The position numbers and the translations under genes are program-made. The notes beneath the pieces were generated by a model. The model saw nothing but the letters and a program-made list of their open reading frames with translations, made no database searches and was not told where the DNA came from. Below are positions 1 through 64,000 of a DNA stretch of 64,000 nt, in pieces. This DNA comes from Gigantopelta aegis (Eukaryota; Mollusca; Gastropoda; Neomphalida; Peltospiridae), in the NCBI RefSeq assembly GCF_016097555.1, contig NC_054701.1:32749975-32813974 (forward strand). Direction: 5' to 3'. Each line of letters opens with the position of its first letter. Position 1 is the first letter of the stretch.

Positions 1-982
1 CCTTTTATGTTAAATGTTTGGTTTGGTTGACATGTTTTTAAGATACCAAAACACAATTTAACCTAAAATTGTAAATGTTCATCTAAAATGATAAATCAAG
101 ATGAGGTACATATGCTATACCATTGATCAAACGTTGCTCATTGAGTAAACATCGTTGTCATTATAATGCTACTAGCACTCACAAGTTACCACAACTACAA
201 AACCAAACCATAAATAAATGAATAATGAATGAATGAATAAATAAATAGTGAATGAATGAATGAATGAATGAATGAATGAATGAATGAATGAATGAATCGT
301 TAATAAAATCACAACACAAAAACATATGAAAATATAAATTGAGTACACATTGCTATGCATACTACAGTCATCATGTCCACATAATAGTTATCATCTAGTA
401 CACAGGCGGCTTCATCTCACTATCATCTTCACACACAACATAATCATCTGGTTATTTCTTGCCTGATGTTGTGCGTGGTTGGCCATTGTGAAAGCATGAT
501 CACCTTGTTATCAAAGCATGATCACCTTGTTATCAAAGCATGATCACTTTCAAAGTTCATTAGGTTTTCAGGCATGATCACCTCGGATCACTTTGTTATT
601 AGGTTTTCAGGGTAACATCGGACTTGGTTCATTACCTATAAACATTTTTCTTTTCAAAGCCGGAACTTGGCGGGATATCCAAATTTACGTTCGGGTGTGT
701 CATCAGTCGATAGAGGAGGCATCGCAGATGTGCAGGTTAAAACTGTCTTCATTTTGAGTAGCTTATTTGGTGAATTCCATAGTGACGTATGGAACATTTG
801 ATCAATAATTCCAAAATTGTAGTAGACATTTTGAAAAACATATATAACAAATAATGGTGTGGTCTATCACATATTAAGGGGGAATATCTATCTTTCTGGG
901 AAATGATAACATTTTATGGTAACTTCATTCATCTTGTCAATAAGACATCTAGAATTCTATTGTGACTTATGGGACATTTACG
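1..982. other. Non-genic stretch with short tandem repeats
   Basis: No coding region is recognisable. It holds an AATG microsatellite near 225-297 and about three copies of a 22-bp tandem unit containing AAGCATGATCACC near 492-560. The rest is AT-rich sequence with no motif I recognise. Confidence 0.5.
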
Positions 983-1029
983 GACCACGTCTATTGACAG
1001 AGTCTACTAAATTGTAATTATTATCTCAT

Positions 1030-1431
1030 ACCGGCCTCGGTGGCGTCGTGGTTAGGCCATCGGTCTACAGGCTGGTAGGTACTGGGTTCGAATCCCAGTC
1101 GAGGCATGGGATTTTTAATCCAGATACCGACTCCAAACCCTGAGTGAGTGCTCCGCAACACTCAATGGGTAGGTGTAAACCACTTGCACCGATCAGTGAT
1201 CCATAACTGGTTCAACAAAGGTTTTTGCTATCCTGTCTGTGGGAAGCACAAATAAAAGATCCCTTGCTGCCTGTCGTAATAGAGTAGCCTATGTGGCAAC
1301 AGCGGGTTTCCTCTAAAAAAAAGAACAGTGTCAGAATGACCATATGTTTCACGTCCAATATCCGATGATAAGATAAAAAATCAATGTGCTCTAGTGGCGT
1401 CGTTAAACAAAACAAACTTTACTTTTTTTCC
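1030..1431 (+). mobile_element. tRNA-headed SINE (type A head, tail a)
   Basis: The tRNA-like head has an A box around GGCGTCGTGGTTAGGCCA and a B box GGTTCGAATCC. It is followed by a body with GTTCAACAAAGG and AAAAGATCCCTTGCTGC, and a 3' tail ending GTCGTTAAACAAAACAAAC. The insertion is flanked by direct repeats ATTATCTCAT (1020-1029 and 1432-1441). The paralogous sequence at about 22620-22640 carries only one copy of that site, which is an empty allele. Confidence 0.9.
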
Positions 1432-1867
1432 ATTATCTCATCTTGAAGGATATGATATTCATTTACATCCCTTTCAATAGCTACAGATTGCAACTCTATT
1501 AAGATCAGTTTTGAGAGAAATAACTCTGTCACTTGTAATACTGCTTAATTTTCTAATGTAACTGATGGGACAAAATCATGTGACTGACGAGATGCTATTA
1601 TTACAAAAACATAAAATGTTTTTGTTTTTTTATGCATGCGGTTTGTCAATGTTGAAGTAAGCAATTTTATAAAATGAACTGAACACTACGTTTGTTTCAG
1701 AAAGTGGAATCATTATAAATTTAATTTATGTGCATGATTTATCAATGAACTAAATTTGAAAACTTTGTGTAAATGCAACTTTACCAGCAACCAGACAAAG
1801 GTCGATAACAGGCCGGGGCATCCGCATTTGTATGTGTTTCTGCTTTACAAAAGCACGCATTCTGTTC

Positions 1868-2465
1868 TGTTCTGATGCGCGGTCTGTGTGCGATCGATTC
1901 CCGTCGGTGTACGCATTGAGTTATTTCTCGTTACAGCCAGTACACCTCGCCTAGTACATCAAAAACCATGGTATGTGCTACCCTGTCTGGAATGTGTGCT
2001 TTTAAATAATTTTCCCGTCGGTGGGACTACTGGACTATTTCTCGTGATATCATGTCCATGGGATGGTGCATATAAAAGATATCTTGCTACTAATGGCAAA
2101 ATGTAGCGGGTTTCCTCCCTAAGACTACGTGTCAAGTGTACCAAATGTTTGACATCCAATAGCCGATGTTTCTCGTTCCAGCCGGTGCTCCACAACTGGT
2201 ATATCAAAGGCCGTGGCATGTACTATCCTATCTGTGGGATGGTGCATATAAAATATCCCTTGCTGCTGATCGAAAAGAGTTATCCATGAAGTGGCGACAG
2301 CGGGTTTCCTCTATCTATTTCTGTAAGGTCCTTAACCATATGTCTGACGTAATATAACCGTAAATAAAATGTGTTGAGTGCTTCTTTAAATAAAACATTT
2401 CCTTCTTTCCTTCCAATAGCCGGTGATGTTCTAGTGGTGTCGTTAAACAAACGAAACTTTAAAGT
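1868..2465 (+). mobile_element. Nested pair of type B SINEs
   Basis: An outer type B SINE (head GATGCGCGGTC..., body GTATGTGCTACCCTGTCTG, tail CCAATAGCCGATG) is broken near 2167. It resumes near 2421 with CCAATAGCCGGTGATG and its usual end GTCGTTAAAC. Between them is a second type B SINE with the other tail type (CATATGTCTGACG..., AAATAAAACATTTCCTTC). The inner copy inserted into the tail of the outer one. Confidence 0.75.
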
Positions 2466-2519
2466 TTCCTCTCTCCCCGTTAGATCCACTGTTTTGCTAT
2501 TCTGCTTTCATATTCATAT

Positions 2520-2592
2520 TCATATACTTACCTTTGACACCTAACGGCCGATGTCAATTTTGTGCTGGGGTGTTGTTAAACATTCATTTAAA
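2520..2592 (+). mobile_element. SINE 3' tail fragment (tail c)
   Basis: A short fragment with GGCCGATGTCAATTTTGTGCTGGGGTGTTGTTAAAC-type sequence ending near CATTCATTT. The same tail occurs on the minus strand near 13495-13580, followed there by an ATTC repeat. Confidence 0.5.
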
Positions 2593-2744
2593 GGTAGCCG
2601 TACACCAAATAATATGTGTCAAATCCTGCCTTTAGCGTGTTTATTGTGATAAAATGTTATTCATCTGGCCAATAAATTCCTGTAATTTAATTTGACTAAT
2701 GTTAATGTACCAAGTATTAGAATAAATACACCAGTATTTTATCA

Positions 2745-3868
2745 TGGCCAGAATAACTACACCAGTATTTTATCATGACCAGGATAACTACAACAGTATT
2801 TTATCATGGCCAGAATAACTACACCTGTATTTTATCATGGCCAGGATAACTACACCTGTATTTTATAATGGCCAGAATAACTACACCAGTATTTTATAAT
2901 GGCCAGAATAACTACACCAGTATTTTATAATGGCCAGAATAACTACACCTGTATTTTATCATGGCCAGAATAACTACACCAGTATTTTATAATGGCCAGA
3001 ATAACTACACCAGTATTTTATAATGGCCAGGATAACTACACCAGTATTTTATAATGGCCAGAATAACTACACCAGTATTTTATCATGGCCAGAATAACTA
3101 CACCAGTATTTTATCATGGCCAGAATAACTACACCAGTATTTTATCATGGCCAGAATAACTACACCTGTATTTTATCATGGCCAGGATAACTACACCTGT
3201 ATTTTATCATGACCAGGATAACTACACCTGTATTTTATCATGGCCAGAATAACTACACCTGTATTTTATCATGGCCAGGATAACTACACCTGTATTTTAT
3301 CATGACCAGGATAACTACACCAGTATTTTATCATGGCCAGAATAACTACACCAGTATTTTATAATGGCCAGAATAACTACACCAGTATTTTATAATGGCC
3401 AGGATAACTACACCAGTATTTTATAATGGCCAGAATAACTACACCAGTATTTTATCATGGCCAGAATAACTACACCAGTATTTTATCATGGCCAGAATAA
3501 CTACACCAGTATTTTATCATGGCCAGAATAACTACACCTGTATTTTATCATGGCCAGAATAACTACACCAGTATTTTATCATGGCCAGGATAACTACACC
3601 TGTATTTTATCATGGCCAGAATAACTACACCAGTATTTTATCATGGCCAGGATAACTACACCTGTATTTTATCATGGCCAGAATAACTACACCAGTATTT
3701 TATCATGGCCAGGATAACTACACCTGTATTTTATCATGGCCAGAATAACTACACCAGTATTTTATCATGGCCAGGATAACTACACCTGTATTTTATAATG
3801 GCCAGAATAACTACAGCAGTATTTTATCATGGCCAGAATAACTACACCAGTATTTTATTATTGCAGAG
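2745..3868 (+). repeat. 31-bp minisatellite array 1
   Basis: About 36 tandem units of 31 bp with the core AATAACTACACC and TATTTTATCATGGCCAG. Units vary at a few fixed positions: ACCAGT/ACCTGT, CAGAATAAC/CAGGATAAC and TATCATGG/TATAATGG. A variant pattern around 3021 recurs around 3393, exactly 372 bp or 12 units later, which indicates a higher-order repeat. The same unit forms the larger array at 23147-25290. Confidence 0.95.
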
Positions 3869-4024
3869 TAATCTTTTCAAAATCAAACTGCATTTTAGTA
3901 ATATGTAGTATGGTAGTTTTTTTAATATATGTAAATTAATATAATGTAAATATTTTAGTCAAAGTTAATAAAAAAAAAGAAAAAAAAAAAAAAAAAAAGA
4001 GAAAAAAAAAGAGTTACAGTTTGC

Positions 4025-4262
4025 TTTGTTTAACACATTGATTTATAAATCATTGGCTCATTTGGAAATTTTGACAAATAGTCTTAGAAATGAAACTCAA
4101 TAATTTTGCATTAGTAGCAAGGGAGCTTTTATATCCACCATCTCACAAACATGATAGCACACACCACGGCCTTTAATATACCATTCGTGGTGCACTGGCT
4201 AGAACGAGAAATAGCCCAAATGGGCCCACTAACGGTAGTCGATCCCAGACCGAACAATTGAG
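4025..4262 (-). mobile_element. Type B SINE, minus strand
   Basis: Reverse complement of the type B family. The degenerate tail is near TTTGTTTAAC, the body is ATGATAGCACACACCACGGCC and CGTGGTGCACTGGCTAGAAC, and the head side is GGGCCCACTAACGG. The 5' head is incomplete. Confidence 0.75.
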
Positions 4263-4827
4263 GTGAATTCAGATTGATGCCTGGTGGATTAGGCGATAGA
4301 AACATAAATTTCATCCAGAACAATTTGAATCGGCTTGAGGTGGGTCCCTTTTCGGTCCTTCCTTTTCCCGCATTATCTTTAGTGGTAGTGTTCAAGGAGC
4401 TGTTGTTTGGCTGTAAAGTAATTATGTATCCCTCCACCCCAAAACACCCACCCCATAAAAAAAACAACAACAACAACAACAACAACAACAAACAAACAAA
4501 ACAACAAAACAAAAACCTAACACTTTATTCTTAGTTTTATTAAAATGACGTTCTTTCAAAAGATTTGAACGATAACCCCTTTAATTTCTCACAAGAAGTC
4601 TATCATTCCCTTCTGCGCAGTTTTGATGAAATATGCCCCTCATTCTTGAAGAAGTAGTATCATTAATGCCAGGGAGTCGTAGTTTTGAAATCACCAACAT
4701 TGCATGCCCTTTTGACCCTCTGTGACATAATTAATCATCCAATATGTACATTTCGTATATCAATTTGTCAAGGGATTTAATACTAACATTGTGAGTGGTA
4801 ATGTGTAACGCTATATTGAATGTACTG
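4263..4827. repeat. CAA microsatellite and unassigned sequence
   Basis: A CAA-rich microsatellite lies at about 4460-4515. The surrounding sequence has no recognisable gene. Confidence 0.7.
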
Positions 4828-6148
4828 TACTTTGGGAACCCGTACTGCAAGCAAAAATATTAATGAATTAAAATATGTATGGAAAAACATTTTGTTAGTA
4901 GTGTTGTGAGCTTAAACTTGAGCAAACATAATAACACACTGGCCCATTTATGAATTATGTTACGAAAACAATAACAATTCTAAATTGTCCAAAGGAACCA
5001 AATCCAGAGATTTATTTTAAACTGAAATGACCTTGTGGTTTGGGTTTGTTTTCATGAGTATGTAAAGAAAAACAACACTGAATAAGAATTAAATATAATT
5101 TTAACAAGAACTAAAAATTTAATGTTCAAATTATTAAACAGGACAATAGTATATTAAAATCATGCTATGCAATATGTAAATTAAAAAGCACTGTTGGTAT
5201 GAAGATTTAGCAAAACCTGACTTTATAGTACAACACAAGGCACATATCACAGCGTACAGCCTAACACAGCCGAATTTCAAAATAGTAACGGTGTGCCGAA
5301 GGACGCCGTATTACATACAGTTACATTTCTAGAGAGCAGCATGAAGGTAATGTAGTCACGCGCAGTCGAAGTTCTAGAAGGCCTAGCTACACACTACCAC
5401 TGGACTACGTCCCGTCCCCTGACCAGGACAAAGCCGATATTTTAAGAAAGTAGCCAGTTATTATATTTATCCTGCAATCAACATAAAACGAAACATTAAT
5501 GAAATAAAGTTTTAATTCCCAACTTCATCATTTATACAATATATCCACATGTGTTGAATGCCTTATCGCCTACAATATCTACACACCAAATTAACTAATT
5601 GTCTTTAAAACTGTTTTTTTAAATCAAAACAATCAACTGAAAAGTAAATAATAAGTAACTTTCAGCAATACATTTAATTACTTTGATGATAATAACTGGT
5701 ATAAAAGTTATATTTTTGGTCAATGACCGAAAACGTAGACATTTATCTAGTCATGTTATCTTGACAATACATAAATAATAGTGATCGCAGGATGAATTTG
5801 ATACGAAATGCTAGTAGCTAAAAGGACTGGCTCTGACAATCGGAAATACGATAGTTTGGGATTTTCAGGTGGTACGCAGGCTTGTTCGGTGATGGAATAA
5901 AACGCTATTGGTTGTGCCCCCCTCCCACATATACACATAAAAAATATTTGTAATCTCAGGTGGTACGCAGCTGCGTACTTACGTATAATTAAAAACATCT
6001 TGTGATTACGCTGACGTTTGGCTGAACGCCTTGATGCATAACACGACCAGGCACGGTTGTTATTGGCACTGCACACCCCGATGATTATCACAATAATCAC
6101 CACAACGAAACAACTGCCAATAAACGTGCTGGAAAGGGTAATGTCCAC
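4828..6148 (-). pseudogene. Truncated duplicate of the six-cysteine membrane-protein gene (exon 3 and flanks)
   Basis: This is a direct paralogue of 27993-34771. The 4828-5375 part matches the 3' flank of the membrane-protein gene (27993-28490), and 5376-6148 matches 30400-30575 joined to 34287-34771. The transmembrane exon is recognisable on the minus strand near 6005-6148, with a VVVIIVIIIGVC-like segment and the downstream RSAKRQR frame. It has an extra base that shifts the frame after the transmembrane segment, altered upstream codons, and a lost splice donor: AAGATG replaces the functional AAGTAAG. The tail exon (28522-28658 in the intact copy) is absent. A remnant of the SINE end CCACTGGACTACGTCCCGTC remains at the deletion junction, so the SINE predates the duplication. 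It is a dead copy of one exon. Confidence 0.8.
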
Positions 6149-6151
6149 CCT

Positions 6152-6583
6152 GTTTTAGGACTAGGAACTAACACTGTTAACCTAACTGGTGACACTAACC
6201 TTTTAACATCCGCTGAAAAATCATTACTGGACAGGGGTCTGAATTTTGTTCCCACCCCAACCAAAAACAGGCTTAGAGGCAAAACTTAAAAATGGTGTAA
6301 TGGATACGGCAGGTTTTTTTAACACAAAATAAAACTGGCCGACTGTTTTCGGCATTCAACTGGATAAAAAATCACATTCACGAAAAACTCCGGCTGGATA
6401 CCCCCAAACTCTAGAGTAGATCCTGAATCATCAAAGCTCATAAAAGAATAGTGGAAAAAGTGGGTGATATGACAGTGTACACAAATCAACAAACTCTTTC
6501 TGTTATGGAACGTCGTGCTCTCACCAAACTACGCAAAAACCGCAAAGTTGTTATAAAACCTGCAGATAAGGGGTCTGCCACTG
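6152..6583 (+). mobile_element. Penelope-like reverse transcriptase relic (N-terminal part)
   Basis: Two in-frame peptide pieces on the plus strand resemble the region before the reverse-transcriptase core of Penelope-like elements. One has VNLTGDTNLLTSAEKSLLDR followed by GLNFVPTPTKN at about 6190-6285. The other has ERRALTKLRKNRKVVIKPAD followed by KGSA at about 6508-6580. Stops and frameshifts lie between them and the catalytic core is missing. Recognition rests on the LSxxExxxLxRGLNFxPTP and IKPADKG signatures, which also occur in some other RT families, so the clade call is moderate. It abuts the truncated exon-3 duplicate. Confidence 0.6.
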
Positions 6584-6589
6584 CCAGCA

Positions 6590-6660
6590 CCGTGTAGCAT
6601 CGTACACAGGATATTGCGAGCTCTGAAGCGAGGGGAACGTAAACATCAACTCACCAAGGT
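6590..6660 (+). other. Possible non-coding first exon with consensus donor
   Basis: The sequence up to 6658 ends CACCAAG and is followed by GTAAGTTATTTC, a near-perfect splice donor at 6659. The nearest plausible acceptor is TTTCTAACCTACAG before the zinc-finger sequence at 7358. This may be the 5' exon of the zinc-finger locus. That is inference from splice signals only. Confidence 0.25.
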
Positions 6661-7142
6661 AAGTTATTTCACGTTTTCTCTGACTTAATGACGAGTTATG
6701 TTGCACAAAATCATGCCATTACTTGCTGAATAATCTGCGAATAAATGTCTCTCGTCGGAAGGCCATTTGAAACAACAGATTTTTTATTGTTGCATAAATA
6801 ACACGTGAGCTCATCGTCAAATCGACGATATCCTGTCAAAACTGTCCATTTAATAAATAATCACAGGGACTTGGATACAAAACAAGCCATGTAAATTATC
6901 TTTTGACCGTCTCAAACATGCTATGCAAGTTACAATATCCAAAAACACGCATTTTTTTTGTTATAATCGTCTAAAACTAAAAACTGCGGTGTACTGCAAA
7001 TTGAGGTTACAGGGCATTGTAGTGTACTGTTAATTGATAACACAGTGTACTGCGTCTTGATTTTCCAGAATGGATACCTATGTTTGTTTCGGATTTTTCC
7101 CCTGAAGTTAAATCTCAAATAATGAATTTATTTACCAATTTA

Positions 7143-7144
<2 letters not shown>

Positions 7145-7192
<48 letters not shown>
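7145..7192. repeat. TA microsatellite
   Basis: An uninterrupted run of TA dinucleotides. The peptides made of alternating Tyr and Ile that it encodes on either strand are artefacts. Confidence 0.98.
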
Positions 7193-7351
7193 TATAAATT
7201 GCATTATACTCCAAGATGATGCTATACAATGTATGCCAATTACCGTATGTAAAATTGTCTTGCAGATGGACTTGACAACCTCGTCTAAAACTAAACAGAC
7301 TATTAAACACGTGTGACAGTTGCACGTACGCAACAAATAAAGATTTCTAAC

Positions 7352-7855
7352 CTACAGATACATTTGAAAACTCACTCACCAAAAGATACAAGTACTCCTG
7401 TCAAATAATTAAAATTGGTATCTAAAATGTGCGATCAGTGTGAAATTTTTTTTCGATCAAAGTTTGGACTGACATTACATGTAAAGAACAAACACACCTT
7501 TACCTATAAGCACACCTGCAATGTGTGTGGCAAGGGGTTTAATCAACGGGTGCAATACAGGTTCCACTGCGTAAGTCATGTCAGAATGTCGTTAGAGAAA
7601 TGTCTGTTTTGCAAGAAAGAATTTACATCTGGATCACTAAAAAGGCATCAGATATCATGTGAACAACACCCAGATGGGGTTCCAGAAAGCCAGTTCGTTT
7701 GTTAACTGTGTGGCAGGTGGATGAAAAGTAGGAAGAACCTGTATTACAACAAAAAAGGCATGCAGCAACCCAAAAAGCTACAAGTATAATGAATGCGGCA
7801 AGCAATTTAAATGGAGATAGAGCCTTAAGGTTCACAACATAAGTGCACATTCATA
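7352..7855 (+). pseudogene. Broken C2H2 zinc-finger gene fragment
   Basis: Tandem C2H2 zinc fingers would bind nucleic acid. In one frame, the end of a finger (LQIHLKTH) follows a possible acceptor (TTTCTAACCTACAG), and an in-frame TAA lies at 7406. Three fingers follow: CDQCEIFFRSKFGLTLHVKN with KH, CNVCGKGFNQRVQYRFHCVS with H, and CLFCKKEFTSGSLKRHQISC. A TAA after FVC (about 7703) precedes a degenerate fourth finger (LCGRWMKSRKN). A frameshifted fifth finger (YNECGKQFKWR, stop, SLKVHNISAH) ends near 7855. No ATG starts the finger block before 7427. The stops and frameshift make this a decaying zinc-finger copy. The middle three fingers could still be an exon if splicing avoids the stops, but I think that unlikely. 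Confidence 0.7.
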
Positions 7856-7996
7856 AACAGTTTTATTTGGACTGCTTTTGATACAAGAGTATAAATAAAC
7901 TTTTGTAATATTTTGTTATATGTTTCCATTTTTTTTTTAAAGTTCATGCTTAAATTATCTCCCTTTGTATCGTTTCTTCGAATTTAAGTTTGATAA

Positions 7997-8262
7997 CCGG
8001 CCTCGGTGTTGCAGTGGTTAAGCCATCGGACTACAGGCTGGTAGGTACAGGTTTCGCAGCCCGGTACCGGCTCCAACGCAGAGCGAGTTCGTAAGGACTC
8101 AATGGGTAGGTGTAAGACCACTACACCCGCTTCTCTCTCTCTCTCACTAACCACTAACCAACTAACAACTAACCCAGATAGCTGAGGTGTGTGCCCAGGA
8201 CAGCGTGCCTGAACCTTAATTGGATATAAGCACGAAAATAAGTTGAAATAAAATGAAAGGTT
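7997..8262 (+). mobile_element. Type C SINE
   Basis: The tRNA-like head CCGGCCTCGGTG...GTTAAGCCATCGG is followed by a TCTCTC-rich centre with repeated CACTAACCA/ACTAAC. The 3' end contains CCTTAATTGGATATAAGCAC and AAATAAGTTGAAAT. The flanks (TTTGATAACC before, TTTGATGACCTGTGT after) match those of the copy at 38938, so both lie in a duplicated segment. Confidence 0.85.
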
Positions 8263-8275
8263 TGATGACCTGTGT

Positions 8276-8530
8276 CGGTGGTGTCGTGGTTAAGCCATCG
8301 GTCATAAGGCTGGTAGGTGCAGGGTTCACAGCCTGGTACCGGCTCACACCCAGAGCGAGTTCAACGACTCAATGAGTACACCCTCTTCTCTCTCACCAAT
8401 CACTAACAACCAACTCACTTTCCTGGACACACAGCACAGATAACTGAGGTGTTTGCTCAGGACAGCGTTCTTGAACCTTAATTGGATATAAGCACGACAA
8501 TAAGTTGATATGAAATGAAGTTTGATTATT
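8276..8530 (+). mobile_element. Type C SINE, second tandem copy
   Basis: This directly follows the previous copy and has the same organisation (GTGTCGTGGTTAAGCCATCG, TCTCTCACC, CCTTAATTGGATATAAGC). It matches 41491-41755. In that paralogue a 2.3-kb TIR element lies between the two SINE copies; here the junction is empty. Confidence 0.8.
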
Positions 8531-8629
8531 ACCAATGCATCTGATCGTATTTGAAAAAAAAGTAATTTAAACAACTGTACCTATAAAAAAAGGGATATGA
8601 AGTGCAATTACGATAAAAAACGAATTTAA

Positions 8630-8905
8630 AGGGACATTCCTGAGTTTGCTACGTTGTAAGATGTTTCAGACTAATAAAATATTTCTACGATTAAACTTAC
8701 ATATTAAATATATTTTCTTGTTTAGAATATCAGTGTCTGTATATTTAATGTGTTTCTGGTCGTCTTAATATTTGTAAAAAGCCCAAACTGGACTTCAAAT
8801 AATTTCGTACGTACGAAAAAATATATTTTAGGAAATAAAATGAAATTTAACCTAGTACAAATATTAGAACGATCAGAAACACGTTACATATAAAGCCACT
8901 AATAT
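8630..8905 (+). mobile_element. TTAA-type MITE, 5' part
   Basis: It starts AGGGACATTCCTGAGTTTGC directly after TTAA (8626-8629). The interior matches other copies at 47838, 50209 and 55950 (GTTTAGAATATCAGTGTCTG, GTGTTTCTGGTCGT). A Tc1-like element begins at 8908, where the right end would be expected. Confidence 0.65.
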
Positions 8906-8907
8906 AT

Positions 8908-9465
8908 ACTCTTCAAAAAAAGAAACGCAAAAGGGTACAAATGGGTTTCCTACCGGTTCATGCTTTGTGAATATAAGGTCATTGCATGTCCCAAACACAT
9001 TCCCACGGTTACATTCGATAAAACGCAGCTACTGTACAATAAAGTTCCAAAATGTGAATATTCGCAAAAACGCAGCCACGTGCAAACCATGCGTTGTCTG
9101 CACGTGCAACATGAAAACCAACAGTATAAAAGTGCAGGGTGTTCGCTTGCCTGGCCTCTGTATCTGGCCGACAGTTGACAATCCAGGACATGCCACGTCT
9201 CAGTGAACCGCAGAGAAACAATGTCATCGGCCGACTAGACGCAGGCGAATCCAGAACGGCCGTTGCCAGGGCATTCCATGTGTCCCCAAGCACCATCTCC
9301 AGACTGTGGGACCGTTACCAGCAACATGGATCAACACGTGACCTCCCTAGATCCGGTCGACCACGGGTCACTACCCCCGGGCAGGACCGCTACATCCGGG
9401 TACGCCACCTTCGGGAACGATTGACTACCGCCACCTCCACAGCCGCAGCATACGCAACATACGCT
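8908..9465 (+). mobile_element. Tc1/mariner-like element, left part
   Basis: The left terminal sequence ACTCTTCAAAAAAAGAAACG follows a TA. Leader and transposase N-terminus follow, almost identical to the copy at 52056 apart from small indels. The element is cut at 9466 by another TIR element and its catalytic part is not found on the far side. Confidence 0.8.
9190..9465 (+). pseudogene. Tc1-like transposase, N-terminal DNA-binding part only
   Basis: The ATG at 9190 begins MPRLSEPQRNNVIGRLDAGE. The paired-like helix-turn-helix follows, with TAVARAFHVSPSTISRLWDR and the GRPR hook (RSGRPRVT) that is typical of Tc1 transposases for binding terminal repeats. The frame is read as far as TTATSTAAA and then enters foreign sequence, with a stop at 9516. 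The whole DDE catalytic domain is missing, so it cannot transpose. The sister copy at 52372 continues about 45 residues further before it also stops. Confidence 0.8.
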
Positions 9466-10992
9466 GCTGTCACGGAGCTTCTAACGCCGTTACCGGCAAC
9501 TGCTCCCACCACTTAGTTCCCCGGTAACAGAATCAGAAACCCGCAGTGGGTGTAACAGTATTTCTCCAAATATCCCAACCTATACAAATAGATCTCCCTG
9601 TATCGGGTAGGTTTCTACCCGAGTGGCTTGGCTCTAGGGGTATTCAAGGAACAGGATCGTATATATATTTATATTTACTATTACCCAACGTTAAATTCAC
9701 TAGAAAGACAACAACACAAGTTTAGTTTCAAATATGTATTATATAATACCAGGTAAGTGTTACAGCACTTACATGGCTTGTTACAACCGGTGTCACACCA
9801 CCTCTAGGCTGAACACCACACGTGAACTTTAATCACTTGGCAATTAGGGATATATCTACCCCTCAAAGTTAAAAGATCACCCAACCTTAGAATAATTAAT
9901 TATTATCCTCAGTCTTTCCTACATCCAATATTCAGAGGACCTACAATTTACCAGGTTATGATACTAGGATTACCACCTATAGAGAGAATTAATTATTATC
10001 TTCAGTCTTCCCTACATCCAATATTCAGAGGACCTACAATTTACCAGGTCATGTTACTAGGATTACTAGTTATAGATATTATAAACCTCTCTATATATAC
10101 AGGGGTATAGAGAATTATAATACTTTAATGCTACAATAAAATACCTTTCAGTTACTACAGAGCAGTAAATATAGTTCCACTGGACTAATAAAGTTCGCCC
10201 AGCGGACAGTGTACCCTACAGTTTACTTTCATCGGTCTGACTTAGATTACTAGTTGTATTTCCCACACTAAGCAAAACAAGAATACACATAGTTATAATA
10301 CGTTAATGCTACAATAAAATACCTTACAGTTACCTACAGAGCAGTAAAATATAGTTTAAAGTCAAAAAGGAGGTTGGTAGCGGGGATGTCGTCAAGGAGA
10401 GCCGATGAACTACAGTAAGATGGTGGAGGGCTTGCCTAGTTAAATCTTCCCCGGCAACGGTTAAAGTTCGCCAGCGGACAGCGTTTCCACCCCTATCTAT
10501 ACACAGGCCAAGTTCCTATACAGAACGAACTCTTACTTTTATCCCCTATTGGGTGTTTTGGTACTTGGCTTGTCTGGTTGGTCGCCTGGGGACCAAACGC
10601 CTTTGGCGGACAGCGTTTCCACCGCCTATCGATTATACCTGGTTACCCGCCAGGCAAGTCCTATAGCAGATTGGAACAGCTGGCTCGCTGACTTTTATTG
10701 GGGTGTACCCTATTTGGGTTTTTGGCAGCTGGGGCGCCATCTTTGGCCTTCTCCTCCTGGGTGGTTTCTTCGCTGGGTCACCGTACCCAAGGTGCCACTT
10801 ACGGACGAGTGGCGACATAATTGCCACACTAATTCTCTAAAACTACCAACAATACAGATACCATCTAACTCATACAGGGAACCTTCTTGGGTTAATTACT
10901 CCATGCCATGGCTTTCGATAATTAAAGTGCTACTCCAGTTGTTTCAGACCCCGGTCAAAAGTTAATGTGCAGACGGCTGTCTCCGTCACAGC
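9466..10992. mobile_element. Candidate TIR element inserted in the Tc1 copy
   Basis: The ends form an inverted repeat: GCTGTCACGGAG at 9466-9477 and CTCCGTCACAGC at 10981-10992 (11 of 12 match). The left end interrupts the transposase reading frame that continues in the 52-kb copy. Inside are a 93-bp tandem duplication (9894-10080) and further direct repeats (TAATGCTACAATAAAATACC near 10120 and 10300; GCGGACAGCGTTTCC near 10470 and 10610). I see no transposase and no clear target-site duplication. It is probably a non-autonomous DNA element. Confidence 0.5.
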
Positions 10993-12884
10993 TACATTGC
11001 GCCTTGTTTTGTTTTAGGTAAGTTGTAGCCCCAAACCATAATTCCCGCTACATAAATGTATGCAATAATGTTTATAAGATTTTGAAGTAACAAGATGCAC
11101 TAATATTTTAAGTGAAATTAATGCAGATATGAGTTATTTATTATTTTTAATTTATTGAAAGCGTTACGTGAAATTTAGTGATACCATTGAATTATGACAG
11201 ATTATATAAATTTTGTCGTTTAAAACATCATTATTATTAGTGACAATAAATTGTTTAGCAATGTTGTAGAGCTGTTTTATGCGAAAAACGGGAAAATAGG
11301 AATAACTAGCAGACGACACTTAGTTACATGATGTCCAGAATGCATATGTCAAGGTCTCACTACACAGATCACTTCCGGGTGAGAGTTCATCACTATAGTT
11401 CCTAATTGTGACACATGTTCTGGTTCACATATTCACTTCTAGGAAATGGTGAAGAATTAAAACAATATGTATCTTTAATGGTGAGCCTTCTGGCTGTATT
11501 TTGCACATGCTATTTTGTAATATTGTGCATCGATCTTTTGGGACATGGGTGTATAGCGCATGAGACAGCCGAAGTGAATCGGTTAATGAACCACCTGTTC
11601 GGACCGGTACTACAGCCAGATGCGGTCATATAGCAAAAAACTGAGACGGAAATGTTCCCAATTTTGGAGTGAAAATAAATGCTTATATAATGTATGATCG
11701 CAATGGTGTATGTTGTTAGTGCCAACAAGAACCCGTTCTATTGGCAATCTTTGTTTGGAGTTGGGCAATTTAACGGGGTTTCAATGGCAGATGACATCTG
11801 TGTAGTGAGACCCAAGATGACTGCGTCCATGTTATACCCAGAATGCATTTGTCAAGATGTCTGCGCCCATATGTACACAAAGTCGCGTGTAATTACGCAA
11901 AGATTTTTAATATGCTTTTCGATGTTGTAGAGTACATAAGACATTAGAAATATTACATAGTACAGTTATAAGGGTGATTTGCATATGTGAACGTTCATGA
12001 AAACAAGGTTTTAAATTGTTTTAATAATTGATATTGAAACTAAATTTTACGTCATTAGATATTTCAAGAAAACATTTATTCAGATTTTTACATCATTATG
12101 GATGCTGTTGCATGAAACCGATTTTGGGTTAAGTCATTATTATTTCTAAAATTTAGTTTCTAAAAAACATATGTATAAGACATGTTTTATTGTTCAGTTA
12201 ATATTTAGAAACAGTTTGTTAAAAAGGTGTATGTCTAGTATATGGTGGTCACATCTGGTCATAGCCTGTATGTGTACATTTGTAGTTGCAATACTATAAT
12301 AAATTACAGGAACCAGTTACTGCAGGTAATTAAGTCACTGAATTCTGGATAATGTTCATAAGTTTTCAACAGTAAATTACTGCAGGTGATGATGTTTTAA
12401 CAATTGTAACTACATTTGATAGATGACATGTGTAAGGCTTCAAAATATATATAGACCATTTTAATATAGAACAACAAGAAGTCATTGTTATTGTAATTGT
12501 TTATTCAGTAACTTGTACAATAACACATTTAGACCAAGTACAACCATTTTGATACGGTACAGCATATTTGTTGTAATTATAGTGTGACATCGACAATAAT
12601 ACCCCTAGACAGAGTTCGTTCGTCAGTGTTACGTCGCCATTAAAAACAACATATGTTGCATTGTGTCTTCTTTTGTTTAGATATTATAATTGCTACATGA
12701 CCCGGGTAACATATATGTTTAATAATTATTATGTTAATCTCTAATAAGACCTTTCAGCATGATAACCATGACTATTCTGAATACAAATAAAAAATAAAAA
12801 ATCTAAAATAGTGGGTCAACAACGCTTTATCACCCAACTCACCCCCGGATGATGTACAAGGGAACAGACAGGTGCTCCAACTCA
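10993..12884. other. Unassigned AT-rich sequence
   Basis: Only short open frames, none with a recognisable domain. Two short stretches share ACCCAGAATGCATTTGTCAAG-like sequence (near 11335 and 11838), suggesting an old local duplication. Nothing else is supported. Confidence 0.4.
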
Positions 12885-13494
12885 ATTGGTGTAAATCACA
12901 CACATATCGATCAGTTCCTGTTTGAAAATTAAAGAAGTATCATTACCATCTAATTACTAAAACATATTTATCAAATATAACCTTGAAATAATACACTGCT
13001 CAGAATAAACAATGTAAGTTTATAGGTTCATAAAAATAATTCATTTGCTATTAATTTCTACTGATGTACCAAGGGAAATAACTCTCGTAGCCTTGCTACT
13101 ATTTAAAGTGGCGATGCTTATAGGCTTATGAATATTCGTGACTTCAGTGAAACCGCGATTCCGACCAATTTATAATTAATCTAATTTAACTTTATATGAC
13201 GTTTTCTAAGGAGTTCCTACATCTAAACTACTAATATTAATAAACATTAATAAAAATACTAAAATGTTTATTAAAAACATTGTATATAAAACTACACATG
13301 TACTTCATAATAAACCCTGACAGTTTATAGTTCTAATAACTGGGACGACTGCCCGGTATTCTAACCGTACACATGAATAATGAGACACAGATAGGGCTGG
13401 CAGGGGGTCTACTCACTGTGAGACTTGTGTTTTGAAATTAGTTTTGCTTTACTGCCATTTCTGGTACTAACCTGACCTTTCAAAGCATCACAGG

Positions 13495-13580
13495 AATGAA
13501 TGAATGAATGAATGAATGTTAACGACACCCCAGCACGAAAAATACATCGGCTATTGGGTGTCAAACTATGGTAATGCAAA
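13495..13580 (-). mobile_element. SINE tail c fragment with ATTC repeat
   Basis: On the minus strand, CCAATAGCCGATGTATTTTT and GTGCTGGGGTGTCGTTAAC lead into an ATTC repeat. The head is missing. Confidence 0.6.
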
Positions 13581-14040
13581 CAAATAAAGCGATGATCAAC
13601 ATCAATATAAAAATTCAAGATTTAAACAAAAACACAGTGTAAGGAAATGCGCAATAACACACACATCGCAGATAGATACTGACTATTAGTCAAAACTTCA
13701 ATTTTGTGCTGTATTGGCCATTCTCAAAGAGAATGTTACACCCCTGCACCACGGTGAGGTTACAGCACGCGCAGGGGAGCATCACAGGATACAATTAAAT
13801 TCTTGTTAAACAAGTTTTATAATTGTACTGGCGGCTATACACTGGGTTCAAAGAATAAAATAACATTATCTATTGCAACCATTCAACAAACAAATGTAAT
13901 ATAATTAAATACGTTCATCGCGGGAAATAACCGAGCTAAAAATAGCCCAAATCAGACGGAATGAATGTAGTTAAAAACAAATAAAATCTCGTAAAATTAT
14001 GAATGAAGTAAAGTGCCATAAATGTGGACTTTCCTTCACA

Positions 14041-14082
14041 CACCCACACGCACGCACGCACGCACGCACGCACACACACATA
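14041..14082. repeat. CACG/CA microsatellite
   Basis: A run of CGCA units followed by CA and TA dinucleotides. Confidence 0.9.
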
Positions 14083-14370
14083 TATATTAATAGCAAATGA
14101 TTTATTTTTATGAATCTATCAACTATTATTTCAAGGTTATATTTGATAAATACATTTTAGTAATTAGATGGTAATGATACGTCTTTAATTTTCAAACAGG
14201 AACTGATCGATATGTGTTTGTGATTTACACCAATATAGATTTATATGTTATACTGTAGACATCCAGATACGTTAAGGAGTATTTACAAACTACACATAAC
14301 ATTTTTGAGCCATAGTATTTAGCTTGCAGTTGCTGCTATACGTGTAATGAACTGAAACATTTGCCACTTA

Positions 14371-15029
14371 AGGCCACCGCAGACCTTTGCAACTTTGCCG
14401 CATGCAGATCAAATTGCATGATTGCGAGCAACTTTTTTTCGTTGCACTGATCTGCACACACATGCGACAACCAGCAAATTTAGTATAGCAGTGATCACAT
14501 GACAGTATAAATGGCGGTTTATTATGACGTAGAAGACTGAATTTATGTAAAATATCACTGAATTCGTCCCGCACGCTTTTCGGTCCTTTAGGATAGAACC
14601 ACACAATTTGTGTAGAAAACCTATATAAAAATACCTAGAATTCCAAGCGCAGATTCCTTCTCTGCAAGACACATCTCTCTTTTAGCCCTCTGCGCTATAT
14701 TCAGGCAGAACACCGCTAATTCATCCTCTTTTTCTATAGACCACATGCTGCTGGAGGCTGCCATTTTGTGTCATGTGATCACAATCTATCCGTTCATTGG
14801 CAGTTTAAATTATTGTGTCAACGTTTTGTTGCTCTGAAGGCGCACACGTTTGCGACAGCGTGCAATTACATGCAATTACATGCAATAAAATCAAACATGT
14901 TTGATCGGAGCAATTTGAGTTGCATGCGACAAAAATTGCATCGCAGGTTGGCGCACACGACGCAACGACGTACGATGTTTGTTGCATGCAACAAAAATTG
15001 CACCTTGTCGCAAAGGTCTGCGGTGGCCT
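14371..15029. mobile_element. TIR DNA transposon, Harbinger-like candidate
   Basis: Terminal inverted repeats AGGCCACCGCAGACCTTTGC (14371) and its complement GCAAAGGTCTGCGGTGGCCT (ends 15029) extend imperfectly inward, with GTGATCACATGACA shared by both arms. Flanks allow a TA or TTA target duplication. The minus strand from about 14765 opens with MAASSSMWSIEKEDELAVFC, which could be a short 5' exon before a splice donor. Near 14600-14530 WFYPKGPKSVRDEF is open. TTA duplications fit PIF/Harbinger elements, but no DDE domain is present, so the family is inferred. Confidence 0.6.
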
Positions 15030-15030
15030 T

Positions 15031-15435
15031 AGATGTCACATTTCGATTTCTGAGGATTGTTGGAGGTTAAACATATAACTTCAAAAGGTGGGAATTTTAC
15101 CCAAGGAACATGTTACTGATTCTTAAATTACCAGTGATTCGTTTGGTAATTTCTCGCCCACCCCCATGTCTGCACCGGGGCAAGCTACGGACGGACGAGT
15201 TCTGAAAGTGTGGGTTGGAGTTCCTCGGGGTAATTTACCACAGCCGCTTTGAAAGTGGCAGTCCTCCTTTGAGGGGTGCTGGAAGAATGCATTGTTCAGT
15301 AAAGGATCTATTGGGAGTGGCTGTCCTCCTATAGACGAGGCACTGAATAAAGATTCATGGAATCAACCACTATTGTACAAAATGCCCATTCGACTCCATT
15401 GTGCAGATATATGATCTCGATTGTATATAAAGGTT
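15031..15435. repeat. Dispersed repeat segment
   Basis: The part from about 15290 (AAAGGATCTATTGGGAGTGG, TATAGACGAGGCAC, GATTCATGGAATCAACCACT) recurs at 35660-36225, where it is split by an insertion. The part before 15290 is unassigned. Confidence 0.55.
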
Positions 15436-15447
15436 TTGTCTCAGTGG

Positions 15448-15825
15448 ACCGGCCTCGGTGGCGTCGTTGTAGGCCATCGGTCTACAGGCTGGTAGGTACT
15501 GGGTTCGGATCCCAGTCGAGGCATGATAATCCAGATACCGACTCCAAACCCTGAGTGAGTGCTCTGCAAGGCTCAATGGGTAGGTGTAAACCACTTGCAC
15601 CGACCAGTGATCCATAACTGGTTCAACAAAGGCCATGATTTGTGCTATCCTGCCTGTGGGAAGTGCAAATAAAAGATCCCTTGCTGCTAATCGGAAAGAG
15701 TAACCCATGTAGTGGCGACAGCGGGTTTCCTCCCAAAATCTGTGTGGTCCTTAACGATATGTCTGACGCCATATAACCGTAAATAAAATGTGTTGAGTGC
15801 GTCGTTAAATAAAACATTTTTTTCT
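15448..15825 (+). mobile_element. tRNA-headed SINE (type A head, tail b)
   Basis: Same head as the SINE at 1030 but with the other 3' tail (TATGTCTGACGCCATATAAC, GTGTTGAGTGCGTCGTTAAA). It is flanked by a 12-bp duplication TTGTCTCAGTGG (15436-15447 and 15826-15837), so the insertion is fairly young. Confidence 0.92.
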
Positions 15826-15837
15826 TTGTCTCAGTGG

Positions 15838-16690
15838 CGTAGGAAGATGATTTCCAAACGTAAGTACAAGTTGCAAATGATATACCCCAACTACCTATAT
15901 GCACTAGTAGCGGAAGTATACTTATTTCAGTTGTTTTGTGTTACGGTTAGAGACGTAGTTTAGTAGCTTCTTTGGGTGGTTATGAAAATGCATAGTGTGT
16001 GACGTCACACCCGTCACCTCGTGCATTATTAGATTACGAAAAATGGCTTGGACACGAGGACAAGTCAAGACATTTGAAGCTTCGTGGGGCATACAAAAAG
16101 ATATGCATATTATTAGATAATAACTCATCGATTCACTGAGTACTAATTAATATTGATGCAATGTAAACAAAGTAGCACAATTTTATAAGTTAAAGTATTT
16201 GTTTAAAAAAATATGTGCTTGCATTGTACTATTTATAGGGCAGATGAGCATGGCTGAGAAAGCATGTGCGTTATCGACAATTTGTAATATTAAGATTACA
16301 TATTTCATTACGAAAACAATTTAGAATAATTAGATACAAATCTTGATATTAAAAACTTTTATTGACAAAGTTTATTAAAAAGAAAACAAAAGACAATAGT
16401 TTGTGTCTCATACAATAGTTTATTTTGACTTTACACAATATAAGTTTGTTTACATAGAATATTTACTTAACAAATGTTTTTATGTTTGTTACAGTCAATC
16501 TAATTCAAAATAAAGAATTATATCAAGATGAAAATTAATTGATGTTGTGTCCCAGTACATTGCGCATTTATTAAGATACACTGTACATATATTTGTTGAC
16601 ACGTAACTGTCATGGTTAATAGTCCTTAGCTGTCTGTACACTACTGTAACTAAAAATACATTCATCCCGAATGGGTAACATAAACAGACC
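15838..16690. other. Unassigned sequence with a CRE-like palindrome
   Basis: No gene is recognised. A palindromic GTGTGACGTCACAC near 16000 contains a perfect TGACGTCA. The remainder is AT-rich. Confidence 0.4.
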
Positions 16691-16692
16691 AG

Positions 16693-17349
16693 AAATAAAT
16701 CATAATGCAAGTTAACTGAAGTCCGAACCACATTGTTAACAGCGTAATTATCTTTCGATTTTACCCCGATTTTGTCCAGACACAAATAGGGGGAGAAACA
16801 AAATGACACCGACGCCGAATTAACTTACTAGATTGTAACCATGTTATAAATATCGACTTCGCTTAGATCGCATAAGCCAAATAGTATGTAAATTCAAGTT
16901 GGCCGCCCTTGGGTTTTACAGAAGAAGGGTGGAAGGATATGACATAATCTAAAAACGTCATAAAATGCCTTACGTCATGTAAACGTTATTTATGTCAAAA
17001 GCAGCTGGTTATAAAAGTTGTAACATTTATGTACCTAGATTAATTATGTCACATACTTCAGTGGCTTCCATATTCTTCCATCCCTCTTGGACTTTACTCC
17101 ACTAAAACAACAACAACAACACGCACACACAAAGAACCCACACAATATGGCCGCCGGCGAAGACTTTTACATGTTATTTCGGTGAAGCCGGTACAAACCG
17201 TTGACATGGTTACAATCTAGTAAGTGGATTTTTTTATATTTTTTATTTTATTTTACGTTTTGTGTCTGGAAAAAATGTGGGGGAAAACTAATGGTAATTA
17301 AAGGCATGGTAATTTATCGTAGTTGTTAACTATACGGTTCGGACAGTAA
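16693..17349. repeat. Large imperfect palindrome (foldback element)
   Basis: The core arms are a perfect 22-bp inverted repeat: ACTTACTAGATTGTAACCAT at 16823 and its complement at 17203-17224. Both arms continue outward for about 130 bp with matching blocks (TTTGTGTCTGGA, GTTGTTAAC, GGTTCGGAC). Inside the loop a second, weaker inversion pairs GGCCGCC and GGAAGGATATGACATAAT with sequence near 17080 and 17150. No coding capacity is seen. Confidence 0.75.
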
Positions 17350-17879
17350 ATAGACTAACTCAGACCTGTCAGTCCATACTCCGCCCATTTCATCTGTCTA
17401 CATTGCAATCGAATTTCGCGGATGACGGATATAGAACGTATGCGGACGCGGGAACGGGTGAAAAAAAAAAAACCCTGGATAAACCTCACCGCGGCCATGT
17501 CTATATTTTCTTTTCATTCGACCAGTTATTGCTGGTGTCAACCTAACAACGCCAAACAATCCATAGCTCATTGGGTATGATTATGGGAACCCATATCCAA
17601 TGAAGGTTCAGGCACGCCCATCTCGGACTTAGTGTTGGAGTAATTTTGAGGTGGACGGAATTTGGAAAAGTTAGTTCCAAGTGGAGAAAGACATGTCTGG
17701 TAAAACATTAAAAGCCAAACATTAAAATTGAGCGATCAATCAAAGTTTGAAGGTGATTTGAGCAATTTGTACGGACTGCCCAAAATAAAGGGTGTCGGAC
17801 TATTTATGAAAACAATAAACAAAGTTTTGGAATAACGGCCAAAAAGTTCTGAGTCCGACAAAAAGAGTCCGACAATGTG

Positions 17880-18591
17880 AAATAGCAAACAGAATTCTTA
17901 AAACCATGAGTTATAACGTCAATCTTTGTAAATCATGAGTTATGACGTCATACGTATGTAGAAATCGCCCAGTACCGGAGTGCTAGACAGATTTGTCTTG
18001 CCCACTGGACAGGGTTATCCAGCGTTTGCACGGTGCTAGAAAACTGTCTGACCCTAGGGCTAGATAAATCTGTCTGACCCGAGGGCTAGACGATTTTTAC
18101 ATACGCGTGACGTCATAACTCATGTTTTACAACGATTAACGTCATAACCCATGGTTTTCTAAATTCTGTTTGCCATTTCACGTTATATCATTGTTATAAA
18201 ATATTTAAACAAATTAATATTTTCAACTTTATATTTATTATTAAGTTGTTGCATTTTTATGTCGTTGCATAAGTTGGACTATATTTTTCAGCGTATGATT
18301 AATTGAGTTTCATTGTTTGTAAGTAAAATGTTTACGAATCGTTCTACAATAAACAAATCGTACGTTTTCGTACTGTAATTAAATGGGCAAGAAAAAGAAC
18401 CAGTCACCTTTGTGAGGTATAGATGAAGCAATTCCAGCCCTCTGGTAAACCTCGGCCATCACAAAAAAACTAAACAAAACATTTTGTCCCTCTGGTTTGA
18501 ATTTCGATATTTATATCACAACGGTAATAGATTCTATTAATCTAGCAGCGTGTAAAAATAAAAGCTGTATAATTCTGTCCAGTGGGCAAGA
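17880..18591 (+). mobile_element. TIR element with CRE-like repeats, copy 1
   Basis: The element proper spans 17996-18591 with TIRs TCTTGCCCACTGGACAG and CTGTCCAGTGGGCAAGA. Subterminal sequence holds repeated CTGTCTGACCC(T/G)AGGGCTAGA and TGACGTCATAACTCATG. The stretch 17880-17995 is an inverted extra copy of that subterminal region, forming a palindrome. A second copy, in the opposite orientation, lies at 57700-58201. Confidence 0.75.
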
Positions 18592-18652
18592 ATAGAATGA
18601 GTAGAGCTCATTGGAACGAACTGTTCGCAGTGATCAACCTTTATGGTATAAT

Positions 18653-18654
18653 GT

Positions 18655-18685
<31 letters not shown>

Positions 18686-18690
18686 GGACG
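18653..18690. repeat. GT/G microsatellite
   Basis: TG dinucleotides followed by a run of about 19 G. Confidence 0.95.
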
Positions 18691-18960
18691 TAGCCGAGTG
18701 GAAAAGCCCTCGCTTGATGCGCGGTCGGTCCGAGTCCGATTTTCGTCGGTAACCAGTGCACCACAACTAGTATATCAAAGGCCGTGGTATATGCTAACCT
18801 GTCTGTGGGATGGTGCATATAACAGATCCCTTGCTACTAATAGAAAAATGTAGCGGGTTTTCTCTTCAAGACTATATGTCGAAATTACCAAACGTTTAAC
18901 ATCCCATAGCCGATGATTAATAAATCAATGTGCTTTAGTGGTGTCGCAATATATATTGTA
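18690..18960 (+). mobile_element. Type B SINE, tail a
   Basis: Head GACGTAGCCGAGTGGAAAAG...GATGCGCGGTCGGTC, body GTGCACCACAACTAGTATAT and CTGTCTGTGGGATGGTGCAT, tail CATAGCCGATGATTAATAAA...GTGGTGTCG. Confidence 0.85.
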
Positions 18961-19677
18961 AGACATAAACCAGCTTTATAAATTCGGCCCATTATGATTA
19001 GCTATCGGTAACAGTAATGGTGTGGTTGCGAAACTGTTAACAACCCCGCAAAAAAATAACAACAAAAAAAACAAAAACAAAAACCCCCCCAAAAACTAAA
19101 CAAACAAAAACAACAACGAAAACAAACAACCCCCCCAAAACCCCCCAACAAAAAACAACAACAAACAAATAAACTTAAGAAGGTGTAAGTTAAAATAATA
19201 AATGACTATTTGCCGTGCAATGGTCATCTTAGACACGTGTAAAACATGTTTCAAGAGTTAGAAGATGCGTCAACTGAAACGTGGAGGGAGCAGTTATTAA
19301 TTCGACTTTCAATGGATGGGAGAAACCGCATATTACAGCCACCCCAGTTTCGTAATTGATGTGAGGGACTGGGTAGGGCATTGCTAGATGCAGGGCTGTT
19401 TTGATAGATACATGGCGTTTATTCCCTGTGTAATTTCTGCTTTAAGCTAAAGAAAGATTCTGTAGCAATTTGGAAACTACTGCTGGAACAGTAAAAATTT
19501 TAGTACAGTACTGCCAGTACAGTACTAATCTATGACCCCAAATGGGGGTTGGGGTTGGGGTGGGTGGTGGGGATGATTACCCGGCAGACACCACAGGATC
19601 CGTGTAATCCGGGCTCTAGCGATGCCTAGAGAAGTAGTTCAGTTGACAGCAAGTGGCCCTGTCAAGTAGTTCCAAAG
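18961..19677. other. Low-complexity and G-rich sequence
   Basis: An A/C-rich low-complexity tract spans 19050-19175. A plus-strand G-rich run at about 19543-19574 (GGGGGTTGGGGTTGGGGTGG followed by GTGGTGGGG) has four or more G-tracts and could form a G-quadruplex. No gene is seen. Confidence 0.6.
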
Positions 19678-19950
19678 ATTATTTTGTTTAACGACACCAT
19701 GAGAGAACATTGATGTATTCATCATCGGCTATTGGATGTCAAACATTTAGTAATTCTGACAATTAGTCTTCAGAGGAAACATTTTCCAATTAGCAGACAT
19801 GACAGCACATACCACGACCTTTGATATACCAGACGTGGAGGACTGGTTGGGACACGAAACCCCACCCCACCCCATCAGAAAATGGGTTCGCCGAAGGGAC
19901 TAGCAGACAGGACAGTACGTACCATGGCCTTTGAAATACCAGACGTGGTT
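19678..19950 (-). mobile_element. Type B SINE, minus strand, plus a repeated fragment
   Basis: Starts TTTGTTTAACGACACCATGA and reads backward through CATCGGCTATTGGATGTCAA and GACAGCACATACCACGACC to the head side near 19895. A second partial copy of the body (AGACAGGACAGTACGTACCA) follows at 19898-19950. Confidence 0.8.
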
Positions 19951-19991
19951 GCGTAATTTCTTAAAGGCAATTTTGACGCATAATTTAGAAG

Positions 19992-20325
19992 GGGCGGGAC
20001 GTAGCCCAGTGGTAAGGCGCTCGCTTGATGCGCGGTCGGTTTAGGATCGATCCCCGTCATTGGCCCTATTGGGCTATTTTTCGCTCCAGCCAGTGCACCA
20101 TGTCTGGTACATCAAAGCCCGTGGTATGTGCTATCCTATCTATGGGATGGTGCATATAAAAGATCCCTTGCTGCTAATCGAAAAGAGTAGCCCATGAAGT
20201 GGTGACAGCGGGTTTCCTCTCTGTGTGGTCCATAACCATATGTCTGACGCCATATAACCGTAAATAAAATGTGTTGAGTGCGTCGTTAAATAACAATTTC
20301 CTTCCTTCCTTCCTTCCATAATTTA
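19992..20325 (+). mobile_element. Type B SINE, tail b
   Basis: Nearly full length: head GGGGCGGGACGTAGCCCAGT with B box GGATCGATCCCC, body CTATGGGATGGTGCATATAA, tail TATGTCTGACGCCATATAAC and GCGTCGTTAAAT, then CCTT repeats. Confidence 0.9.
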
Positions 20326-21028
20326 GAATGGTTCATGAAAAATGAAAATGGAGCTAATTGATTGATTTGACTTGGTTCATCGAAAGGTAGCTCTGAGCTA
20401 GATCCTGTCCCCATCTACATGAAGATATACTAACTAAAGATGTCTTTGTTATATTAGTGTGTTACATCTTCGTAGTCCGAGTCAGACATGATCTAGACAC
20501 TATCGGCCAAAGTTTCGAAGCCTGTTTTTGTAACCAGAGATGTTTAAAAATTGTAAATGTATGCAGTTACACGTGAATAAGACATAAACAGGCTTTATAA
20601 ATCAGGCCAATAATTACTTTTAGCACGTTATATTCTACAGACTAAAAAAGAGGCGTTAACAAACTACTATATTATTATATTCTTATTTAAGACGTGTATA
20701 CCTGAACACGAATTTAATTAATTTGTATAATTTGTTTTAGCTATACAGATTTTAAAAGTCAATTAAACATGAACTAATTATTTCAAGGTTAATTGTTGTC
20801 ATAATATAAATCTATAAGATTTTGTAAACAATACTTAAGTAACAACTTTATATTTTAGACAAATACTTTGTAGCATATGTCGACATTTTACAAATAATGC
20901 AACATCAAATTAAATCTCGGTACAGATGAACACACGTAACTGAGATCGTGCATAGCGATCTCCTTATACATTAAATAGCAAAACAAAAGTTCACAGAAGC
21001 AATTTAATTTACAACTTGTAGTATGTAG
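20326..21028. other. Unassigned AT-rich sequence
   Basis: No gene, repeat family or structure recognised. Confidence 0.4.
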
Positions 21029-21320
21029 GGGTGGGACGCAGCCCAGTGGTACAGCGCTTGCTCGATGCGCGGTCGGTGTGGGATCGATCACCGTCGGTAG
21101 GCCTATTTGGCTGTTTCTCGTTCCAGCCAGTGCATCACGACTGGTATATCAAAGACCGTGGTATGTACTACCCTGTCTGTGGGATGGTGCATATAAAGGA
21201 TCCCTTGCTGCTAATCGAAAAGAGTAGGCCATGAAGTGGCGACAGCAGGTTTCCTCTCTGAATATATGTGTGGTCCTTAACCATATGTCCGACGCCATAT
21301 AACTGTAAATAAAGTTATAA
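21029..21320 (+). mobile_element. Type B SINE, tail b (3' truncated)
   Basis: Head GGTGGGACGCAGCCCAGTGG and GCGCGGTCGGTGTGGGATCG, body as in other copies, tail ending near GCCATATAACTGTAAATAAA. It sits just upstream of the LINE remnant. Confidence 0.85.
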
Positions 21321-21369
21321 AGATATAGATACATATAACTATCAACATATCAGTAACCTACACGCTCGT

Positions 21370-22620
21370 AACTCGGTACTGAATAGAGTTGTTGATTTAG
21401 ATCTTCTAGGTATTTAGAGAGAAAATAATACAGATATTACTCAGTTTGCATGGAGGAAAGAAATCCTCTGAAGCAGGCAAGTCTAGATTATTTTTTGGAT
21501 TTCTGATAGTTTCTATCCCTCTGTTATCTAAACCCAAAATCAACCGGGTTATAGAACAGGCCATTCTTTGGTAACGTTAACGTTATCTTTTATGCAGTCA
21601 GAAGAACATTTTTCTTATTGGAAGTTCAACAACTCTCATCTTAGAGATAAGTCATATGTTGAAACTATTAAGAGACGTACCATTGATATTAAAAAGCAAT
21701 ATGCTTTACCGATATATAACTTAGATTCAATAAGTGAAATACCTAATGAAGATATCGCGTTTGAGATAAATGATCAGTTATTTTTCGAAACTGTTAACGG
21801 AAATTCGTGGTAAAACTACATCCTTTTCATCATTTAAGAAAATAAAGAATGCTGAAATGGAAAAGAAGTTGTTGAAGAATATTACTTGAAAAAGATGTAA
21901 TAATCTTGAAAAACATTTTGAAACTTTATTGGAGAAAGGAAAAAGATTAGAAAATCTGAGAATTCATAAATTGGAAGGAATTTATTTTCGGTCCCGTTCG
22001 CGTTGGATAGATGAAGGCGAGAAAATTACTCATTACTTTTGTAATGTTAAAAATCGTAATTTCAGAAACAAAACCATGACTAGTTTAGAAACAGGTTATG
22101 AATCCTTAATCACAGATGCCGATGGTATTATTTTAGAAACGAAAATATTTTATAAAAATGTATATATTATGTCCAAAGAAAGTAGCCTTTCTAATACTGA
22201 GCAGTCATCCATATTATCGAAGGATGATTTACCAGTTTTGACATCTGCAGAATCAAATCGTTTGGAAGGGCTAATTTCTTACACAGAACTGACAAAAGTT
22301 ATTAAAAAATGAAAAATAATAAATCGCCTGGTAGTGATGGTTTCTAAGTTGATTTTGTTAAGTTCTTTTGGAAAGATCTGGGAAACTTTTTGTTAGATCT
22401 GTTAATCTTGGATTTTCAAATGGAGAACTCTTCACTACTCAGAAACAAGGAATTATAACCTGTATTCCTAAAGGAGATAAACCCAAACAATTTTTACATA
22501 ATTGGCGTCATATGTCTTTGATTAATGTTGTTTATAAACTTGCTATTTCTAAAAATTATAAAAATGTAATGAGAACTTCATTCGTTTACGGGCCACGTCG
22601 TTTGACAGAGTCTACTAAAT
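21370..22620 (+). pseudogene. L1/Tx1-like LINE pol fragment (endonuclease end to RT fingers)
   Basis: The reading frames are broken but the order is right for an L1/Tx1-type pol. First comes the endonuclease C-terminus with QARLDYF-like and NPGYRT-H-SLVTLTLSF pieces (about 21450-21590, with stops). Then YWKFNNSHLRDKSYVETIKR (about 21616-21680). Then the linker hallmark RSRSRWIDEGEKITHYFCNV with KNRN (about 21990-22055). Then KNNKSPGSDGF (22315-22350), and in another frame GIITCIPKGDKPKQFLHNWR followed by HMSLINVVYKLA (about 22450-22550). The YADD box is absent. It is inactive, and its 3' part joins the shared LINE-like block. Confidence 0.75.
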
Positions 22621-22625
22621 TGTAA

Positions 22626-23146
22626 TCATTATCTCATCTTGAAGGGTATGATATTCATTTACAGCCCTTTCACTAGCTAAAGATTGCATCTCTATTAAGA
22701 TCAGTTTTGAGAGAAATATCTCTTTCACTTGTAATACTGCTTAATTTTCAAATGTAATTGATGGGACAAAATCATGTGACAGACGAGATGCTATCATTAC
22801 AAAACCATAACATGTTTTTGTGATGCATGTGGTTTGTCAACATTGAAGTAAGCCATTTTATAAAATGAACTGAACACTACATTCGTTTCAGAAAGTGGAA
22901 TCATTATAAATGTTATTTATGTGCATGATTTATCAGTGAACTAAATTTGAAAACTTTGTGTAAATGCAACTTTACCATTGAATTGCCATTTGCAAGCATA
23001 CTGTTCTTGCTGGAAATGTCATATTGAAGATTGTTCAGCTAAGTGCAATATGCATTTTCAACATTTTTAACTGTCCTTGTGGAAAGGCATTGTGGTAAAA
23101 CAAATTCTGTTGCAATTTGGTCCAAGTGAAACCTTATTTTGCCAGG
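22626..23146 (+). repeat. Shared AT-rich block upstream of minisatellite 2
   Basis: Positions 22626-22980 are closely similar to 1442-1795 (GATATGATATTCATTTACA, AATTGATGGGACAAAATCAT, GAACTGAACACTAC). The stretch 22981-23146 has no counterpart in copy 1. Confidence 0.8.
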
Positions 23147-25290
23147 CCAGAATAACTACACCATTTTTTTTTATCATACCCAGGATAACTACACCAGTAT
23201 TTTATCATGACCAGGATAACTACACCAGTTTTTTTTTATCATGGCCAGGATAACTACACCTGTATTTTATAATGACCAGGATAACTACACCAGTATTTTA
23301 TCATGGCCAGAATAACTACACCTGTATTTTATCATGGCCAGAATAACTACACCTGTATTTTATCATGGCCAGAATAACTACACCTGTATTTTATCATGGC
23401 CAGAATAACTACACCTGTATTTTATCATGGCCAGGATAACTACACCAGTATTTTATCATGGCCAGAATAACTACACCAGTATTTTATCATGGCCAGAATA
23501 ACTACACCTGTATTTTATCATGGCCAGAATAACTACACCTGTATTTTATCATGGCCAGGATAACTACACCAGTATTTTATCATGGCCAGGATAACTACAC
23601 CAGTATTTTATCATGGCCAGAATAACTACACCAGTATTTTATCATGACCAGAATAACTACACCTGTATTTTATCATGGCCAGGATAACTACACCTGTATT
23701 TTATCATGGCCAGAATAACTACACCTGTATTTTATCATGGCCAGAATAACTACACCTGTATTTTATCATGGCCAGGATAACTACACCTGTATTTTATCAT
23801 GGCCAGGATAACTACACCTGTATTTTATCATGGCCAGAATAACTACACCTGTATTTTATCATGGCCAGAATAACTACACCTGTATTTTATCATGGCCAGA
23901 ATAACTACACCTGTATTTTATCATGGCCAGAATAACTACACCTGTATTTTATCATGGCCAGGATAACTACACCTGTATTTTATCATGGCCAGAATAACTA
24001 CACCTGTATTTTATCATGGCCAGGATAACTACACCAGTATTTTATCATGGCCAGGATAACTACACCAGTATTTTATCATGGCCAGAATAACTACACCAGT
24101 ATTTTATCATGGCCAGAATAACTACACCTGTATTTTATCATGACCAGGATAACTACACCTGTATTTTATCATGGCCAGAATAACTACACCTGTATTTTAT
24201 CATGGCCAGAATAACTACACCTGTATTTTATCATGACCAGGATAACTACACCAGTTTTTTTTTATCATGGCCAGAATAACTACACCTGTATTTTATCATG
24301 GCCAGAATAACTACACCTGTATTTTATCATGGCCAGAATAACTACACCAGTATTTTATCATGGCCAGAATAACTACACCAGTATTTTATCATGGCCAGGA
24401 TAACTACACCTGTATTTTATCATGGCCAGAATAACTACACCAGTATTTTATCATGGCCAGAATAACTACACCTGTATTTTATAATGGCCAGAATAACTAC
24501 ACCTGTATTTTATCATGGCCAGAATAACTACACCTGTATTTTATAATGGTCAGAATAACTACACCTGTATTTTATCATGGCCAGAATAACTACACCAGTA
24601 TTTTATCATGGCCAGAATAACTACACCTGTATTTTATAATGGCCAGAATAACTACACCTGTATTTTATCATGGCCAGAATAACTACACCTGTATTTTATA
24701 ATGGTCAGAATAACTACACCTGTATTTTATCATGGTCAGAATAACTACACCTGTATTTTATCATGGCCAGAATAACTACACCTGTATTTTATAATGGCCA
24801 GGATAACTACACCATTTTTTTTATCATGCCCAGAATAACTACACCAGTATTTTATCATGGGCAGAATAACTACACCAGTATTTTATCATGGGCAGAATAA
24901 CTACACCTGTATTTTATCATGGCCAGAATAACTACACCTGTATTTTATCATGGCCAGAATAACTACACCAGTATTTTATCATGGGCAGAATAACTACACC
25001 TGTATTTTATCATGGCCAGAATAACTACACCAGTATTTTATCATGGCCAGGATAAATACACCAGTATTTTATCATGGCCAGAATAACTACACCTGTATTT
25101 TATCATGGCCAGAATAACTACACCTGTATTTTATCATGGCCAGAATAACAGCACCAGCATTTTATCATGACCATAATAACTACACCAGTATTTTATCATG
25201 GCCAGAATAACTACACCAGTATTTTATCATGGCCAGAATAACTACACCAGTATTTTATCATGGCCAGAATAACTACACCAGTATTTTATT
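23147..25290 (+). repeat. 31-bp minisatellite array 2
   Basis: About 69 units of the same 31-bp repeat as array 1, with the same variant positions. A few units carry T-rich expansions (CAGTTTTTTTTTATCATGG). The unit length is constant and units are directly adjacent, so this is not a CRISPR array. Confidence 0.95.
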
Positions 25291-25440
25291 ATTGTAGAGT
25301 AATCTTTTCAAAATCAATTTCATTTTTAAAATAGGAAGCAATATGTAGTATGGTATTTTTTTTTTTTTAATATATGTAAATTAATAGAATGTAAATATTT
25401 TAGTCAAAGTTGATAAAAAAGAGAAATAAAGTTATGATAT

Positions 25441-25972
25441 ATTTTGTTTCCTCATCCCATAAATATTTGTCAAAAATGTGTCCTCGCCTCATTATGTTTA
25501 CAGAGTAATATCCAATAAAAAGCTACTCTTTATAAACGTCTGTCATATTAAGTTAACTACAGGCATAGGGCTATTAAAAACACCATGAGATCCCCACCCC
25601 CAGGTGATACAAATTATGGCTCTGACCCATGGACTACATCAACTGTGCATACTCGTTATTGTGTAAAACGAGAACACTACCTGTTTTATGAATAAGGGCA
25701 CAAAGCATTTATTCCATGTTATCCTATAACTTACCCATGATATCCATGTCATAAACCCATGTGATAATTTAATGTATTAACTCGGTTAATAATGGTATGC
25801 AAAGTTGCAACGTGTTGGTAATGTGTTGCTGTGGACAGGTCATTTGCTTATAAACCAAAAAGACCTGTGTACATGAGCGTAACGTTTTCAAAGATATTTT
25901 CAAAATGCGTGACGTCAAACTTATTTGTGCTGATCGTGATGCCGTCATATTACCGATGGCGGCGACTTTAAG
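25441..25972. other. Unassigned sequence
   Basis: No gene or repeat family recognised between the LINE-like block and the next TIR element. Confidence 0.4.
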
Positions 25973-26767
25973 CCCCAGTCTCACATACACGGATTATACC
26001 CCGAATGTCCAGGAATATACACGATCCCATGCAGATCCGATTGCTCCCGATTTTTTGCTGCAAAATTTGCAGGATTCGGCTTCTTTCCCGAACTGCGTAC
26101 GAATGCTCACGACTGCTGGAAGAACTAATACGATACCATAACGATCTTAAACCCGATTCATTACGAATCGAGACGACCTACTACGTGTCCCCTAGGATGC
26201 CTTCCCGAATACGCTACGAATCATGACGATTAATGCAGAACACGAATCAATACGACTGCCTCAAGAACCAGTACAACTGCCGCAAGACGCCTATATGAAG
26301 GCTACCGAACAGGCCAAATTTCATTCGACGTTCTGCCTGCATGCAGGGAACATCACCATGCCGCTCTTCAAGACGTCAACAAGCGGCCGCAAGGGACGAG
26401 GGATGAGCCAGCGTACCCGTGGATAACCAGAGACAGAGAAAGAGCCAGTGGTAGAGAAAGACCCTTCAATAGTCATACGAATACCCCACATTTAACCACG
26501 AATATCCCGAATGCGTCTATGAACATACTACGGTTACGCACGATGCTCTCAAGAACTCGTAAGATTGAGTTACGATTTCAACTTTATTCACGATTGCTCC
26601 CGACAGTTTTGAACATGTTCAAAACAGTCGGGAGTCGATCCAGAACATTCAATAATACTGACGATAGGACAAGAACACCCTACGGTCTCGGTATGTATAT
26701 CCAAGAATCACCAAGAATTCTTAACTCGGGCCCATTCGGGATATAATTCGTGTATGTGAGACTGGGG
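25973..26767. mobile_element. TIR element with GC-richer interior and a strong hairpin
   Basis: The ends form an inverted repeat of about 38 bp: CCCCAGTCTCACATACACGG with ATTATACCCCGAATG at 25973, and its complement ending GTGTATGTGAGACTGGGG at 26767. The flanks TTTAAG and TTTTAA could reflect a TTAA-type target. The interior repeats short ACGAAT/ACGATT motifs and has several open frames without known domains. At 26597-26634 there is a 19-bp-arm palindrome with one mismatch. No transposase is seen. Confidence 0.65.
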
Positions 26768-26870
26768 TTTTAATACTGTGAATAACTAAAAATGAAATTA
26801 ATATGTTATTTTAGAAGTGTTATATGATAAATAGAATTTGCTACTCGTGTTTTTTTTAATATGGAAAATA

Positions 26871-26944
26871 TCAACCGAGTCTACGTTAATTGATATTTGT
26901 CGAGGCACTGCCGAGACAAATACCGATTAACTAGACGAGGTTGA
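26871..26944. repeat. Imperfect hairpin, about 31-nt arms
   Basis: TCAACCGAGTCTACGTTAAT and TGATATTTGTC pair with GACAAATACCGATTAACTAG and ACGAGGTTGA around a loop of about 10 nt. It could be a miniature foldback or a small hairpin RNA. Nothing decides between these. Confidence 0.5.
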
Positions 26945-27136
26945 ATTTAAAAAATACTCGTGATGAATCCTCTGTTTATGATTTACTTGGAAGATATAGA
27001 TTCTAATTGTTTTTGTCATTGAACAATGTGTTTGTATGTCATCGTTCCGTTATTCTTCCAGTAGCATTTCAGTTATTCTTCCAGTAGAATTTCAGTGTTT
27101 GCTATTGATATTAGAATTCAGACAGTCTAATATGAC

Positions 27137-27415
27137 GGGGTGAGACGCAGCCTAGTGGTAAAGCGCTCACATTATGCGCTGTCGATCTCTGATCAATCCC
27201 CGTCGTTGGGCCCATTGGGCTATTTCTCGTTCCAGCCAGTGCGCGAAAGTTGGTATATCAAAGGCAGTAGTATATGCTATCCTGTCTGTGGGGTGGTACA
27301 TATAAAAGATGCATCGCTACTAATGGAAAAATGTAGTCTCTACCAAATATTTGACATTCAATAGCCAATGATTAGTAAATCAATGTGTTCTAGTGGTGTC
27401 GTTAAACAAAAACAA
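27137..27415 (+). mobile_element. Type B SINE, tail a
   Basis: Head GGGGTGAGACGCAGCCTAGT, body CTATCCTGTCTGTGGGGTGG, tail CAATAGCCAATGATTAGTAA and GTGTCGTTAAAC. Confidence 0.85.
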
Positions 27416-27992
27416 ATTCTAATATGCGTGTATAGCAAGGGACACTAGCTCGCCTAACGCTGACGTATTTCCCTCCAGTTGAAAAAACCCAGTTTAATAC
27501 CTCCTCCATTTTAATATATACACCTCTCCCCTCGTCAACTGCTGTCATCTTTCGACGTCTATGGGTGTGAGTAAAGGCTTAATTTAGACACTGTGATAAT
27601 GAAATACCCATTGCACACTCCTGTAAAACTATCATTACCAGACAATCCTCCTATGTACTACAGTAGGAACAAATACACTGAAATCCCGAAAGAAGAATTA
27701 TGGGTCTCGAATACAACAAAGGCGGTTGGACTAGGACCCGAGGTTACTGCACAATACCGTCATAAGTAACGTCATGTCACAGTTCAGTCAGACCGAGCAG
27801 AAAAATGTCCGCTAGACTGGTTTATGCGCTTCACGTTAAACCGAATTACCAAAATAGTTCGTAAGCGTTTGAAAAAAACCCAGCTGGCTGATTTTGGCTG
27901 ATGACCTCGTGTTCAATGTGAATAGTCTAAAATATTCGCTTTCCGGCTATATCAATATTAAAAGTGGAAGCTATGAAATACCGTACTTAGGG
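27416..27992. other. Unassigned sequence with one shared repeat
   Basis: The segment near 27790-27870 (GACCGAGCAGAAAAATGTCC, GCTAGACTGGTTTATGCGCTT) resembles 42812-42900. Otherwise nothing is recognised. Confidence 0.4.
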
Positions 27993-28521
27993 AACCCGCA
28001 CTGCAAACAAAAACATGAATGAAGTCAAGTGTGTACGGAAACACGTTTTGTTAGTAGTGTTGTGAGCTTAAACTTGAGCAAACATAATGGCACAGTGGCC
28101 CATTTATGAATTATGTTACTAAAACAGTAACAATTCTAAATTATCCAAAGGAACCATTTTTGGTTTGGGTTTGTTTTCATGAGCATGCAAAGAAAAACAA
28201 CACTGAATAAGAATTAAATGTAATTTTAACAAGAACTAAATTTAGTGTTCAAATAATTAAACAGGACAATAGTATATTAAAATTATGCTCTGCAATAAAT
28301 AAATTAAATAGCACTGTTGGTATGAAGATTTAGCAAAAACTGATTTATAGTACAACACAAGGCACATATCACAACGTACAGCTGGCCTAACACAGCCAAC
28401 TTGCAAAACATTAACGGTGTGTCGAAGGACGCCGTATTACACGCAGTTGAAATTCTAGAGAGCAGCATGAAGGTAATATAGTCACGCACAGTCGAATTTC
28501 AAGATGTGAAGAATTTGTAGA

Positions 28522-47459
<18,938 letters not shown>

Positions 47460-47837
47460 TTTCTCGGTTTCATCCGCGACTAACGAAACCTAACAGTGAT
47501 CTTGACACCAAGTATATTTGTTGCTATAGACGCTATGTTTGTTATAAAAATAGTGAAAAGTATGGCGCGCCAGACAAGCCAAACCTGAGTGTGTGTCTAA
47601 CCATCACAAGATATGTATTTACTCAATATTTGGTTTTAAATGCCGCAACGTGCGCTTTAAACGTCTCAAAATACATCTATGCTTCTCACTGTAAATATAT
47701 TTTATTTCAAGATACACACATACAGACAGTGTGAAGTTCTTACAATATATATATTTAAATTATAAATATTTAAAAGTTTATATTTTAAAAGATTTAACTT
47801 CACAATAGAATAGATCTAAACTTTTCAATACAATTAA

Positions 47838-48100
47838 AGGGACTATTCCGAGTTTGCTGCCATGGTAACATGTTTACGCAACACCGAGCCTTTTTGAGGA
47901 CAAATTACGCAGTGACTGTGTAAACAAGGTGTTTGTTGTCATCCTAATTCTTGTTTCATGTAGTAGCCCAAACTGGATTTTAAATTCCAGTAATTTCGTA
48001 TGTACGAAAATCTTTATATAACGAAGTAAACTAATAAACTGACTGCTACAAACATTATCACACGACCACAAACACATTGAATATACAGACACTAGTATTC
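47838..48100 (+). mobile_element. TTAA-type MITE, left part
   Basis: Starts AGGGACTATTCCGAGTTTGC after TTAA (47834-47837). The interior AGCCCAAACTGGATTTTAAA and TTTCGTATGTACGAAAATC matches 8770-8830. No right end is found. Confidence 0.65.
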
Positions 48101-48290
48101 GTGCGAAGTTTAAAAATATCTTATGAAGTTTAAATGCATCTCATGAAGTTAAAGATATGATGCAAAGTGTAAACACATCATGAACAGTTTGAAGATATGA
48201 TGCGAAGTCTAATATTATGCGAAGTTTAGAGATATTTTGGAAACGATAGATACATCTTGTGAAGTTTAAATGCACATTGTGAAATGAGCG
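48100..48290 (+). repeat. Degenerate tandem repeat (GAAGTTTAAA units)
   Basis: At least seven variants of ATGAAGTTTAAAGATATCTT at roughly 22-28-bp spacing. A stray pair lies near 49495-49525. Confidence 0.65.
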
Positions 48291-48311
48291 AGATATCTAT
48301 GGGAGTTCGGG

Positions 48312-48329
48312 GTGTGTGTGCGTGTGTGT

Positions 48330-48360
<31 letters not shown>

Positions 48361-48362
48361 GG
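48312..48362. repeat. GT/G microsatellite
   Basis: GT run followed by about 19 G. Confidence 0.95.
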
Positions 48363-48884
48363 CATGCTGCCCGGAATGATTCTTTTTAATAAAGACGCTC
48401 AGAAAAGCGTTTTCAGGGCAGTTTAGTATTGTATATTGTGATTGATGAATTAAAGAAAATTTATGCAACGGAGTATAGGCTGGAGGCCTTAAAATTGAAT
48501 AAACACTGTTGTGTTTGTTTTTGTATTGTATTGTATTGTAGAGAAAATTAGTTTTTAGAAACCAAAAGTCACTAAAAGGACACTTCAAACGGGCGGTAGG
48601 GCAGAGAGGTCAGAATAGTGTCTAGGAATAACCATTTGGCGCGTACTACACAATATTTGACACCGTGTTTAATAATTCATTTTTAGAACTAAATGTGATG
48701 GACAGGATTCAGCACCGACTTGTCACGAATATATAAGCATTTATTTGTCTTTTAAAAAATCGACACAAAAAAGGGAGAGTGAAAAATATAACCCCAATCC
48801 AATAAATGTGAAAAGTAAAAGCTATTGAATATGAGTGATACAATACTCTGGAAACCCATGCTGAAAGAAATAAAAAGTTAAAAG

Positions 48885-49155
48885 TTTGTTTTCACATCAC
48901 TAGAGCACGTTGATCGATTAGTCATTGGCCATTGGATGTCAATATTTCGTAATTCTGACATATTGTCTTAGTATCAAGGGATCATTTTTATGCACTTCCC
49001 CACATACAGAACAGCACACAACTTTGATATACCAGTCGTGGTGCACTGGCTGGGTCGCGAAGAACCCCAATCAAAGAATAGGTCCACTAAGGTGATTCGA
49101 TCCCACGATGCAAGCACATCGGGCAAGCGCTCTACCGACCGGGCAACATCCCACG
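48885..49155 (-). mobile_element. tRNA-headed SINE, minus strand
   Basis: TTTGTTTTCACATCACTAGA, CATTGGCCATTGGATGTCAA, ACCAGTCGTGGTGCACTGGC, then a tRNA-like head GTGATTCGATCCCACGATGC...CGCTCTACCGACCGGGCAAC. Confidence 0.85.
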
Positions 49156-49763
49156 AAAAAGGCCATAAACAATTTCAGCTTTTGATAGAGCAGTTAATAC
49201 CACCAAGTATGAAAACAAACATTTTGCCGTTAAGTGACTGACAGACATGTAGACGATTATATACTTATAACAAATTCCACATGACTATATTTGAAAAAGT
49301 AGCTATTTCAAGGAAGAAAACAAGTTTTAAGTCTCATATAGACTGGATAAATAAATAAATAAAATCGAAATACATTGGTTTCAGCGAGAACGTCTAAATT
49401 GGATGCGCGCGATGCGTGCGTCTACAAAACGCATGCGGACAGCCGCAATGCAAAAAATCGCCCAAGGAGTATATGTCCAAAATTTAATAATTCTTGAGAA
49501 GTTTAAATATATTCGAGGAGTTTAATTTAGTTACGCCTAAACAAATTGTGTGTTTCAGCCGAATAAAATTAGATAGGATAAGGTCGGCTTGAAAATATTA
49601 CTAGATTGACCCCTACAAGTCCAGATAAAATGTTATATATATATATGCACTCCTTTTCCTTACATATTAATAAAACAATCAGTATGGTCGGGTTCCCGGA
49701 AACACATTTTGTTTAGATCTTACTGAGGAAATTTAGCAATGTTCATATTGTAAAATATAAACG
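49156..49763. other. Unassigned sequence
   Basis: AT-rich sequence with a GCGATGCGTGCG-containing GC-rich patch near 49400. No gene recognised. Confidence 0.4.
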
Positions 49764-49979
49764 CTAGTTTGACCTATCCGGCGTACCATAGCAACGTCCT
49801 GCATAAGTACCGTTATCAGCAAGTCGTGTTTTTATCATGAGTTTATCAAAACATTGATCGAGATTGCGAAATAATACAAACATAGGATTATCTCTTTGTA
49901 AATGAACTGTTATCTGCCATGACCACAATGTATCTGCGCAAAGGGCAAACACATGAGACAAACACATGAGAGACAACAT
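49764..49979 (-). CDS. Possible small secreted protein, 71 aa, uncharacterised
   Basis: The ATG at 49979 starts MLSLMCLSHVFALCA, a plausible signal peptide with cleavage before DTLWSWQ. The remainder is about 56 residues with two cysteines. It ends with DKLMIKTRLADNGTYAGRCY, which is faintly like the D-x-G-x-Y-x-C end of an Ig fold, though the Cys is one residue too far. The start of DTLWSWQ is also preceded by a good acceptor (TTTGCCCTTTGCGCAG), so it may be a terminal exon. The frame opens slightly further upstream. It could be chance. Confidence 0.3.
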   Translation of the reverse strand: MLSLMCLSHVFALCADTLWSWQITVHLQRDNPMFVLFRNLDQCFDKLMIKTRLADNGTYAGRCYGTPDRSN

Positions 49980-50208
49980 TTTGATGTAGCGAGATACGAG
50001 AATACATGCATATAGAGTTACGGTTCGCATAAGCTATAACATGAAATTCATCTGTCATCTCAAAACATTCTGTTCAGGCGCTGGGTGCAGGGATGAGGGT
50101 GGGGGAGGGTTAGGCAAGACCCCTTGCTGCTAATCAACTAGAGTAGCTCATGGGGTAGCAGCAGTGGTTGTTTTTTTGTTTGCCTCTCATTATCCACATG
50201 ACCCTTAA

Positions 50209-50596
50209 AGAGACATGCCCTAGTTTTTACACGCTAAGTCATATTTTTCACTATTAGATTAAGATCACTGAAATCAAACATTACTTATATTTTATTGTTT
50301 AGATTATCCATTTCCCTACAACCGAAATGTTTCTGGTCATCATGGTGTTTCTAACACCACAAAATGCATTTTAAACGTTTTTTTAAATGCACGTTCGTCT
50401 GAAAAGTAACGGTTATGGATTCGCGTTTTAATCTATTTTTAAGGGTATTTTCAACGTCACCTTTAGTTTCACTCTGTTATATCCAAATTTGTTACAGGTT
50501 TGTAAATTAAACAAACTTAGTGTCCCTTTCTACGGGTTGAAACTAGAGTCTAGGTGAAAAATATGCCTTAGTGTTTAAAAACTAGGGTTTGTCCCT
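50209..50596. mobile_element. Complete TTAA-flanked MITE
   Basis: TTAA at 50205-50208 and 50597-50600. TIRs of about 43 bp: AGAGACATGCCCTAGTTTTT and, inverted, AGGGACAAACCCTAGTTTTT, continuing to CATATTTTTCAC. The interior has no coding capacity. A TTAA target fits piggyBac or Kolobok superfamilies. Confidence 0.85.
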
Positions 50597-50962
50597 TTAA
50601 CGATATGTCCGACATATGTGTGTAATCATATGCATGCAATATAATTTCACGTATATATAATTTAATTTAGTTTGAGGGTACATAATAAAAGCAAAACAGA
50701 CTAAGTGGGGTTTTTTTTGGTTTAAAATCTTTTGAAATTCAACACTGCATTTCAATTTTCATGTACCTTGACACATTTTAAAGAACAGCTCGCTTACTGT
50801 AATCTTTCTAAAAATTACAAAAATATATTCATTGGTTTCCACGTAATTTTATGCAACTTACTCTCTGGCAAACCCTGACTACGAAGGTGAAATATGTGCA
50901 AGCAAATTAATACATATTTTTATAACGAAAACGAATCTGAGACACTATTGTAATGTCCACAC

Positions 50963-50985
50963 CTATATATATATATATATATATA

Positions 50986-51066
<81 letters not shown>
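50963..51066. repeat. TA microsatellite
   Basis: About 50 TA units with one short interruption. Confidence 0.97.
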
Positions 51067-51073
51067 TATATAT

Positions 51074-51403
51074 TAGTGTTTTCCCTAGCTTGTTTTAGCA
51101 TGGTGCAGCACCATGCCTCAATAATCTAGCACCATTTTGCCTTAATCAGCACCATGATTAAACAAGCCCTTTTCGCTAATTAATTCTAAAATTGCCTTTA
51201 TAAAACATCCAAAAAGGTATTATTAATTAATAAAATATGCCGTTTATATCTAATATTATTTATTAAAGTATGCACATAAATTACATTGATGTTTATTTCA
51301 TTAAATTTTTGTGTATTTTTAAAGAAAAGCAAGTGCCCCGAAAATGGTGAAAATGGTAGTGTTTAGTCTACCATGCCTTGCCAAATTTCTGGGGAAATCA
51401 CTA
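51074..51403. mobile_element. hAT-like MITE in a TA repeat
   Basis: Ends TAGTGTTTTCCCTAG and, inverted, TAGTGATTTCCCCAG. Subterminal GCATGGTGCAGCACCATGCC is itself palindromic. The flanks are TA repeat, so an 8-bp duplication is compatible but not informative. Confidence 0.65.
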
Positions 51404-51870
51404 TATATATATACACATGTATATATCATATAGTATCTTACATTTTCAGTGCAAACAAAATATGTGATATTTTTAAGATCACATACTTTAAGAATTTGAT
51501 AACTCTGCAAATTAGATGTAAATTAATCGAGGTCACGGCACTAGGTTTATTGACATTTAAGCAAACGTACTTGTGTGACACTCCATAATTGACATATGCT
51601 TTCATAGTCATCGAATAAAAACATTTCAATAGCAGTTTGACACTGAAAGCTGTCCAGCCTTCAGAAAAAAAAGAAAAAAACAACGTTAAGCCCTAGATTG
51701 TTTTGATGTAAATACATCGCGCCACATATTCTTACGTCATTTGAATATCTAGTAATGGCGGACTGGCATTAAAGTTGCGTGTAGTTTACAAAAACACGTT
51801 GTATCAGCCAGAGGCTCGCATAATACAATTTTTATTCCTAATATATGATATTGACGATACCGAATAATAA

Positions 51871-52025
<155 letters not shown>

Positions 52026-52055
52026 ACATGTTGTATATACATGTTGTATATATAT

Positions 52056-52790
52056 ACTCTTCAAAAAAAGAAACGCAAAAGGGTACAAATGGGTTATAAC
52101 TCCGATTTTATGTTTCCTACCGGTTCATGCTTTGTGAATATAAGGTCATTGCATGTCCCAAACACATTCCCACGGTTACATTCGATAAAACGCAGCTACT
52201 GTACAATAAAGTTCCAAAATGTGAATATTCGCAAAAACGCAGCCACGTGCAAACCATGTCACCACTGCACGTGCGTTGTCTGCACGTGCAACATGAACAC
52301 CGACAGTATAAAAGTGCAGGGTGTTCGCTTGCCTGGCCTCTGTATCTGGCCGACAGTTGACAATCCAGGACATGCCACGTCTCAGTGAACCGCAGAGAAA
52401 ATACAATGCCATCGGCCGACTAGACGCAGGCGAATCCAGAACGGCCGTTGCCAGGGCATTCCATGTGTCCCCAAGCACCATCTCCAGACTGTGGGACCGT
52501 TACCAGCAACATGGATCAACACGTGACCTCCCTAGATCCGGTCGACCACGGGTCACTACCCCCGGGCAGGACCGCTATATCCGGGTACGCCACCTTCGGG
52601 AACGATTGACTACTGCCACCTCCACAGCCGCAGCAATACCAGGTTTGCGCAGGATATCCGACCAGACCGTACGGAACCGCCTACGTGAGGTAGGAATTCG
52701 TGCCAGACGTCCAGTTCGAGGTGTCATCTTAACACCACAACACAGTAACTCACAGATGACAAAATGAGAAAAAAACGGGTAAGAATTAAC
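52056..52790 (+). mobile_element. Tc1/mariner-like element, left part, second copy
   Basis: Left terminus ACTCTTCAAAAAAAGAAACG after TATA. Leader and transposase N-terminus are nearly identical to 8908-9465. The right terminus and catalytic half are missing. Confidence 0.8.
52372..52767 (+). pseudogene. Tc1-like transposase, DNA-binding domain only
   Basis: From MPRLSEPQRKYNAIGRLDAG the frame runs through the helix-turn-helix (AVARAFHVSPSTISRLWDRY), the GRPR motif, a second helical segment (ISDQTVRNRLREVGIRARRP) and VRGVILTPQH. It then leaves the family sequence (SNSQMTK) and stops. The catalytic domain is absent, so at most it could act as a binding protein for the same terminal repeats. 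It is three residues longer near RKYNA than the 9.2-kb copy because of a small indel, and it continues past the point where that copy is interrupted. Confidence 0.8.
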
Positions 52791-53142
52791 TTTTTAAAAG
52801 GTTGAATAATACACAACACTCATTTTGCATTGTAGATTCACTCTAAATAACGTACAAGCAGCAATCATCACCGACAGAGCTCAGCTTCCAAACGTCGTCT
52901 GCCTACGTGTGGAAAGTCATGTGATAGTCACGTGACAATCAAAGCCCGCGTAAGGAAAAAAAGAAGAAAACAAGTTTGGAAGCCCATTTTGGCCAACTGC
53001 ATCAAATATCAAATAAATAATTTTTAAAATCAGGATGATGTTTGTTTGGATATGGTTTAAAGATGAAAAAAAGAAATAAAAGTAAAAAATTATCATTTAT
53101 TAAACACAACTGAATATTTATTTCAAGCAAGATGGTAGTCAA
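52791..53142. other. Unassigned sequence upstream of the Jerky-like transposase
   Basis: Contains GTCATGTGATAGTCACGTGA. It is probably the 5' non-coding part of the following element, but no terminal repeat is recognised. Confidence 0.35.
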
Positions 53143-54785
53143 ATGTTTCTAAATTGTTTCAGGTTTCTAAAAAGATTGAAAAAAAAGAGAAAAAGATCAT
53201 ACAAACCTGAGACCTTAATTGCAGCATGGAAAGCAGTTGAAAATGGCATGTTTATGTACAAGGCATCAAAAGTTTTTAGTGTACCAAAACAAACTCTTGG
53301 TGATAGAAAATCAGGAAAGGTACGTGACCCCCTGCGATTTGGTACAGGAGAACGACCAATGTTTGAAGAAGCTCACGAAAGAAACCCGGTAAATCGTTGG
53401 GATACGGTTATTCAAGGGCAGAAGTGATCAGCTTAGCTACCGATTATGCTCACTTCCTCTCTCTTTTGCCAGGTGATAAATCCCACTCCAATGGGTGGTT
53501 TTGTCGATTTTTGGCGAGATGGCCTGAATTGCAGTTGCTTCGACCGAGAAGCACAGAGATATATAGGGCAAAATGTGCTACACCTGAGGCATTCAAACAT
53601 TATTTCTCTGAACTTAAAAATGTGATGGAAAAATATGGCTTAATTAACAAACCTCACTGCATCTATAATGTAGACGAGACTGGGATTAACTGTCAACATA
53701 AACCAGGTATGGTAGTCTGTCTGAAAAAAAGCAAGCCAGCAGCTGTAGTAAGTTGAAGATCATCAACAGCATCTGTCATTGCATGTGGAAATGCTATCGG
53801 CACCTTTGTTCCACCATTTATAATATTTAAAGGCAAGAGGATATCTGCAGACCTATCACAGAACTGCACAGATGGTACTACAGTCCGCATGTCAGACACA
53901 GGCTGGTCCAATAACAATCTGTTTATGGACTTTTTACAAAATCACTTTCTGAAATATTGCATGGGTTCTGATTCGGACCACAAATTACTAATGTATGACG
54001 GCCATGCTAGCCATATTAATATTCCATTGATTGAGTGGGCTAGAGAACACAAGGTAATACTGTTTGTTTTGCCACCTCACACAAGCCATTTGACCCAACC
54101 ACTAGATGTTGGATGCTTCGGCCCATTTAAGCGATATCTGTACTCCGAATGTGCGAGTATCATGAGAAAGAAAATGACACAGGCCATTACAAAGTACGAC
54201 TTAGGTGAAATCATCTGCAAAGTGTACCCAAAGGCCCTCTCTCATCAGAACTTAGTATCAAGTTTTCGGAAGACTGGGATCTATCCTCTAAATGCAGAAG
54301 TTATTGACAAGAACCAGCTGACCATGTCATCTCTTTTCACAGGCAAGTCTCCAGACACCAGACCAAATGAAATGGACACATTTTTTGAAAACATCGATCC
54401 ATTGAAACATCTCACTGAAAAAACGACAACGAAAAAAAAGTATCAACCTGTAAAAACTGGAGGAACAGCCATTTTTGAAAGCCCTCTTTACCAAAAACTG
54501 AAATGCCTGCAAACGTGTGCAACACCAGCCGCAGATCCTGTTCCATGCACAAGTAGAAAAAAGAAAGTTTGTTCCAAGGAAACAGTCGTTGCTGACAGCG
54601 ACAGTGATGTGGAAATCAATGATGACGAAAAATGCTGTGTCTGTGAACTGTTTGAACCAGCTGGGCTGAAAAATCTTTATTGTGTCGAATTAGTCAATTG
54701 GGCACAATGTGAAAATTGTAACCACTGGGTGCATCTGAAATTTTGCGTGAAGCAAAGGGTTGTGAGACGTCACACAACGTTTTAG
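53143..54785 (+). pseudogene. Jerky/pogo-family DDE transposase with PHD-like tail
   Basis: A transposase of the pogo/Tigger/Jerky group, interrupted twice. Frame 1 (53143-53427) holds the Psq-type helix-turn-helix (YKPETLIAAWKAVENGMFMY, KASKVFSVPKQTLGDRKSGK). A shift near 53385 moves to the frame with GYGYSRAEVISLATDYAHFL and the CENPB-like part. A TGA at 53754-53756 follows PAAVVS, after which the same frame stays open to 54785. All three catalytic Asp are present: YNVDETG, LLMYDGHASH and HLTQPLDVGCFGPFKRYL. The C-terminus has a Cys/His cluster (CCVCELFEPAGLKNL, WAQCENCNHWVHLKFC) like a truncated PHD finger. With one frameshift and one stop it looks recently inactivated. No terminal repeats were found, so a domesticated gene with errors is a less likely alternative. 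Confidence 0.85.
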
Positions 54786-55164
54786 TGAATATACAATTTG
54801 TAAATGTGTTCAAATGTTACTTTATTTACGATTTCAAGTTCATCTGGTTCTATTTTTCATCATGAATTTAGGCCCCACATGGACAATTAGACTGGTACAA
54901 TTAGACCGACAATTAGACTGGTACACTTTCTAAAAATAGACCGACAACTGAGAGGATTGCACAAAGTGTCAACATCCGACCACGTAGGGATTGTGTTTTT
55001 ACATAGATATAAACAGATAAGATTTCAAAGATTTGTTGGTTTATTTTAATAGTAGTATAACCAAGGCTGTTAATGATTCTGGTACATTGGATGTAGACTG
55101 CAACTGCGCGTGCGGAGAGGTTTTTTATTGTTAATAGACCGAAAACTGAGTACTCCAGGATATA
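54786..55164. other. 3' flank of the Jerky-like sequence
   Basis: Contains repeated GACAATTAGACTGGTACA and direct repeats AATAGACCGA(C/A)AACTGAG near 54937 and 55133. Not otherwise assigned. Confidence 0.45.
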
Positions 55165-55467
55165 TATATTTAACAACACCACTAGAGTACATTGATATAT
55201 TAATCATCGGCTATTGGATGTAAACATTTTGGTATTTTGACATGTAGTCTCAGAAAGAAAACCCGCTGCATTTTTTCCATTAGTAGCATAGATATTTTGT
55301 ATTCACCATCCCACAGACAGGATAGCACATACCACTGCCTTTGATATACAGTCGTGGTGCACTGGCTAGAACAAGAAATAATCCAATGGCTCCACCGATG
55401 GGGATCGCTCCAAGATCGATCGCGCATCAGGTGAGCGCTTTTAACACTGGGCTACGTCTCGCCCCTC
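55165..55467 (-). mobile_element. Type B SINE, minus strand, near full length
   Basis: AACAACACCACTAGAGTACA, CATCGGCTATTGGATGTAAA, GATAGCACATACCACTGCC, head GATCGATCGCGCATCAGGTG to GGGCTACGTCTCGCCCC. Confidence 0.88.
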
Positions 55468-55717
55468 ACACCTATATCAGAGGAACTTTGAACTTTAAAT
55501 TCCATAAGTAGAATAGAGGTCGTACACAAACTGCGACCCGACATCATATGCTGTCGGGAGTGACGTGACTTGTTAAGCTGTTATGTCAATATTAAACGTT
55601 AAAGCTGTGAACCGCTTGACATGAGTAAAATAATTTTACTCCGGAAACCCGAGTGTGGAAGTGTTATTTGTTATTGCGATTATGAAAGAGCCTGTCCTAA
55701 GTGTGCAGACATTGTAA

Positions 55718-55933
55718 GTTGTTTCGCCCAACACCACTCGAGCACATTGATTTATTAATCAGCAGCTATTGGATGTCAAACATTTGGTAATTTTGACATA
55801 TAGTCTTAGAGAGGAAACCCGCTAAATTTTTCCATTAGTAGTCTTCTTTTATATGTCCCTCCCACACAGGATAACACATATTATGAAACACCCTGTACCA
55901 CGGCCTTTGATATACCAGTCGTAGTGCACTGGC
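55718..55933 (-). mobile_element. Type B SINE, minus strand, head missing
   Basis: CAACACCACTCGAGCACATT, GCTATTGGATGTCAAACATT, ACCACGGCCTTTGATATACC, AGTCGTAGTGCACTGGCT. Confidence 0.85.
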
Positions 55934-55949
55934 TTCGTCCAACAGAGGC

Positions 55950-56120
55950 TTTTTGGCGCCTAAAATAACATATATATTCAATTATTCAGTACATTTTATT
56001 GTTTAGAAATGCCAGTGTCTGTATATTAAAATGTGTTTGTGGTCGTGTGGTATTGTTTGTAGCAGCCACTTTTCATTGTATTTCGTACTATACGTGTACC
56101 TGAACAATAAATCACCTATG
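55950..56120. mobile_element. TTAA-type MITE fragment
   Basis: GTTTAGAAATGCCAGTGTCT and GTATATTAAAATGTGTTTGT match the interior of the copies at 8630 and 50209. Both termini are missing. Confidence 0.55.
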
Positions 56121-56390
56121 TCCTTAATTAAGTATACACACGAAACAGATTGAAATGAAAAGGGAACATGCACAAACACTATTTATTACAACATTCATAT
56201 CATACACATGTATGTCCTTTGCTATACATGTATTGTTAATTACATTTACACTTTTCACACACATAATATTTGTTTTGTAACTCGCCTCACATAAACTACC
56301 CTATTTAAAATCTGCATTTGGCTCCCACAAACTCTGGAGACATTATTTAACGACATGGAATTAAAGTTGTTCAGCCTTTACGGACGTTTT

Positions 56391-56418
56391 GACTTCACAC
56401 GTTTTATTAGCACAATCC

Positions 56419-56463
<45 letters not shown>

Positions 56464-56522
56464 AACAAGATTTTATAATATTTGTACACTGCTTGGATTG
56501 TGCTAATAAAACGTGTGAAGTC
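56391..56522. repeat. Perfect 29-bp inverted repeat around a TA/GT microsatellite
   Basis: GACTTCACACGTTTTATTAG with CACAATCCA (56391-56419) is exactly complemented at 56494-56522. The loop is TA and GT dinucleotides plus about 30 bp. Confidence 0.9.
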
Positions 56523-56878
56523 ATTACTATTGGACGATTTGACGTCAACAAACCAATCACCTTGTCGGTACGAAATATGACGTCAACACGATTTGGCAAA
56601 CACACACACAATGACGTCTTTCTGGTTTCAGTGTTAAACTTGTAATAAAATGGTAGTTTAATGTAATTCATTATAGTGTTTCTTTACAGAATATATAAAA
56701 CTTTGGGTTTTGAAAATTATCTGTGGACCGTCAATTAAATACAAAGTTAAAGCAATACCCAGAACAGTAAAGTAGTTTACGTCGTTTCTATATACATGGT
56801 CGTGTAGCCGATATAGGGTATATTAAAAACAAAGGCTTTTAAAAAAAAAAAAAACCCAAATAGCTGGGGTAATAAATA
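56523..56878. other. Unassigned sequence with CRE-like sites
   Basis: Three GACGTC motifs within about 90 bp (56540-56615). No gene recognised. Confidence 0.4.
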
Positions 56879-57022
56879 GAATAACAAACTCGGTACCAAT
56901 TATTATCAAATTTATGTCCCTCGTGAAATAATTTTAACTTGTTTCTCGCTAAAGATCGTGACAAGTGCAAATTATTTCACTCGGGACATAAATTTGATAT
57001 TAACTGGTAACTCGTTTATTAT
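56879..57022. repeat. Foldback with about 63-bp arms
   Basis: The left arm (CAAACTCGGTACCAATTATT, ATCAAATTTATGTCCCTCGT, GAAATAATTT) pairs with 56960-57022 around a short loop. Confidence 0.85.
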
Positions 57023-57699
57023 CCTCTGTATATTAAATGTTATTTTGTTACGTTGTTGTTATCACCATAGCGTTTGAAAATGCCAAGATTGGCGAACCTT
57101 CATCCATTATCTTACGAAATGTTCTAACACCGTCAGTATTCAAATGACGGTCTACTACTACCTCTTGGTAACATTTTTTAATACTGGTATTAATATATTA
57201 ACAAATATGGGTTGTACGTATGCCAGAAACAAATCCATAAGTAAGTATTGAAAGTAATTTTATGACGGTAAATAGCTACACAATCAAACTAGTTATGTCT
57301 GATGGTGGCCATCTCGGATTCAATACACTCAACCTGTTTTGAAAACAAACTGCCACCCTATATTTTTGCAGACATTGCTGAATAATATTTCAGATCTTGT
57401 ATGTATGTGAATATCATGGAATGGACTGTTTATATCATGTGTATGTGTCTGCAGTGTGTTGTCTAAATCCCTACACTAGTTAACCCGCGACACATCATCA
57501 TCATCATCATCCAAGCTATTCTCTCTTGTTTAGCTTTAATGCAGTTTTATTTGCTAACAAATATTTTGTAGGCATACATACATATTTATATATAAAATAA
57601 TATAATGTGCACATTGAGGGGAATGATAAATTGCAACGAAATAGAATCAATAAAAGTCAATACAAAATAGGTAAATATACACGAGGGACAAAATGAGGT
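57023..57699. other. Unassigned sequence
   Basis: A short ATC repeat near 57495. No gene recognised. Confidence 0.4.
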
Positions 57700-58201
57700 T
57701 TTTTTGTGAGGGCCGGGGTTTATGGAGGCCCTTACAAAAACATTTTGTCCCGAGGGTTGGAATCGCCTTATCTATACCTCACAACGGTGATTGATTCTTT
57801 TTCTTGCCCATTTAATTACAGTAACAAAACATTAATTTTGTAAGCTACGTACGGTTTGTTTGTTGTTGAATTATTCGTAAACATTTCACCTACAAACAAG
57901 GAAACTCATTTAATCACACTCTAAAACATATAGTCCCACTTATGCAACGACATAAAAATGCAACAACTTAATAAATATAAAGTTGAAAATATTAATTGTT
58001 TAAATATTTTTAAAACAATGATACAACGGGAAATTTTGAAACCATGAGTTATGACGTCAATCGTCGTTAAATATCAGTTATGACGACACGCGTATATAGA
58101 AATCGTCTAGCCCTCGGGTCAGACAGATTTATCTAGCCCTAGGGTCAGACAGATTTTTCTGTCACTGTGCAAAAGCTGGATAACCCTGTCCAGTGGGTAA
58201 G
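57700..58201 (-). mobile_element. TIR element with CRE-like repeats, copy 2
   Basis: Inverted copy of 17996-18500. The right end CTGTCCAGTGGGTAAG (58201) corresponds to the left TIR of copy 1. The interior matches through CATGAGTTATGACGTCAATC, GCAACGACATAAAAATGCAA and ATGGGCAAG-type sequence near 57810. The other TIR is not recognised. Confidence 0.75.
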
Positions 58202-58315
58202 AATACATAATATACTAACACACGTCATGTATCAATAGTGTATGTTATTTAAGTGGTAGCTTCTATAAATATTCCATAACTGGCAATACATTAACTCATA
58301 AATATCAGTCTATCA

Positions 58316-59473
58316 TCAACCAATCCATTCTCGTAAAGCGCTCCATAGATAACCCACGACCGGACCACCAATCTCTACTTCCTTTCGAAGGTTCTCTCTC
58401 ACTTTTCTCTGAACCTTTTCCACTCTTTCGATCCTGAGGCTTTTAATTTCTTGGTCCATCTGGTCTTCTAGATTGTGAAACTCTAAATTAAATCGTCCGA
58501 TATGCTTCTCTCGAATTCCGGACTTTTGTTCTTCGTTTTGAGACCGCACTCTCTCTGGTATTTCAGCAAATCGGTCTCCTCCCATCCCTGCTCGCCGCAG
58601 TTCCCATTGTGACTCCAGTGATTTCACCAAGATGAGCTTCAGCATTGGCTGCTTCTCTCTTTTGATTTTCATTGACTGATTTCAGTGATGCCCTATCCTC
58701 CTGTGTTATCGCCAATTCTCTGAACCTTTCTTCCAATTTTGCTTTTTTAGCTTCAAATCTTTCAGTTATTCGTTTAACTGACTTGTGAGTGTCCTCTTCC
58801 TGCTGTTTTAATATTTCCTGTTCTCTCTTTCTCATTTGATTTTCTGCTGCTCCCAACATTTCTGTTGTATAATAGTTTCCACTGTTCTTTGAAACATTGG
58901 ACTTAATCTTGTCTACGATGTCATCGATTTGCTTTTCCTTACGGTCCTGGTCATTTTCTCGGTTGTTTATTCCAAAATACTTTCCATTGCAGTCGTTGAG
59001 AAGAGCTTTAAGATCTGCTGGAGCCTTAGCAACATACTGCTCCAGGGTTCGCCCATCGTGTTCCAGATCATCCATCCCAGTGAACAAGACAAACAGGTAG
59101 CGCAGCATTCCGTCTCCAAACACCTGTCTGAAGTAACTAATGGTATCGTTCTCCTCTTTCGTGAACCGCTTGATTTTGAGAACGTGGATCAAAGCGTGTG
59201 GACCTGGAGCAGATATTCCAATACATTTCACGATTTCTTTTACGATTATTGCTTGTGAGCGACCGGTATCGAGCAAGCCAGGCGTATCAACGATGCTGAT
59301 GCGATAGCCAAATCGATCAGCACTGCCTTGCTGACATTGTGCTGTGACGGATTCCGCACTGGGCTCAGAATGGAAACATCTTGTCCCAAGAATAGAATTC
59401 CCCGACGAACTTTTCCCAGAACCAGTGATGCCGATCAATACAATCCGTAGTTCATCCTTCAGGAAAATATAAT
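58316..59473 (-). CDS. GIMAP/IAN-family GTPase exon (AIG1 domain, coiled coil), frame broken near 58590
   Basis: A GTP-binding AIG1 domain of the immunity-associated (GIMAP) family. Mammalian and molluscan relatives act in immune-cell survival and pathogen responses on intracellular membranes. The acceptor TTCTTTCTTCAG precedes 59473 and the exon enters in phase 1; no ATG precedes the P-loop, so it is an internal or last exon. Motifs: DELRIVLIGITGSGKSSSGN (G1), SVTAQC with the G2 Thr, IVDTPGLLDT (G3), the conserved box PHALIHVLKIKRFTKEE, LFTGMDDLEH (G4, atypical TGMD) and YFGINNRE (G5). A highly charged coiled coil follows (EILKQQEEDTHKSVKRITER and on). The frame stops at 58563 after RRPIC. 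An overlapping frame (GGDRFAEIPERVRSQNEEQK to LRKEVEIGGPVVGYLW, ending 58316) looks like the real C-terminus, so either a 1-nt frameshift or a very short intron lies near 58590. Confidence 0.85.
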
Positions 59474-59785
59474 CTGAAGAAAGAATGTAGATTCATATGT
59501 ATGAATAGAGAACAATGTAGATACATCTGTTTAGAAAATAATATAGATACATATGTATGTGTATAGCGTAGGCTGACAACCAAAATTGCTTATAATGTCC
59601 AAAAATAGATTTGATCAATTAAAAATTTCAGAACATTTAGAAAGAAAACAATTTTATTTATTTATTCAAATTATATGGCTTTGCTTCACTCTTAGCCTGT
59701 TACATGTATGTCCCTCAGCCCCGCAAAAGACCCCCCCCCCCCACCAACCCCCTCCAAAAAAGAAACTCCAAAAAAAAAAAACAAA

Positions 59786-59818
<33 letters not shown>

Positions 59819-60529
59819 CTCCATATTAATTTATAAAAATATAAAGACAGAGCTGTGCATGTCAGTCCCCCATAGTCAATTATAAAATAAGGACCCTTCC
59901 AGACATTAATTGCAGTACTGTATTACGAAAACATTATGGTGATAGAATATACTCTGAGAAATAATAAATGCATTCATGAGTACATTTAAAACTACATTCC
60001 CTGGAATATTTTTATTATTTAAGCATATAGAACAGAAAATCCAATTACGTTTGGTGTATATATGACGCCGCACTCCGCATTGGTTTCACTACGCTGGCTT
60101 ATCCAGGTAAAAAACAAAGCCATGATTTTGAAAGTGGAACACTTTTGACGGGCTCGTACCGATCTCGGTTTTCATTGGCTTATCACAAGTATAGAATTCC
60201 CCAACAACAGATCACGTGAGATTTCGCAATTTTTGAACAAATTTAACTGTCTTGATCGAGGGGTCGTCTCATATCTCCAAAACATATTTATATCCATAGA
60301 GGTATGGTACAACGCCTTTCCAGGGGTCGGTGAGTGGGGGATTTGCCTTGAAATATTGACAGTGGCCAGCTGTTTGCATACGCGTTACGTGTAAGGGGGT
60401 GTTACTAATTACGTAACGCTCTAGGGGTAGAGGAAGAGGGTACTGTGTTCGAGTTACGTAACATTTTTCAAGACTATAATAAATGTTATTATTATTCATT
60501 ATGTAGACCTAAAAAGGTGTTTTTTGGAA
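59474..60529. other. Intronic or intergenic sequence
   Basis: CAA microsatellite and A/C-rich tract at 59730-59820. Two CATTGG motifs (near 60080 and 60172) are compatible with CCAAT boxes but prove nothing. No coding exon recognised. Confidence 0.45.
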
Positions 60530-60880
60530 ATGCGCGATCAGTCTAGGATCGATCCCTATCGGCGGGTATACAAAAAGACCATGGTATGTGATATCCTGTC
60601 TGTGGGATGGTGCATATAAACAATCCCTTGCTAAAAACAATGTAGCGGGTTTCCAAGGCCCATGCGCAGGGATTTCAGCGGGGTTGGGGTTATAGACTGT
60701 GTTAAGCGAAGTTTATATGGGGCCATGCTCCCTCACAAAAATACATTTTAAAAAAAATTTGAGCTTGGGCAAGTAAGGGTTTCGACCTCCAATACCCTCC
60801 CCCTGTACATGCACCTGATTCCTCTCTAAGATTATATGTCAAAATTACCACATGTTAGACATCCAACAGCAGATGGAAGG
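60530..60880 (+). mobile_element. Type B SINE interrupted by a 164-bp insertion
   Basis: The SINE reads GCGATCAGTCTAGGATCGAT to GTAGCGGGTTTCC (60654), then resumes at 60819 with TTCCTCTCTAAGATTATATG and ends near CATCCAACAGCAGATGG. The insertion 60655-60818 is flanked by TTCC on both sides and has inverted ends AAGGCCCATGCGCAGGG and, inverted, AATCAGGTGCATGTACAGGG. Confidence 0.75.
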
Positions 60881-60885
60881 AAGGA

Positions 60886-60955
60886 TAGGATATGTTTTAT
60901 TTAACGACGCACTCAACATATTTTATTTACGGTTGTATGGGGTCGGATGATTATT
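60886..60955 (-). mobile_element. Type B SINE tail b fragment
   Basis: GATATGTTTTATTTAACGAC, GCACTCAACATATTTTATTT and GGTTGTATGGGGTCGG. Confidence 0.7.
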
Positions 60956-61765
60956 AAATCAATATGCTTTATCTTTGATGTCGTTAAGCCCCCCACCCCC
61001 ACCCCGCCAACTTTACCCTTTCCAAACGAAGTGATATTTATTTGAATTTGTCGATTTTAACACGTAAAATTAAGAAGTGAAAACATTCATTGTCTACTTT
61101 AGTATATTTTATTTTAAAAAGATATACATGATTAATGTGTTACTAGTATACAAACTAAACTTTGAAAGTTCTACTAACACTTTATAAAAGATCAATTCTG
61201 AAATAGGAAGGTACGACTGTCGATAATACGTTGTCAAGATCAAACCGGTTTTAACTACAGCGCAAGATTTCTCTTTTAATTTTTTTAGACGAACCCTACA
61301 ATTTGAAATCGGCAATCGCACGTGTTAACTGAAACTGACAACAGGCTGTCGTTTGTGCTTTTCCGAGCTATGGCGGCACAGGCTCCGAATCAAGCGTATA
61401 CGACTGACGATATCCGTTCATAGCGAACACACACGACTTTTTTAAAAGTGCATTTGAGCTTGTATTTCACATTTGTACATGATGTTATAATATGATAACC
61501 AGATAATGTAACTTTAAACGTTCAAAAAGGGAGATAAAGCCAAACATATTTAATTTCAAAACCAGAATGGACATAGCTTTATATATTTTACTTTTAAGCA
61601 TAGAATAAACATTGCTTCATATTATTTGTGGTTCAAAACTTGGAATGGATACACATGTAGATCCATGTCATTATTTGAAACTGTAAACCAAAACGGACTT
61701 AGCGTCATACGAGTATATATGACACCGTTGTCATATCGGTAGTGGAAGCAACAAAAGAAAGGAAC
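60956..61765. other. Unassigned sequence
   Basis: A 17-codon plus-strand frame starts ATGGCGGCACAGGCTCC near 61371. It stops at once and is not supported. Nothing else recognised. Confidence 0.4.
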
Positions 61766-61870
61766 CTTGGCTCTGGTATGGAGTAATTTGTGTTCCGCGA
61801 GGTGTATAACACATGAAGCAATCGCGATCGCCGTCACAGTTGTCATAAGTACATGTCGCACACGTCCAAA
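61766..61870 (-). CDS. RanBP2/NZF-type zinc-finger exon, copy 1
   Basis: A 105-nt exon with acceptor ATATTCTCTTTCAG and a weak donor CCAAG/GTTCCT, phase 1 at both ends. It encodes WTCATCTYDNCDGDRDCFMC and then YTPRGTQITPYQSQ. This fits W-x-C-x2-C-x3-N-x6-C-x2-C exactly, the four-cysteine zinc ribbon of RanBP2/NZF fingers. The Thr-Tyr after the second Cys and the Met before the last Cys correspond to the TF/hydrophobic surface that binds ubiquitin in Npl4-type NZFs. It lies 2.3 kb upstream of the GIMAP exon in the same orientation, and its exit phase would fit that exon's acceptor. It could instead belong to a separate gene. Confidence 0.75.
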
Positions 61871-61999
61871 CTGAAAGAGAATATAATGAAACACATTTTA
61901 ACATTTTAAATTATTAAAGCATAAAAAACGAGTAACACGATGTACTACGTACATACATGCACATACACATACGTACAAACATACACAAATACAAATACG

Positions 62000-62180
62000 T
62001 ACACATACCTACCTACCTACCTACTTACCTACCTACCTACCTACATACATACCTACCTACCCAGCCACGTACACACATACATACCGTGTCACTGTCAGTG
62101 CGTTATATATATAACGCACTGACTGTGACACGGTATGTATGTATGTACGTAGCTAGGTAGGTAGGTAGGTAGGTATGTGT
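62000..62180. repeat. Long near-perfect palindrome flanked by CTAC repeats
   Basis: ACCGTGTCACTGTCAGTGCG and its complement (one mismatch) surround a TATATATA centre at 62108. The arms extend through ATAC and CTAC/GTAG repeats. Confidence 0.85.
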
Positions 62181-62339
62181 AAGTGTTTGTATTATAAGTA
62201 CTAATCAAACCCGACATGCATACATTATGTTTATGAATATAAAAATCCATATAATATACCTATACAATCATATTTGCCACGCGAAGAGGTGAACGCGTGG
62301 TTTTTAGGCACCACGTATACTTTTGGTTTAAGAATGGTT

Positions 62340-62460
62340 GTCAAGTTGGTAAGACGACTGTGGGAGAATTGGTGTTATAGGTTCGAGCCCCAGTAACGGT
62401 ATGAGAAACAGTTTATGAGGCTAAAAAAGGTTTTATCCAAAGACACCGTGAAACATACAT
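62340..62460 (+). mobile_element. Type D SINE with tRNA-like head
   Basis: GTCAAGTTGGTAAGACGACT (A-box side), ATAGGTTCGAGCCCCAGTAA (B box), then TTTATGAGGCTAAAAAAGG as in the 35326 copy, ending in ATAC repeats. Confidence 0.6.
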
Positions 62461-62618
62461 ACATACGTGCGTGCATGCACTGAAATTAATTTTTGAAAGT
62501 AATATGTTTAACTTTATTGAATTTGCATATGACCTTTACCGATTAGCAACAAACTGTCTTTCATAGGCACTTTCACACAGAACTCCCCCACATAATATTA
62601 TACTTCTGCCTTTCGAAC

Positions 62619-62818
62619 CAGTGCACCACTACTAGTATATCAAAGGCCGTGGTATGTGCTATCATGTCTGTGGGATGGTACATATAAAAGATACCTTACT
62701 ACTAATGGGAAAATGTAGCGGGTTTTAAATGTCGGAGTTACCAAGAGTTTTCCATTCAATAGCCGATGCGTAATAAATGAATGTGCTCTAGTGATGTAAA
62801 CAAAACAAAACTTTAACT
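62619..62818 (+). mobile_element. Type B SINE, tail a
   Basis: CCAGTGCACCACTACTAGTA, AAGGCCGTGGTATGTGCTAT, CAATAGCCGATGCGTAATAA. Head missing. Confidence 0.8.
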
Positions 62819-62993
62819 TTGATGTACTAGTCACGAACATGTTGTTGAAACAGGAAATTCTATACAAGTTCTAAAAAGGAAAATAAATTGTGCGACTTGT
62901 CTCCGTGAAATCCCTCAAATTGACCCCAACCAAACAACAAAATATTTAACAATAAATAAATGAATAAATAAATAAATATAATAATGGACGTGC

Positions 62994-63098
62994 CTTCGCT
63001 CCTATATAACATAACTTGCGTTCCGCGTAGTGTATCGCACACCAAGCACTCTCTATCACCGTCACAGTTTTCATAAGTACATTCTGAACACGTCCAAA
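62994..63098 (-). CDS. RanBP2/NZF-type zinc-finger exon, copy 2
   Basis: Also exactly 105 nt, with acceptor TACTTTCTCTTTTAG, phase 1. It encodes WTCSECTYENCDGDRECLVC and then DTLRGTQVMLYRSE. All zinc ligands, the Trp, the Asn and the CTY are conserved relative to copy 1. Changes are mostly conservative (Asp/Glu), which suggests selection on the protein. The aligned donor position is GAAG/GCACGT, so it would need a GC donor or is losing splicing. Flanking intron sequence (TTTTAACATTTTAA) is also shared, so this is a tandem genomic duplication with copy 1, 1.2 kb apart. Confidence 0.7.
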
Positions 63099-63210
63099 CT
63101 AAAAGAGAAAGTAATTAGATAATTTTTAACATTTTAAGTTTTTAACTCGGTATTCTAGAGTTATAAAACTAAATAAACGCTCTACTAAATGGAAATACAT
63201 CGACTTGAAC

Positions 63211-63233
63211 CCCCCCCCCCCCCCCCCCACCCA
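63211..63233. repeat. Poly-C tract
   Basis: About 19 C with a CCACCCACCCC continuation. Confidence 0.95.
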
Positions 63234-63309
63234 CCCCGGAAAATAAAATAAACACAAACAAAAAACCAACAAGACACACGCCAAAACAACTGGCGATACA
63301 AAACAATTC

Positions 63310-63565
63310 ATACACAGAGCCGTACAAAGTTATACAAGCACATATTAATACCTACCTATGTGCCTAGTTAACACTCTACATACGTATATCGTGTACAGAC
63401 AAACAGGCAGACAAAAAACTATAAATAAAACCCCACGTATACATAGATACACAATACAAAAACCACTCATACATAGAGCCGTACAAACTTATACAAGCAC
63501 ATATTAATACCTACCTATGTGCCTAGTTAACACTCTACATGCTTAGGTACATACGTATATTGTGT

Positions 63566-63604
<39 letters not shown>

Positions 63605-63640
63605 AAAACAAAAACACGTATACATAGATACATAATGCAT
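63310..63640 (+). repeat. Tandem duplication of about 160 bp with CAGA microsatellite
   Basis: GAGCCGTACAAA(G/C)TTATAC followed by CACATATTAATACCTACC occurs at 63318 and again 159 bp later. The second copy expands into a CAGA run (63567-63600). Confidence 0.85.
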
Positions 63641-63699
63641 TCGTAGATAGATAAGTAAATCTGAAAATGCGAATGGGTTAAGCTAATCTTCAATTCTTG

Positions 63700-63890
63700 G
63701 AGGCCTGTACCTACCTACCTACCTACCTACCTACCTACCTACCTACCTACTGTTTTGGGCATATTGTTCAGTTAAAGAGCATTCTTTCTAAGGATGACTC
63801 GATAGCCAAGAACGATTCGGTCTAGACCCAGCGAGGGTATGTAACAATGTGTGAGTATGTATGAATGTATGTATGTATGTATGTATGCCC
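63700..63890. repeat. CTAC and GTAT microsatellites flanking a degenerate type D SINE
   Basis: CTAC run at 63709-63750 and GTAT run at 63857-63886. Between them GGATGACTCGATAGCCAAGA is a degenerate type D SINE head. Confidence 0.7.
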
Positions 63891-63904
63891 ACAAATGACT
63901 ATCA

Positions 63905-64000
63905 GGTCAGATGTCGGGAATTAACGTGCTTATATCAATTTAATGTTCAAGCACGCTCGTTGCGAGCACGATTTCTGACCAGGGCCAGAAACTGTACTCA
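63905..64000 (+). mobile_element. Type C SINE-like fragment at the window edge
   Basis: GTGCTTATATCAATTTAATG and TTCAAGCACGCTCGTTGCG resemble an end of the type C family in altered form. The window ends inside it. Confidence 0.4.

Follow-up and report, generated by a model that had tools for sequence, protein, structure and literature searches.

Zinc finger exons paired with AIG1 exons in the vent snail Gigantopelta aegis: a candidate family of ubiquitin-guided GIMAP GTPases

Introduction

Do two zinc finger exons and a GIMAP GTPase exon that follow one another on the same strand belong to a single gene? The question is raised by a 64,000-nt stretch of DNA, here called the window, from the deep-sea vent snail Gigantopelta aegis. 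This animal keeps bacteria inside its own cells. The mode of action of GIMAP GTPases is described as poorly understood in the available part of PMC3804274. A GIMAP domain naturally fused to a ubiquitin-reading kind of finger would offer a hint at a GIMAP pathway. The features on which the argument rests are as follows.

62994..63098, minus strand: NZF1 exon, 105 nt, phase 1-1, encoding WTCSECTYENCDGDRECLVCDTLRGTQVMLYRSE; GC donor AAG/GCACGT
61766..61870, minus strand: NZF2 exon, 105 nt, phase 1-1, encoding WTCATCTYDNCDGDRDCFMCYTPRGTQITPYQSQ; weak GT donor CAAG/GTTCCT
62993..63145, minus strand: duplicated NZF exon unit, copy 1, 77% identical to copy 2
61765..61917, minus strand: duplicated NZF exon unit, copy 2
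59474..61765, minus strand: interval (intron) between NZF2 and AIG1
58563..59473, minus strand: AIG1 (GIMAP GTPase) and coiled-coil exon, phase-1 acceptor; stop at 58563
59409..59432, minus strand: G1/P-loop GITGSGKS
59277..59288, minus strand: G3 DTPG
59151..59171, minus strand: KRFTKEE, with the conserved Arg (residue 119 of predicted protein P0001)
59067..59087, minus strand: LFTGMDD, variant G4 motif region
58319..58681, minus strand: second frame with the conserved tail (...GGPVVGYLWSALREWIG), out of frame after a deletion near 58619

Exons of the window

The two 105-nt exons had been singled out in an earlier note for their perfect finger motif, and W-x-C-x2-C-x3-N-x6-C-x2-C is indeed exact in both. 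No third such motif occurs in the six frames of the window, and base composition gives a chance expectation of about 2e-5 per window. Both fingers score above the Pfam PF00641 cut-off of 27, at 27.8 and 27.5 bits. The exon unit is duplicated over 153 nt, with copies 1228 nt apart, and pS exceeds pN between the codons of NZF1 and NZF2. The structure model of the finger, built from a two-row alignment, is poor (pLDDT 55). Compared with the published signature, residues of the ubiquitin-contact type are found where they had been claimed: Thr-Tyr with Val in NZF1, and Thr-Tyr with Met in NZF2. According to the available part of PMC12805371, a Thr-Phe motif together with a hydrophobic residue about 10 positions further contributes to ubiquitin binding by NZFs.

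The AIG1 exon scores 206.6 bits against a Pfam cut-off of 27. Arg119 of P0001 is invariant in alignment A3 (42 of 42 rows) and aligns with an arginine of GIMAP7 (3zjc) that we take to be the arginine finger of that protein. The model of the domain (pLDDT 85.8) has the GIMAP fold, with GIMAP7 as the best PDB match (E 9e-22, TMt 0.66-0.79) and GIMAP2 at TMt 0.81-0.85. A long helix is predicted at residues 220-309. The exon has no in-frame ATG ahead of the P-loop, so an upstream coding exon is needed.

All three exons share the minus strand and phase 1, the NZF exons at both ends. Joining the donor at 61766 to the acceptor at 59473 preserves the frame, as proposed, with G + AT running into the AIG1 frame; P0001 contains this junction. 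On the scoring matrix used, the three acceptors rank within the top 1.1-2.2% of 3058 AGs. The common acceptor quality described earlier is therefore real, but it does not extend to the donors: that of NZF1 is a GC, and the weak GT of NZF2 is equalled or exceeded by 31% of 4334 minus-strand GTs. P0001 itself begins within finger 2, includes only the last 16 residues of NZF2 and lacks finger 1; its product would thus have no working finger. No convincing start exon was found within the window 5' of finger 1, and no further finger in the 29 kb beyond it, of which the 5000 bases just past the window edge are N.

Paralogues elsewhere in the genome

With finger 2 as the query, 13 matches at E<=10 were obtained in the 1.15-Gb assembly. 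Five of them stand out (E 7e-19 to 4e-4, against 0.43 for the sixth): both fingers of the window, and fingers upstream of the AIG1 exons L002, L001 and L005. These are the three AIG1 exons closest to that of the window; they lie on another chromosome, near 39.941-39.947, 39.985-39.991 and 40.048-40.054 Mb, each with one finger on the same strand. Finger and AIG1 exon are separated by 3405, 3700 and 3458 nt in the paralogues, and by 2395 and 3623 nt in the window. A stretch of about 1.5 kb of the window intron (approx. 59979-61461) has an inverted counterpart in paralogue L013, on the downstream side of its finger.

The paralogue fingers (L012, L013 and L014) score 19.6-19.8 bits, below the PF00641 cut-off. 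The motif is exact in L014; in L012 and L013 one additional residue precedes the Asn, and the hydrophobic position is moved by one. Contact residues are TY/I in L012, TY/M in L013 and TF/I in L014. In every paralogue finger exon the GT donor with the highest score is in phase 1 (CTGAAG/GTATGT twice, CTAAAG/GTATGC once). With these donors the lengths, each divisible by 3, are 321, 339 and 510 nt for the finger exons and 81, 96 and 96 nt for the middle exons that follow. Ahead of the paralogue fingers there are two short conserved stretches; the translated match over the longer one contains stops.

In addition to the window, the sequence upstream of 25 AIG1 loci was inspected (10 kb at eight loci, then 10 kb at eight more with 1.1 kb at one, and 5 kb at eight by motif scan only), and a finger was found at three. 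N bases amount to 1193 in L013, 973 in L017, 838 in L018 and 200 in L016. The remaining genomic AIG1 matches were covered solely by the whole-genome finger 2 search. Looser motif matches in L012, L015, L022, L024, L029, L030 and L037 were rejected as low-complexity or stop-interrupted.

The four finger-bearing AIG1 domains form one clade (99/95) in a maximum-likelihood tree of 23 chosen AIG1 domains: the window, seven genomic loci and 15 of 224 proteins. The label 'no finger seen' on four protein rows of this tree derives from predicted proteins and the whole-genome finger 2 search. All four clade members have a finger beside the AIG1 exon in the same strand and phase. Between the window and paralogue fingers pS is 0.46-0.94 and pN 0.23-0.32, over 24 codons with synonymous sites saturated in several pairs and the extra codon of L012 and L013 removed; on this measure the finger codons look constrained. 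Exon pairing, common phase, clade and constraint are thus established at the level of genomic DNA, and together they indicate that NZF-AIG1 is a real architecture in Gigantopelta aegis, present in at least four copies.

Recurrence in relatives had been suggested as a check. It is borne out within the same genome, by the three paralogues, and not among other species: the finger motif is absent from all 224 retrieved AIG1 homologues. The joined window protein as a query gave 109 protein matches, and alignment A1 gave 1779, with PF00641 in none of the former and in none of the best 120 of the latter. The finger region alone matched P0001 as the sole hit of two candidates. Single-sequence searches admitted candidates of 0.55-1.75 times the query length, a limit by which longer fusions may have escaped. 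A hidden finger in the odd N-terminus of P0005 was considered and rejected, as part of this region matches window repeats at 43576-43511 and 41318-41395. In titles and abstracts searched for GIMAP with RanBP2-type fingers, no described protein combining AIG1 with zf-RanBP was found. The two members tied to predicted proteins expose a gap in the gene models: P0001 starts inside the finger and P0004, tied to L001, inside the G domain, so surveys of predicted proteins would miss the NZF-AIG1 architecture.

State of the window copy

The window copy is the least typical of the four on sequence features. The linker and middle exon of the paralogues are not detectable in it. Its two finger donors, a GC and a weak GT, fall where the paralogues carry a Gln-Gly-Thr repeat (CAAGGCACG). 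The GC donor of NZF1 scores 5.3, close to the 4.8 of GC sites inside the paralogue repeats on the same matrix, and both window donors may therefore be remnants of the repeat.

The product proposed earlier ended in a coiled coil. The AIG1 frame runs to the stop at 58563; 58316-58681 is another frame, which encodes the C-terminal tail of the family. The tail is intact in L001, L002 and L005. It is lost from the window copy because of a frame-shifting deletion near 58619, which in the alignment spans 8 nt relative to L001 and L002 and 17 nt relative to L005. A single-base slip was ruled out as the cause, since alignment with the intact paralogues reveals a larger deletion. The proposal of one gene therefore stands in part: the NZF and AIG1 exons belong together, as judged from the P0001 junction and from a pairing that recurs beside the three nearest AIG1 relatives, with none of similar strength in the rest of the genome. 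Finger 1, which has a GC donor and is absent from P0001, may or may not share a transcript with finger 2, and the coiled coil of the predicted product is cut off from its tail by the frameshift.

These features bear on a reading in which the family is real and the window copy a pseudogene or truncated paralogue that yields no intact NZF-AIG1 protein. The chances of this are a little short of even. The lost tail, the undetectable linker and middle exon, the poor donors and the start of P0001 in mid-finger all speak for it; against it, the G domain is open from end to end, G1, G3 and the invariant Arg included, and neither finger has lost a ligand or the TF motif, pS being higher than pN between the copies. 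The window gene may be either shortened or in decay.

Proposed function

The preferred reading, which is probable, is that the window exons form one gene of a small Gigantopelta family of at least four copies, whose products would join an N-terminal Npl4-type finger, an AIG1/GIMAP GTPase and a coiled coil in an action guided by ubiquitin. The following steps are proposed. (i) Thr-(Tyr/Phe) and Met/Ile/Val would form the surface by which the finger binds ubiquitin. (ii) Binding would bring the GTPase to ubiquitin-marked cargo or membranes. (iii) A scaffold may be built at these sites by the coiled coil and by GTP-dependent pairing of G domains in the manner of GIMAP7, with an arginine acting in trans. 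(iv) The C-terminal GGGVxGYLW tail may touch a membrane or a partner. Within this family the window gene would be a variant, with a duplicated finger, no detectable linker or middle exon, and a tail removed by frameshift.

Step (i) could fail with the fusion intact, if the finger contacts another protein or RNA as some RanBP2-type fingers do. NZFs with other partners exist, HOIP NZF2 being needed to recruit the SHARPIN Ubl (PMC3940038, available part), and ubiquitin affinity is not readable from sequence; this alternative is nonetheless doubtful, as Thr-(Tyr/Phe) and the Met/Val/Ile before the last Cys are kept in five of five fingers. It is very improbable that the finger exons are part of an adjacent gene and lie upstream of AIG1 by accident: intervals of 2.4-3.7 kb with repeats would allow it, but one AIG1 clade shows the pairing at four loci, spread over two chromosomes, no comparable finger match exists elsewhere in the genome, and the AIG1 exon lacks an initiation codon ahead of the P-loop and is joined to NZF2 in P0001.

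A narrower version of ubiquitin-guided action is unlikely as it stands: that these are lineage-specific GTPases whose finger recognizes ubiquitin on membranes that enclose bacteria or symbionts, where GTPase and coiled coil assemble. If true, it would provide a direct link, in one protein, from ubiquitin marking to GIMAP action.

Relation to known systems

Human GIMAP7, GIMAP4, GIMAP5 and GIMAP2 are the best PDB matches by sequence and fold, and share the AIG1 domain with P-loop, DTPG and conserved Arg; unlike the window gene, none of these PDB chains matches the finger. The G4 region also differs, with GMDD in the window (GxDD in several Gigantopelta paralogues), RKEE in GIMAP7 and RKDD in GIMAP4. 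GIMAP6 is linked to the autophagy machinery via GABARAPL2 (PMC3804274, available part); in contrast to a finger, this link to an Atg8 homologue needs the last 10 residues of GIMAP6.

Joining of the AIG1 exon to assorted other domains has parallels. In the available parts of the respective papers, AIG1 is combined with CARD, kinase, ARM and Hint in Biomphalaria (PMC7053062) and with CARD and Hint in lancelets (PMC12373286); 'zinc' is absent from the main text of both as available, and 'RanBP' from that of the former. The oyster SAM-AIG1 protein P0019 is another such combination. On the finger side, the closest likeness is to CAPN15/SOL, TRABID and HOIP, which carry two or three Npl4-type fingers on an enzyme. 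The NZFs of CAPN15 are needed to recognize ubiquitinated targets (PMC12805371, available part). The enzyme in these systems is a protease, deubiquitinase or ligase, whereas in the Gigantopelta family it would be an AIG1 GTPase.

A zinc finger upstream of AIG1 in closely related loci

The G. aegis assembly holds 46 AIG1 matches. Three loci on another chromosome, C2 (near 39.945, 39.986 and 40.049 Mb), are closest to the window AIG1 (68–71% identity across 293 aligned columns); identity falls to 59–63% across 219–250 columns for the three that follow. At each of the three C2 loci a finger exon lies upstream on the same strand, 3405–3700 nt from the AIG1 exon. With a 34-residue finger as query, a genome-wide search returned 13 matches at E<=10. 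Five of them reach E<=4e-4, namely the two window fingers and those of these paralogues; the other eight have E>=0.43. Fingers are present at three of the 25 AIG1 loci whose upstream stretch was inspected (window excluded), all three in the closest-paralogue group. The PF00641 profile gave 12 genomic matches at E<=0.001 and none at the four finger–AIG1 loci, a limit of the search, because these fingers are too weak for that threshold. A maximum-likelihood tree built from 23 AIG1 domains groups the window with the three loci that carry fingers as one clade (support 99/95), and one change suffices to explain the finger label. Six strong AIG1 matches (L001–L005, L007) cluster within C2:39.905-40.070 Mb; their orientations are mixed, and a finger exon lies upstream of three.

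The paralogue finger exon continues into QSQLQGT-type repeats and then a stretch conserved as NELxSLTxRWxAFxMxS. In all three, the GT donor that scores highest for this exon is in phase 1; on the same scoring matrix, GC sites within the repeats come near these donors. A middle exon (96, 96 and 81 nt, phase 1-1, with a 15-nt in-frame difference) precedes the AIG1 exon, which is open for 408–411 codons and ends in GGGVxGYLWNxxKYWLG. Since all these borders are in phase 1, exons could be gained or lost without breaking the frame. No start exon was found for these genes. The AIG1 gene at L001 (C2:39984837-39988457) is represented among predicted proteins by P0004 ('protein MNN4-like'), whose start is set inside the G domain and which lacks finger, linker and P-loop.

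The window copy

62994-63098 (-), first finger exon (NZF1)
61766-61870 (-), second finger exon (NZF2)
58563-59473 (-), AIG1 exon

The earlier note described two perfect NZF motifs in 105-nt, phase 1 exons. A six-frame scan of the window recovered both strict motifs, at 63096 and 61868 (-), and no others, with about 2e-5 expected from base composition; both exceed the PF00641 cut-off by a narrow margin. The window corresponds to C3:32749975-32813974 of the assembly; its GC is 37.1%, and the published genome value is 37.22% (PMC7895826). Each motif lies within a 105-nt stretch with a good acceptor at its start and AAG/G in phase 1 at its end. The units are a direct duplication (153 nt, 77% identity). 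The donors, AAG/GCACGT and CAAG/GTTCCT, sit where the paralogues encode Gln-Gly-Thr with CAAGGCACG, so the repeat may be part of the cause of the neat 105-nt length.

The AIG1 exon starts at 59473 in phase 1 and requires a preceding coding exon, because the stretch from the upstream stop to the P-loop has no in-frame ATG. P0001, the predicted protein of this gene (319 aa; NCBI name 'GTPase IMAP family member 7-like [Gigantopelta aegis]'), covers 86% of the joined window translation at 100% identity. Its residues 1–16 correspond to the last part of finger 2, beginning at the CFMC Met, with the AIG1 exon directly after; the prediction therefore contains exactly the 61766 to 59473 junction proposed from exon phases. 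This prediction supports the splice, yet not a working finger in the window copy, since finger 1 is omitted and finger 2 broken. A run of 5000 N (L009:975-5974) abuts the right window edge, and the gene start may lie there.

The window copy has two fingers, and neither repeat linker nor middle exon is detectable in it. Three deletions, of 24, 3 and 30 nt, leave the frame intact. A further one near 58619, which measures 8 nt relative to two paralogues and 17 nt relative to the third, shifts it; the family tail therefore falls in a different frame (58319-58681), and translation ends at 58563. Sequence comparison firmly indicates an NZF–AIG1 family; the window copy itself is judged more cautiously because of its differences from the paralogues, including the lost tail frame and the donors at the repeat position.

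The intervals between these exons contain several repeats.

62039-62178, palindrome between NZF1 and NZF2, two 70-nt arms (90%), no spacer
60574-60633 and 62642-62701, short interspersed repeat (85%), one copy per interval
59979-61461, repeat-like stretch of ~1.5 kb between NZF2 and AIG1; an inverted copy lies downstream of the finger in L013, a paralogue upstream stretch (75–95% in translated pieces)

Frames resembling mobile elements, some with adjoining open stretches, occur elsewhere in the window.

31992-34289 (-), LINE-like frame, endonuclease and reverse transcriptase domains (PF03372, PF00078)
30852-31988, adjoining open frame, no Pfam match
36819-37625 (-), Tc1-like transposase piece, PF13358 above cut-off, PF01498 below
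52312-52764 (+), helix-turn-helix piece, PF01498 below cut-off
53760-54785 (+), DDE_1 transposase frame (PF03184), of the pogo/Tigger kind
53367-53756, open stretch ahead of it in the same frame, no Pfam match

Constraint and possible function

W, four Cys, Asn, Thr-(Tyr/Phe) and, before the last Cys, Val/Met/Ile are present in all five fingers; these include the positions that the earlier note linked to ubiquitin contact (Thr-Tyr and Met/Val). Over 24 codons (the extra codon of two paralogues taken out), proportions of synonymous and nonsynonymous differences are 0.46–0.94 and 0.23–0.32 between window and paralogue fingers, and 0.37 and 0.17 between NZF1 and NZF2 (whole exon: dS 0.64, dN 0.23).

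The AIG1 fold was modelled with a pLDDT of 85.8, and its top PDB matches are GIMAP7, GIMAP2 and GIMAP5. One Arg, which does not vary across an alignment of 42 proteins, corresponds in position to a GIMAP7 Arg that we take to be Arg103. GIMAP7 is described as supplying an arginine finger through dimerisation (PMC8066113). The TF motif and a hydrophobic residue are reported to contribute to ubiquitin binding, and NZFs to bring CAPN15 to ubiquitinated targets (PMC12805371). The inferred role of the finger is to steer the AIG1 GTPase to ubiquitin-marked targets. Ubiquitin-marked bacterial compartments are a thinkable target, because G. aegis keeps two bacteria in bacteriocytes of the oesophageal gland (PMC7895826).

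Comparison with known AIG proteins

The fusion expected in relatives, zf-RanBP and AIG1 in one protein, did not appear among predicted proteins, the level at which other animals were covered: none of 224 homologues among the matches listed (best 120 of 1779 in the widest search) joins an NZF-type finger to AIG1, and a literature search found no report of AIG1 fused to a RanBP-type zinc finger. Nineteen domain arrangements are reported for Biomphalaria AIG proteins (PMC7053062), and AIG joined to CARD and Hint in lancelets (PMC12373286); the oyster protein P0019 is SAM–AIG1. Judged from those predicted homologues, NZF–AIG1 is a new combination in a group already known, in molluscs and lancelets, for pairing AIG1 with other domains.
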